DNA from: Antedon mediterranea
Lineage: Eukaryota; Echinodermata; Crinoidea; Comatulida; Antedonidae
Reading direction: 5' to 3'
Length of the DNA: 64,000 nt
Assembly (NCBI RefSeq): GCF_964355755.1
Contig: NC_092674.1
Coordinates: 2,237,001-2,301,000, forward strand
Position 1 is the first letter of the stretch, and every line of letters begins with the position of its first letter. Position numbers and translations under genes: made by a program. This document shows positions 1 to 64,000 of this stretch, in pieces. A model generated the notes under the pieces. The model was not told the DNA's origin. It saw only the letters and a program-made list of their open reading frames with translations, and did no database searches.

Positions 1-27
1 TTTTAATCCGTAATTGAATGGGTTAAT

Positions 28-213
28 ATAAGTGACTTCGATAACTCTAGAGGGCGCCATATTTACAAGGTAAATCAGGACAAAAATGTCCATCTAGGCC
101 CTAGCGCGGTGATGTAAATTTACATTGTCGCGCTAGCCTCGCGTCTATGGAACTTTTTTTGTCCCGATTTACCTTATTAATATGGCGCCTTCTGGAGTTA
201 TCGAAGTCGCTTA
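28..213. mobile_element. Palindromic MITE, about 185 bp
   Basis: The two ends are inverted copies. The left arm begins AGTGACTTCGATAACTC and runs into GGCGCCATATT. The right arm, reverse-complemented, begins AGCGACTTCGATAACTC and also runs into GGCGCCATA. The match continues through a GGTAAATC block to near the centre, so the whole unit can fold back on itself. No coding potential is visible. The family is not recognised, and this is the only copy seen in the window. Confidence 0.7.
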
Positions 214-653
214 TTCTTTCAAAGTCAACTCATTATTTTATTTTGATAAGGATACTTGAAGGAAACAAACACCTTCATCTTTGTAAAGTTTAGTAATTGC
301 TCCGTGGTAATGTTTTGGAAAGTTTTCAACAATTAATTTGCAATACAGAATGTGCTATCTAAAACGTTATACTTCCAGAACATTATATCATGTTCTTTAT
401 ATAAATAATAAATAAATTTAGAAAAACTACTAAATGTACATGATGTATATAGATAGGCATACGACTACATACCAAATGTTTATTAAATGAACAATCTTTT
501 TAGATTTATATATTTAGCTTAATAAGAAAATATAACAACAAATAGACAATCATTGATACTCCTTTCTTCAAAATAATTGTTAATTTAAAATCTAAAAGTG
601 TACAAATACATAAATTCTTTTCATGTCAGTTGCTACACATGTGTGAGGTATCT

Positions 654-790
654 AAAGCTGTCTACACTATCAAACTTTATGTGACAAAAATGATGTGCCC
701 ATATATGGACATGATGATGTCATATCACTACCATATTTGGGCACATCACACTTTTTTGTCAAACTAGTTTGATAGTGTAAACAGAGCTTT
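654..790. mobile_element. TA-flanked MITE family A, copy 1
   Basis: This is the first of at least 14 copies of one short non-autonomous element. Family consensus as read from the copies: TIR close to AAGCTCTGTCTACACTATCA, then AAACTAGTTTGACAAAAAA, a core containing GTGATGTGCCCA, ATATGGTAGTGATATG and ACATCATCATGTCC, and then the inverted TIR. Most copies are flanked by TA, which fits a Tc1/mariner-type source, but no transposase for the family is present here. This copy is complete, with ends AAAGCTGTCTACAC and GTAAACAGAGCTTT. Confidence 0.85.
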
Positions 791-1835
791 ATGAGAAATC
801 CATTTCTAAAATACTATGATTTTAAGGTCACAGAACAGGGATACTAACATGTTTATAAACCAAGTGAAACATTGATAATTTATGTATTTTCAGTTAATAA
901 GGCATTTGCTTGCAGTACACTAGATAAAGATGTTCATGTGGTGCACAATCAAAGAGTTACTATAGTAGTGATAGTCTATCATTGAAGATCTCTTTAAAAA
1001 AACAGCTTCGTTCATTTGTATCTCCATTGAAAATCCAGCCACTGAGATACCCACAGCATTATCAATTTTTTCAGTAAATTGCCTTTACATATTATTATTA
1101 CTACATATCATTGTACTGCAGGTATAGATATTGTGTATATTGTACATTATTATGTAAATGATAAAAAGCTTTAATAACCTGATTTTCTTATGTTGCCCCT
1201 ATAATGCAATACAGAATACATTTATTACAGGGCTTTCTTCAAATATGTTGTTCAATGTTTATATTGGCAGTGAAGTAAAAAACTCCCGTTTTCTGCCATC
1301 AATATTTAAAACTAGACAAACAATCTTTTCCATCTTCAAAAATTGAAACTTAAAAGCAAGCATATTGTTTGGTCTTATAACACATTTTAGATTCAATGTA
1401 AACATTATTTAATATTTTTTGTTTCTGTTGTAAATGTTAAAAAATACACAGAGTTTATATTATGAGTATAACAAATTATACAAATGAATAAATATTTCCA
1501 AATACATAAAAATTGTTTGTATAAATTTTGTGTAATCTTGAAACATATGTGGCATGGTAGACTTGCCCCAAGTCTGTATGGTCGGCGTTTCCATTTTTGT
1601 CTGAAAATATCATGTATTATACGTATAAAACGCCATATGTGCCAAAATATTTATCTTTTTACTAATTTCGGTCTAAAACCTAGACTAGCGGCATGGCTGC
1701 TTTCTAGACACCATTTATGAACATGTTTACGTCCATTTAACATTTATTTGTTTAACTTTGTCGAGCGCCTCTAAACATTACTATTATAGATGGCGCTATA
1801 TAAGTCTAATTCACTGATAGAGTACAAAATAATCT
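791..1835. other. Intergenic DNA downstream of WDR83, no gene seen
   Basis: AT-rich sequence. The open frames are short and have no recognisable domain or codon structure. The part nearest WDR83 probably includes its 3' UTR, because the WDR83 stop codon is at 1883 on the minus strand. Confidence 0.6.
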
Positions 1836-1841
1836 TTTATT
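1836..1841 (-). terminator. Candidate poly(A) signal of WDR83
   Basis: TTTATT on the plus strand reads AATAAA on the minus strand, about 40 nt past the WDR83 stop codon. A second AATAAA lies at 1743-1748. Either could serve; the closer one would give a very short 3' UTR. Confidence 0.4.
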
Positions 1842-1882
1842 ATCGATGCCTTTTAACAAACAGTGAATATCATTCTGTGAGT

Positions 1883-3663
1883 TTAACTCTCTTCAGATTC
1901 ATAATCTTCCGTCCGCCATACTTTGAAAGATCCCTGTGCAGCCGACAACATGCAAGCTTCTGTTGGATGAAAGGTCACAGAATGAACCACACCATCCCCT
2001 GCATCAGCAATTGTGCTTGACATTGTGCCCTGTAACATGAATAATTGTTAAATGTTTTAATATCATCTATGTAATGTATACATATGTCTGGATTTTTTCT
2101 GTCAAATTACAACTCCACTCCCAAAGACTTATAATAAGACTTTGTTTATGTAGAGCATCTTGTGCATGTTTGTCTTGTGGACAGGATTGCCACCTTTAAG
2201 AAGAGGATAGTAAATGAATTGTGGTTATCGTTGGCAATTTTCCTAAATGTATAAAATAAAAACAGATACAATATTCAAGTTGTGCATTAACCCATACCTC
2301 CACAAGGTCCCAAAAACAGATGCGCCCATCCTCTGAACCACTGACAATGTGACTGTCTGTATGATTGAGACAACTTTCAACTTTGAACTCAGAGTTCTTA
2401 TGGCCTGTGTATTCTCCGAGAAGCTCGCCATTGTCCTTGTCCAAGAGTCTTAGGGTACTGTCCAAGCTAGAGGCCAACATGCACTGACCATCTTTGGTGA
2501 AGTTTACACACGTTACTGGTTCTAATTATAAATATAAGAAATTGTTTTCATGTTAGTTATCCAAATAGACAATGCAAAATGGATGGACACAGTCTGATGA
2601 TACTACGGGTAGTTGTCCTCTTATACCACTTAGAATTCTAAGAAGAAGAATTCAGTCATTTTTATTTGAGTACTTGAGGGAATATGGCCACGGCCTCAAT
2701 ATTAAATACTCACTACCAACACAGTCCATATGCATCTGTCCGTTCCTCAGGTCATACCTTCTGACATATCCATCCGCTGATGCAGTCAGAAGCTCGTAAT
2801 CAGATGTCTTCACTGACGTAACGCTGTCTTTGGCGTCCTTCAACACTTGTACGGGATCGAAGCTCTTGGATCGACAATCCCATATTCTTGTAGACGAATC
2901 GACCGACCCTTAAAAAAGGACGATAAATGAAATTTTACAGAAAAACTGTACCGTCGGTATCATTAATAATAAACAAATTTTTGTAAAGCATACATATTCA
3001 CTAAAGTGCTCAAGGTTACACTTTCAATAACATGCTTCTCCCCTAAAGTATATATAGTAGAGGGCATACCTGTTAATATAACTGAAGCTTCTTCGTTAAA
3101 AGCAACACTATTGACGATTGCCAAATGTCCTCTAAATTTGCGTAGTGACTGACCTGTCGCAACGTCCCATAGAATCGCAATTTTATCCGTACCGCAAGAC
3201 GCTATTAAACTGTTATCAAAGGATGACACTGCATCCAATACATCGTATCTGACACGCAAAATAAAATCATTTTTAAATACTGTGGTTTGGAGAAAACTTT
3301 AAGTATGACATTGTCTGAGATTTTACTTTGATTTTATTTTGATTTATTTCAATATTATACCATACATAAACAAAAACAGATAAAAACGAAAACAAAAAAA
3401 GCAAACATTTTGTATGCTACCAGGGACAATCCTCTAAATTCTCAAAGAGGATTTCAATCCTGAGGGGTCCCCTTTTTTTAAGTGTCTCACCCATGGCCTT
3501 GGTAAGTCTTCAATAGTATTTTACGATGCGGATTCCATAACTTCACTGACTTATCACTCCCACACGTCAGGCAGTAATTGCCATCAGCATTAAAACGAAC
3601 ACCGCGTACAACTCCCTGTTTACAGTCGGTAGTACTTGTCAACTTTTTCGGTAGTTCCGACAT
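1883..3663 (-). CDS. WDR83: WD repeat-containing protein 83 (MORG1)
   Basis: Five exons on the minus strand, in transcript order: 3663-3491, 3248-3070, 2908-2714, 2521-2298 and 2029-1883. All have GT/AG borders and agreeing phases, giving 305 residues against 315 in human WDR83. The start MSELPKKL lines up with the family N-terminus. Diagnostic stretches are LTCGSDKSVKLWNP, VLDAVSSFDNS, LRKFRGHLAIVNSVAFNEEA, DSSTRIWDCRS, ASSLDSTLRLLDKDNGELLG and CFWDLVE, which mark successive WD40 repeats of a seven-blade propeller. In vertebrates the protein is a scaffold in the ERK pathway, binds the prolyl hydroxylase PHD3, and is found in the spliceosome C complex. The gene is divergently paired with LRCH. 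The junction of exons 3 and 4 is read as VGKPVTC; the flanking donor GTGAGT is strong. Nothing looks broken. Confidence 0.95.
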
Positions 3664-4406
3664 TCTATGAACTAGACAAAATACAAATCATAAAAATAAA
3701 TAAATGAATTTTTTTCATCTATTACTTTATTTTTGTAATTGCACTGCAAAAAAAATATTTTAGCAACTCGACATGGCCACAATTTTATAGGTTATATAAT
3801 ACTTAAGCATTGTTACTGGTCCCTGGTGTTGGTACATCTATGTGTGTGTGTGTGTGGGGGGGGGGGGGGATGTTGATGTTGATGTTATGATGGGTTGAAA
3901 AAAAAAGGTGGGGACCTACATTACACTACTTAAAACTTATTATTACTACAGAGAAGAGTATTAATTGGCTATAAATAGGTCTACAGAATTCTTATACAAA
4001 CCTGCTCATTATAAAATGACAAAAGAAAACATTTGTGCTTAGAATAACTTCAAATCGCATTTGGAGACGTTTTAGACCATTTTGTGACTTTCGAAAAAAC
4101 TTGTTAACAAAAAAACATCAAAGTGTACAGAATGACACTAAAATTTAATAAAATGTGTATAACTTTTGGGGAAACTTGGACAATTAGGGGTAAATTAGGG
4201 AGGCTCTCAGTCTTTGTGTTGTGTGTGTACTGCATGTTCAATCAACTGGAACGTACAACTAATGACTCTAGCGCCACCAATTTCATCCAAGGTCTATTAT
4301 TAAGAAACGCGTTTTGTTTTCAAAATGCGTTTCTTGGCGCGTTTAATCAGTGACAGATTCTGAGATTGCGCAGTGGAGGATTACTAAACGAATTGCTTTA
4401 GTGAAA
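3664..4406. promoter_or_regulatory. Head-to-head promoter region WDR83/LRCH
   Basis: The two start codons face away from each other with 743 bp between them, so both promoters must lie here unless there are untranslated upstream exons. Visible elements are a 15-bp inverted repeat at 4302-4335 (AAGAAACGCGTTTTG, a TTTT loop, then its near-perfect complement) that runs into TTGGCGCG, an E2F-like word. No TATA box is obvious at either end. Confidence 0.5.
3841..3870 (+). repeat. (GT)n followed by a G run
   Basis: A short TG microsatellite runs directly into about a dozen Gs, in the spacer between the divergent WDR83 and LRCH starts. Confidence 0.85.
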
Positions 4407-7400
4407 ATGGCCGTTCTGTTGAGCTCTCCTCAGTCGACTGGAGCTCAACTTAGATCACTTGAAAAGGTTTTAGACGATGCTCAAAGATCTGGCCGTTTGA
4501 ACTTAAGTAGTAGAAAAATAAAAGACTTTCCAAAAGTTGCTGATAAATTTGATTTGAGAGACACCGTCGATGTAGGTAAGTTTCGAACACGTAAACACAC
4601 AGGATAGTCAATTGATGATTGTTCGATGAGGCCACACTGTGTGTACAGAAACATGACACTATTCTGGCTTAAAATGCGGAAGTCAGTGTCGAATTATAAG
4701 AACGGAACACAAGGGTAGGCCTCATAAATATATTACTCCCTTCTTCTTGAATGGGGCCTTTATTATTAAAATATTTTGTTTAGTAGTGTGCAGTATAGTT
4801 GCTCTATAAACTGAGAATTTATTAATTTTATTGCAGTTAAATTGATATCCTCATTCATATAAAAACATAACAAAACAAATACTGGCCTCTATACTCTAAC
4901 TAGGCTTGTTAGTATCATTTTATTAAATTTACTAACACTTAACAGTGAGGTACTCCGAAGACTGTTTATTCCCTAGGTTTACCCCACCCAGAGCACTACG
5001 TGTAGGGCATTGGCATGACAGTAAATAATTCCAAGTAATAAATTGCACTGTCTGTGGTGGTGTGCCCCACCTTTACGAATAAAATGAGGAGGTGTGTGCG
5101 TAGGCCTTCTATCTACTGGAATTTTCAATATTTCCAATCTTCGTAGAAACATGTAAATAATGATAAGCAATCTAAACCTTATCTTTTTAAAAGGTATATC
5201 GCAAATAATAGTTACAAAGTATGATGGGAAGGTTTATGGGAAAAATCCTATCATCTGACAGTGTTGTAAGTTATTAATATTATTCGTCAGTAACCTAAAG
5301 TATGTGTCTGTATATCTATAGTACGGTACCATCTGCCATGGGTCTAGTATATTGGGTCTAATATCTTCGGCCTAAGAAAGTGCAGAGTGCCACAAATCAA
5401 TACCACCATACTTTTTACAGCAGCACCCTTTTTCGATATAATGATATTGTAATAAATAAACCTTGTGTTTTTTTTCTCTAAAGAAAGCTCTGAGAATTCA
5501 CAAAATAAGTGGCTCATTAATTTCACTGAATAACTGTAAATTCTGGTTGTGGTTACTCTACAATTACAGAAATTAAGCCTTAATTAATGAACAATTACAT
5601 TCATGATTCAATTGAAACTGAAAAGGAAGTTGTATTTATTATTTAATTTGTTTATATTTGATCTTGTAAAAGTGATATGATATTCGATATATGCTCACAC
5701 TAACCATAGGGATTGTAGTTGTCAACAAGAAAAAAAAATTGATATCATTCGCAAAACTTGCGAAAATAATTTTTCTTTAAAAACTCAAACTTTCGCCTGT
5801 CTAGGCTCCGAATAAAGTTATAAGTAAACCACAATGACTTCGACGCCGTTGCCAGCAGCCTATAAGTGATAGCAATATAGAGATACTGTGTTACTTGCCT
5901 ATCAGCAACGTTTTTTTTTTGCATCACTCGCGGAAATTAGAACAGGTTTCTGTTCAGGGAGGCCTACTTAATTGTACAGTTAAAATACAATATAAAAAGC
6001 AAAAAAACAGTCCTATGATTCACCGTCAAATACAATAATTTTGTCATCATCTCAATACAGTGTGAGTAGTCTATCTCGAAATGAAGCCCATACTATCTTG
6101 AAAAGAAGCCCAGGGGGCTTCATTTCGAGATGGGCTTCTTTTCGAGAGTACTTTTGCAAACTGTAGAGGGGGGCTTCATTTCGAGATGGGCTTCTTTTCG
6201 AGAGTACTTTTGCAAACTGTAGAGGGGGGCTTCTTTTCAAGATGGGCTTCTTTTCGAGGTTTAAGCCCATGGGCTTCTTTTCGAGGTTTTACGGTATCTG
6301 TAAATGTACACACGTCTGACTAAAGAGAATTTATTGTGTGAATGCGCAGTAATTGTATTTACAAACAAACAAAGTATGCTCTCATATTATGTACTTAAAT
6401 CCCAAGGAACCACATGTTATAGTTGGGAATTATTGCTTTGGTATAGTCATCCATTCATATCCACCTATTTCTCTTTATTGTCTCCCTGAAAAAATAATTC
6501 TTAAAATTGTTGTTGAATATGCCATTTTACTGCAACATGATAGTTATCCACTTTGACCAAAAATTGGATCGAAAAAAATGTATTTACCTAAAAAAACTGT
6601 AATTTAAAGCGAAAAAATTGTCAAATTGGCTGCCAGCCAATGGATTTTTGGTTGAATTTAACTATTTATTTTGTCATTTTATAAGTGAAAACATAATTTT
6701 TTTTCTGCTGAAGTGATTAACTTTATTAAAACTACAACATTAAACATATTCAAAGCCTGATTTAATTAATTAATTCATTTTTCATGTTTTTGGGGGACAA
6801 TACATCTTTAAGCGTGTGTATTTTCCATGCAATAGATAAAAAATGAGAGTTGTTAGATGATCTTAATTCTTGGCCTAGAGATAAAGATGAGACTCTAGCT
6901 GTCTGTATTAAAAGAACCTTGATATTATCAAGTATGTAGACATAGCCTAGATCCATTGCTTCCATCTACAACAACAGTTATTGTTATGTAATAATAGAAT
7001 ATATACATAGGCTGACATTGAATGTTAATACACCACTAATCTATGTCAATGCTAGAGTTTAAAATACTGATTGTTGTTAAAAGCTTTCAAATACCACAAA
7101 ATCCACTCTTTAAGAAAAAAGTTTTATCATTTGTTCACATTGGATAGACTTGATTTATAGCCGATTATAGTCCCAGAGGGGGCCAGGTAGTCCATTAGGC
7201 CTGGGTAGTCCAAAGAGGCCCGGGTAATCCTAGGAGGCCTGGCTAGTTCAAGGGGGCCCGGGTAGTCCTAGGGAGTCCCATTTTGACCTAAATTTGATAA
7301 CTAATACAACTGCACAATATAAATGAAAACATGGTATTTATTCATGCACAAAGACTTCAACAATATTATTACTGTTTTGATTTCATATTTTACTACAAAT

Positions 7401-10400
7401 CTGAACGCCTACTACTGAACTACTAAATCAACAAAAGAGTGGGATTTAAAAGAGGAAGTTGGTTCATAATCCTTAGTAACAATCCCATCATATAATTCTT
7501 AGCAACAATTCCATATTAATCCTTAAGCTCTGTCTTCACTATCAAACTAGTTTGACAAAAAAAGTGTGATATGCGTAAATATGGTAGTGATATGATATCA
7601 CCATGTCCATATATGGGCACATCACATTTTTCAATGTTTGTTTTGTTTTGTTTGTTTTATCTTTATACTGGGTGTCTAGATAAAGTTGATAGTGTAGACA
7701 GAGCTTAACATCTCATAATCCATTATTAACTTCTTCATTTTGTTATTACAAGTTATTAATATTTGTAATTAAATTAATTGCATACATGCAACAGATGACT
7801 CTCCATTGTTAACATTAACAATGCCTTTGTGACCGTGGATAATTCGTTTACCTAGTTATAATTTTAATTAGTATAAATGGATGTTCTGAGAAGCGGCAGT
7901 AAGTAATGTATAATGGAATGATGGTTACATGAATCATTGTAAAAAGGGTAGCACAAATTAATTGATGGCAGGTTACACAAAATAATATTGGTTTGTTTTC
8001 ATTAAAAACAGATTACTGATTTTGGAATTGATTATCTGGATAATTAGGAAGAAGACAGTTTTCATTAATTTCATACTTATAAATATTTATAATCTCTTGT
8101 GCTTACTGTATGTTTAAAGTAATTAATTATCGACCTTCATAATTTGTATTAAAAAACAGTATGTTTGAGCTTTATAGTGTTAATTGATTTTGTTTATGTG
8201 TTTGTTGAAAATAAGTAAATTATAAAAAGACATATTTAATTAAGCTGTAGATTTCCATCACGCAGGTACATATTTTTATAGTTTGTGTGCTTATATAGTG
8301 TATTACAAAAATGGTGCTAATAAAAACTAGAGACAGGAAACTCTAGTTGTGGTCGGTCTATGAAATTGGATAAGAACAAGGTTGGCCAGTACATAACAAG
8401 TGTTACGCTTCACTGAACATGCCTATCAATGTATATAGTTCAATTTGAAAGTATCATCAAACTATGAGATGAAATAAATTAATAAATTAATTTTTAATCT
8501 TTTACAATGCAATCAATTTTAGGTCCTATTTACACAGTAACATTAATACAAATTTAGAATCTACTCTATGTTATTCCTCATGACACACAATGTGAAGGGG
8601 ACAGACGATTATTGCTCATGATAGATACAAATTCTACAGGGGTCAAGCTATGCGGTTTTCAGGGCTACCACTCATCTGTGTAAATGGACGTTTAATGGTC
8701 GAATCGGCTAGGGTGAAATGTTTTTCTTCCAAATCTCTTTGAAACATTAATTTTTAGCATTCATTTCAATTTCTCTTTTTGCCTTTTATTTTTTATCCAA
8801 TGAGATTAATTCTTATAAGTTTATCTTTTTGTTGCAGATTTATCAAAAAATAGATTTACGGAGTTACCAGAGGAGATCTGCGATTATTTATCACTAGAGA
8901 ATCTTAATTGTTACAAGAATGTTTTGAAGAGTATTCCACCAAGTGTAAACAAATTATCTTCGTTAACTTTTTTAAATTTAAGGTAAGTTGAAAAAGGTCA
9001 CAAACCCCAGTGTGTCTTTGAGATCACTGTAGAGTTTTGGTGTGAAAGTGGTATAAGGGAGGTATCGCAACCTTACGATAACGAAAATGTATACAGTGCT
9101 GTAGCCACAAGAAATAAAGTGGTTCAGTTTTCACAAGAAAATGAAACAATCTCTGTTCAAGCCACTTGGTTGTCAAAGACCTCTGTGAAAATGTGGTCAG
9201 GTTTAAACCTTACAAACCGTACTGGTGGCTATGGCCCTGGGATATATTAATATGTATCTTAAGCTCTGTCTACATTATCAAACTTTATGTGACAGAAAAA
9301 TGTGATGTGCCCATATATGGATATGATGATGTCATATCAGTACCATATTTGGGTATATTACTACTATATTTGGGCACATCACACTTTTTTTTGTCAAACT
9401 AGTTTTATAGGGTAGACAGAGCTTGAGACGTGTTTAGATTTTTTGCTGAAACTGCTAAATGTTTTCAATCACAGTAGAGCTATGTAAATGATAAACGGTA
9501 GGATATGGAAATTGACGGCATAATTCATTACTTAATAGTAATGAGGCTTTTTGAAGTTTAAAGGAAGTGGAATTTAATAAGTGAAATATTCAATGATACA
9601 CATTAGACAGGAAGGAAACTTTGTTTATAGTAAACTCTGTCAATGTATAAGGCTTGCTTTAAACATATACAGCATCATTTAAAATGGATTTTCGATTTTT
9701 TTCATTTTAGAATGATGTTTTGGGGGCTATTAGGTGTTGTTAGAATGTATATTGTTACAAAATATAAATTGGCCCTTTTGGGGAAAGCCCCATTTGAAAA
9801 TCAAAAAAATTCGCGGGTGACGTCACTTTGCGAATATATTCCTATCCCTCCAATGGACAATTTGCAGTTTTTTGGCTATAACTCTTGAAATCTATGGAGT
9901 ATTTTCTAAAAAATGCTTGTGCATTTGCAGAAACGTATTTAGAATTTTTTTAGATAAAATTAGTACCGTATACACGGTTATTCATCGAGTAAATGACGAT
10001 TTAAAATCTTAAAATCAACGGTTTTTTTCTGGCAATACCGAAGTTGGCCTGGCAACGTTGTCCGGGATACAGCTCCGTGCGCAATGATGCGTATCCATAT
10101 TTTCCGTTCGTGTATTTTGTATATCGTTCGTAATTTATACTGCTAAAATGTGTTAGTTTCTTTAGTTTTTAGTTTAGCAGAATTAAATTAGTAATATGAG
10201 ATGATAATTTATTTGTCACGAATCAGGCAGTTCGATAACGAATTTTATTCATATTTTACTTTGGCTTGACAATGAGCGCAGCAAGTTGTTGATATCGCTT
10301 TGGTCCTTGGATGCACATGAAACGGAGTCTCGCCGCATGATGTGGGTGGTGGATCGACTCCACGCGCTGGATTGGGGCCTAGGCCTAGTAAAGGTTTGGG

Positions 10401-13400
10401 AGGTAGGCCTTCTAAATTCGGGTTTTATAACAAACGAAGTACATTTTAGGGACCTATATTTCAACAACATTAGATATTGAATAAATTAGTATTAGTGTCA
10501 ACGCTTCGCGTATCTTTCCAGGCCGTCGACCCGGCCGTCGATCATTCACTGACTATCGGGCGGCATACACGCTCTCGATATCATCGTGTGTATATGTGAC
10601 GTCGTGAATATAGAGGCTTCCGACGGCCGTTGAAATAGAATATTGCAATGGCGTGAGTAATTTTCGCTAATTTACAATGGTATCTTAAAATTTCGTTTTT
10701 ACTCAAAATACTATACATTTTGTTTTTATTTGTATGGGTTTGTGTTAATTTAAATAACATGTGTGAATTTCTTGAAAATAGAAATTCTATTTCAGGTCCA
10801 TTTTAAGCCTGATGTATAGTTTATTAGTTGCTAATATTTACAGTAGAACACAATGGCGGACCCAGGATTTTGAAATAAGATGGAGGGGCCCACGGCCTAG
10901 AAATGGTTAAATGAAGGGTGATCTTAATTGGATGTCCTACAATCTTTTGCATTACAATTTGCAAAATTATATTGCAAGATTCTCCTCCATAAATCTCCCC
11001 CCCCCCCCCCCACCACACTTTGGAAACCCCCCCCCCCCCCCCCTTTTTTTTTTTTTGTGGACCCCTCCCTTTTTTTTTTTGGGATGCCCCTACCTGTATG
11101 TTAATTAAAGGACCACTTACCCTTAAAAGAAACAAGAGGCAATGTGTGTTAACACTACATCCAACCCACATTCAATGGACACTTTGTTGGGCCCTAAAAC
11201 GTGGAGGGCTAACATTATTATTTGATAATAGTTTGTAAAAAATAGATATATGTAGTTTATATTATAATTTCATTTTAGCTGTCAAAATGGCGGAGTCTTT
11301 TTAAATATGATATTAAATAACAAAAGTAAAATATATCTTTTTAATTGATTGACCTAGTATTGCTAAATGTCATGATATTACTTTTTTCTTCTAGTCGTAA
11401 TCAATTGACTATATTACCCAGCGAATTATGCAATCTCTCATTAGAAGTTTTAATTGTTAGCAATAATAAATTGGTCTCATTACCAGAAGACATCCGCCAT
11501 CTAAGTTCACTAAGGAATTTGGTAAGTAATTTTACCATTACATAAGGGATACCTACAAAAGGTTAACATTGGGGGCTGAAATTAATTTTATGTTATTTTT
11601 TAAGCATTGTCTACACTATCAAAATTTATGTGACCAAAAAATGTGTTGTACCCATATATGGAGATGATGATGTCATATCACTACCATATTTGGGTACATC
11701 AACTACATCATATTTGGGTACACATTTTTTTGCCTAACTAATTTGATAGTGTATATACAAATAAAAAGCTGAACAACAATATTGTATAAAAATTGTAAAT
11801 TACAGGATGCCAGTTGTAATGAAATATCAACACTTCCATCCAGCGTGTCGGACATGGAGTCACTCATGCATTTCAATGTTCGTCATAACCGTCTAGAAAA
11901 TCTGCCTGAAGGTAAGATAATGCCAATTTATTTATTTAAATGTAATAGTATATCAACTCAGGTATAACCCCAGGTACTGTGTAATCCCAGCCCAGGAATG
12001 ACCCCATACTCGTCCACGTATAACCTCTACCTCAAATTGTGAGATATTGTACTTGTGAGCATTGGGAAAAATTATTGGGGCTCGCAGTCACCTGTCCAAC
12101 ATCTTGGGCCCACCAAAAAATCATGTTTGTCAGGCATGTACAATTTCACTGTCCCAACGGGCAACCTCCAGGCAACCTCAACTAAATTTAATGCATTGAT
12201 TGCCCTAATTTTCGAACATTCTGTGAGCCCTGCCTAATACTGTCCAAGTGTTACAAATTGTTTTTGTTTTTTTCCCAATCTTTTTATTGTGTTTTTGTTT
12301 CCTTTATATACTGTAGTTGAAATTAATAGTCAATTAATAGTTGATGATGAACTTTGATCTTATCAAAGGAAATATTAATTTTAAATATACATTTCCTGGT
12401 TTTGAATCTAAGAATTTCTTTGATATACATTTCTAATTTCTCAGTTTATATTTAATTTACACGATGTATCATTTATCTGGGATGAATACACTATCTACAT
12501 GAAAAGACAAGCACAAATAGTACATTGTGTCACGATAACTGTTGAAAGAAGCTTCATTGTAAAGTACAATATTTTGTGTGTGTTTCATTCAAAAACAGAA
12601 TTAAACCGAAATAAAAGGGTCAAATTACATCCAATAAGGAAAAGAATTGTGTACACTCTACAGACCTTGATTTAAAAGGAGCGCCATGGCGCTGACGCTC
12701 CTTGGCGCTCCTGAAAACGATCAAAGGAGCGCCTAAAATAGCGCTCCCCAACCTGTTACAGTGCGTCATAAAAATATATATGATAAGAATATTAACCCCG
12801 AATACAACACACAGTCTATAATATATAGTCGCGCAAACGATCTTTGTTATGGCTACCCCCGATAGGCTAGGCGCGCCTACGATCTTTGATGTTGCGAGAA
12901 AAATATCGTAAACAATTCATTGTAAATATAGTATCAGAACGTTTAATCGGTCGCTCAAAAAGACTGCCGACAGAAGACCGTAATTATACAAACCTAGTTT
13001 TTTTGGTCACATGGCATGAAACGCGATACTTTCTGCTTTTAACCGCAACATCTCACATGTTTTTTTTTTTAACTCAGTACGAGAGGGTGGCTGGCCGACG
13101 ATAAACAGTAATTAAGATCGTGTACCTGGATTTTGTGTCACATGACATGAAACATAATACTCTCTGATCTGATCTTAAACTGCTCACATGTTTTCCCCTC
13201 CAAATTCTGGTCGGGCCTTTTCTTAAGCCTTAATTAATATGGAATATATATTTATTTTGCATATATTTTGTTGGTGTCCTAGCCTAGGCTAGGTGTCATT
13301 GTTTTTATAATTCGCTAACCCAAGGTAGGATTAAATAATAGTGTAGGCCGCCGAAACTAGACTAGATAGCCTCGACTCTCTCTCTGCGTGAGCTGAGGTC

Positions 13401-16400
13401 CACGGGCCCGATGTCGTCTCGTCGGCGGATTTCCGTCCAAATTAGGATAACCTATGCGTAGGCCTAGCTAGGGTGGCAAACAATACATTGTTTGTTTGCA
13501 TTGTCCATGCTTCTAAAGGCGATGACAATGGTGTTTACTAACCCTACGAACCACCCTACGATCGACGCGTAGTTAGATAATTATCATAACAATACATCGT
13601 AGACTACGTTCAGAGAACAATGACCTACGATGAATTTTACGTGCGAGAGTACCATTTCCGGCCATCTAGAGGTGTCATTTATCAAAATTCGGCTCGCCGC
13701 AGGCCCAACCATGGTGGGCCTGTGCCTCGGATACTTAATCAAAATAATGGCTCTCCTCAACATATTGAGGAGAGCCATTAGGAGCTCTCCTCTTATATTT
13801 ATAAATCAAGGTCTGACTCTAATTTGACACAAAGAAAAGTGTCTTATAAGAATGTCCCCTTGAATTGTGGCTGGCCATAGTGTTTAAACATATTTCCCCA
13901 TGTTTTTTCACAGAAAACTGTCCCCTTAATGAGAGTGTCCCCTTAATGAGAGTGTTCCCTTAATGAGAGTTACCCCTTAATGAGAGTGTCCCCTTAATGA
14001 GAGTGTCCCCTTAATGAGGGTGTCCCCTTAATATAAGTGTCCCCTTGGTGTCCTAAAATTCATTTCAAATTTTGATTTCTACAAAAAATAAAACTTTCTC
14101 TTAAACTATGTATAGCTAGGCCTTCAATTTTCTCCACATATTAAATGCTCTCTAATAGCACCCACTCAAATATTTGCCATATTTGGAGATGGCCACACAG
14201 TATTACATAAAGTACTGTATATATCAAGTTTACTATATTTATTAGTAATAATAATAATAATAATAATAATGATAAAGTAATCTAAATATTTTTGGTTTTT
14301 CTTTTTTAACATTTAATAATATAAAACAATGAAATGAAGATTAAGGATTTTAATCTTAAGCTCTGTCCACACTATCAAACTTTATTAGACAAAAATGTGA
14401 TGTGCCCAAATATGGTAGTGATATGCCCAATTATGGTAGGTAGTGTTATGACACTATAATATGGGCACATCACATTTTTTTGTTACAAAAAGTTTGATAA
14501 TGTAGACAGAGCTTTATGTTCATAAAATCATGTTTAATATATTAACTATTCAATTTCTTTCAGAATTAAGTCGTTTAAAACTGCGTATGTTAGATATATC
14601 ATGTAACAAGATTACGCACATCCCGGCTTCCTATCGCAAAATATGTACACTAGAAAAATTTATCTTGGATCACAATCCTTTAGTATCTCCATCACCACAG
14701 GTAAGCAGGCTTCAATCAATCAATTAGGCCCAGGGGATTATTGCATTTTTGCCTGTACATGTCAAGAATATTCCTTGATCTGTTTACTCAGGCCTAAGAA
14801 TAGATATTTTAAATGTAAGTAAATATAATCATTGTTGAAGGTAAACAATGCATGTTTTCTGTGAATTGCTCAATAAACTTTTATGTTTGTTGTTCATTTG
14901 GTTTATTAACATGTATGATGAATGATGTTGAAGAGGTCGTCGTGGAATGCCCATTTAAAGATGTAAAAAGATAAAAAATGAAGAATTATAAAATAGACTT
15001 TAAGTAGGCCATTTTGCAGTTTTAATAAAGTTATTCACTTCTGTAAAAAAAAACCACAAACAAAAATGATTTTACTTATAAAAAGACAAAAGAAATGTTT
15101 AGTCTATATTTCGTGCCTAGCTTCCCTGGATAAACCGGCGATAGCCCGTGCTCTCCAAAGGGGAGCTTAGATACGAAAGTAATAAGTAACTATTAAAGTG
15201 GCATGTAAAAAATTTGGAAAAAAAATTGTTTACGGGGACAATATATCTTTAACTAGCTAGTGAGTGAATCTAGGCCTAGAATTTTTTTTGCAAATCTGTA
15301 AGTCGAAGTTCGTGTAACTCAAATTTTTATACCGGTCCCATTAGATTCGACTTAAGCGGAGTCGACTGTAGCAATATTGCTAAACAAAAGTTTTTAATGA
15401 AATTTTTTCCTGTCAAATTAACTAATTATAATATTTACATTATATAGATCTTGAGTATATATAATTTAAAATAGCCTATAATCGACCCTTTTTTATGTCA
15501 ATTTATATTGCTTCCAATCTACCAAAACATATGTTTATCTAATGATGTAACAGTAATTGAATAATAATTTTATTCAATTTCCTATCATACAGTCTTTCTG
15601 GAGCCTGATATTTTTGTCCACCAGGATTTGCATTTTTTCTCAGACTAAACTTATTAAACTTAAGCCTTGTCTACACTATCAAACTTTATGTAACAAAAAA
15701 AAAAGTTATGTGCCCATATATGGACATGATGATGTCATATCACTACCATATTTGGGCACATCACACTATTTTTGTCAAACTTGTTTGATAGTGTAGACAG
15801 AGCTTAATAGACATGATGTCATATCACTACCATATTTGGGCACCTCATACTATTTTTGTCAAACTTGTTTGATGGTGTAGACAGAGCTTTATTCAATCTA
15901 TTTGTGGCATTAACATTCTGTAAATTATTCATACGTCAATAAAAGGAACAGTTTACAAATTATGAACTTTGATTGATTTGAATGGAAATTTATTTCTAAT
16001 AAGCAATAGATTTGTATTTATAATGCATTATACTGTACATTCAAAGTGGAGTGGAATACATGTCACAATACAACAACAGTCATATTCTCTAAGAGGCGCT
16101 CATTTGTCTGTCCACAATAATATGTTGATATTGACTATTTGACTATCCCAATACCAGGAAAACCAGAAACTCTCCCAAAATTCGTTTTTACTGTCTTAAA
16201 AACACATTCAGAATACCAGACTTTCCATGAAAACCAGATATATAAGGCCAGCCAGCCCAAAGGTATTCGATATTGGGAGATTTGACTGTATTACACCGGA
16301 TAACCCTCTATTATATTAACAGATTTGAACATGTGATCTCCCTCTAATAAGGCAATTGTCTTGACAACTAGACCATTACTACAGTATTTTAATATGCCTT

Positions 16401-19400
16401 ATGATGTTTTCATCTTTATTTCAGATATGCATGAGAGGTATGATACACATATTTAAATTCTTAGCCAATGAAGCTCTTAAAGAAGAGGGAAGAAAAAGAG
16501 CAATGGAGGAGGATAGGATATCAAGACAACAGTCGTAAGTATAGCAATGCCACCAATGTTACGGACCATTTCAACATTTTTCTACTGCTGTTACTGCAGT
16601 AAATATCTAGATCAGATCATACAAGCTTCATAAGGTCATACAAATTAAAATCATACGTTATTGCAATAAAATAGAATGTAGTTACTGCAGTAACTGCAGT
16701 AGAATTATTTTAACACAACAACTTTACATGTAAAAGTAAACATTCATCACTTTTTACAGTACAGAAGTCAACCACTTCATTCAAAATTGTTTCTAATCTT
16801 CTTTTTTGTTTTCCTTTTAGTCATTCTAATTTATCAGGAGACCAATTTCAATATTTCCATGGAAAACCAGGAGAACTACGGAGGGCACAGGGCATTACTG
16901 ATTCAGGATATGTTGAAGGCGAAAAACGATGGCCAGCAGAGGTAGTGTTCTAACTGGTTGTTTTTTTTTTAACCTAATGTAAATGTTAAGAGCCTAGGAT
17001 AGATTGGGTTTCCTATACTGAAGATGATAAATCCTGGGACAATCATGGAGACTGCAGGACAATCGTAGACACTCTAGGGCAATCATGGAGACTCTAGGAC
17101 AGTCATAGGCACTCTAGCGCAATCGTGGAAACTCTAGGGCAATTGTAGACACTCTTGGACAGTCGTAGACACTGTAGGGCAATCGTAGACACTCTGGTAC
17201 AAATCTGGACACTCTAGGGCAATCGTATACACTCTAGGACAAACCTGGACACTATCGGGCAATCGTAGACACTCTAGGACAAACCTGGACACTCTAGGGC
17301 AATCGTAGACACTCTACTGGACACTCTAGGGCAATCGTATACACTCTAGGACAAACCTGGACACTATCGGGCAGTCGTAGACACTCTAGGACAAACCTGG
17401 ACACTCTAAGGCAATCGTAGACACTCTACTGGACACTCTAGGGCAATCGTATTCACTCTAGGACAAACCTGGATTATAAAGATCTGTAATTTCTAATTTT
17501 TCTTTATAATAAATTATTTTTTGTAGATGAACCATAATGAAGAATATATTATTAAAAGAGCAGAAAATCAACGGCATCAAAGACGAGGTAACTTGCCGCG
17601 TCCTTCGGCTCTCGTGATTCCTAACGACAATGGTTTCCATGATTCCGATGAGGTTGACGGATCTGATGGTGATATTACACCGACACAGATTCACCCTCCA
17701 GATGACGATTTCACAATGGTAATATATATTCTGTGTTCATTTATTAAATTGAAGATTTCTTTCAATTAGAAATTGCTGGTTGATGGCGTTATACAAAATC
17801 TTCAACTTTAATATTAATATTGTTTTTTATTATTATTATTATTACATTGATACCGAAACCAAGAAGCAAAGCTAGATGTGGATTGGTTAAACTATATCTA
17901 TATTTTTTATTTAACCTTATTTATAGAGGGTGACCCTAAACAGCGTATGTTGAAAATCAAGGGGCCCTCGTGATTAGTTATGATAAGTGTCGTGTGTGTG
18001 ACAGTGGCTGTGTGTATACTAGTACACCAGGGTAACCCCCTACTGGTCTTGAAAGATGTACTAGGTTATAAAGTCTTATTTGAGGCTTAAGGAGTTAAGT
18101 GGAAAGAGTCATAAGTTATATTATAATAAAATAAAGATTTAATTTATTCCTAGTATTAGATCAGGAATGAACTTGGGTTTAAAAAGCAAGCATGTTAACC
18201 ACCATGTTACTGTGACCAAAATTAGAAATATAATATTTGTTTCTTTTTTTTATTTCGAAACCTAAACCAACAGCAAAAAAAAAATAACCAATATAACATA
18301 CGAATACAAATACTGTACAAAGTACATATGCCTTAATCTTACTAATCTTATAGTCAATGGGTGGAAATGGCATGGATTTTGAAGATGACAGGCCTGCAGA
18401 TATTGAACGATTAAAATTAGAAATGCTACAAGCAGAACAACTGAAATTAGAACTTGAAAAATTAGAACGCGAGAGAATTCAAGCAGAAATGGAAGAAAAC
18501 GATCGACGTATTCAGGAACAGGAACGACTTGAAGAACAACGCCGCTTAGAAGAAGAACAGGTACGGTTAGAGGCAGAACAAGTTCGCTTACAAAAAGAGA
18601 AACGACTATTAGAAGAAGAACAAAGAAAGCATGAGTTAAAGAGAAAGAAGGAGAAAGTTGAAGAGGAGAAACAGAAGATAGAGAAAGAAAAAGAAGAAGC
18701 AGAAGAACAAGAGAAAGATGAAAGGAGGAAGGCAGCAAAGAAAGTACAGGAGGAACAACAAAGGATAATGCAGAGACAGAAGTCATCAGAAAGGTTGCCA
18801 GCCACAAGGTGAGTTTGTGCACTTAAATTAAAGCAGTTGCTTACTATTCACAAATATTAATATAATATTAATATACAATAATCGTAATCGATGCGAAACA
18901 ACACAAGGTTAGTTTGTGCATTGAAATTCAAGTAGTTACTTTTCACAAATTTACAATGATCAAATTAGTCTTACCAAACACAAGATTAGTTTTTGCACTT
19001 AAATTTAAGCAGTTGCTTAAATTTTACTATTCACAAATATTACTATCATTCACTACACATACAAATTGGTTTTTTTCTTGCAACAATTTTTATTATATTT
19101 TAGTTTTTATTACTAAATACACATTTTGCACTGTGTGTAAAATAACATTTTATATATATGATTTCTATGCATTTATTTTGTTGTATTTTGTGTAGCAGAA
19201 TTATATATCTATCACATTATATTGGAAATATTATTGGTGGCCGGGTTGTTACAACAAATTTTATTTAAAAAAATATTAATATCATTTATTATTATACTTT
19301 CGATAAATCTAAAAAAAATTATATTTTATTTTATTTCATTTTAATCATTTTGCCAACATTTATGCTTTCATTATATATATATTTTAAAATTTATAAAGCT

Positions 19401-22400
19401 CTGTCTACACTCAAACTAGTATTTTCTTTCTGTTTTTTTTCTCAGCGCTTTGGGACAATCTTTTGATTGTATAAGCGCTATATAAATCAAACAACAGTAC
19501 ATTACATTAGTTTGTCAAAATAAGTGTGATGTACCCATATATGGTAGTGATGTACCCATATATGGTAGTAATATGACATCATCATGTCCATATATGCCAC
19601 ATTGCTTTTTTTTGTCACATAAAGTTTGTGTAGAGTAGACAGAGCTTAATAATTGTTGCTTCAATTTCATTTCATTAATTTTGTTTTTGTTTACACATCA
19701 ACAACACAATGCTTCTTATCCGTAGGAGACATCCACTTACATCCTCTTCTTTTAATGATAGAACGAGACGACCGACTACTCTTAACACGTACGTCTAAAA
19801 TGTATTTTCATTACTGATGTCTTGTGCATTTGGTCTTGTCATCTAAGTGGTTTTATATTGTCCTTCATCAGTTAACACTGTTTTATGTGTGTGTGTGTGT
19901 AATAGCAATGTTTTGTGATCATTAATGCGTTTACAAATTCACCAATGTTGTTGGACTAAAAGAAATGTGAGAAAGAATTGACAATTTTATGGATGTTACC
20001 TTTCAATTCTGACGCAATTAATTGTGTAATCCACTTCAACCATTAAGGCCAATTTACACAGACAAGCGGTAACGGTAATAAAAATATATATGTTATTCCT
20101 TATGACCATTTCCACACGACGAAGAGCCTATGGGCGGTTTACGCTCAGCATAGATACAAATTATATATAACACGGTTTTTTCGCTTACCGTTACCGCTCG
20201 TCTGTGTAAATTGGCCTTTAATCACTGCCTATGCTAATACAGTACACATTTAGTTTGATTTGGCATAGATCCCCCCCCCCCTCCCCTTCATCCCAACCTT
20301 ATTTACATATCTTATATATTGAATACTGCTACCGTTAACCATTGCACTGTATACTGTACTATGTAATGTTCTACATTGTTTAAATGTGTTGCAATAATAT
20401 TGTATGCTTCTATATTTCACTGTAAACACTCTTGATAAAGTATTGCATTGTTATCTTGTTATGTCAGCATGATGTATGGTTGTCATGGTGATAATATAAA
20501 CATTAGGACCTCCTATTTATGTTTTAAAGGATGCATGTTTTTCAAGCTTTCCATAGAATTCTCAAGTAATTGTTTTGACTTTATTAGAGGCAAAGCTCAC
20601 GGTGGTTGCCAAAAAACATATTAAAACAATTTTTAAAATATTAATAGCAAAGTCTCTAAGTGAGGAGGTTTCAAAGCGACTTACATTCTTGCCCTTCTCT
20701 CAAGTTTCTTACGTAAATTGGAGGTTTTAATGTATTACTAATACTATGCATCTCATACAGTAATAGTATTAGTGCATTGTTTAATTGTATGTGTTGTTCT
20801 AATCGTAGTCAAAATAAACGTGAAAATCGCAGGGCAACAATTTCTGGTGAGACTGATACAAAACGTACTACGCCACCACGGACGCCAACAGCGACCTCTA
20901 AGGCTTCGACAAAGTTAGTAGTGTAAATGCAATAAAGCTATATTTTGTATATAATATTTGAAATGTGTCGTGAGGTATTTATACTTGCATGTTGTTATGC
21001 ATTGTCTTTTTCATTTGCATGTTTTTGAATTTGATTTTGGTACTGTTGTGAAATAGTTTGTAAATATTATTATTATTATAAAAATATTGCAAGAAAAGTG
21101 CAAAAGAGAATGGTAGAAAAATAAATTGAGAAACATGCAAGAAACTTCTCATGATTGGAAATATTTGAGCGACAGTTTATAATTAGTATTAGAAATATTT
21201 GTGGTAAGTATAGTTTTGAATCAAATGCAGAGCAGAATATACAGAAATACATTTATGGTATAAACTTAAATAGATTAATATTAAATTTAAACAAAATCAA
21301 AAGATGTGCTGAAGGTCAAAGTTGAAAATTGAGTAATGTGAACGATGACTAAAACTCTATCTACACTATCAAACTAGTTTGACAAAAAAAGTGTGAAGTA
21401 CCCAAATATGGTTGTATTGTGACATCATCATGTACATATATGTATATATATATAAATAAATGAAAGACGCTAGTAAATTACCAACTGAACATTTTATTGC
21501 ACTACAGGCTGTTTCATGAGTATGAACTCAATCTTCAGGTGCTTGGCTCTGAATGATAGTCACAAGTGAATACAAAAAGCTATAATGAAGTCTTAAGGCA
21601 AACTGTTTATGTGAACAATAGTATCATTCAGAGCCAAGCACCTGAAGATTGAGTTCATACTCATGAAACAGCCTGTAGTGCAATAAAATGTTCAGTTGGT
21701 AATTTACTAGCGTCTTTATCATTTATTTATATTTGGCTCTACATTTTGTATCGAGCACTTTCGCTTTCATGGTCTGCGTTAAATTCACCACGATTTGTAT
21801 ATATATATATATATATATTATTATGTAATTTTGTGACTTATATATGTTATCCTTTGTTACAATTCTCTTCACCTGATGATGGGCTATGCCCGAAACATGT
21901 CGTAAAAATAAATCTATATTGAGGCAGTTTTAACTTATTTGATCTTGATTTTTTTCTATATCCTGCCTATGCAGCTCTTTGATTTAATCAAAGGATAACA
22001 TATATAAGTCAAAAAATTACATAATAAAACAAATCAGCCAATCAAAGATGTTAACAAACAAAAGGTATAGTTATAAAGGCACGCCTCCAAAAGCTATGGG
22101 GTACAAAGCAGGAATGGTTGCTTATAAAGCAGGAAATTTAAAACAAAGACAAAAGCTTCAAGTGTAAATAATTGTTAATATGTGAATGTCTCTGGCAAAA
22201 TTAATGTTTAAAAGATCTAAATTGTACATTTATGCCGGTAGGGGCAAGAGTGCCAAGCTTTACAATTATTCTTTCTTCTATAATTCTACGAGATGTCTCA
22301 GAACTATTACATACCTTAACACCAGAATTTGTAATATCCGAAAGGGAATGCTCATTATTACAAAAATGGGTGGCTACAGGTAATCTGGGAGTCTTTAATT

Positions 22401-25400
22401 TAATAGACCTTAAATGTTCTACAAACCTATCACCTAACATATATATATATATATATATATACATATATCACATTTTTTTGTCACATAAAGTTTGATAGTG
22501 TAGACAGAGCTTTATGTATCTGCTTGTGTAGTCATTGTTTTCAATTCTCATTTTTTCTTCAGTGGAAATGGAAGTTTAATCAACGGTAGAACCATCCCAG
22601 CGAAAACCGAAGAAGAAAAAACGAAGCGCCGAGAGAACATCATATCACAAAGTCGGCACGAGGCTCAACTAGCGAGACGGAGACTGGAAGAAGCAAAAGC
22701 AAAGACAAAACAAATGCAAAAATCAACAGTTAATTCTCACGTCAAGGTAGGCACATATTTTCTTTTTATTTTACAAACTATTTACCGGAATGAGAAAAAA
22801 TCTAAGCTTCATATAAATGTTGAAGTAATTAATTTGTAAAGAGGAGAACATCTGGCAGAATGGAGGTTCAAACTCTCACTCAACTGCTTCTTACAGGCAC
22901 TGTACAACTGGGGCTTTTGATCATATAAACTTAAAATAGAACTATTCTTTTATTTTTCTGTGCCTTGCCATGCCCCTAAAGCTTGGATGGTCCTTGCCTA
23001 AGGTAAGAATGTACCCAAGGGTCTATTTAATTATATGTTTATGTTGTTGTTAAACGTTTGTTATTTAAGTGTAAATTTGTGACATGTTTGTATACGCTTT
23101 TTATTTATATTGTCCCCCTGAAAAATAATTTTTTACAATTTTTTTTTTAATATGCCATTTTAATGTAACATAATAGTTATTGACTTCAACCAAAAATTGG
23201 ATCGAAAAAAAATGTATTTACCTGAAAAAAATGGAATTTAAAGCAAAAAATTGTCAACTTGGCTGCCAGCCAATGGATTTTTGGTTGAATTTAACCATTT
23301 ATCATGTTATTTTATAAGTGAAAACATTATTTTTTTCATTTTTTTCTACGGAAGTGATTCACTTTATTAAAACTACAAAATAACCTATTCAAAGTATGAT
23401 TTAATTAATCTTCATTTTTCATGTTTTTGGGGGACAATACATCTTTAAATGAATACAAATGGTTGGGAAAAAAAATAGTGGAGCAGCTCAATTTTTTTAC
23501 AATCAACGGTTCTTTTGATTAATTTTTGTTTCATATTTCAGACACGTTCACCGAGTACAAGTGAGGACAAGACAAAAAGATTAAATGGAAATGGTCCAGG
23601 GGGTAGTGTAAATTCATCCTCCACCTCTAAGGCATACCAAGGGCATACCACTGGTCTAGCAGCACTTAAACCACGTTCATGTGAGTCAGGGGTCAGATCT
23701 AGACAGTTTAGAAATAGCCATAGCCGAAGTATCTCTCATATTGAAGCGTTGATATATCAAATGAATGTTTATAAATATTAAATATAAGCCTTGAACATTT
23801 TATTAAATTTTTTAGCATTAAATAGTGGAAAACAATCAAGTATAGATGGCGTGAACCCACGGTACACACTAAAAAGAGAAGCGCAAAAGATGCAAGAAGA
23901 CTTTGCTCAATTAGACATGCTCAGAAAGGTGAGTCGACAACATAATATAAGTTAACTTCTGTGCAGATTTTTGGGTTGTTTTTTTTTTTGTTCATTTAAC
24001 TAAATGATTAATTAACCTGAAAACAATAGTGTTGCTCCAATTGCAATACCTTTTATATCCAACCACAGTTATTGTGACGCTAATTAGTTAACTAATTGCC
24101 ATAATGAGTATATTTGTCAAACATTAATAATTGTAATGCAGAATCTCTTTGCATTCCATGTACCTTGGAACTCTATTAGCAATACAGTCTAATAATAATA
24201 TGTTAAAATCTGTCAGTGTTGTTGTTTTATGTGTTTTTTTATTATTCGTTTATGACATTAGTGATAGATACAACAGCACCCTCTATTTTGTTGGGTAATT
24301 ATATAAGATTATATTGATTTTGTTTAGTTTTTTTAAATTTAAAATGAACCGGTAATATCGTGGCGGGTGCTGTATATACTGGAGAGTGATGGTGTAATGG
24401 TAATATCGGACTAGCATGTGATAGGCATGGGTTCGAGGTTATCTGTACCATACTAATTGCATCCTTTGGCAAGATGCTTTACTCTCATTGCCTAATCTGG
24501 TAGGTGCTGCACTGCTGGCTGCCGTGGGTCCGTGGAGGGCCTAATCCGAATTTCCTCACTGAGGACAAAATATTAATACCAAAAAAACCAAAAAAACAAA
24601 TAATCTATAACGGCATTTATATCAGCAAAGAAGAAAATATATAACACTGCCCTCTGGAGAGAGAATATATTATTTGTTCATCATCCTCCTTATATTTTTT
24701 ATAATCCTGTCAAAACGTGACAAAATATTAAGAACAACGCTGATTGTAGTAGGCACTCAGTAAGAGCGTAACCTCACTGAACTTGTAATATTTACCATAT
24801 TTGGAAATATATTTGGAAAAAATGAGAGTTAAATTATCATATCCTTGAGGAGTAATTAGTAATATTTGTGAGATGTTTAAGAATACATTTATCACTGTAT
24901 GGCTTCTACTACAGTACATGAATGAAGTAATGCAGTAAAAAATATATAGATTAACAGCAGGCAACCATTACTGTCCCTTCCCTATCCTTTGCCATATTCA
25001 TTTATATAATACTATATTATATTTCAGAATCTCAAATAATTATTGATTTTTTAATTCTGAAATATTATTTATAGATATTTGATAGTGATATATTTATATA
25101 GTAGTATAAGTATATAAGTATTTATGAATATTTTTTTTAATATTGCTACATATATTTTTGGGCCATTTCACATTATTTCTCACTATATATAATTATAAAT
25201 TAATATAACATTTTTTAAATCGTCATTATTTTTTGTATTTCAATTATTACTTTCCTTCGTGTATCATTTATTTGTAAATATTTCCCGCAATTTCATGCCC
25301 TTCTTAGTCTTCGACAAGTAGACGTAATCAGAATAACAATAACAAGAGTACGGCTAAAAAGCCTGATCGTCGAAACATGCTGCGAGTGGTGAGTGACACG

Positions 25401-28400
25401 AAGCATGCCCTCCCTACGATACTAACAAGATAACTTTTTTTTCTGATTTCATGTATTAACCCAAAAAGCATGTTTGCTAGTAGAACTCGTTTTGAATATT
25501 ATTATAAAACAACAGTTCTTTTCAGAACTAATGTAAGTGGTATACCGCAAACTTGATATCAAGATTTGATTTCGCCATGCAAACCTTCAAACAATATAAT
25601 ATTATTATAGTTAAGTCAATTAAAGGATTTAATAAATAATTGTTCAAAATATTAAAAAACAAATGATTTGATAATAATAGTAATAGTAATAAGAACTTTT
25701 TGATATTTCATTTCATTTATTCGTCTACAAAAACGAGAACAGTAGAAAGGTACAACAATAAAATTACAGAGAAACATGAGACAGGGGAAACCAAAAGTGA
25801 ACGAAATCACTGACGAGTTGGGAACCCTTAAACATACACAAATTACAATCAATCGTAGGCCTATGCTATTTTTAAATTATAGATTTTGTAAAATAGAGTC
25901 TCTATGATTTTTTTAATTATGAATATGTTACTTTGATTAAGAGAAGATGATGAAAAATGAAATTTATTTTTTTTAGCAGACCTACTGATGACCTTAAATG
26001 ACATAAGTCCATTAAAGCAATGCTAACTATTACTATTATTAATTTATGCTTGTCTCTATGGTTACGGATAACTTACATCCTGATTGTAGAAACAGTAAAT
26101 ATTTTTAATGGAAAGTGTACCTGAATTGGTTAATCTCTTGTAAAATGTCAGCCTTAATGAACTCGTCAAAAACTATAATTTAGAGTTTGTGAACACTCTC
26201 TATCCTAGTACACCCACAGACATCTTATTATGGGCTAGTATTGTTGGGTACTTTATTGTCAAAATAAATTTTAAGGCTGGCTTTGGTAGATTGCAAGTGC
26301 TGAGACTTAAGCTCTGTCTACACTATCAAACTAGTTTGAAAAAAAATTGTGATGTGCCCAAAACGCTAGTGATATGCCCAAATATAGTAGTGATATGCCC
26401 AAATATAGTAGTGATATGCCCAAATATAGTAGTGATATGCCCAAATATAGTAGTGATATGACATCATCATCATGTTCATATACAGTATAGGCACATCACC
26501 TTTTTGTGTCACATAAAGTTTGATAGTGTAGACAGAGATTTAAAGCGATTGTCTACAGTATATTTTTGTTTTTGCGAGTGTAGATTTTTCTGCATTGAAG
26601 TTGCTTTCTCACTCTATCTATTCCTCCAGGTTTGATTGTTTCTAGGTCCAGATAAAACATCAATACGTAGTTCCTACATCTTACTTCAGCAAATTGAAAA
26701 CTTCATAATGTTTAATAAAAATGGCCGTTTTTTAGTGCTTGATTACACATTATTGGTGTCTATTTTCTATGATTTTATTGCAAATTAAAAAGATAATTAA
26801 CCTTTGAAATTATCTTTCAATTTATTTATTAATATTGGCTCTGAAGAGAATTTTAATCAATATGTTTCCATAGCAATCAATTATCTATAAATAGTATAGA
26901 AATTTTATAATTTCATCTCAAGATGCACTTATTACAATCAACTGTCAGTAGCCTATTAAAGCTTATACATTGTTGGAGCCTCTGTAGGCCTACTTGACAC
27001 AAGTCTTATACATTTACCTGCAGTAGTTCATAAAGCATTTTAACATTGATTTTTTCTGTTAGTTCATTAGTTATTCAACACTTTATTGATCCCTATTAGA
27101 CTATATACCTATTGTCAATGTATTGTTCAAGTAGTTGGATTTCTGGATTATGTGTTTGAGAAGGACATTTTATTGTTGCGCAAAGGTTAAAGGTCACCAT
27201 TTATTAGGCTTGTTTTCGTTAAAGAAGTAATTACTGCTTTTTGAGTGAAGAATTAATTACTGGTTTTATTAGGTGTGTTTAATAGATATGGCAGCGTTAT
27301 AGTGTGTAACTGTAAATCTAGCCAAGTGGTTAAAGTTCATTCCATTGTGGTTGTAACCTGGTGGTTATCAATTATAAAAAGGTGTTGTAGTTCGAATCCT
27401 GTGAATAAACAGACTATCATAATAATGTACCGTATACAACACAAATTCACATGCATTTAACTAGTGGTTACAATGTACTGTATATCAATCCCAGTACCAA
27501 GATTTCAACAATATTCCAAACTTTATTATGTTTCTCACATGACATTCACATTCCTTGTGCCATATCTATTAGGCTCTGTCTACACTATCAAACAAGAAAG
27601 TCAAAGAAGTGTGATGTGCTACCAAATATGGTAGTAATATGCCCACCTATGGTGGTAGTGATATGACATCATCATCATCATGTCCATATGAGCACATCAC
27701 ATTTTTTGGTCACATAAACGTTGATGATAGCATAAACAGAGCTTTAAAGTAAAATGAATATAAAAAAAGTTGAATGTTTTTTTGATTGTAGTTAATCTTT
27801 TAATTATTGTGTTTAGGATAAAATTTCTCTGATCAGCAGTATCTGTCATTCCCCAAAAGAGAGAGAGTCATTACTTTTAATCATAGTTACTGCACATCTT
27901 TTATTAAACAAGGTTTCTTCTTCCATACATTATATAATACTCTTTTTACATCTGCAAAACGTAACAACTTGTAACCAGGTTTTGCATAGTGTGAAGACAA
28001 TTTTCAGGAATGCTCCTGATGTTTCACAAGGGACCCCTGTGAAATCTCAGCAGTAAAACACACCGATGAGAGGCCCGTTTTGTTCCGTGCAGTGGCAAAT
28101 TATTACTGCATGCGCATGTATTGCCCTGGTATTAAACTGACCAATCATAGTAATCAAATAGCGCGAAACTATGCTTTCTCCCGAGATTTCTCAAGGTTCG
28201 TGTATGAAAACATGTAATAAATCTGGAGATCAAACCTGGTTACAAGTTGTTACAATTTACGCAGATGTGAAAAGGGTATAAGAGAGCTAAGTCATGCATT
28301 GCTTGACATGTTTTTCATGCTTTTAATAATTCTACATTTTACATTTCATTAGTTTTAGTTGTCATCAACATTCATCATGCTATGCTTTTACAACAGAGTG

Positions 28401-31400
28401 TACACAAAAATGTGTTTAATAATAGGGACACGCACTGACGTTATTTCATTTCATTTATTTCAAATATCGTCATCGCAGCCAAAGCTGAATTACAAAGATA
28501 TTTACATATATTATAATGAAGTAAAGTCTACCTACTGTTACTACTAATACATCTTAAGCTCTGTCTACACTATCAAACTAGTCCAAATATGGTATTGGTA
28601 TGCTTAAATATGGTAATGATATGACATCATCATGTCCATATATGGCACATTTTTTTGTAATATAAGTTTGATAGTGTAGACAGATCTTTAGATAAGTTGA
28701 TAGCGTACTGTAGAAAGAGTAAACATGGTTTTTCATGGTATTAGTAGTGGTCACATAGCCCGACGGGGGTCCACTTGCAAAACATGAAAATATATATAAC
28801 ACTACACTCAGGGTATATGTATTACCAAATTTTCATATTGATGCAGTGTTTTTTTATAGTAAAATTAATTAACTTGAGTTTCTGTTTTCACAATTTACAA
28901 TTATAATTTAGCTACTATAAATATTAATGAAGGATGAGGTGGTGTAATGTTATTCATTCCGTCGTCAAGTCACCTTGTTTGCTTGTAGCTTGCTAGGTGT
29001 GTTGGGGCGTGAGGTCACCTTGTTTTCTTGCTAGGTGTGTTGGGGCTTGTGGAGACCTTGTTTTCTTGCTAGGTGTGTTGGGGCGTGAGGTCACCTTGTT
29101 TTCTTGCTAGGTGTGTTGGGGCTTGTGGAGACCTTGTTTTCTTGCTAGGTGTGTTGGGGCTTGTGGAGACCTTGTTTGCTTGCTAGGTGTGTTGGGGCTT
29201 GTGGAGACCTTGTTTGCTTGCTAGGTGTGTTGGGGCTTGTGGAGACCTTGTTTGCTTGCTAGGTGTGTTGGGGCTTGTGGAGACCTTGTTTGCTTGCTAG
29301 GTGTGTTGGGGCTTGTGGAGACCTTGTTTGCTTGCTAGGTGTGTTGGGGCTTGTGGAGACCTTGTTTGCTTGCTAGGTGTGTTGGGGCTTGTGGAGACCT
29401 TGTTTGCTTGCTAGGTGTGTTGGGGCTTGTGGAGACCTTGTTTGCTTGCTAGGTGTGTTGGGGCTTGTGGAGACCTTGTTTTCTTGCTAGGTGTGTTGGG
29501 GCTTGTGGAGACCTTGTTTGCTTGCTAGGTGTGTTGGGGCTTGTGGAGACCTTGTTTGCTTGCTAGGTGTGTTGGGGCTTGTGGAAACCTTGTTTGCTTG
29601 CTAGGTGTGTTGGGGCTTGTGGAGACCTTGTTTGCTTGCTAGGTGTGTTGGGGCTTGTGGAGACCTTGTTTGCTTGCTAGGTGTGTTGGGGCTTGTGGAG
29701 ACCTTGTTTGCTTGCTAGGTGTGTTGGGGCTTGTGGAGACCTTGTTTGCTTGCTAGATTTGTTGGGGCTTGTGGAAACCTTGTTTGCTTGCTAGTTGTGT
29801 TGGAGCTTGTGGAGACCTTGTTTGCTTGCTAGGTGTGTTGGGGCTTGTGGAGACCTTGTTTGCTTGCTAGGTGTGTTGGGGCTTGTGGAGACCTTGTTTG
29901 CTTGCTAGGTGTGTTGGGGCTTGTGGAGACCTTGTTTGCTTGCTAGGTGTGTTGGAGCATGAGGAGGCAGATAATGTGTCCTTGTTAGTATTCACACAAC
30001 AGTAGACACACATCAGTCTTTATGATCAATTACAATAAACAAGTTGATCAATAAGTGTGATGATACAAAGTCATGTCTGTTGTCTATAAAAGAAACAAAT
30101 GGAGGTTATAAAGTCAATAACAATGTTATTAGTCGTTTTAATTTAGTAATTTTAATATATATTGTATGACCACAAATCATGTAACAGACAGACATGGAAG
30201 TCTATCACTCTGCTAATGAAAGTTTACGTTAATTAATTAATTGAAATATGTTTTCATTATACTTGATTATATAACTACTGTGAAGTGGCTATGTATGTGT
30301 TAGGGAGCAAGGAATTGATCAGAGGTTTTTGCCCTAAATTCATCCCTAGCCTGATGTGAATTGAAGAATTCAGAGGCAAAAATCCGAGTTCCCAGCGCAT
30401 CATTAGCCTATAATTCTCTAGTAACAAATGAAAATATATATATTGGTGATATAGCACACAAAAAAAGTGGGGGGGGGGGGGCCCGAACACATCTTAGCAA
30501 ATCTAGACATCTAGGTACAATTATGGTTTACAAACTTGTAGTAATTATAAAGTTGCTTTGATGATTTGTCAGATGTCAAATACCCCTTTCATTTAGCCCA
30601 GTAACACTGTGTTTTGTATGGTGTGCGTTTGGATGTTTAAACTTTGGAGTTTTGCTAGGCAATGTAAATAAAGCATTAGTTAAAAAGTTGTAGTATTACT
30701 ATAAAGTTGTTTTTATGTAAAGCTCTGTCTACACTATCAAATTAGTTTGACAAAAAAGTGATGTGCCTATATATTGTAGTGATATGCTTAAAAATGGTAG
30801 TGATACCATGTCCATATGTCCATATATGAGCACATCACATTGTCACATAAAATTTGATAGTGTAGACAGAGATTAAGATATTTGAAATGGTTTTTTTCTG
30901 ATGCATCTTACTAGTACATATATACTGGCTGCTTGCAATGTAGATCAGATCTTCATCCCAAGCATTAATACATTTTCATGGATGTTTCAAACAGCACTGA
31001 ATTTTCTGACGCAAACCTAGTCTGATATGCCTGCATTTGGTGATGAATGTTAATGCTGCTACTTTTGAATTTTATTACTTTTGTCATTAAATTGATTTTG
31101 ATAGCATGTGTATGAAACAAATGGTGAACTGTTATTTTAATTGTAAAAAAAAAAATTGTAAAAATGTAATTTCTTGCGACTGCTTTCTTAGGTTACAACA
31201 TGATGGGTTACTCACAAGATAATAAGATTGTTCAATTTGTAAACTAATGTCATATAAGACATTTTCACTGTGTTTTGATAACCTCTCAACGTTGCTGTTG
31301 TTATAACAAGCTGTCTGTTTCCACACACACATATGCTGTATTCTGATTTATTAAGATATTTTCAAATTGTTTAATGCCCTCCTTAGCTGCTTAGCAAACT

Positions 31401-34194
31401 ACTGAATGTCAGTAGTATCTTTAATTATGGTTGGTAAAGTTTTTGTTTAATTAAAAATCTCTGTGAATATAAATTATTAAATGGAATATTAATTTGCATA
31501 AGAGCAAATTTAATAGAATTAGTCTAAATAAATATATGTTTTTATTAAGTTTCAAATTGCATTGTAGGAAGCTCTGCTGCTTTACCTGCTTGTGTTGATT
31601 TCTTGAAAAAGATGGCGTTGTTTTCTAAGATTTAAACCTATCCTAATTTGGACACATTTGAATGATTAAAACTTTTTGGTATATTGAAAAAATTGGTTTT
31701 AAATCTAGCCAATCGTGAGACATTTGGATCATTAAGGCATAAATTTGTTTTGTAGAATCTTGAAGCACGTCTGAAGCACCCTCTATCAGATGATCTTGCG
31801 GGCGCCATTAAAGATGGCTATGCCCTCTGCCATCTCGTGAACAGCATCAAACAGAGGATCGTAACAACGGTACATGTTCCGCCACCTTCTCCAGTAAGTA
31901 CTTACTCAGTATACCAGTTCTTTAGTATAGATTCTAGCCAGTATTTCGAATTAATATAAGCAAAAAGATATTTTGGCACATATGGCATTTCATACGTATA
32001 ATACTTGAACAATTTGTTCATCTTTTAAATACAGAATCACAATTTTTTCGTACTTTTATCCTCAGATTTCTTGTTCACTTGTGTATAGGCTCTTCAAACT
32101 TGTAGGTCCTTTATTTGTAGACTTGCGAAATGTATTTGATTTTTCCACTTTACTTATTATGCAAATTTAACAAGATATTTTGGGTGGTTTTTTTCAGGGC
32201 AAGTTATCAATGGCAAGAAGTAGAAAGAATGTTGAAAATTTTATAGATGCATGTCGGCAACTGGGCGTGTCTCGGGTATGAAACATGATTTTTATTCTTT
32301 AAAGTTTTTAAAAACATTTGTTTTAAAAGAAAAGAAATATCACTTTGAATTTCTAAGTGAGACTTAGGTTAGTTTTAGTTACCACTAATACAATTGTTAA
32401 AATACATGTTTTGAAGTGGTAGTAGATTTGATTTAACTGCTAGGCCTAGAAAGCTTGGTTGAACTAAGCCTAGTGTTGCATGGGCTGACTGATATGCACC
32501 CACAATGATATGACTCGCCTACTACTACTAACTATTTGTAATACAATCTAAAGGTGACCCTTTTATTGAACAGGCGCATGAGTGCTAGTATGAAGTATTA
32601 TCTGTTAGTATAATTATCTAATAATAGATAGATTGTGAACCAATCTCGCGTACACAAACTCCATTCATAACTTGTTTGTTAAATGAGATATTGCCTTGCT
32701 ACCCTGTACACAGTGCAAACATGAACCCTGTCACCCATTCTAACGTTCAACACTTTGTTGATCATACCATTTTTGTACATTATTCCTACTTTACATACAT
32801 ATTGTTTACTTAAGTGTGTTTTTTCAAACTAAACCAAACACAAAATTGCATTTAAATAGTTCTGTCCATGAATAGACGTATTGGCCAAGACTAAAACTAT
32901 CGCTTTTAAATAGCTTATACCAGTGCAGTGGTTTTTTTTTTTCAAACATACCAATAAGTAATCACTATTAAATAGTTTAAATTCATGAATATTATTTACA
33001 TAGTTGTGATTTCTAAAGTTACCAGACCGTAAATTTCTTTTGTTGAGATTTCTTTCAATGAAGCTTAAGTTTCATTGTTAGTAAACCGGTGAATTAAAAT
33101 GCATCCTCTGTTGTAAGGAATCATGCTATGGCACTATAATTGAGGTGCCTACAATGTTGCTTTTTATTATACTAGATGCCAGCTCAAACCACACACCTTA
33201 CAACATATGTCTAGTTTTCTGTTTTATTGTTGGTTTCTGCGTGGAGGAATTCCTCCAAGGTTTCTGTAACAATTAACTGGTAGGGTTGTTAGCCCAATGC
33301 ATTGATTACCAACTGTGGTCCTTATCCAACTTGTTTTACCACCAGATTTTACCTATGCTGATATAGCTGGCATTTCCTGTTTTTAACCTCCCAGTCACTG
33401 TAGGTCGACTATTCATTGAATGAAAGAAATCTCATTCGTGTATAAAGTATAAATATAATTGGGGCCTCAATATTATACAAATACTTTTCTACTAACTTTT
33501 ATTTATTGATTCAAAACCAACAGCGATAATTACCGCCACTTACATGTTTGAAACATATAAGAATACAACATAGAAAACAGGCAACAATAAAATATACATA
33601 TATATCATATATATCATATATATCATATATATCATATATATCATATATATCATATATATCATATATATCATACTGTATATATCATATATATCATATATCA
33701 TATACTGTTATACAGTCAACTCTCCCAATATCAAACACCTTTGAGCTGACCTAATATGTCTGGTTCTCAGGAAAGTCTGGTATTCGGAATGTGTTTTTAA
33801 TGGTGACAAAATAATTTGGGACGTTTTGGAGTATTATGTGCTTTATCTAATTCCATTTTGATATAAGATTTTCTTTTTATGTGATAACTTTTTTATATGT
33901 GCAATATTTTGTAAAATTTTACTCAATTTAGCCTTTGGCTACAATGTAAATTTTCGTTTTATTGGAATAAAACCTTGAATTGAATAGTTTGGTATTGAGA
34001 GAGTTGACTGTATATAAATCATTTATAAACTCGCCTCAATCATTTGATGTTTTTTATTACATTTTTATACACAGGAAAAGTTATGCTCTGCCTCAGACGT
34101 GTTAGAGGAAAAAGGCGTTTTACGTGTAGCAAACACTGTTCAATGTTTACTAATGCTATACCCTGGATCAAACAAGGCCATCTCAACAGTATGA
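4407..34194 (+). CDS. LRCH: Leucine-rich repeat and calponin-homology domain protein
   Basis: Exons: 4407-4575, 8838-8982, 11395-11521, 11806-11911, 14564-14700, 16425-16534, 16821-16941, 17527-17718, 18354-18808, 19726-19788, 20809-20913, 22563-22746, 23542-23680, 23816-23928, 25308-25388 (candidate cassette), 31756-31893, 32198-32275 and 34075-34194. Phases agree throughout, giving 860 residues (833 without the cassette). The ATG at 4407 has A at -3 and G at +4; an upstream GTG in the same frame is not needed. Residues about 57-225 are leucine-rich repeats (NNKLVSLPEDI, RHNRLENLPE, CNKITHIPASY). Then come a conserved DSGYVEGEKRW stretch, an E/K/Q/R coiled coil (about 385-510), and a C-terminal CH domain (NLEARLKHPLSDDL, DGYALCHLVN, RKNVENFIDACRQLGV). 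Vertebrate LRCH proteins bind DOCK-family Rac/Cdc42 exchange factors and actin-linked structures. Exons 10 and 11 are multiples of three in the same phase, so they could be skipped without a frameshift. Confidence 0.93.
6085..6295 (+). repeat. Tandem repeat of about 55 bp, GGGCTTC-rich
   Basis: The unit contains GGGCTTCATTTCGAGATGG and GAGTACTTTTGCAAACTG, and is repeated with variation about 2-3 times. A shorter GGGCTTCTTTTCGAG word occurs throughout. Confidence 0.75.
6470..6812. mobile_element. 340-bp MITE family B, copy 1
   Basis: Nearly the same sequence occurs at 23105-23448. The ends are inverted: TATTGTCTCCCTGAAAAA at the left, and TATTGTCCCCCAAAAACATG when the right end is reverse-complemented. 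Shared interior blocks include CCAAAAATTGGATCGAAAAA and GGCTGCCAGCCAATGGAT. Non-coding. Confidence 0.75.
7165..7285 (+). repeat. GTAGTCC tandem repeat, about 26 bp x4
   Basis: Variants of GGCCTGGGTAGTCCAA(A/G) GAGGCC occur about four times in a row. The tract is GC-rich against an AT-rich intron. Confidence 0.7.
7523..7708. mobile_element. MITE family A, copy 2
   Basis: Ends TTAAGCTCTGTCTTCACTAT and GATAGTGTAGACAGAGCTTAA. The right arm is interrupted by a TGTTTTGTTTTGTTTG-like insert near 7635. Confidence 0.85.
8518..8697. mobile_element. Decayed relative of the TTAA-flanked MITE at 20043
   Basis: The ends GTCCTATTTACACAG and CATCTGTGTAAATGGAC, and interior words such as TATTCCTCATGACA and ATAGATACAAATTCTA, match the better preserved element at 20043-20222. 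Confidence 0.55.
9259..9424. mobile_element. MITE family A, copy 3
   Basis: Ends AAGCTCTGTCTACATTATC and GGGTAGACAGAGCTT. The core contains ATGATGATGTCATATCAG and two ATATTTGGG words. Confidence 0.85.
10500..10652 (+). promoter_or_regulatory. CpG-rich patch with candidate alternative LRCH start
   Basis: CpG is dense here (GGCCGTCGACCCGGCCGTCG, then GACGTCG and CGACGGCCG), unlike the flanking AT-rich intron. It ends at an ATGGC followed directly by the donor GTGAGT. Those five coding nucleotides have phase 2, exactly what LRCH exon 3 needs, so an mRNA starting here would encode M-A joined to RNQLTILPS. This could be an alternative promoter and first exon. It could equally be part of an unrecognised mobile element. 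No other support. Confidence 0.3.
10990..11085 (+). repeat. Poly-C / poly-T tract
   Basis: Alternating runs of C and T within a relict that starts GGCGGACCCAGGATTTTG. That start resembles the GGCGGATCC ends of the hAT-like element at 59632. Confidence 0.7.
11600..11760. mobile_element. MITE family A, copy 4 (degraded)
   Basis: The left end TAAGCATTGTCTACACTATC and the core are clear. The right TIR has decayed to GATAGTGTATATACA. It lies in the short intron between LRCH exons 3 and 4. Confidence 0.75.
12661..13815. mobile_element. hAT-like non-autonomous element, about 1.15 kb
   Basis: The left end CAGACCTTGATTTAAAAGG matches the inverted right end CAGACCTTGATTTATAAA. The 6-mer ACTCTA sits directly outside both ends as a likely target duplication. 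The interior is rich in GGAGCGCC words and contains a perfect hairpin (13746-13781). At 13628-13740 a block is homologous, inverted, to 59700-59815 of another element. No transposase frame is seen. Confidence 0.6.
13746..13781. repeat. Perfect 15-bp stem hairpin
   Basis: AATGGCTCTCCTCAA, a CATA loop, then the exact complement TTGAGGAGAGCCATT. It lies close to the right end of the hAT-like element. Confidence 0.85.
13918..14045 (+). repeat. 17-bp tandem repeat
   Basis: The unit GTCCCCTTAATGAGAGT is repeated about seven times with small changes, in LRCH intron 4. Confidence 0.9.
14246..14270 (+). repeat. (AAT)n microsatellite
   Basis: About eight AAT units, in LRCH intron 4. Confidence 0.9.
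14356..14516. mobile_element. MITE family A, copy 5
   Basis: Ends TTAAGCTCTGTCCACACTATC and TGATAATGTAGACAGAGCTTTA. It ends about 50 bp before LRCH exon 5, so it lies close to the branch-point region. Confidence 0.85.
15660..15891. mobile_element. MITE family A, copy 6 plus duplicated right half
   Basis: A complete copy occupies 15660-15807. It is followed at once by a second copy of the right half (15809-15891: ATGATGTCATATCACTACC to GTAGACAGAGCTTTA). This looks like a tandem or nested duplication of the same element. Confidence 0.85.
16579..16703. repeat. CTGCAGTAA inverted repeat
   Basis: CTACTGCTGTTACTGCAGTAA at the left and TTACTGCAGTAACTGCAGTAG at the right are inverted copies about 80 bp apart. 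Possibly a small foldback element between LRCH exons 6 and 7. Confidence 0.5.
17030..17472 (+). repeat. 20-bp minisatellite in LRCH intron 7
   Basis: Units alternate between GACACTCTAGGGCAATCGTA and GACACTCTAGGACAAACCTG, about 22 in all, with a larger repeat of about 130 bp superimposed. The array ends about 55 bp before exon 8. Confidence 0.9.
18030..18120 (-). mobile_element. SINE fragment
   Basis: Reverse-complemented, this contains ACTCTTTCCACTTAACTCC and CCTCAAATAAGACTT. These match the body of the tRNA-derived SINE at 45308-45545 downstream of its B box. Confidence 0.45.
19394..19648. mobile_element. MITE family A, copy 7, with an insert
   Basis: The left TIR TAAAGCTCTGTCTACACTC and the right TIR GAGTAGACAGAGCTTAA are present. 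The left arm is split by about 90 bp containing AGCGCTTTGGGACAATCTTT and AGCGCTATATAAATC, a word pair that looks like the tail of another retroelement. Confidence 0.75.
20043..20222. mobile_element. TTAA-flanked palindromic MITE
   Basis: The left end TTAAGGCCAATTTACACAG and the inverted right end TTAAAGGCCAATTTACACAG match, and the similarity continues through GACRAGCGGTAACGGTAA, about 35 bp of nearly perfect TIR. TTAA at both borders fits a piggyBac- or Kolobok-type TTAA target. A decayed relative lies at 8518. Confidence 0.75.
20914..20936 (+). terminator. Intronic stop codon and AATAAA after LRCH exon 11
   Basis: If the GTTAGT donor at 20914 is not used, the frame reads K-L-V-V and stops at TAA 20924-20926. 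AATAAA follows at 20931-20936, five bases beyond the stop. That would make a short LRCH product ending after the coiled coil and lacking the CH domain. The donor here (AA|GTTAGT) is weaker than the gene's other donors. Confidence 0.4.
21459..21730. repeat. Long inverted repeat, arms about 105 bp
   Basis: The left arm (about 21459-21566), containing AAAGACGCTAGTAAATTACC and CTGAAGA in complement, and the right arm (about 21624-21730) are essentially exact inverted copies, separated by about 60 bp. Each arm carries ACCTGAAGATTGAGTTC and ATGAAACAGCCTGTAG in one orientation, a Penelope-type terminal motif. Confidence 0.85.
21871..21905 (+). ncRNA. Hammerhead-ribozyme-like core
   Basis: The string reads CTGATGA, then T-GGGC-TAT-GCCC (a perfect four-pair stem II), then GAAAC, then ATGTC. 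These are the conserved hammerhead core elements in the correct order, with the very short stem III known from hammerheads in Penelope-like elements. Stem I pairing is weak by eye. Activity is unproven. Confidence 0.5.
22440..22461 (+). repeat. (AT)n microsatellite
   Basis: An AT run at the junction between the truncated end of the Penelope-like element and the right half of the MITE. Confidence 0.9.
23105..23448. mobile_element. 340-bp MITE family B, copy 2
   Basis: Collinear with 6470-6812, sharing TTGTCCCCCTGAAAAATAA, CAAAAATTGGATCGAAAAA, GGCTGCCAGCCAATGG and the terminal GGGGGACAATACATCTTTAA. It ends about 95 bp before LRCH exon 13. Confidence 0.75.
24381..24602 (+). mobile_element. tRNA-derived SINE
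   Basis: An A-box-like TGGTGTAATGG (24390-24400) and a B-box-like GGTTCGAGGTT (24430-24440) are spaced as in a tRNA gene. A non-tRNA body follows (TTTGGCAAGATGCTTTACTC, CCGTGGGTCCGTGG), ending in an A-rich tail. Confidence 0.65.
25308..25388 (+). other. LRCH: Candidate LRCH cassette exon 15 (27 codons)
   Basis: The 81-nt open block has TTCTTAG before it and GTGAGT after it, and is phase 0 at both borders. It encodes a basic, Asn-rich peptide (SSTSRRNQNNNNKS...) ending RRNMLRV. Inclusion would insert it between the DMLRK of exon 14 and the NLEARLKHPL of exon 16, inside the first helix of the CH domain. Skipping it restores the family's usual continuous sequence, so it is probably alternative or a false exon. 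Its last residues MLRV mimic the MLRK they displace. Confidence 0.45.
26307..26542. mobile_element. MITE family A, copy 9, internally expanded
   Basis: The TIRs TTAAGCTCTGTCTACACTATC and GTGTAGACAGAGATTTAA bracket four consecutive copies of the 21-bp unit AGTGATATGCCCAAATATAGT, which is single in most family members. Confidence 0.9.
27319..27400 (+). mobile_element. Possible tRNA-derived SINE head
   Basis: An A-box-like TAGCCAAGTGG and a B-box-like AGTTCGAATCC are present, but about 60 nt apart, wider than a normal tRNA. An internal TGGTGGTTA could be part of a duplicated A box. Weak. Confidence 0.3.
27570..27746. mobile_element. MITE family A, copy 10
   Basis: Ends TAGGCTCTGTCTACACTATC and AGCATAAACAGAGCTTTA. 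The core contains TATGGTAGTAATATGCCC and an expanded ATCATCATCATC. Confidence 0.85.
27934..28281. mobile_element. Inverted-repeat element, about 350 bp
   Basis: The left end CTTTTTACATCTGC plus AACAACTTGTAACCAGGTTT matches the inverted right end CTTTTCACATCTGC plus AACAACTTGTAACCAGGTTT. Non-coding interior. A single copy in the window. Confidence 0.65.
28554..28690. mobile_element. MITE family A, copy 11
   Basis: Ends TTAAGCTCTGTCTACACTATC and GATAGTGTAGACAGATCTTTA. Slightly shortened in the left arm. Confidence 0.85.
28970..29966 (+). repeat. 38-bp minisatellite, about 26 units
   Basis: The unit is CTTGCTAGGTGTGTTGGGGC joined to TTGTGGAGACCTTGTTTG. Inner units are nearly identical; the first units carry GGGGCGTGAGGTCAC in place of GGGGCTTGTGGAGAC. 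G-rich on the LRCH sense strand, about 1 kb long. Confidence 0.95.
30718..30875. mobile_element. MITE family A, copy 12
   Basis: Ends TAAAGCTCTGTCTACACTATC and GATAGTGTAGACAGAGATTAA. The core has a duplicated TGTCCATAT. Confidence 0.85.
33598..33705 (+). repeat. 9-bp tandem repeat CATATATAT
   Basis: About eleven units of ATATATCAT in the last LRCH intron. The frame reading ISYISY here is an artefact of the repeat. Confidence 0.9.
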
Positions 34195-36674
34195 CCATGT
34201 CAAGTGGATCAGACAAAGCTGTCTGAGCATGCCCAGTGGAACATCATTCAACGTAACGTTATTTCATTGTTGTAAACAAGTTTATGAAATATTAAAAAGA
34301 AGAATGAGGAGGGTTAGGAAGGATGAGATTAAACTTTGGTGCAATAACTAAATTCTAGTCGGAAAATATTAAATTCTAAAAGTGTAATCTTTTTAAAATT
34401 TTACATATTCTGATAAAATGAAACATTTAAAAAGTTTTCTTCTAGTTTAGGTCACATTTTCATTGGTCAAGAGTGGCTCACGGTCATAGAGACCATGTGA
34501 CCTAGGTAACTATAGTGGAGCAGAAGTAAATATTGACCTGGCTAGTTTACCAAACACCCGGGACAATTCTGTATACCCCCCTACTCCTAGTTCTTGCCAC
34601 TATAAAGCTACCATTGCTACTAGCCCAGTTTGAAATAGTGGCCTAAAGCAAATAGTCACTGTGTATGACAGTTACTGGGCTAGTGGATTTTTATTTTGAC
34701 TTGCTACAGAAAGACCAATTTTTTCCCACGAATGAATACTTTAGCTGCAGTTGAAAGACTTAAGTTTTCCCCACGAATGAATACATTACAATTGTAGGAT
34801 ATTGATCTTGATAGAAAAAGAGACTTTTAGTTTTCTTTGTCAGTCTTTATTTACATAACAATGGACCATAATAAGACATTATACAGTGAATCACTTTGCG
34901 TACACAGTATTGTTTTCCAGAACAGATCATGTTTCAAGATGTAAAGAAATAAAGATGCCTATACTAAAGGCCAACTGTACAAGTGCATGTGATTGCTGAC
35001 TATCCAGTAATACAAATGCATTTTTCCAGTTCTCGTATTTAAGATTGAACTTATTGGAGGCCTAGAAATATAGATACAGCAATACTGCTTTTTAATTGGT
35101 GCTTTTATAGAAATGTATGTATCTAGGATCGGAGAATAAAAAGAAAGCTAGTTATAGGAAAATAAGACCAAAATGGTTGTCAGTTTTATTATTAAGGTGT
35201 TTTTTTTATATTCATGAACGTTGACGCCCACTTTCAGTTCTTTCCAGGTTTCCTGCTTTATTTTTGCGTGGTGTTTAATTTGTTGATGTTCCTAAAGTGT
35301 TTTATTGTTTTATGATTATATTTATAATGTTGATTGTGAAGATATTCTAAGCAGCACTAGTATAGGTATTTATTTTATCCCTTCACAGGTTTTTATTCTT
35401 GAGTACTTATACTTAGTACTGCTTAATGTAGCATACTTGTGTTTAAGCCTGTGACCCACACCCTTTTTTCTCCACCAATTGAGGTCAAGTTGGGGCTAGT
35501 ACCTAAGGACCAAAATAGTTATTTTGTATAAGAATTACTTAAAATTTAATATGAGTGTAATAATTAAAGAAGAGTATAGCGCCTGTATCCTCCACTGAAC
35601 TGACACACAGAGGGCAATGGAAAAGCAGTCATACTTAGAATAAACTTATACCCCCAGGGTGGGATTATACTCGAAGACTTTTAAAATACCAATAATATAT
35701 ATTTAGATTCACTATGATAAAAAGTGGTGCCATTGCTATACATTAATGTCCTCAAGATCTATAAATTGATTCGCTATCAAGAACATTATTATTATTGCTC
35801 AAGAGCTGTTTACATTTTATATCAAGTGACAGGAAATTCAGTTATATATTGCAAAATGATAGCCGTTATTGGAGCACTCGATCACAATGTTCAAGTCTGT
35901 GTTCAATACATTGAGTAATAATTATTATTACGAAATAAGCCATTATTGGAGCACTCGATCACAATGTTCAAGTCTGTGTTCAGTACATATTGTTGGATAT
36001 TAGCTGTTAATTATATTTACTATATTCTAAGATTTTTCATTAATATGCCTATTTTCTTTCATTTTAATTTGTTTAGGTATACATTAAAAATCTCCAATTA
36101 GAGTTATCTAAGTAATTATCATTAAGAATGACATTTCACTGTCTTACTCTAAGTACCGTTCCATTACTGGCCATCTTTGAGAATTAAAACCTTCTTCTTG
36201 CTAATTAGATTCAGATTTTCATCATGTACTTCTTTCAGCCGTTTTCCTGGTGCTCTTTTATTCGTCTTTGTCATTAAAATTTCTTGAAACCTAAATCTGC
36301 CATTTTGAGAGAATGAGAATATCTAGCTATTTATCTATCTATCTATATCTATCAATATCTATCTATATCTATCAATATCTATCAATCTATCTTAAATTCC
36401 TGCGACTCTTTGGTTTTGTTAAAGAGGTTTACTATAACAGTAAGATATAAATGCAGTATTTATATTGCCTTTAATTTATCTTTTTTCTACATTTTTTAAG
36501 TGTTTGTTCTTAAAAGATCGTTAATAATAAATTATAATTAAAATATGTGCCTTACGTATATCAAATAGATGTTATAATATGAAATATGAATACATTCCTC
36601 CTTTTCACTACCAGGCTTAAACAAGTTAGCGTCATGTTAAAATATAAAACGCCATGCTACACTGTCAGCACTAT

Positions 36675-37130
36675 AGTATACTGTAAGCGCCGTGCTATAC
36701 TGTAAGCGCCGTGCTATACTGTAAGCGCCGTGCTATACTGTAAGCGCCGTGCTATACTGTAAGCGCCGTGCTATACTGTAAGCGCCGTGCTATACTGTAA
36801 GCGTCGTGCTATACTGTAAGCGTCGTGCTATACTGTAAGCGCCGTGCTATACTGTAAGCGCCGTGCTATACTGTAAGCGCCGTCCTACACTGTAAGCGCC
36901 GTGCTATATTGTAAGCGCCGTGCTATATTGTAAGCACCGTGCTATACTGTAAGCGCCGTGCTATACTGTAAGCGCCGTGCTATACTGTAAGCGCCGTCCT
37001 ACACTGTAAGCGCCGTGCTATACTGTAAGCGCCGTGCTATACTGTAAGCGCCGTGCTACACTGTAAGCGCCGTCCTACACTGTAAGCGCCGTGCTATATT
37101 GTATGCACCGTAAATATTGTAAGCACCATG
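36675..37130 (+). repeat. 19-bp minisatellite, about 23 units
   Basis: The unit is GTGCTATACTGTAAGCGCC. Homogeneous in the first half, more varied after 36885 (GTCCTACACTG, GTGCTATATTG). Degenerate CTGTAAGCAC words continue to about 37310. Confidence 0.95.
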
Positions 37131-39218
37131 CTTAAATACTGTAAAAGCTTACAGAATGCTTAAATTCTATACCATGCTATACTGTAAGAAGCACCATTTC
37201 ATTAAGCGCAATGCCTATATACTGTAAACACTATGCTATTCTGTAAGCACAGTAAAGACTGTAAGCGACTTACTGTAAGAGTTTAGACCATTCTATACTG
37301 TAAGCACCTGTCTTAATATTTTAAGCATCAGGTATAAATATCTGTATTAAAGCACCCTGTTGAAATAACATAACAAGTTGGATCTTTTATATGTTGTATT
37401 AATAGTGCCATGTTTTAATACTTTAAGAATATAACTTATTTAAGAAACACAAATGTAATTTAATTACAGTATGCAAATATTCTATTTTTGATGTTTTGTT
37501 TTCCCACTGTTAACAAGTGCCTAAGTTTGGTGCTGGGTTTGGTTGAACCAAGAATTGTGGTATACTGTACCGTAACCCACCATGTGTTACATTTTTATTT
37601 CTTATCACTTGTGCCTACATATTATATTCAGTATTTTAAATATTTTTTTATGTAATGTGACTTTTAAAATATGTTATTACCAATGGGATTCTTAGTATAT
37701 TATTCATTTCGGAGTTGGAGAGACACTCTCTTTGGAACTGGAGAGACACGCCCTTTGGAGTTGGAGATACACGCCCTTTGGTGATAATTTTGTCTCTCCC
37801 CAGTTCTCTGGGTTTTTTTTTTATGTTTATCTGAAAGAAATCAATTAAATATAATACTGTACTGTATTAATTAATAATAGACTATACAGTATATTGTGTT
37901 GAAAACTATGTTTATTTAAAACCTAAGTTATTAAATTTCTGGAATATCTTCTGAAAATTATATTGTACTGTATATAATATATATTATATAAATATTTCTT
38001 TTTATAAATATCCACGATCGTTTCAATAGGTTTTGGTATTGTTTATTTTTGCATATAATATACACATTGTTATTACCAGGTAGTCTATGCAAGGCTCTCA
38101 TGCGCTACCCTGGGATCGCCGCTTCCGGACTCCCTGACAATCTTGCCTTATGATGATCCAAATCAGTTTGACAAATCTTATTTAAGTAACAAAAAAATTA
38201 TTTAAGATGATAGATTGGTCCACCGATTAATTAAATATAAGCAATTAGAGATATTTTATTTTCCTAATGTGTTGTTTACTTGGTAAATGTATTACTACAG
38301 CATCTTAATTATAATAATGGAATATTAATGTTAAATTTGTGTCGATTTTGATTACAAAATCTATTATTATATCTGTTTACTGTATATTTTGAAACTGATG
38401 GTTGATGATGAGGTCATTGCTATGGATACCGTCAATTATGCTAATATCTGAAATATTGCATTTGTCAATCAGAAATTTCATTAAATAAATAGCAATCACA
38501 TTTACAAAGAGGACCAATATTAATTTACTTGATTAGGTTGTTCTCATAAAGTTATATAATAAAAAATATTTTATTTTCTAGGCAATGTACAACCCTGGCA
38601 TTTCCATGACTACCAGGCGCACATAATGTTGTTTACTATCGTCATGGTTACTGTAGAAATCCATATTTAGGTTTTCTAATTTCTTAAGGACTACTAAAAT
38701 TGAGACCCCTCAGGCTACTGATAATTAAAACAGATTGGATAAACTGTTTCCATGCTCGGCAGAGTCTGTCAATTTTAAGCATCTACTACATTTTTAAGTA
38801 TGTTAGCATTATGCAATTCAAACTGTTAAAATATGTATGGTGCGCCAAATGTGTCATAAGTTCTACAAGAGCATTTTTTTTTTTTAATAAACTAATGTGT
38901 AAAACATTGAATCATAGCGATTGGTGAAATTAATTTTATCTTCTAAATGTGGTTTATTGTTATACCTAAATTATTAAATTCCAATAGCATATGTTTTAGT
39001 AACATTGTTGTTTTAAACTTTTCATAATTATTACTACTGTTAATTACCATACTAACTTGGGTATATTATATAAATAAACAAATATTTGGCTACAAAGAAA
39101 GGACCAAAATACACAATACCAACTATGGATGGGGAATTCTATATCTCCATGGTGACAAAATCATTTTGCATGAAACCGATCTGCAGGTGGGAGGGAGGGG
39201 AATATCTCCGTCAATAAA

Positions 39219-39477
39219 ACTTGGTTTCCACTAGGAAGCAACGCATGAACGGTGATCCACGCGTCGTGATTGGTCAACTTACTTACGTTGCGCTTACGTC
39301 ATTGCGCTGCGTTCCTATTGGTATACCAAATGCTTGGTGGTTCCCATTAGAGACGCAACGCAAGAACATGAGACTGATTTGACCAATCACAAGCGATGGA
39401 TTATTCAAAATTGCTTGTCATTGGTTAACTCGCGTTGTGTCTCCGTCATTGCATTGCGTCTTTAGTGTGAACCAAGC
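39219..39477. mobile_element. Inverted-repeat element with ACGCAACGCA words
   Basis: The left end ACTTGGTTTCCACTAGGAAGC resembles the inverted right end GCTTGGTTCACACTAAAGAC. Both arms continue with AACGC/AATGC, ACGG and a CCAAT/ATTGG word. A second TTGGTGGTTCCCATTAGAGAC in the middle suggests an internal duplication. Confidence 0.55.
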
Positions 39478-41729
39478 TATAGGTATTATATTGCAATGTT
39501 TTTGTTTATCATTATTATGCATGCTACTGAGATCTTGATTGTTTATTCATTGTACAGTGCATGTCGGATGCCTTGTCTTGTTGATCAAGTGTATCCAGAT
39601 TTCTTATTATTATATTGTTTGTATATATTTTGTATAAACAACTTTCTTTTGTTAATTCAATGTGGTAGTAGTTTATTTATTTGTTACGGTATTTGTATGT
39701 GACGTGTATTACTATTTTAATGACAGAATGTTTTAGGGACAATGACTGTTCTGCTGCAGTTACTGCAGTAACTACATCTTGTTTACTCATTTACTTTACT
39801 ACTTTATCCTTGTTTATTCATACTAAACCATACGCGGGGCGCGATATTTCGTTTCGTACATAAGTTGGGGACCCCTCATGAAACGTCACAAAATACACAT
39901 GAATATAGGTGTGACGTAAGAATTGAGCTAACTAACTACAATTAGACTATGAACTTTACGATGTATGGGGTTCGAATCCCATGAGCTACTTCTTTTACTC
40001 TGTAGTGAGGAGAGATTGTTTAGAGGGTTAAGTTTAGTTATATTTAGCTACCTTTCACACAAAGTGGTCACGAAGCGAAAGAAAAAATCGCACACAAGAC
40101 CATAAATAATAAACGTAAACATTGAAATAAACAAATAACATGCATTACAATAAAAACAATGTTGACATGTTCCCTTAGAAGATAAACGATATAATTTGTA
40201 ACGACAATATATTATCGAATTATAAGTGCCCCTTTTTATAAATGCCTCTATACTCCAGTGACATAAATTGCTATGGTTACCGAAACTTTAACCATAGATG
40301 ATTATTCACCCTCTGATCCTACCACCCTTTGCCATGGCGATGTAATAAGCCCTCGGCTGTTTTGTTTTCATTTAAATTGTATAACTTGACCGTACTAACC
40401 ATAGATACATTGTATATTGATACGATATGGCCGCCGCGTTTTATTTGTATTATCTTCATCACCGATAGTGAAAGTTTAAAGAAAACAGGATCGGTCGATA
40501 TGCCCACTGATGCTATATTTAGATTCCGAAAATGAAATAATGTTGCGTATTGTTTTAGATTACAATTTTAAATATGATGATGTAATGATTATAACGATAA
40601 CTGATTCAATTCAATTCTTGATTGACTCGCGCACCCTACGTCATGTATCACATAGAAAACACATAAATAAAATATAAGAAAAATATATATAAAATGGTAT
40701 AATATGTTAATTATGTCGATTTATGATACGATGATGATATTAATTGGTTGGAAGGAAATGACGATTTTATGAATGAATGAGCTACCGAAAGTGGTAAATG
40801 TTCATGTGAATCGGGGATGTAGGGAATTAAAATGTAAAAAAAAGTTTAGAAGGCCGAAAAAAAAGATCGGCATAATATCACAGTTGTGTGTTATTACTAA
40901 AGTTAAAATATCTTGTCGCGGAAACGTAAGATGTAGGCCTAATTACTCGACTCCGATTGCGACAAGAAAGTGTAAAAGAAATATAATAATGCTTTGTTTC
41001 TACGACTTCCTATCCTACCAATATAGGATCAGAGGGGAAGTCCTTGCGGATTACAAAACGGCATTCGAAACTTCTCAAACAATATTTCATTTATGTTTGT
41101 TTTAATTTGAATTTATTGATCATCATTATCTGCTTATGACTCGTAAATATATTTTGTTTCATTTCTGTATTTTCATCGTCCTTTTGCCTAATTAGAAACT
41201 TGCCTATTTCGATTCCGTTTTTTAGTCTGGCCCTAACATTACAAATACGTTTAAACTAAATGTGTTATTTATTCTTTAGCCCGAGATTTAAAAAAAAAAT
41301 CAATTTAAATAATGTGTTGACATGCTTAGTTTAACACATCTGAAAGACAATTTCCGATGATAAAATGAATTTTTATCTAGGCCTACTAGGCACTACTATT
41401 TCCTTTTCATATCGTCTCTTCTAGCAATACAATACTTTTTATGTAACATAAATATGGAAAGCATATGGAAAACAATTATTCAATTTTAAATTACATATTG
41501 TTGTCATCTTCCTGTATAGGCCCTACAAAATAAATATAGATTAATTTAAAACCCATGTCGAAGAACTGTACTTTTTGGTCTCGTATCCTGTTGTTTACAG
41601 AGATGACGCCCTCTTTTATTTTAACCACATCCGGGATATTAGGCTCATACATATTAATTCCTTCTTTGGTGCACGCGTTAAAATAGATTGTAGTGCAGCT
41701 CTTGAGCCACGAAAGTTAACATCACAATA

Positions 41730-44700
41730 ATGGGAAAAGAAAACGAATTGACGTTTTTGCAAAAAGCGAGCATACAATGGAATTCCTTTAGGAAATTCCT
41801 GTGGAACAGTGAAGAAAAAACGGTGCTGGGAAGGAATGGAAAAAGCTGGGGTAAGTGAGTGTAGGGCTGCTACCGGCGGACCGAGTGAGAAGCCGGTTGA
41901 TGGACCCGTCTATCATACTACGATCAACCGGGGGAACACAGTGGTGACCTCGACGCTGTTTAAACACTGTCCATTATTTGCTATCGTGATATCGATTAGG
42001 TATTTTACGTGTCAATTTAATTCAGTTTTTAGGCGTTTTATGGGAACCGATTTCTACCGGGATTTTATTTCAGCTTGTTTATTTTTATTAAATATCTTCT
42101 ACAATCAACATATTTGGATGGCACACATTTAAATTTAATTTATTTGCGGAAGATGACTAGGCCTACTCACCGCACCGGCCTAGAAATGAAATTTTCCAAT
42201 GAACTTTGACATTAAGCCGGTAAAATTGGACCGACTCCAAAATGTATTAAGCCTAGCTGCTAGCTAGGTTAAGTTGTACAAGTGTAGTGGTTACTTATGC
42301 TTAGTCAAGTAAAGTTGGTAGTAGTAGGGGTGTGATATTTTAGGTACTAGTTAGGCCTACTGGAATTTTGAATTAGTTTTTTTTTTAAATTTGTGTTTAT
42401 ATTTATTATTTATAATATTCTGTACTGGATATATATATATATATATACAGCACACTTTTAATATCGCCCAAATAATATTTTGTAAAAATTATTAAACAAA
42501 CAAGAAACGCCTCCTTTACTTTACCGATGGTCGCCACCCAGACAAACAATTCTGAATATTCCTATGAATCGGGAATATGTATGAGGAACAAGTAAAAATA
42601 ATTTCAAACTAGAGAGACTACGTTGATGTCATGTGATTGTGTTTGTTACTTGTGTGCCATATTCCTGTTGAATTATTAATCCTGAAAAGTAACAACTAAC
42701 ATAAGTAGACTACATTATCCTTGATCATGTGACCACTTTCATTTTTGAATGATTTATTGCGCTATAACTGGCTATATTGAATATGTATATAAAATTGAAC
42801 TAGAATTTGTCATTTACTCTAAGTAAGATCTCATTATTTATGAATATAAGAATGTTCACAAAAACAAAATGTGTTTGTTTGTTTGAGGAGAAATATTGTT
42901 TTTAATATTTTAATTTGGTAATACAGTATTTTCTTTATGTTGCAGTACAAATATTTTTGAAATTGATAAAATTGTCATAAAATTTAAGAAACAAAGCAAA
43001 AATTTATTAAATATGGTAACTAATTTATGTACCACAGTATTTAATATTTTAATATTACAGCGTACAGTAGTAATAAACTGAGCTACAGTAGTGCATTAGT
43101 TACCGCTTCTTGTATGTTAATTGTTACACCTGTCAAATGTATGGATGTTACATCACAATTTACTGGTCGTGTTACGTAGCAGCATCGTATCCTAAAAGTT
43201 CAAATTCCATACAAGTTCGTTTAGCAATGTAACCCTGCTGAGGCATTCACTAGAAAAATGATGAGAGATAAATTAATAGTTTAAATGCAATATAGCATAT
43301 TAGCGATACATTAATTGAAAATTAAGATAATTCTGTTAACAAAAAAATATTTTTATGTTTTTATACAGCAACAAAACAAATTGACAATGTTATACCTTTG
43401 CGAATTAAAAAAACTATATTATTTAATTTATGTAATAAATTTGACAACTTTAGTAATTACACTATTGTTGTCTTTTATAATTTATAATCATATTTAATAT
43501 TTATAATCATCTTTGATAAATGTTAACATTGATAATCATATGAACTACTAAACTGCTATTAATATTATAGCAGGTACAGTGCTGTTAATAATTGACCTTT
43601 CTGGCAGAATGATTAATTGACCTTTGCAGTAAGTTATGAAGTATTGATTAACATGGTAGATGGACTGTATGATAGACTGAATGGCTCACAACTCATTGTG
43701 TACAAAATGTGCTGACTTTAAAAGTGACATGACCTATGAACTATTAGCCGAGAACATTATGTGTTTAATTCTTTAATTATTATAAAAGGATGATAGGAAT
43801 ACTGATATGCTTTATCCCGGTATAAACTTTGGAGAGTTTAGCAAATTCTAGTGCCAGTTGTCTTTCCTTGTTTCCGAGTGTGTTTAAAATACTCATATCT
43901 TGTACCCATTGCAGTACTAACATACTGTACCCTACAAAGTAGTGTACAGAGTACCTTTCTTGTGAACAAAGATAGCGCTAGTTTTATGACTTAAATTTGA
44001 ATAGAACTGACAGTACTACTACTAGTAGCTGTATTTACCAAAACCTATTCAATCTGAAATTTTATAAACCTCTTAAAACCCTGTGTAAAGATACAGTGTG
44101 CTGGTATAAGTGTTAATTGTGTGGTTTTTATTCTGTATTGTGTAAAGTCTTTGGTGTTTGCCTGACCTTGCATCATAGGATTTTCATTGATAGCTGAGGA
44201 TATTAGTAAAGGGATATGACTGAACTGTACTTATGCGTCTATTTCCTTGCAACAACAAGTGTTTTTTGTGCCTAAAAATACCGGTTTCTACTGTGTATGA
44301 TTCCAATGTACCGTATATTTCGGTGTATAAGTCGCACCTGTGTATAAGACGCACCCCCAACTGAGAGTAAAATATCGGTATTTTTTATATCGTCGATGTA
44401 TAAGACGCACCTTATATTTCATCAAAACAATGTTTTTTTAAATTGTAATCAATATTATTGTAATTATATATTTTGTTATATCTACAACGGCGTCCTTTAT
44501 TTAGGTTTTTTCTTACCTAGGCTCGGCCGCGCCCAGCCTCAACAAGTTCTTTCTAACTTGTTATTCATGAGTTTCGCCGCAACATCGAGTGCATGACCGT
44601 GTGTGTAACACGCACGTGTGTGGGCTAGCCTCGCTCGATCATTTCGAGAGGGCGCACGTTTTCACGGACAATCGTATTCGATTAGTATCTATGTATCCGA

Positions 44701-47700
44701 GAAGTGTGTACGCTAGGTCCATGCTATAATCACCTGGAGAATATACTAGTCGAATACCGTACACCATGTGCCACCAAAAGAAGGGCTTGCGCTTGGGGTA
44801 CGGCGATCGTGCGTATAACTACTGTATAAATAAATACTATTCCAATCGTACGACGTAAACGTTTACAAATGAAATTTTATCGGAGCGCCATAATGAACAA
44901 ATCTTTTCATCATATTTAGTATAACATCATACTAAAATGACTTGAAAACTAGGCCTAGGCAGAAGCAGGTTGCCGTTACGTTAGTTAGTTACTGTAGCTA
45001 GGCCTAGCCTACTCAGGCCTAGCAAACGAGGTGACGATAGCCTAGGCCTATGTACAATTTGTGTGGTGAGGCATTTATGTTCGGTGTATAAGACGCACCC
45101 TTAATTTAGAGGTCAAATTTGCGTGTCAAAAGTGCGACTTATACACCGAAATATACGGTACTGTTTGTTGTACTAGTGTACACCGCATAGTTGAGTTTCC
45201 TTCTCACGTTTATCGCAATTAACCTTGTGAACATGTGTTATTTTTCCGTATTTATTTTGTATGTTTAAAAAAAAAAATTGTATGTGTTTTTAGGAGGATA
45301 ATTTGTAGTGGAACTGTAGCTTGGTGGTTAACGTGCTTGCCTTCCAATCGCAAGGTCCAGGGTTCAATCCTGTCCTAGTGCCAGGGTTGTAACTCACGAC
45401 TCTTTTAACTTCACTCTCTCTAAGCCTCAAATAAGACTTAGGTTTTAAGTACGATTAATTATAAAAATAGTTTATCCATCCTGTAATTGGCGAGTTACTC
45501 GCTGTTTGATGTGTATGAAATTTTTAAAAATTAACTAAAAAACAGTTTTGACAAAATTTCGGTACTGTATTTGCGATTCATGATGTGTGAACATTAGTAG
45601 TATGGGCCAATTACTTGTTTGTATTTCATAACCATTAATTTCAATTTTACAATGACGAGCCAGTTTAATATATCTAGTCTACACTTTATATGACAAAAAA
45701 ATGTGATGTACCCATATATGGACATGATGATGTCATATCACTACCATATTTGGGCTTATCACTACCATATTTGGGATTATCACAGTTGTAGACATGGCTT
45801 TAATTTAATGAAGATCTATATCGCCTGCTTCAGAGAAGCAAAACAATTAACGTAACTGTCACATGACTGAGTGAGTTAAGATGTAAACAAAACACCGTGA
45901 GGAAACATGATTCTCATATAACATGAATGTTTGATTATTCCATTGGTAATAATGTTTGTCAATCAATAGTGTTCTCAAATGATCTTAAAACATTAATGAA
46001 TTGATGTAGGCTTACTGTACGATGTACATTTATAATAGGCACTGTCGTTATGTCTATTAGTGTTACATCATAATTAGCTAATTCATGGACACGTTTAGAT
46101 TATTGAATTCAACCAATACACAGTAGGTAGTATACAAATTGTATATTCAGAATCATAACCATCATAAGTTTATATAACATCGGAGAATAGATTCATCAGG
46201 TTTGTTTTAACTTGGTTTGACAAAGTAATATTTATTATCTATAAATTTGTATATTACATAAAACAACTATGTATGTATGTATGTATGTATAATTCAAAAA
46301 CAAATATTTAAAATAAAGTTGTACACATACAGTACAATACATGTTTTAAAGCTATACTAGGTACTACAAGTGCTTACTATAGATTCATTGTATTAGGCAC
46401 TACTTATAAGACTACCATTTATTATTATCTAGTTTAAATATATTGTATATTGTACTCTATATTTAATTTATTACAAATTAATTTGAGTGTAGCTATTTTT
46501 AATTGGATAAAATCATCATTTTAACATTTATTCCAGATTGGTCACTCAGTTGCTAGCTGAAAATAATCAATAATGTATAATAACATGATGACGTTGAAGT
46601 GAACATAAATAAATTGTACCTACTTCTATTTGGAATATTTAAATTATGAACCAGAGGCAGGCTAATTATATATTATTAACATGTTCAATTGGTTTAAAAG
46701 GGATCTTCTTCATTGATTTCTGCCATCTCCTATGAATTAACAATATTATAATCCAAACTTTCAAGCCAATCCCTATTAATATATTAATCAAATGAATTAT
46801 TCAACATTTATTTATTATTGCTATTTTGCTTGATTCTTTATTATTACATTCAAATGTACATTGATATTATATTATTAATACCAGTAATTGTGTTCACCTT
46901 TGATTCATTTTCTCATCATTCTTGGTATAATGGATGTTACATGATTGATGGTGTAGAGAGGAAACAGTAAATATTCCCCATCCTCTTCCTCTTCCAAGCA
47001 GTAGCACAGGTGAAACCCTTTGATGTGCACTAACAGCTGATGATGTCAGCATCAATTGTATTATACTATCTACTACTTTGTATGAATACTAATTGTACCT
47101 AATGAATACATTTTTATTCATGAATATTAATTTTACCTAATAATGAATATATTTTTACCTATTTCATGAATATTAATTTTACCTGATGAATATCTTTTTA
47201 CCTTTTGAATAATTATAGTACTGAATATTAATTTTATCTAATAAATATTAATTTTACCTAATGAATATTATATTAACTTAAACTTATGAATATTAATTTG
47301 ATCTATTGAATATATTTCTTCTCATGTACAGTAGCTAAGCCTACTGAATTGTTGTTATGTAGTAGAGTAGTTTGTTGATGTGGCCTATGGACAGAATACC
47401 CCACCCAGAGAATCCTAAGATAGTTTAGTTCAAATATGCCATCTACATTTTGTCAGTCGCCATCTTTACTTATGTCATCTTCTGTACCTCAAGAAATTTG
47501 TCAATTTGTTATCTTATTTGCATTTTGCAATGACGTTATCTTGTGTACTTTAGCAATGACATGCAGGATAGAGTTATTAAGTGTTAGATTAAATGTGCAA
47601 GTTCTATAAAAAGAACAGAAAAAAAAAATCTTTTTATTACTAAATAACTACCACTGTTGTAAATATTTAGTAGGATTGGGTTGTATTTTGACATGGAGTA

Positions 47701-50700
47701 CATTTTAAAAGCTTGCTGGAGATTTATTGACATCGTAGATTCCCTAATGAGAAGTTAAAGTTTGTACTAAAAGTTTAGTGATGGGAAAGGTTGTAGATTG
47801 TGAGAACAGCAGCAACTATTGTAGTAACCTTTGTCCCAGTGAATTGTGGTTGGTGTACTTTGATCACTAACTGACCTGCATCTTTTAAATCATCTTGGGT
47901 TACCTGTACTTAGGCTACCCATCTCTCTCTGTGGTATACACTGTACTCCAGGGTTACCTGTACTTAGGCTACCCATCTCTCTCTGTGGTATACACTGCCA
48001 AAAAATTGTCAAGAGTTAGCCCTATTTTTTACCAAAACTTTACTTTAAATGCTAACGTGGGTCCAAGCCACGTCTACTTTTATGTTAACGTGGGTCCAAG
48101 CTGCGACTACTTTATAGTCTAACATTGGTCCATGTCATTCCTACTTTATGTGTACTGCATAGTGATTATTTCCCTCCTAAGCCTTTCTTTCATCATGGCT
48201 CAGAAGTATTCTACTATTATCAATAGATTGTCACACCATTCAACTACTGAATGAAATCCTGTTTGTTGGCTCCCATTCAACTTGTTTTTGTCATGTCATA
48301 CAGTTGAAGAATTTAACAAACAATGCATTTTACTTCCTGGTGCTGGTGCTGGTGCTGGTTGTTTTAATTATTTAAAAAAAATAAGCATCTAAATTAAAAT
48401 GCAAAGTGGACATAAAGCTCTATCTACACTATCAAACTTTATGTGATAAAAAATGTGATGTGCCCAAATATGGACATGATGATGTCATACCACTACCATA
48501 TTTGGGTATATCACTACCATATTTGGGTATATCACTACCATATTTGGGCATATCACTACCATATTTGGGAATATCACCACCATATTTGAGCATATCACTA
48601 CCATGATATGAATATGAAGAATTTCACATAGTAATTGAAATGTTCTTCTTTTTGCAATTACAATTATTACATTGCTGTTCTTCATTGCTATTGCAATTTA
48701 CACCTTTCACACTGTAATGTAGTTCATGTAGTATTGTAACTAACATGGTAACAACTTTCTGTCACATGTATTAAATTATAAAATGATTTGTAATTTTATA
48801 TTACAAAAATACTGATTATAGCGACGACGTTACAACATTAAATCATACACATCTAGGACAAATGCATTTTCAGCTTTTATATCTAAAACTTATTATTATT
48901 ATAATTTAACTGTCTATTTATTGAGAAGAATGCAATCAGGTTGTTTTTATTCATTCACTGTATTCTCCCAGGGTTGTCCTTAAACGGACCCTGGATTTTT
49001 AAATATCATTTTACAAAATATTCTGTAATATTTTGATTACAAACAGAACTAAATATGACATTGGTATTTATCACAATAATTTACAGTAAATAATGTGCTG
49101 TGTGTTTGAGTTGGTTAGGTAAAGAATAAAATAAATTATATGTACACATAATTTGTACTGCACATTTTAGACTTACAGTACAGAAAGAAATTACTGCTTC
49201 GTATTTACTCGTAGGTAGAACGTAGGTCATTGTTCTCTCCTACGATGTATTGTTTGTAGCCTACGATGTATTGTTTGTAGCCTATGATGTATTGTTCTCT
49301 CCTACGATGTATTGTTCGTAGCCTACGATGTATTGTTCTCTCCTACGATGTATTGTTCGTAGCCTACGATGTATTGTTCGTAGCCTACGATGTATTGTTC
49401 GTAGCCTATGATGTATTGTTATGAAATCTAGGCTACGCCTCGATCGTAGGGTGGTTCGTAGAGCATGGACAATGCAAACAAACAATGTATTTTTTTCTCG
49501 CCATCGTTTCTTGATGGGACTGGACGTTCGCTATATTATGTTTATTAGTTGGCCTGTTCGTCGCGGTTCACCTGTGTTGGATCGTGTCTCTCTCTACGTT
49601 ATACATCGTGGGAAATTTATATTTATATTCGCCGTTGAGTAGGTAAACACGCACGAAGGAAAAGATTACGATTACAAAATATTATTTATTTTTTATTAAT
49701 TTACAACTTTGTCCTCCGCCAGTTAAATTTAACACATTAATTTCACACCTTACTTCACTAAGAACATCGTAGGGTTGTTTATTTAGGTTACGAACTCCCT
49801 ACGAAGTTCAGAACGTAGCTCATTGAAAGTTGTTTATTGAGGTTACGAAGCCAAACAATGGAACCTACGAAGCCAACAACGTAGCCTACGTTCTATCTAC
49901 GAAGCTACTTCGTAGGTAAAGTTGCAGTATTTTCTTTCTGTACTGTATGCATATATTTTGTAGTTTTTGTAAAATATTATTATCTAGAATTAAAGTATTG
50001 TTTAAAAACATACATCATTAATTTCTAAGGTATTCCATTGGGCAAGTTGCATTTAAATTTAAACGTCATTATAATATGAATTGTCTCAAAAGCCGGTTAT
50101 ATTAATTGTCATTGTAATATATTTTGATATTGCACAATAAACAGTAGTTTCATTTGTGAACTGTGAAATTTCTGCTAGCAAATAATATTAGTAGAGTACA
50201 ATATGCGATGTGTTTGAAGAAGTAGAAAAAACCTTGTGTTTACCCTGTGATGTCATAAGCATACATCATCCTGTAGACTTGCTGTGCATACATTCAACAC
50301 CCACTAGCTCATTAAGATTTTTATTATGTCGTAAGAATTCAGTCTCTAATGACTAGAAAAATATTTTACCACAACAGCAGAAAAAAAGCAATACTCTTGG
50401 TAGCGTCAAGATGTTTTAAAAATGTGAAAGAGTGTTATTTTATTGAGCCAGGTATTTGTGATGTCATGTTTTATATTTTAAGAGCTTAGCAAATGGTGAG
50501 CCAATCGGATCACTTGAATCATTAAAATGTAGCATGATTCCGCCGCTGATGGGAACTCGAATTTTAAATGTAGCTTAGTGTTCGGAATTATGTCTTTTAA
50601 ATTATTTTGCACAATTAATCAATATTTTTTACTGGGAAAAAATGTTAAATGTTGTACTATTACACTTGTACACGTATTTATAATAAATTATACTTTTCTA

Positions 50701-53700
50701 CTTTTATTTATAAATAAAATACTTTATTATTATAAATAATTGAATATAAAAATAGTGCAGGTATTTCTGAAAAAAATCCGAAAATGGTTAAAACTAACTT
50801 CAGTATAAAGATTGGTTGATAAGTACCGTACTTTAGCCTGTAAATATTGTTTATTTGGTTTTGTTGTTCGCTAGTTAAAGGAAGATTAGGCCGCAGCTTT
50901 TTCTAGAATGCCGGTGTATACTGTAGTAAATAGCTTCACTTGAATTGTCCAAATTGTATTCAATCAGGAACAGCGTGTATTGTTTGACCAGGCTGTAGAA
51001 TTAGGTGAAGCAAGCAAACACAAAAGCTGATAAGTAGATCGTTGGATGAATTACTATTGCCTTCATGAATAGGATTACAAATACCTGAATTTACCTATCA
51101 ATTGGGTCAAAGGTTAACAGGTCACTAGGAGTAGGTTGACCCTCGTGAGGTGGTGGGTGAAATTACTAGTTTTACAGCTAAGTGCTTTTTACTAGCACCA
51201 CCAGTGGATCATGAAGTTTTGGTATTTTTGTCTGAAAACGGTTTCCCAAATTGTTTACTGTATCTGCTGTAGAACCATGACTAAATGCACTTTGGAATTG
51301 GAATATAAATAATTTTAGCCTTTGGTTTGGCTAGGTTTTTCCCAGTGTCGTTTTTTATTCATGCTAAAATAAAATGTATCCAACATACTGTATACACAGT
51401 GCATTTGCACAAATTGAGTAAAATTGTATGTTTGTTGAGAATCTAAATAGTTAGAATCTCACAATTTATATTTAGTTGGCCTCACCAAGATTTTATTTAT
51501 AATTTAGTTATACTGTATAAGCACATTTTCAATTAATTTTTATAACAATAATACTATGATTACAAACATACAGGTATAGTACAATAGTTCAGTACAGGTT
51601 TTAGGTGTTTATTTAAATTTGTAATTCATATAGTAGACGTTGTCCTTTCATTCATAAAATTATTGTATGTGGATGGTTACCGTGACGACAAGTATGCTGT
51701 CATAGTATTGACTTTAGCTGTGGTATTCTTATTCTTCAAGGATTTCTATTTGATATTTTGCGAAATTAATCAATGTTGATTATGAAGTCCATGTTTACAC
51801 AGGTTGTCATTTTAACAAGTAAAGTTTGGGTGTCAAATTACAATTTTGTCCAATTAATAATTGCTCAAGAAGGTATTAAAATTTGATGTTGTCATCTTAT
51901 TACACTTCCACCCATCAGTCACAAATTTCAGTCAAGTTGCAGTCATCAGTAATTAACAAATCTTATTTGCAAATATTAGTTGGATTATTACTACAAAAAA
52001 AATTATTTGATCATTTTAGTTTTTGTAGTGGAATAATTTAGCAAACATCACTGTACTGCTGAGCTCATTACAAATTCCACACTACTTCAATCAAATCATG
52101 AAAATTACATTATGAAGTTGGTGGCATACTTGAATATTGACCAAAAGCAATTATTTAATGAACTGAACATTTAGTTACACAGTACATGAAGATTTGTTTT
52201 ATTAGAATGCTGCTATTGATTATTGAAAATCACATCTGTGGTGTCCCACCTGCTTTTATTTTCAATTTGTTATTTTAGTTACTAATTCAATCACAGAATA
52301 TTTTATCTATGATATGGGTTTGCTGAATTTATTGTAAATATGATGAAAAAAATAATTTTCAAATTAAAATATTAATATTCTTCTTCCTGTTGGTTTATTT
52401 TTGTATTCAAAAAATATATTTTAATTGAATATATTGTCATTTTGTCTCGCATATTAATACATTGGGTTGTTGTGTATAGTAAATCGTAAGTTTTATGCTT
52501 AGTAATTATTATAGTACATTTCTATACCTCCATGATCTACTGTTGTATTTGATTATAAGGCTTTCTTTAGTTGGCATCTCATTAATTATATCAAATGAAT
52601 ATTCATAGGCTTTCTTAGTATACGCCAATTGGCATCTCATTAATTATATCAAATGAATATGTATAGGCTTTCTTTAGTACACACTAATTGGCATCTCATT
52701 AATGATATCAAATGAATATTCATAGGCTTTCTTAGTACACACTAATTGGCATCTCATTAATGATATCAAATGAATATTCATAGGCTTTCTTAGTACACAC
52801 TAATTGGCATCTCATTAATGATATCAAATGAATATTCATAGGCTTTCTTAGTATACACCAATTGCCATCTCATTATTTCAAATGAATATACATGACTTGA
52901 TATTATCTCAAGCATATCTCAAGTTTCCTCAAAATGCTAATAATAATACATCAGGTAAAAATACTGTCAGATTTGCTTTACTCTGTTTACAACTATCATC
53001 TTGAGGATTAATAATAACCCAACACATTAGTGTGGTAGTTAAGCTGTTCTTAACGAGGAGTAGAATGTAGTTAGCGGTCGTCCACTTGTACAACAATGAA
53101 CAAGATCTACGACAATGACTCAACTAAATTTTATTGACAATTTCTCTCGTTAGCTCTTAGTTATTTCAGATCTTAGGATCTGTATAGAATTAAAGGAATC
53201 CAGTATTATTTCTTTTAAACTAGTGTATATAGTAAAATGTATATAAAAATAAACAAAGGATAAATTAAAAAGTTGAAACCAATAGCAAAAATCCGATTTT
53301 TTAGTTATTTTTGTTCCACGGTAATGGTGCTCCGCCATCTTGGAAAAAAACCAGGAAGCTACGATCGGTGGTGGGGCGGAAGTCCCTTCATCCGGGATCT
53401 TCGTATACTTTGTACACGTGCGAATATCACTGTAGTGTCAGTTGACTGTATTTGTCCAGCTAATTTTCACCGTAATTTCTCGCTTTTTTCCCGTTTCTTC
53501 AAAGTTTTGCGTTTTATAGTGTATGCTGATTTTTTATTTATTAATTTAAACGGTAGTAACCGTGTACGTCCAGCAAAAATTATGGTATTTTGTATGGCTT
53601 TCGGTTGCAGTAATGCATCAAGTAGGAAAGACAGGAAATCTACCAACAAAGTTAACGTCAGCTTTCATCGATTGCCTTTGCACAATAAAGATTTACTTCG

Positions 53701-56700
53701 TAAGTGGGTGGCATCTTTGAAGTTAGAGAATCCTCATGTAAATGTACATTCTCGAGTGTGTAGTGAACATTTTGAGAAAGATATGTTTGAAGACAATTCT
53801 GTGAAAGTGTCACTCGGTCGAAAACCAACAAGGCGATTAAAGCCGGACGCTGTACCAACACAGCTTGCTCATATCAAACCTGCCAGCGAAGCATCGAAAA
53901 GAAGACAAGATCGTCAAAAATTGATGGAACAAAAGCGATGGCCTAAAAAGGTAAGCTACGAAAATCTACAGCAAAATATAAATAATAATGCGCGGCTCTG
54001 TTGATAATTATAATTAAAATACTGTGTATTTATTAAACTATAAACAGGCTCTAGTTAGGCCTATAGATAGGCGAGAGGCCCTTCTCTTTCTTCTCCTCTA
54101 ACTAAACTAGGCGGCTAGCTGCTTTAGCCAGCACTGCCGTAGTAGGAGTAGGCCTAGACGGCTTGTGTATTCTGAGTTGATTGCCCTTAATTTTAAAGCT
54201 AGGCCTAGTGGTGTTAATTAGTTATGTTAAAAAATAACATCTTCCCACAAAACGAAATGAAAATATGTAGATATAAAATAAATTTCAACATTTTACTGTT
54301 TCATGAATGAAGTTGAGTTAAGGTGATAAAAATTACTCTTGGATCATCAGGTGCTACACTTGGCTTTTGTAACATCGAGTATTTTGTTCATGTCTTCATC
54401 AAGTCTAACATGCAGATTATGGTTAACTTATGCATTCATTTTCAGAAAGTTTTGGATATGGGCCAAGTGGAATTAGATGAAACATCAATACAAAGAGATT
54501 CGGTAGAAGTAATTCAGCCAGAGATTTTGTTTTCGGAAGGGTGTAAATGTGGACAAGTAACTAAGGTCAACTCATCAACACAAGTAAGTGTATACAAATA
54601 AGGCTCTTAATAAATAATGGAATGCAATGATTGTTACATATAGATGCTATTTTTTATCAAAATATTACAATTGTACATTCCAGACAGACACTTTCGCAGA
54701 TCCACTAAAGATCCAGCATGATCATAGTTATGTGAAGCTGTTTAAAAAAAAGCCCAAGTCTGTAGCCAAAACTCGCAAATGTCCATCGGCCTCAAGTACA
54801 GCCAGCATCCCACAAAACATACCACAAGTTCCAGAAGAAGAAGATTCAGAAGTAGATAATTCTGATAATGACAGTGATGAAGGTACTATTTATTCTTTTT
54901 ATGTTTACTATTTGTTCTGCAACTCAAAACTATGGGCACATTTACAATACATTTATTTGTTTATGACCAAGAAAGCTAAGATTTGAATGGTTTTTAAAAA
55001 AAAAGATGAGGTTTTTGTACTTGAAAATATCAAATAATTTTTTTCTATCTAACATGCCTTTTTCAGATGTTGATTCTGATAGCTCATATTCACCGAGCAG
55101 CTCTGATAGTGACTCTGAAACTAATACGGCTGAAAGAAAGAAGAGTGATGGAGTCTTCCTCGTCTATGAGTCGTCATTGGACCATCTTTTTAATACATGC
55201 CAAGAGTGTGGTAGTCTATTAGAAATACATAAACTGTACCGGGGAACAATGATTGTATTTGAATGGACATGTCACAACAATCACAGAGGAAGGTGGAAAT
55301 CACAACCACTTGTGCGAAACATGGCAAAGGGAAACCTTGAGTTAGCGGCATCGATTTTGTTTTCAGGTGGCACATACCAAAAAATGTTTGACATTGCAAC
55401 CACTATGAAACTACACATGCTTTCAGAAAAACATTTTTACAATATTCAGAGGTCTTACCTTTTCCCTGTAATAAATGATCTGTACAATGAAAACCATGGT
55501 ATATGGATAGATGCATTTCGCTACCAAGATATTTTCGTTGGTGGGGATGGGCGCAGTGACACGCCTGGCCATAGTGCTAAGTATTTGGGATATTCTCTGA
55601 TGGAGGAGAATAGTGAGCTCATTATTCATTTTGAGCTTGTCCAAGTATCGGAAGCGCCAGGCCAAGCTTCAACAAATATGGAGCGAGTCGGTTTCACAAG
55701 GGCAATTGACTACCTTCTAGAGGAAGATGTAAATGTCGTGGGAGTGACTACAGATAGACATGTCCAAATTGCAAGCGACATGAATAAGAACTACCCCGAA
55801 TTAAAACATGAGTTTGACATTTTTCATGTTGTTAAAAGCGTCACCAAGAAGCTTAGAGAAAAATCGAAGAAGAAAGGTTGCGAAGACCTTAGATTTTGGA
55901 TACCGTCCATAAAAAATCATCTGTGGTGGTGCTGTGCTTCCTGCAATGGCGATTATGCTGTAAGTTATATTAAAGCTGTTTTTTTATCACGATTTGTTTG
56001 TATATACTGTATTGAAGTACAGTATGTGTTGTACATTCTTATTGATTATTATGTTAACATTCATTTATGTTAATAGTTTTCATTTAATAGTTTATACTAT
56101 ATTTCACTTTTAGGACCTTAAGGACAAGTGGCTTTCTTTACTACAGCACGTCTGCAACATCCATGAATGGGCTAGTGCAGATAAATTCCACAAGTGCAGT
56201 CACGACCCACTATTGGAGGACATGCATGAAATTGAATGGCTGACACCAGGTAGCGATGCTCATGATGCACTTCGGGGTGTTGTTATGAACACTAAATTAC
56301 TAAAAGATATGCACAAGATGGCACTTTTTAAACACACAGGTATGTATGTAAAAAGATATATGAAATGTACTATTTTTGCTGTGGGATCATTCGAATAAAT
56401 TAAAGGCAAAAGAAGCCCTGCTATACTACATTCTTTAACATACAATAATAAACACTATAATATAACAATTTTTATAATAAAATTAATGCTTAACCTTCTT
56501 ACAGGATCGCTAGAGGTTTTTCATGGGATGTTGTTAAAATATTGTCCAAAGAGGGAACACTTCAGCTATGAAGGCATGAGAGCCCGTCATCAATTGGCAA
56601 TTATGGACCACAATGAGAATGTTGGTAGACAGCAAGCAACTACTGAGGAAGGTAAGTAGTTTTATAAAAGCTTCTTTAATTTGTTGATTAGTAATCTATA

Positions 56701-59700
56701 AAGACATATTTACAATGAGGAATAATTATGTGCATTTCCTAACAGGCACTCTTCGATTTGGACTGGCATTTCCCAAACGCAAGAAGCAGTGGGTATTGAA
56801 GAAAATTTATGTAGACAAAACCTTCGAATTTAGAAAGAGACTGATGGAAATGGTGTGTGACCGACGTGAAGATAGCGCTATAGTTCTAGGTCAACGTTAT
56901 GTAGACAGACCAGATCTTCCAACAAACATTGCTTCTTCTGAGAAACCAGAGAAAGAAGATGCGATTGAAGATTTTAGAACTAGGTTTCTGCTTTCATAGT
57001 GTGTTTACATTAAAACCAACAAAGCTAATTTATGCTTATTTTGTTTTGTAAAAAAATCTTTTTAAACTGCTAAAGATGAAACCTTACATATTATATTACT
57101 ATAAAAACAATTTCTTAAATATTTTCTTGATGCAATTATTAGTGTATAGTTTTTGGTTGAATTAATAAAAAAAAGGCATTGAAGGAAATTCTCTGAAAAT
57201 AGTGAATAAACTAATTTTACCGATGCAAAAATGTTTATTATAATAATTATTGTGTTGTTGTGCAATTGCTGTAAGATGACGCTCAGTAACTTTCTGCAAA
57301 ATACGTCTAATTATATTCGCGAATTATATTTCACATATTTGGCCGGCCAGATGATAAATAACTACATTTTGATTGGATTTGATTCTTCCCTGTTTTGGAA
57401 CAGCTTTTAATACAATGCTTGCATACAAATAATAAACAGAAAACACTTGTTACTGTTTGTTGCTTTTAATTTTTATTTACATACCCTTGTTAAGTGAATT
57501 AAAATAAATCGCCCTTCTTTCTTGTTACAGTATATTAATAATGTCTATTACAAAATTTATAATCAAGGAAATGGCTTTTATTTAGCCTAACTAGGTAGGC
57601 ATAGCCTAGCTATAAAAAATGTTACTATTTGATGCATTCGATAATTAAATGTTATGAATTAACATCTTGATACCATTCGATTTATTCGACTTCTTTAAAT
57701 CCAACATAATTTCCATCAATGCTAGGAAAGTCCTTTCTGATTTTGTTTACGACGCAGGCTGGGATGACTCGTCGTACGGCTTTACCAAGGCGGTCATGCA
57801 CCCAGTAGGTGAACTGCCTGTACGCCTGAAGGCGAAATGTTTCGTTCGGGATCGGGTCAACGATGCTGTCTCGCCTAATGTCTGTCCGGGCAACAAGTGC
57901 AGTTCTAATTACTGCAGGATGTAAACATACAAATTCGAATTCAAAATGGTCTAAAATGCATGCCATTTCGTTTTCTGATCCTATGTTCATCTTCGCTCGT
58001 ACATTTTCAATTTCCCGACAACAAAGGCATTCCACAGCAGTGTCCATCAATTCACACCGTCCGCATTGGCACCATTCCTCCTTGTTTACTTTCCTCCATT
58101 CTATATCTTCTCCTTCATGTGCGACAATATTATCTAAACCTTCTATTTCCTCCACATCTCTTCTTCTTCTTCTTCTTCTTCTGGGTTCTAATTGGTAAGG
58201 TTGTAATCCGTGATTCATCTTAATTTAGCTCTGTGTATATATAGGCATCCACGCTCTACGGGCAGTCTCACAGTTGGATGATTTTCTCTGTCAAACCAAT
58301 GACGTCACAACCTCGTTTTCGTGTTAAACATGGCGGCTCATAGAGAATCCGCGGTTTTTTTGAAAAATCTACACTTCAAAATCGATTTTACTCTAAACAA
58401 CAATAAATTTCAAAAAAATTTTACCGCACTTCGTTTTATATGAATTATATCTACAATGCTACACATTTTAAAAGAAATAATACTGCATTCCTTTAAATAG
58501 ACAGTGGTACTGTACGCATTTGAATCTATGCTATTGAACTGTATTACCCTCCATTATATGTAGATATTATTAAAATTAAATGAAGACCTTTGCTGTTTTA
58601 TTATTGTTAACTGAACATTCTACTGAATCTTGTATGAAATAAGATATACAGTGGTACTGTACACTTTTGAATACACGCACAATGCAATTGAACCATAGCG
58701 CCCTCCTCTACATTATATGTGACATTATTTATTAAATGGCGACCTTGGCTGTTTTATTATTATTGTGTACTGAACATTCTACTGAAAGCACTATTGGTAA
58801 ATCCTGAAAGTACTGTGGTGTGGGAAAAAAATGCCTATATTCTATAGTGTTTGGAGGATAACACTAAGCTTTTACTATTCTAATGGACCTTTAAATTCCA
58901 TCAAATCAATTTACTTGAGATAGATATTAAGATGGTGGGGTCTGATGCTATCAGTTTAATACTGTATATAACTTGTATGACATAAGCATTTATGAAGTCG
59001 AGATAATTGCATGGCTTTCTGTTGACGAATCCCATTCATAATTAATTTACCTTGAAATTGGCCATTTTGAGTCATTTGCCATTGAATGTCATCAATGTAC
59101 ACGTATATTACATTAAATATGTTGTAATATTTACTCTTTAAATGTCACTCTTAAGAATGTTATGAATGTTTATTTAATGGAAAGTACTGACACTGACAGT
59201 GGTTGTTGCACATTTTTTGACAGGAAAATTACATTAGAAATCTTAGAAAATTTGGATAAATAATTATTTCATGATTTGCTTAATGCTTTTAAAGCTGAAA
59301 AGAATATTTTGAACAGACAACAGTAAACAAGAAAAGATATGATAAGTTTGTTTACTTATATTTATTATTAAACCCAAAAGGTAAATTCACTATCAGTGAC
59401 TGAAGCTAAGCTTTCGGGAAAATTACTATTTCTTTATGAATCGAGGCAAATGTTTTGATCTACCAACTGGGATGCCTGTAAAATGTTGGGTCAGTACAAC
59501 ATGTAAGCTAAAATTAATGATGCTGAAGGTGTAGCCTAGAGTAATCACTTCAACACTCTTAATTGGTGCTTTGATTGACTTGTATTGTTTAGTGTACAAC
59601 ATGCACTTTGTTGCCATAAAGTAATCATTTCCTGGGGCGGATCCAGACATTTTTGAGAGGGGGGGTCCGCCGATAAAAAGGGCACATCAGATATTGAGTA

Positions 59701-62700
59701 TTTGAGCCACAGCCCCCCCATGGTGGGGGTTGTGGCGAAGCGAATTTTGTTACAGGACACACTTAGATGGCCGGAAATGGCACTCTCGCACGCAAAATCC
59801 ATGATAAATGGCACCTTTCTAGTTCGCCGGAAATGACACTTTATTAGCAGGGATAACGATGCAAAATTAAAAGTTGTTATTTTTCAACCAATTTAAACAT
59901 TATCTGTTGGTATTTTGTTTCAATATTCTAATAAAGAAAGAATTACGAAAATCTGACTTGTAGTTTTCGAAATATAGGGTCTAAAACATTGCCGAAAATG
60001 ATCGTTTTTAGCCACGAACGTTGTAAACAAATTGCGCCATTTTTCGCTAAAATAATTACATATAATTACGTTTTATAGTAATTTCTTTTATATATCAACA
60101 TTGGAAATATCAATAAAATATGTTATTAAATGTTTATAAAATATATAGAGTTGTTTATTTAACGGAGTTCGTACAAATTCATTGCTCTAAATTTGTGTAG
60201 TACCGTTCAGTACAGAGTGATCACGTGACTTCTTGGTACACGTACGTGAGAGAAAACATTCCGCTGTGGGTGATTCGCGTCCACCAATCAAATAGCCAGA
60301 ATCCAAAATCATTCAACCGGCCGTGAGCTCTGCCGATCGCGGGAAAGCTCAGCTTTGATTGGCTTACGATGACATCATATCACAAAATGGTGGTTTTGTA
60401 GTTGAGCCTCACGTAATTTTCACAAATAATTGTTTCAAAAATGAAATAAATGAACCTTCTTTATGGTATGTGTGATTTTTCTTTAAAAGATTTGAATAAT
60501 AAAGGCTTGATATCGAGAAAAAAACATTTTTTTTGCACTTATAATAAATATTTCTCAAAGAAAAAAGCACATGGCTTGTAGAACTATATTATCTTGGCGT
60601 AGGAAGTCAAACAAATCCCAGGTCATGAGAGGCTCAACTACAAGAACAAAGTTGAATAGTGTAGGATGACCGTTCGATGATTTTTGAGTAAACAATCTAC
60701 CGCGTATGGTCGTACGCGCTAGATAGTACGATATTTTAAATACATTTTTTACATGTTTGGTTGGATGTAATGGAAATAAAAAATAGTTGATCTGATGGAA
60801 TGATATGTAAATAAACAAATACTCAAAAGAATTATGTTTACAGTTCAATTATTTTCAGAATAATAATACATCAAAATGTGTTTACCAATGGACAAATTAA
60901 ATCACGTCAATGACATAGCGCGCATGGTAACGTACGCGGAGTTGAATCGTAAAAAGTTTACATGCGCCCTCTGTAGTATGTGAAACGATCTATTTTTAGA
61001 AGTTTAAGTAGAGATCATCACGCGTCACCACCTCTCACGATGCTCTTTGATCGGCCGCCGTAACTTAACATCGCGCTCATTGTGATAAATTTCTGTTTTT
61101 ATTTTTGGGGTTAGTGTAGCCTACTCTGTGCATACTAATATACACACAAATATGTCACACGAATAAAATATTGAACCTCTAAAAAAAGGGCACCCTTAAA
61201 ATTTAGGGGGGGTCCGGACCCCGTGGACCCCCCCTCTGGATCCGCCCCAGATTTCCATGCATCTCATTTGGAGGTTGTGTCTTGTTAGGATTCTAGCGTC
61301 TCAAACATTTTACCTAACTTGTGTACAGTTGGTGGTTGTGTCTTATTAGGATTCTAGCGTCTCAAAGATTTTACTTAACTTGTGTGTACATCTGCAACAA
61401 TTTTAAAATTCTATCGATTTTCAGAAAAATGTTAATTACTGACCGTATTCGCTGTAGTAATAAATTCTCCCAGAGGGAAAAGTGAAATATATGTGTTGTG
61501 GTGAAGTAGGTTACATAGCTAGTCAGGTAGTAATGTTAATCATATTCCATTTTAGCATTAGTATAAAAACACTATCTGGTTGTGTGGCTACAGTATGTTA
61601 GCAGTTGAATACATTTAGTAATGGCATGATCAAGGTTATAATGGCTAATTATGATTATCTCAGCGGAGATTTATGAATAGTAGGATTTTAATGTATAAAT
61701 TATAGACATCATTTAGTCTCATTTGCATGGAGCTTGTTTTGAAATGCTATAGAGGTATTTTGTACTTCTTGCTACTGTAGTTAATATATACAATACATTA
61801 CATCATGGCCTACTAAGAGTAAGAATGTTACCCATATGTCATACAATCTGGTGTTTGTCCCTGGCACCTTTAGGCTGGCTGTACCGTACATCTTCGTGCT
61901 GGCCAAATTGTCCTAGACAGTCTTTGACTGGCCCAATTAAGCTGGTTTTAAAATCCGCAGATCTCTGCACGTTTACGTTTGATAGCAATGATATTTATAA
62001 ACTATCAAGAACTACTGTATGTAATATAAACTATCAAGAACTACTGTATGTAAACTGAAATGACATACAGTATCTTTTATAACTTTATTTCTTCTTTTCA
62101 TCCACAGCTCAAATTAGCTTGTTCTACTTGGTATTCTACGCCTGTTTAGCCATTTTTTGGGCTATTATGTTAATAGTATTCTTGCAGACCATTACTGAAG
62201 ATAAACCAAAATGGACCTCCTATATTGGAACACCAGGTAGGTTGTTGTTAATCATATTCTATTTCGTGCAATGTTGGTTTATCCAGTTAAGCTAGCACTC
62301 ATAGACTAACAACACTTACAGTAACACTGGTTTGTGTATCTTCCAAAAGAAATCGCAGAGTACCAGAATTGATCTTATGTCTGGCTGCGACAAATACCAA
62401 ATGTACTGTACTATGGACCCATTCTTAGCGGCGCGCAGTGTTAAGGGGCGTGGAACTGATCGTGTTGCAGCCACAGATAAACCCTTTGATCTCTGGAGCT
62501 CAGCATCCTGTTGTTAGATCGCCTTGCTACAACCAAAATATTACACTCATATCCAAAACCAATATTATACCATTCCTGATGATTAAATAAAGATTTAAAT
62601 GCATGACTTCCAATTTTTTTTGTTGTTGTTTAAATATAATGAGTGCTTGATTACTGCCAATTGCCCTATATGTGTAATCACTCTGTTTCTATTCACTGTC

Positions 62701-63938
62701 AAATTCTAAGTATAAGCTCAAACACCATATGTGGTGCTTTTTTTTAGGATTATATCAGATACCTCAACCAGAAGAGAAACTAAATATGATAAGATTTAAT
62801 ATGAAAGATGAAAAATCATATGAAAAATATACAAAGCCGATGAGAAAGCTATACGATCGTAAGTACTAATTAATACTATATACATTTACTGATACTGTAA
62901 ATTTTAGCTACCATTGCTGATACAGTCTCAATGTTAATACCATGTAACACTGTATTTAGCTACCATTGCTGATACAGTCTCAATGCTAAATACCATGTAA
63001 CACTGTATTTAGCTACCATTGCTGATACAGTCTCAATGTTAATACCATGTAACGCTGTATTTAGCTACCATTGCTGATACAGTCTCAATGTTAATACCAT
63101 GTATCGCTGTATTTAGCTACCATTGCAGATACAGTCTGGATGTTAATACCATGTAAAGCTGTATTTAGCTACCATTGCTGATACAGTCTCAATGTTAATA
63201 TCATGTAACGCTGTATTTAGCTACCATTGCAGATACAGTCTGGATGTTAATACCATGTAACGCTGTATTTAGCCGCTACCATGGCTGATACAGTCTCAAT
63301 GTTAATACCATGTAACACTGCATTTAGCTACCATTGCTGATACAGTCATAATATTAATACCATGTAACACTGTATTTAGCTATCATTGCAGATACAGTGT
63401 GAATGTTAATACCATTTAACGCTGTATTTAGCTATCATTGCTGATACAGTGTGAATGTTAATACTATGTAAGCACCAGTAGCAATTGTTTTTCATTCACT
63501 TTCAGAGTATGTAGAAAATATGAAAAATAGTGATGCTGTAAATTGTACTGATGGTGGTGTTCGTCCAGATGACAGAGATACAATTTGTGAATTTGATATC
63601 GAGGAAGCTTTTGGGGATGGTGTGTGTAATCCAGAGAATGACTTTGGTTACAAATTGGGCACACCCTGTATTTTCATTGGCCTAAATAGGGTTAGTTTTG
63701 TTTTTTGCTATTAAAAAATCTTTTTACAATATTCCATGGTTCAAGTAATATAAAAATCACAAATGATTCACTTTTGTGAAAACTTAATTAAAGTTATTAT
63801 TTGTTTCAAAATATGGTTTTATTTTATCGACAGGTTTGGGGATGGGAACCGGAAAACTATGACGAGGATGATGTTCCTAAAGAAATTGTCGATAATGGTT
63901 ATATGAAGAACTTTATCACAATAGGATGTGAAGTTTAT
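41730..63938 (+). CDS. ATP1B: Na+/K+-transporting ATPase beta subunit (3' end outside)
   Basis: Exons in the window: 41730-41850, 62108-62236, 62748-62858, 63506-63690 and 63834-63938. Phases agree, giving 217 residues; the family is about 300, so roughly the last third lies beyond the window. The beta subunit is a single-pass type II protein that the catalytic alpha subunit needs for folding, export and K+ affinity. The cytoplasmic start has the family pattern FRKFLWNSE, LGRNGKSW. Residues about 43-68 (ISLFYLVFYACLAIFWAIML) are the membrane helix. GLYQIPQP and MIRFNMKDEKSYEKY follow the family ectodomain. Cys134, 148, 161, 175 and 214 occupy the conserved disulphide positions, and NCT at 133 is an N-glycosylation sequon. 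Intron 1 is 20.3 kb and hosts a complete transposon. The SNAC/H+ pump beta (ATP4B) is a close relative but less likely in an invertebrate. Confidence 0.93.
44308..45161. mobile_element. 850-bp element with perfect 30-bp TIRs
   Basis: The left GTACCGTATATTTCGGTG, continuing TATAAGTCGCAC, is the exact reverse complement of the right end. TATAAGACGCACC recurs three times inside, close to the ends, as subterminal repeats. The centre is CpG-rich. No transposase frame is seen, so it is probably non-autonomous. The exact TIRs suggest a fairly recent insertion. Confidence 0.8.
45308..45545 (+). mobile_element. tRNA-derived SINE
   Basis: The A box TAGCTTGGTGG (45317-45327) and B box GGTTCAATCC (45361-45370) have normal tRNA spacing. 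The body contains CCTCAAATAAGACTTAGG and GGCGAGTTACTCGCTG, and ends in an A/T-rich tail. A fragment of the same body lies inverted at 18030-18120. Confidence 0.75.
45669..45802. mobile_element. MITE family A, copy 13 (degraded ends)
   Basis: The core GTGATGTACCCATATATGG to ATCACTACCATATTTGGG is clear, with the last unit duplicated. The TIRs have decayed to CTAGTCTACACTT and TGTAGACATGGCTTTA. Confidence 0.8.
46267..46290 (+). repeat. (GTAT)n microsatellite
   Basis: Five to six GTAT units. Confidence 0.9.
47896..48150 (+). repeat. Two short tandem duplications
   Basis: A 54-bp unit (GGTTACCTGTACTTAGGCTA to GGTATACACTG) occurs twice at 47896-47998. It is followed by a unit of about 34 bp (AACGTGGGTCCAAGC, CTACTTTTATGTT) repeated about three times at 48050-48150. 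Confidence 0.85.
48413..48606. mobile_element. MITE family A, copy 14, expanded and lacking the right TIR
   Basis: The left end TAAAGCTCTATCTACACTATC is intact. The unit ATATCACTACCATATTTGGG is repeated five to six times, and the sequence then leaves the family without the closing TIR. Confidence 0.85.
49174..49947. mobile_element. Tc1-like non-autonomous element, about 770 bp
   Basis: TA-flanked ends: TACAGTACAGAAAGAAATTAC at the left and TACAGTACAGAAAGAAAATAC for the inverted right end. CAGT termini and TA flanks fit Tc1/mariner. Inside the ends both arms share GTAGATAGAACGTAGG-type sequence. The left arm has expanded into a 20-21-bp tandem array. No transposase frame is seen. Part of it (about 49205-49480) is homologous, inverted, to 13480-13630. 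Confidence 0.65.
49228..49420 (+). repeat. 20-21-bp tandem repeat CCTACGATGTATTGTTCGTAG
   Basis: About nine units, alternating between CTCT and CGTAG endings, inside the Tc1-like element. Confidence 0.9.
52559..52890 (+). repeat. 58-bp tandem repeat, 5-6 units
   Basis: The unit is GGCTTTCTTAGTACACACTA, ATTGGCATCTCATTAATGAT, ATCAAATGAATATTCATA. The outer units are more diverged. The array ends about 300 bp before the transposon's left end. Confidence 0.9.
53194..53219 (+). repeat. Left terminal inverted repeat
   Basis: 26 bp, AGGAATCCAGTATTATTTC then TTTTAAA. Directly preceded by TTAA. Confidence 0.85.
53332..53345 (+). promoter_or_regulatory. YY1-like motif upstream of the transposase
   Basis: CCGCCATCTTGG in the direction of the transposase gene, about 240 bp before its ATG. 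A GGGGCGG word follows at about 53373. A matching CCGCCAT lies before the partner gene, oriented the same way relative to it. Confidence 0.45.
53582..56999 (+). CDS. THAP-domain DDE transposase (Kolobok-like)
   Basis: Seven exons: 53582-53950, 54446-54583, 54684-54882, 55067-55959, 56114-56339, 56505-56651 and 56746-56999. All are GT/AG with agreeing phases, giving 741 residues with no internal stop. The ATG at 53582 puts the THAP zinc finger at the N-terminus as usual (MVFCMAFGC, FHRLP, W at KWVASL, VCSEHF), followed by a basic stretch, an acidic Ser/Asp-rich linker (about 215-255) and a Cys/His cluster (CQEC 280-283, CHNNH 304-308). The catalytic core shows VGGDGRSDTPGHSAKY (Asp396), TTDRH (Asp465), HEFDIFHVVKS (Asp486) and GSLEVFHG (Glu612), a plausible RNase-H-fold D-D-E. 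THAP binds the element ends and the DDE core cuts and joins DNA. The open frame extends upstream of 53582, but without a family match, so it is excluded. Assignment to Kolobok rests on domain set, TTAA target and memory of the family. Confidence 0.85.
57000..57681. other. Convergent 3' spacer of the transposon
   Basis: AT-rich and non-coding, 682 bp between the two convergent stop codons. AATAAA-type words occur on both strands, for example ATTAATAAAAAAAAGG near 57165 on the plus strand. Transcripts of the two genes could overlap here. Confidence 0.6.
57682..58218 (-). CDS. P2X7 cytoplasmic 'ballast'-domain-like protein, intronless
   Basis: A single open exon of 178 residues, starting at the ATG at 58218. 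After an eight-arginine run (13-20), it shows the pattern of the intracellular C-terminal domain of vertebrate P2X7: EEWCQCGRC (48-55), ECLCC (63-67), Cys87 and Cys98, AYRQF (132-136), IPACVV (152-157), IRKDFP (160-165) and GNYVGFK (169-175). In P2X7 this region forms a zinc-binding, guanine-nucleotide-binding globule. Here there are no P2X membrane helices or ATP-binding ectodomain, so this is not a channel. The stop codon lies inside AATAAA, suggesting a minimal 3' end. TATATATA lies about 20 bp before the ATG. It is transcribed towards the transposase gene within the same TTAA-flanked element. Its role in the element is unknown; the arginine run could be a nuclear signal. Confidence 0.85.
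   Translation of the reverse strand: MNHGLQPYQLEPRRRRRRRRDVEEIEGLDNIVAHEGEDIEWRKVNKEEWCQCGRCELMDTAVECLCCREIENVRAKMNIGSENEMACILDHFEFEFVCLHPAVIRTALVARTDIRRDSIVDPIPNETFRLQAYRQFTYWVHDRLGKAVRRVIPACVVNKIRKDFPSIDGNYVGFKEVE
58238..58246 (-). promoter_or_regulatory. TATA-like box of the P2X7-like gene
   Basis: TATATATA on the minus strand about 20 nt before the ATG. If used, the 5' leader would be very short or the real start would shift. Further upstream are a perfect TGACGTCA at 58300-58307 next to a CCAAT (58296-58300), and a YY1-like motif. Confidence 0.4.
58327..58337 (-). promoter_or_regulatory. YY1-like motif upstream of the P2X7-like gene
   Basis: AACATGGCGGC on the plus strand, that is GCCGCCATGTT towards the minus-strand gene, about 110 bp before its ATG. 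It mirrors the motif at 53332. Confidence 0.45.
58467..58492 (-). repeat. Right terminal inverted repeat
   Basis: 26 bp, the inverted partner of 53194-53219 with one mismatch. Directly followed by TTAA. Confidence 0.85.
58497..62107 (+). other. ATP1B intron 1, part after the transposon
   Basis: No exon seen. A diverged tandem duplication of about 150 bp lies at 58500-58790 (GACAGTGGTACTGTACGC / TACAGTGGTACTGTACAC). A hAT-like element is at 59632-61250, a 62-bp unit is doubled at 61265-61390 (GGATTCTAGCGTCTCAAA), and a 29-bp unit is doubled at 61996-62055. Confidence 0.6.
59632..61250. mobile_element. hAT-like non-autonomous element, 1.6 kb
   Basis: The left end CTGGGGCGGATCCAGA and the inverted right end CTGGGGCGGATCCAGA match exactly for 16 bp and continue with G-runs (GGGGGGGTCC). 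ATTTC sits directly outside both ends. The interior is partly CpG-rich (60180-60370) and has no transposase frame. A block at 59700-59815 is homologous, inverted, to 13628-13740. Confidence 0.7.
62893..63470 (+). repeat. 53-bp minisatellite in ATP1B intron 3
   Basis: The unit is TAGCTACCATTGCTGATACA, GTCTCAATGTTAATACCATG, TAACACTGTATTT, about 10-11 times. It fills nearly the whole 647-bp intron and stops about 35 bp before exon 4. Confidence 0.95.
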
Positions 63939-64000
63939 GTAAGTTTTTTTTTAATTATTTTTGAAAGACCATTTAGAGCATTAGTGGGTGACGTAAAACA

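Follow-up and report, generated by a model that had tools for sequence, protein, structure and literature searches.

Kolobok DNA transposons of the Kol0 kind encode two proteins, a transposase and a second protein called KolX (Kojima and Bao 2022, PMC9587614). KolX matches residues 476 to 595 of the P2X7 receptor, with seven cysteines, and is reported to have the P2X7 ballast fold. According to the same study, P2X7 originated when a P2X4-like gene fused with KolX, giving the receptor its tail; nanor, an embryonic gene of zebrafish, is regarded as a domesticated form of KolX, and a KolX-like C-terminal part occurs in a few piggyBac families (PMC9587614). This was the only report found in the literature searched on KolX and Kolobok and on the P2X7 ballast with transposons. 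A term search of its main text found none of the words "THAP," "convergent," or "opposite."

Other described systems resemble the element reported here in part. Xenopus XKol elements (PMC6004289) share with it TTAA, AG termini, and a transposase with THAP, DDE, and H2CH parts; they differ in that KolX is absent from the main text of that paper, as judged by a term search. The ballast (ZCD) of P2X7 and nanor share with KolX the Cys motifs, R546, Y550, a Trp, PxC, IRxxFP, and YxGF (PMC7016195), whereas KolX is a stand-alone transposon protein with an invariant Arg 566 and without R574 and K583. At the level of layout, the KolX setting resembles that of maize MuDR (mudrA and mudrB), in which the transposase gene converges on a second gene, mudrB, likewise of unknown function (PMC3440606) and reportedly restricted to Zea (PMC3276141). 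The P element and THAP9 share a transposase with THAP and RNase H DDE parts (PMC7776569). In the P element, the guanine nucleotide domain lies inside the transposase; by sequence, the transposase described here matched only THAP1 and THAP2 chains among solved structures.

We are confident that the window, a 64,000-nucleotide stretch of the Antedon mediterranea genome, contains an intact Kolobok DNA transposon with two genes that has moved recently and belongs to the KolX-bearing kind, Kol0, as assigned by the presence of KolX. The features of the Kolobok superfamily were all found: TTAA, 5'-RR...YY-3' termini (AG), a DDE core with the C/D-x-x-H motif (here D-x-x-H) between the second D and the E, and a THAP domain (Table 1). 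The element shares with the Kol0 lineage (type Kolobok-1_XT, PMC9587614) TTAA, 5'-RR termini, a DDE core with D-x-x-H, and the second protein KolX, and nothing essential differed among the features tested. It is a further example of the published pairing of transposase and KolX, and the pairing itself is not new; the first-pass annotation of this DNA knew of no description of it, but the 2022 paper (PMC9587614) gives one.

Table 1. Positions within the window of the element, its ends, and its two genes.
Feature	Position	Strand	Evidence or remark
Kolobok element, whole	53190-58496		TTAA-bounded, 26-bp TIRs, two genes facing each other
Left end: TTAA and 26-bp TIR starting AG (5'-RR)	53190..53219	+	Boundary common to 5 copies with different flanks
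Right end: 26-bp TIR and TTAA	58467..58496	-	Boundary common to 5 copies with different flanks
THAP-DDE transposase gene, predicted, 741 aa	53582..56999	+	Splice enumeration; THAP (Pfam PF05485) E 2.3e-16; motifs aligned across families
Transposase, predicted exons	53582-53950, 54446-54583, 54684-54882, 55067-55959, 56114-56339, 56505-56651, 56746-56999	+	GT-AG introns
Exon 1, THAP DNA-binding domain	53582..53950	+	Pfam THAP residues 4-93; THAP1 PDB chains, best E 8.6e-8
Exon 4, DDE core	55067..55959	+	GGDGR holds the first D and TTDRH the second; D-x-x-H is DIFH
KolX, intronless gene for a 178-aa protein with the P2X7 cytoplasmic-ballast domain	57682..58218	-	Pfam PF20478 (P2RX7_C) E 2e-18; nearest PDB chains P2X7, best E 1.5e-5

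Each end of the element was searched against all 18 contigs (354 Mb) of the genome, and four more copies were found. The first-pass annotation had described TTAA on both sides (53190-53193 and 58493-58496) and adjoining 26-base inverted repeats with one mismatch, and this description held. In the four further copies the match begins at base 53190 and stops at 58496 or one base beyond, the ends are those of the window copy, and the flanks differ. The boundaries are thus real, because the same ends recur in four different flanks. TTAA lies at both ends in all five copies. The genome search, which the annotation had itself suggested with a count of both genes between the same TIRs, gave both genes in five of five copies with different flanks.

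The copies are very similar. Three of the four others are 5307 bp long and one is 5313 bp, owing to a 6-bp insertion within exon 1; aligned with the window copy, they show 8 to 14 differences each. Eight substitutions against the window copy are common to all four, which differ little among themselves, leaving the window copy as the outlier of the five. The KolX protein is unbroken and 100% identical in all five copies, and the transposase core exon is likewise 100% identical and without a stop. We read these five near-identical copies in different flanks as recent movement, which would make the element young.

The transposase gene was modeled by enumerating GT-AG introns. Twenty-four combinations of sites stay open, differing at small alternative sites; the 741-aa form was used for the Pfam and PDB searches, and a first form of 738 aa for comparisons between families. 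The annotation had seen two full open genes facing each other. The convergent layout and the open ballast frame stand, whereas the transposase is a seven-exon model rather than one frame. Pfam DDE matches (MULE, ISL3) fell below the cut-off, and phmmer against the PDB, up to E 1, returned THAP domains only (THAP1 and THAP2 chains). The motifs GGDGR, TTDRH, DIFH, and SLEVFH nevertheless align with those of other families in the same genome. The first D, the second D, and D-x-x-H are present in all eight families with the core aligned, and the E in seven of the eight (the column is missing in family E). Family A2 is the ninth in this alignment, and these columns are missing there.

These features also bear on whether the element could be a piggyBac transposon, since piggyBac likewise uses TTAA as its target and a few of its families have a KolX-like part at the C terminus (PMC9587614). 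Against this, the termini are AG as in Kolobok, the transposase has a THAP domain and the D-x-x-H motif, and KolX has the full Cys set. No piggyBac Pfam model matched the transposase up to E 1, and piggyBac was rejected; we give it practically no chance.

KolX is read from the opposite strand, and its ATG lies 278 bp from the right end of the element. The seven ballast Cys (CxCxxC, CC, C, PxC) align with those of P2X7 in families A, B, and C, the families aligned over the whole domain. Near the N terminus, the window KolX has a run of eight Arg, a possible nuclear signal. This basic run is in an unbroken frame in families A, A2, and G, a stop intervenes in H, and the N-terminal part was not found in the remaining families of the 11-family set. 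A single-sequence AlphaFold prediction of the window KolX had a mean pLDDT of 37.7. A search of viral contigs with the window KolX as single query gave five pattern matches and no relative. KolX is probably a zinc-stabilized, basic, nuclear protein.

The pairing of the two genes extends across the genome. We combined the rows of a search with the window KolX (73) and with the Pfam model (56) into 71 ballast-like loci, and marked 63 transposase loci by a search with the transposase core exon. A transposase exon lies within 6 kb of 34 of the 71 ballast loci, against about 0.15 close pairs expected from uniform placement, and the two genes are convergent in all 34. The convergent orientation, which the first-pass annotation had proposed to look for in other invertebrate genomes, recurs across this genome, and the annotation's view of the ballast protein as a second gene carried by the mobile element is borne out by these pairs and by the five complete copies. 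Its further suggestion, that such elements explain the numerous "P2X7-like" proteins, also fits this genome, where elements account for many such open reading frames.

The other 37 ballast loci had no transposase match within 6 kb; 16 of them are family D copies. Three of those 16 and nine other loci were inspected, and 12 are classed at the level of the 6-kb search only. Transposase pieces facing the ballast gene are present at L006, L010, L027, and L028, and a weak THAP piece faces it at L017 and L018 (E 2e-5 and 0.001). No transposase was seen at L008 or L009, both of them decayed loci related to the window family. The one transposase piece at L011 is B-like; it lies about 3.5 kb off on the same strand as KolX and is hence not convergent. 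Conversely, 29 of the 63 transposase loci had no ballast match within 6 kb. Five of these were re-read, and a convergent KolX was found in three (L031 and L032, which are one family, and L034). No KolX was found in the other two (L030 and L033); some elements may thus not need KolX or may have lost it. Overall, KolX has the same orientation in eight families with a transposase core (A, B, C, E, G, H, I, and K) and in three with transposase remnants (A2, D, and F).

We scanned 25 loci (L005-L029) for TTAA-anchored inverted pairs with a low-complexity filter. Eleven pairs passed: one each in loci of families B (L012, L025), D (L014, L015, L016), and H (L021, L022), and two each in family C (L013, L026), the latter rejected as element ends because they are an internal inverted repeat. 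No pair was found in L005-L011, L017-L020, L023, L024, or L027-L029. As a control, the bases of these loci were simply shuffled, and a scan of the shuffles without the low-complexity filter gave three pairs. Families E, F, G, I, and K gave no TIR pairs, and their status as transposons rests on the paired genes and repeated copies; in family G, the match between the two copies compared ends on the right at a TTAA.

Family D is a 3.14-kb TTAA-bounded element with strong TIRs and 14 near-full-length copies. Two stop codons lie inside the ballast match in all 13 copies listed, whereas family C reads through. A remnant of the transposase C terminus (32% identity over 77 aa, E 8e-8) faces the ballast region in the three copies fetched. 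Compared with family C, in which both genes are present, family D is 91 to 92% alike at the left end and 79 to 83% alike in the right part. We read family D as a non-autonomous derivative that would have been moved by a related transposase, spreading a broken ballast frame. This family accounts for many "P2X7-like" matches in the genome.

Both the transposase loci without detectable KolX and the multiplication of family D despite its broken KolX frame would suit a ballast gene that was captured from a host and rides as a passenger, with no role in transposition. We consider this very unlikely. Most of the transposase is gone from family D too, and its copies would need supply in trans. The common orientation in the eight families with a transposase core and the three with remnants also speaks against a passenger. 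No locus read, in reading done for other purposes, resembled a non-mobile donor gene.

The passenger reading is further opposed by constraint on KolX. Between families, pN was lower than pS: 0.34 and 0.79 for B versus C, 0.18 and 0.85 for C versus D, and 0.24 and 0.70 for A versus L011 (127 codons; L011 is broken in two pieces). Because the between-family pairs approach saturation at synonymous sites, the claim is limited to pN being below pS. Against the decayed copy L008, family A gave a pS of 0.087 and a pN of 0.081 (105 codons). At the level of codon comparison, KolX is under constraint between families.

Pairwise distances of KolX and transposase were correlated over eight families (Mantel test with all permutations, r 0.55, p 0.0044), with about 50 residues on the KolX side, suggesting that KolX tended to travel with its transposase. 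Such co-divergence fits a physical partner, though it fits plain co-inheritance too. It weighs to that extent against a KolX that acts on the host instead of within the complex, for instance by regulating transcription or by protecting the element from silencing. A host-directed role would suit a separate gene so close to its own element end (278 bp from right end to ATG) and the embryonic gene nanor as a thought domesticated KolX (PMC9587614); we consider it rather unlikely.

To compare KolX with P2X7, we aligned the C-terminal half from 11 families of our own grouping (A, A2, B, C, D, E, F, G, H, I, and K), one sequence each, with residues in P2X7 numbering. R546, Y550, R551, W556, P570, C572, I577, R578, G590, and F591 are kept in all 11. 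Position 566 is Arg in all 11 and Phe (F566) in the P2X7 chain; no discussion of this position was found in the relevant passages of Rump et al. 2020 (PMC7016195). That paper names the GDP-site residues of the P2X7 ballast. Of this guanosine-nucleotide site (R546, H547, R574, R578, and K583), the window KolX keeps only R546 and R578. R574 (replaced by V or M) and K583 (by S, P, D, A, or E) are absent in all 11 families, and H547 is kept in six. Likewise, only R546 and R578 are described as conserved beyond deuterostomes, with non-vertebrate ballasts mostly lacking the others (PMC7016195).

The first-pass annotation had imagined a nucleotide- or zinc-dependent partner of the transposase. Zinc is plausible given the seven Cys aligned in three families, whereas the nucleotide half is weakly supported, R574 and K583 being absent throughout. 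The same residues decide how we weigh KolX as a guanine-nucleotide-dependent switch of the transposase, an in trans version of the GTP-binding domain inserted in the P element transposase. The P2X7 ballast binds GDP and GTP (PMC9248971), the P element transposase, which also has THAP and an RNase H core, requires GTP (PMC7776569), and R546, R578, and the invariant Arg 566 are kept in all 11 families. The parallel with the P element is attractive; with the rat GDP-site residues R574 and K583 gone from every family and H547 from five of 11, the residue evidence speaks against a P2X7-like nucleotide site in KolX, and we regard the switch as improbable.

By analogy with the family, the THAP domain would bind DNA near the element ends, and the DDE core would excise the element and join it into TTAA, with KolX read from the opposite end toward the transposase. 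KolX itself may be an accessory subunit of the transposition complex, its conserved arginine cluster holding DNA or nucleotide; this is the role we prefer, put forward tentatively and at somewhat less than an even chance. A bolder version, which we think unlikely to be right, would make KolX a nucleotide- or nucleic-acid-gated subunit of the transpososome and the guanine-nucleotide site of P2X7 a reworked transposition site, with Arg 566 lost and R574 and K583 gained on capture.

Some comparative details may be new relative to the published text: Arg 566, the missing R574 and K583, the correlation of KolX and transposase distances, and the broken frame of family D. The residue comparison predicts that Arg 546, 551, 566, and 578 matter in KolX and that part of the rat GDP site (R574 and K583) is a later addition. 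This genome offers a young element in five near-identical copies, plus seven other diverged families with a transposase core and convergent KolX. With this material, the part that KolX plays in transposition can be tested, and through it the part that the P2X7 ballast played before it joined the receptor. If the site in P2X7 is indeed a reworked transposition site, the unexplained GDP in this ion channel would be the relic of a transposon cofactor.

Family C elements, which carry transposase and KolX (P2X7-ballast protein) genes, contain a 2-kb internal inverted repeat in which part of the transposase is repeated in inverted orientation, as seen at two loci from the same genome. The TTAA-bounded family D resembles family C, and we read it as a non-autonomous Kolobok family; the ballast frame of its 3.14-kb element has two internal stops.

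Repeats and elements in the window and at other loci
Feature	Location	Details
Tandem array, 38-bp unit	window 28988-29966	25.8 copies, 96% matches
Tandem array, 19-bp unit	window 36677-37111	22.9 copies, 94% matches
Family D Kolobok element, 3.14 kb	L014 2578-5717	13 further near-full-length copies
Family C internal inverted repeat, 2 kb	L013 1763-3787; L026 3155-5179	

The window also holds a dispersed 21-bp unit, GTGATATGCCCAAATATGGTA, with 24 matches at up to three mismatches between 729 and 48600, a raw count. These fall into 13 clusters on both strands, as single occurrences or mini-arrays.

At a further locus, L030, three tandem units are spaced about 7 kb apart (G000 C5:15231005, 15238014, and 15245012). 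The Kolobok transposase core is open in all three (302-304 aa). The one unit read has a THAP match, and KolX was not found in it. The L030 units may represent a domesticated or amplified transposase.
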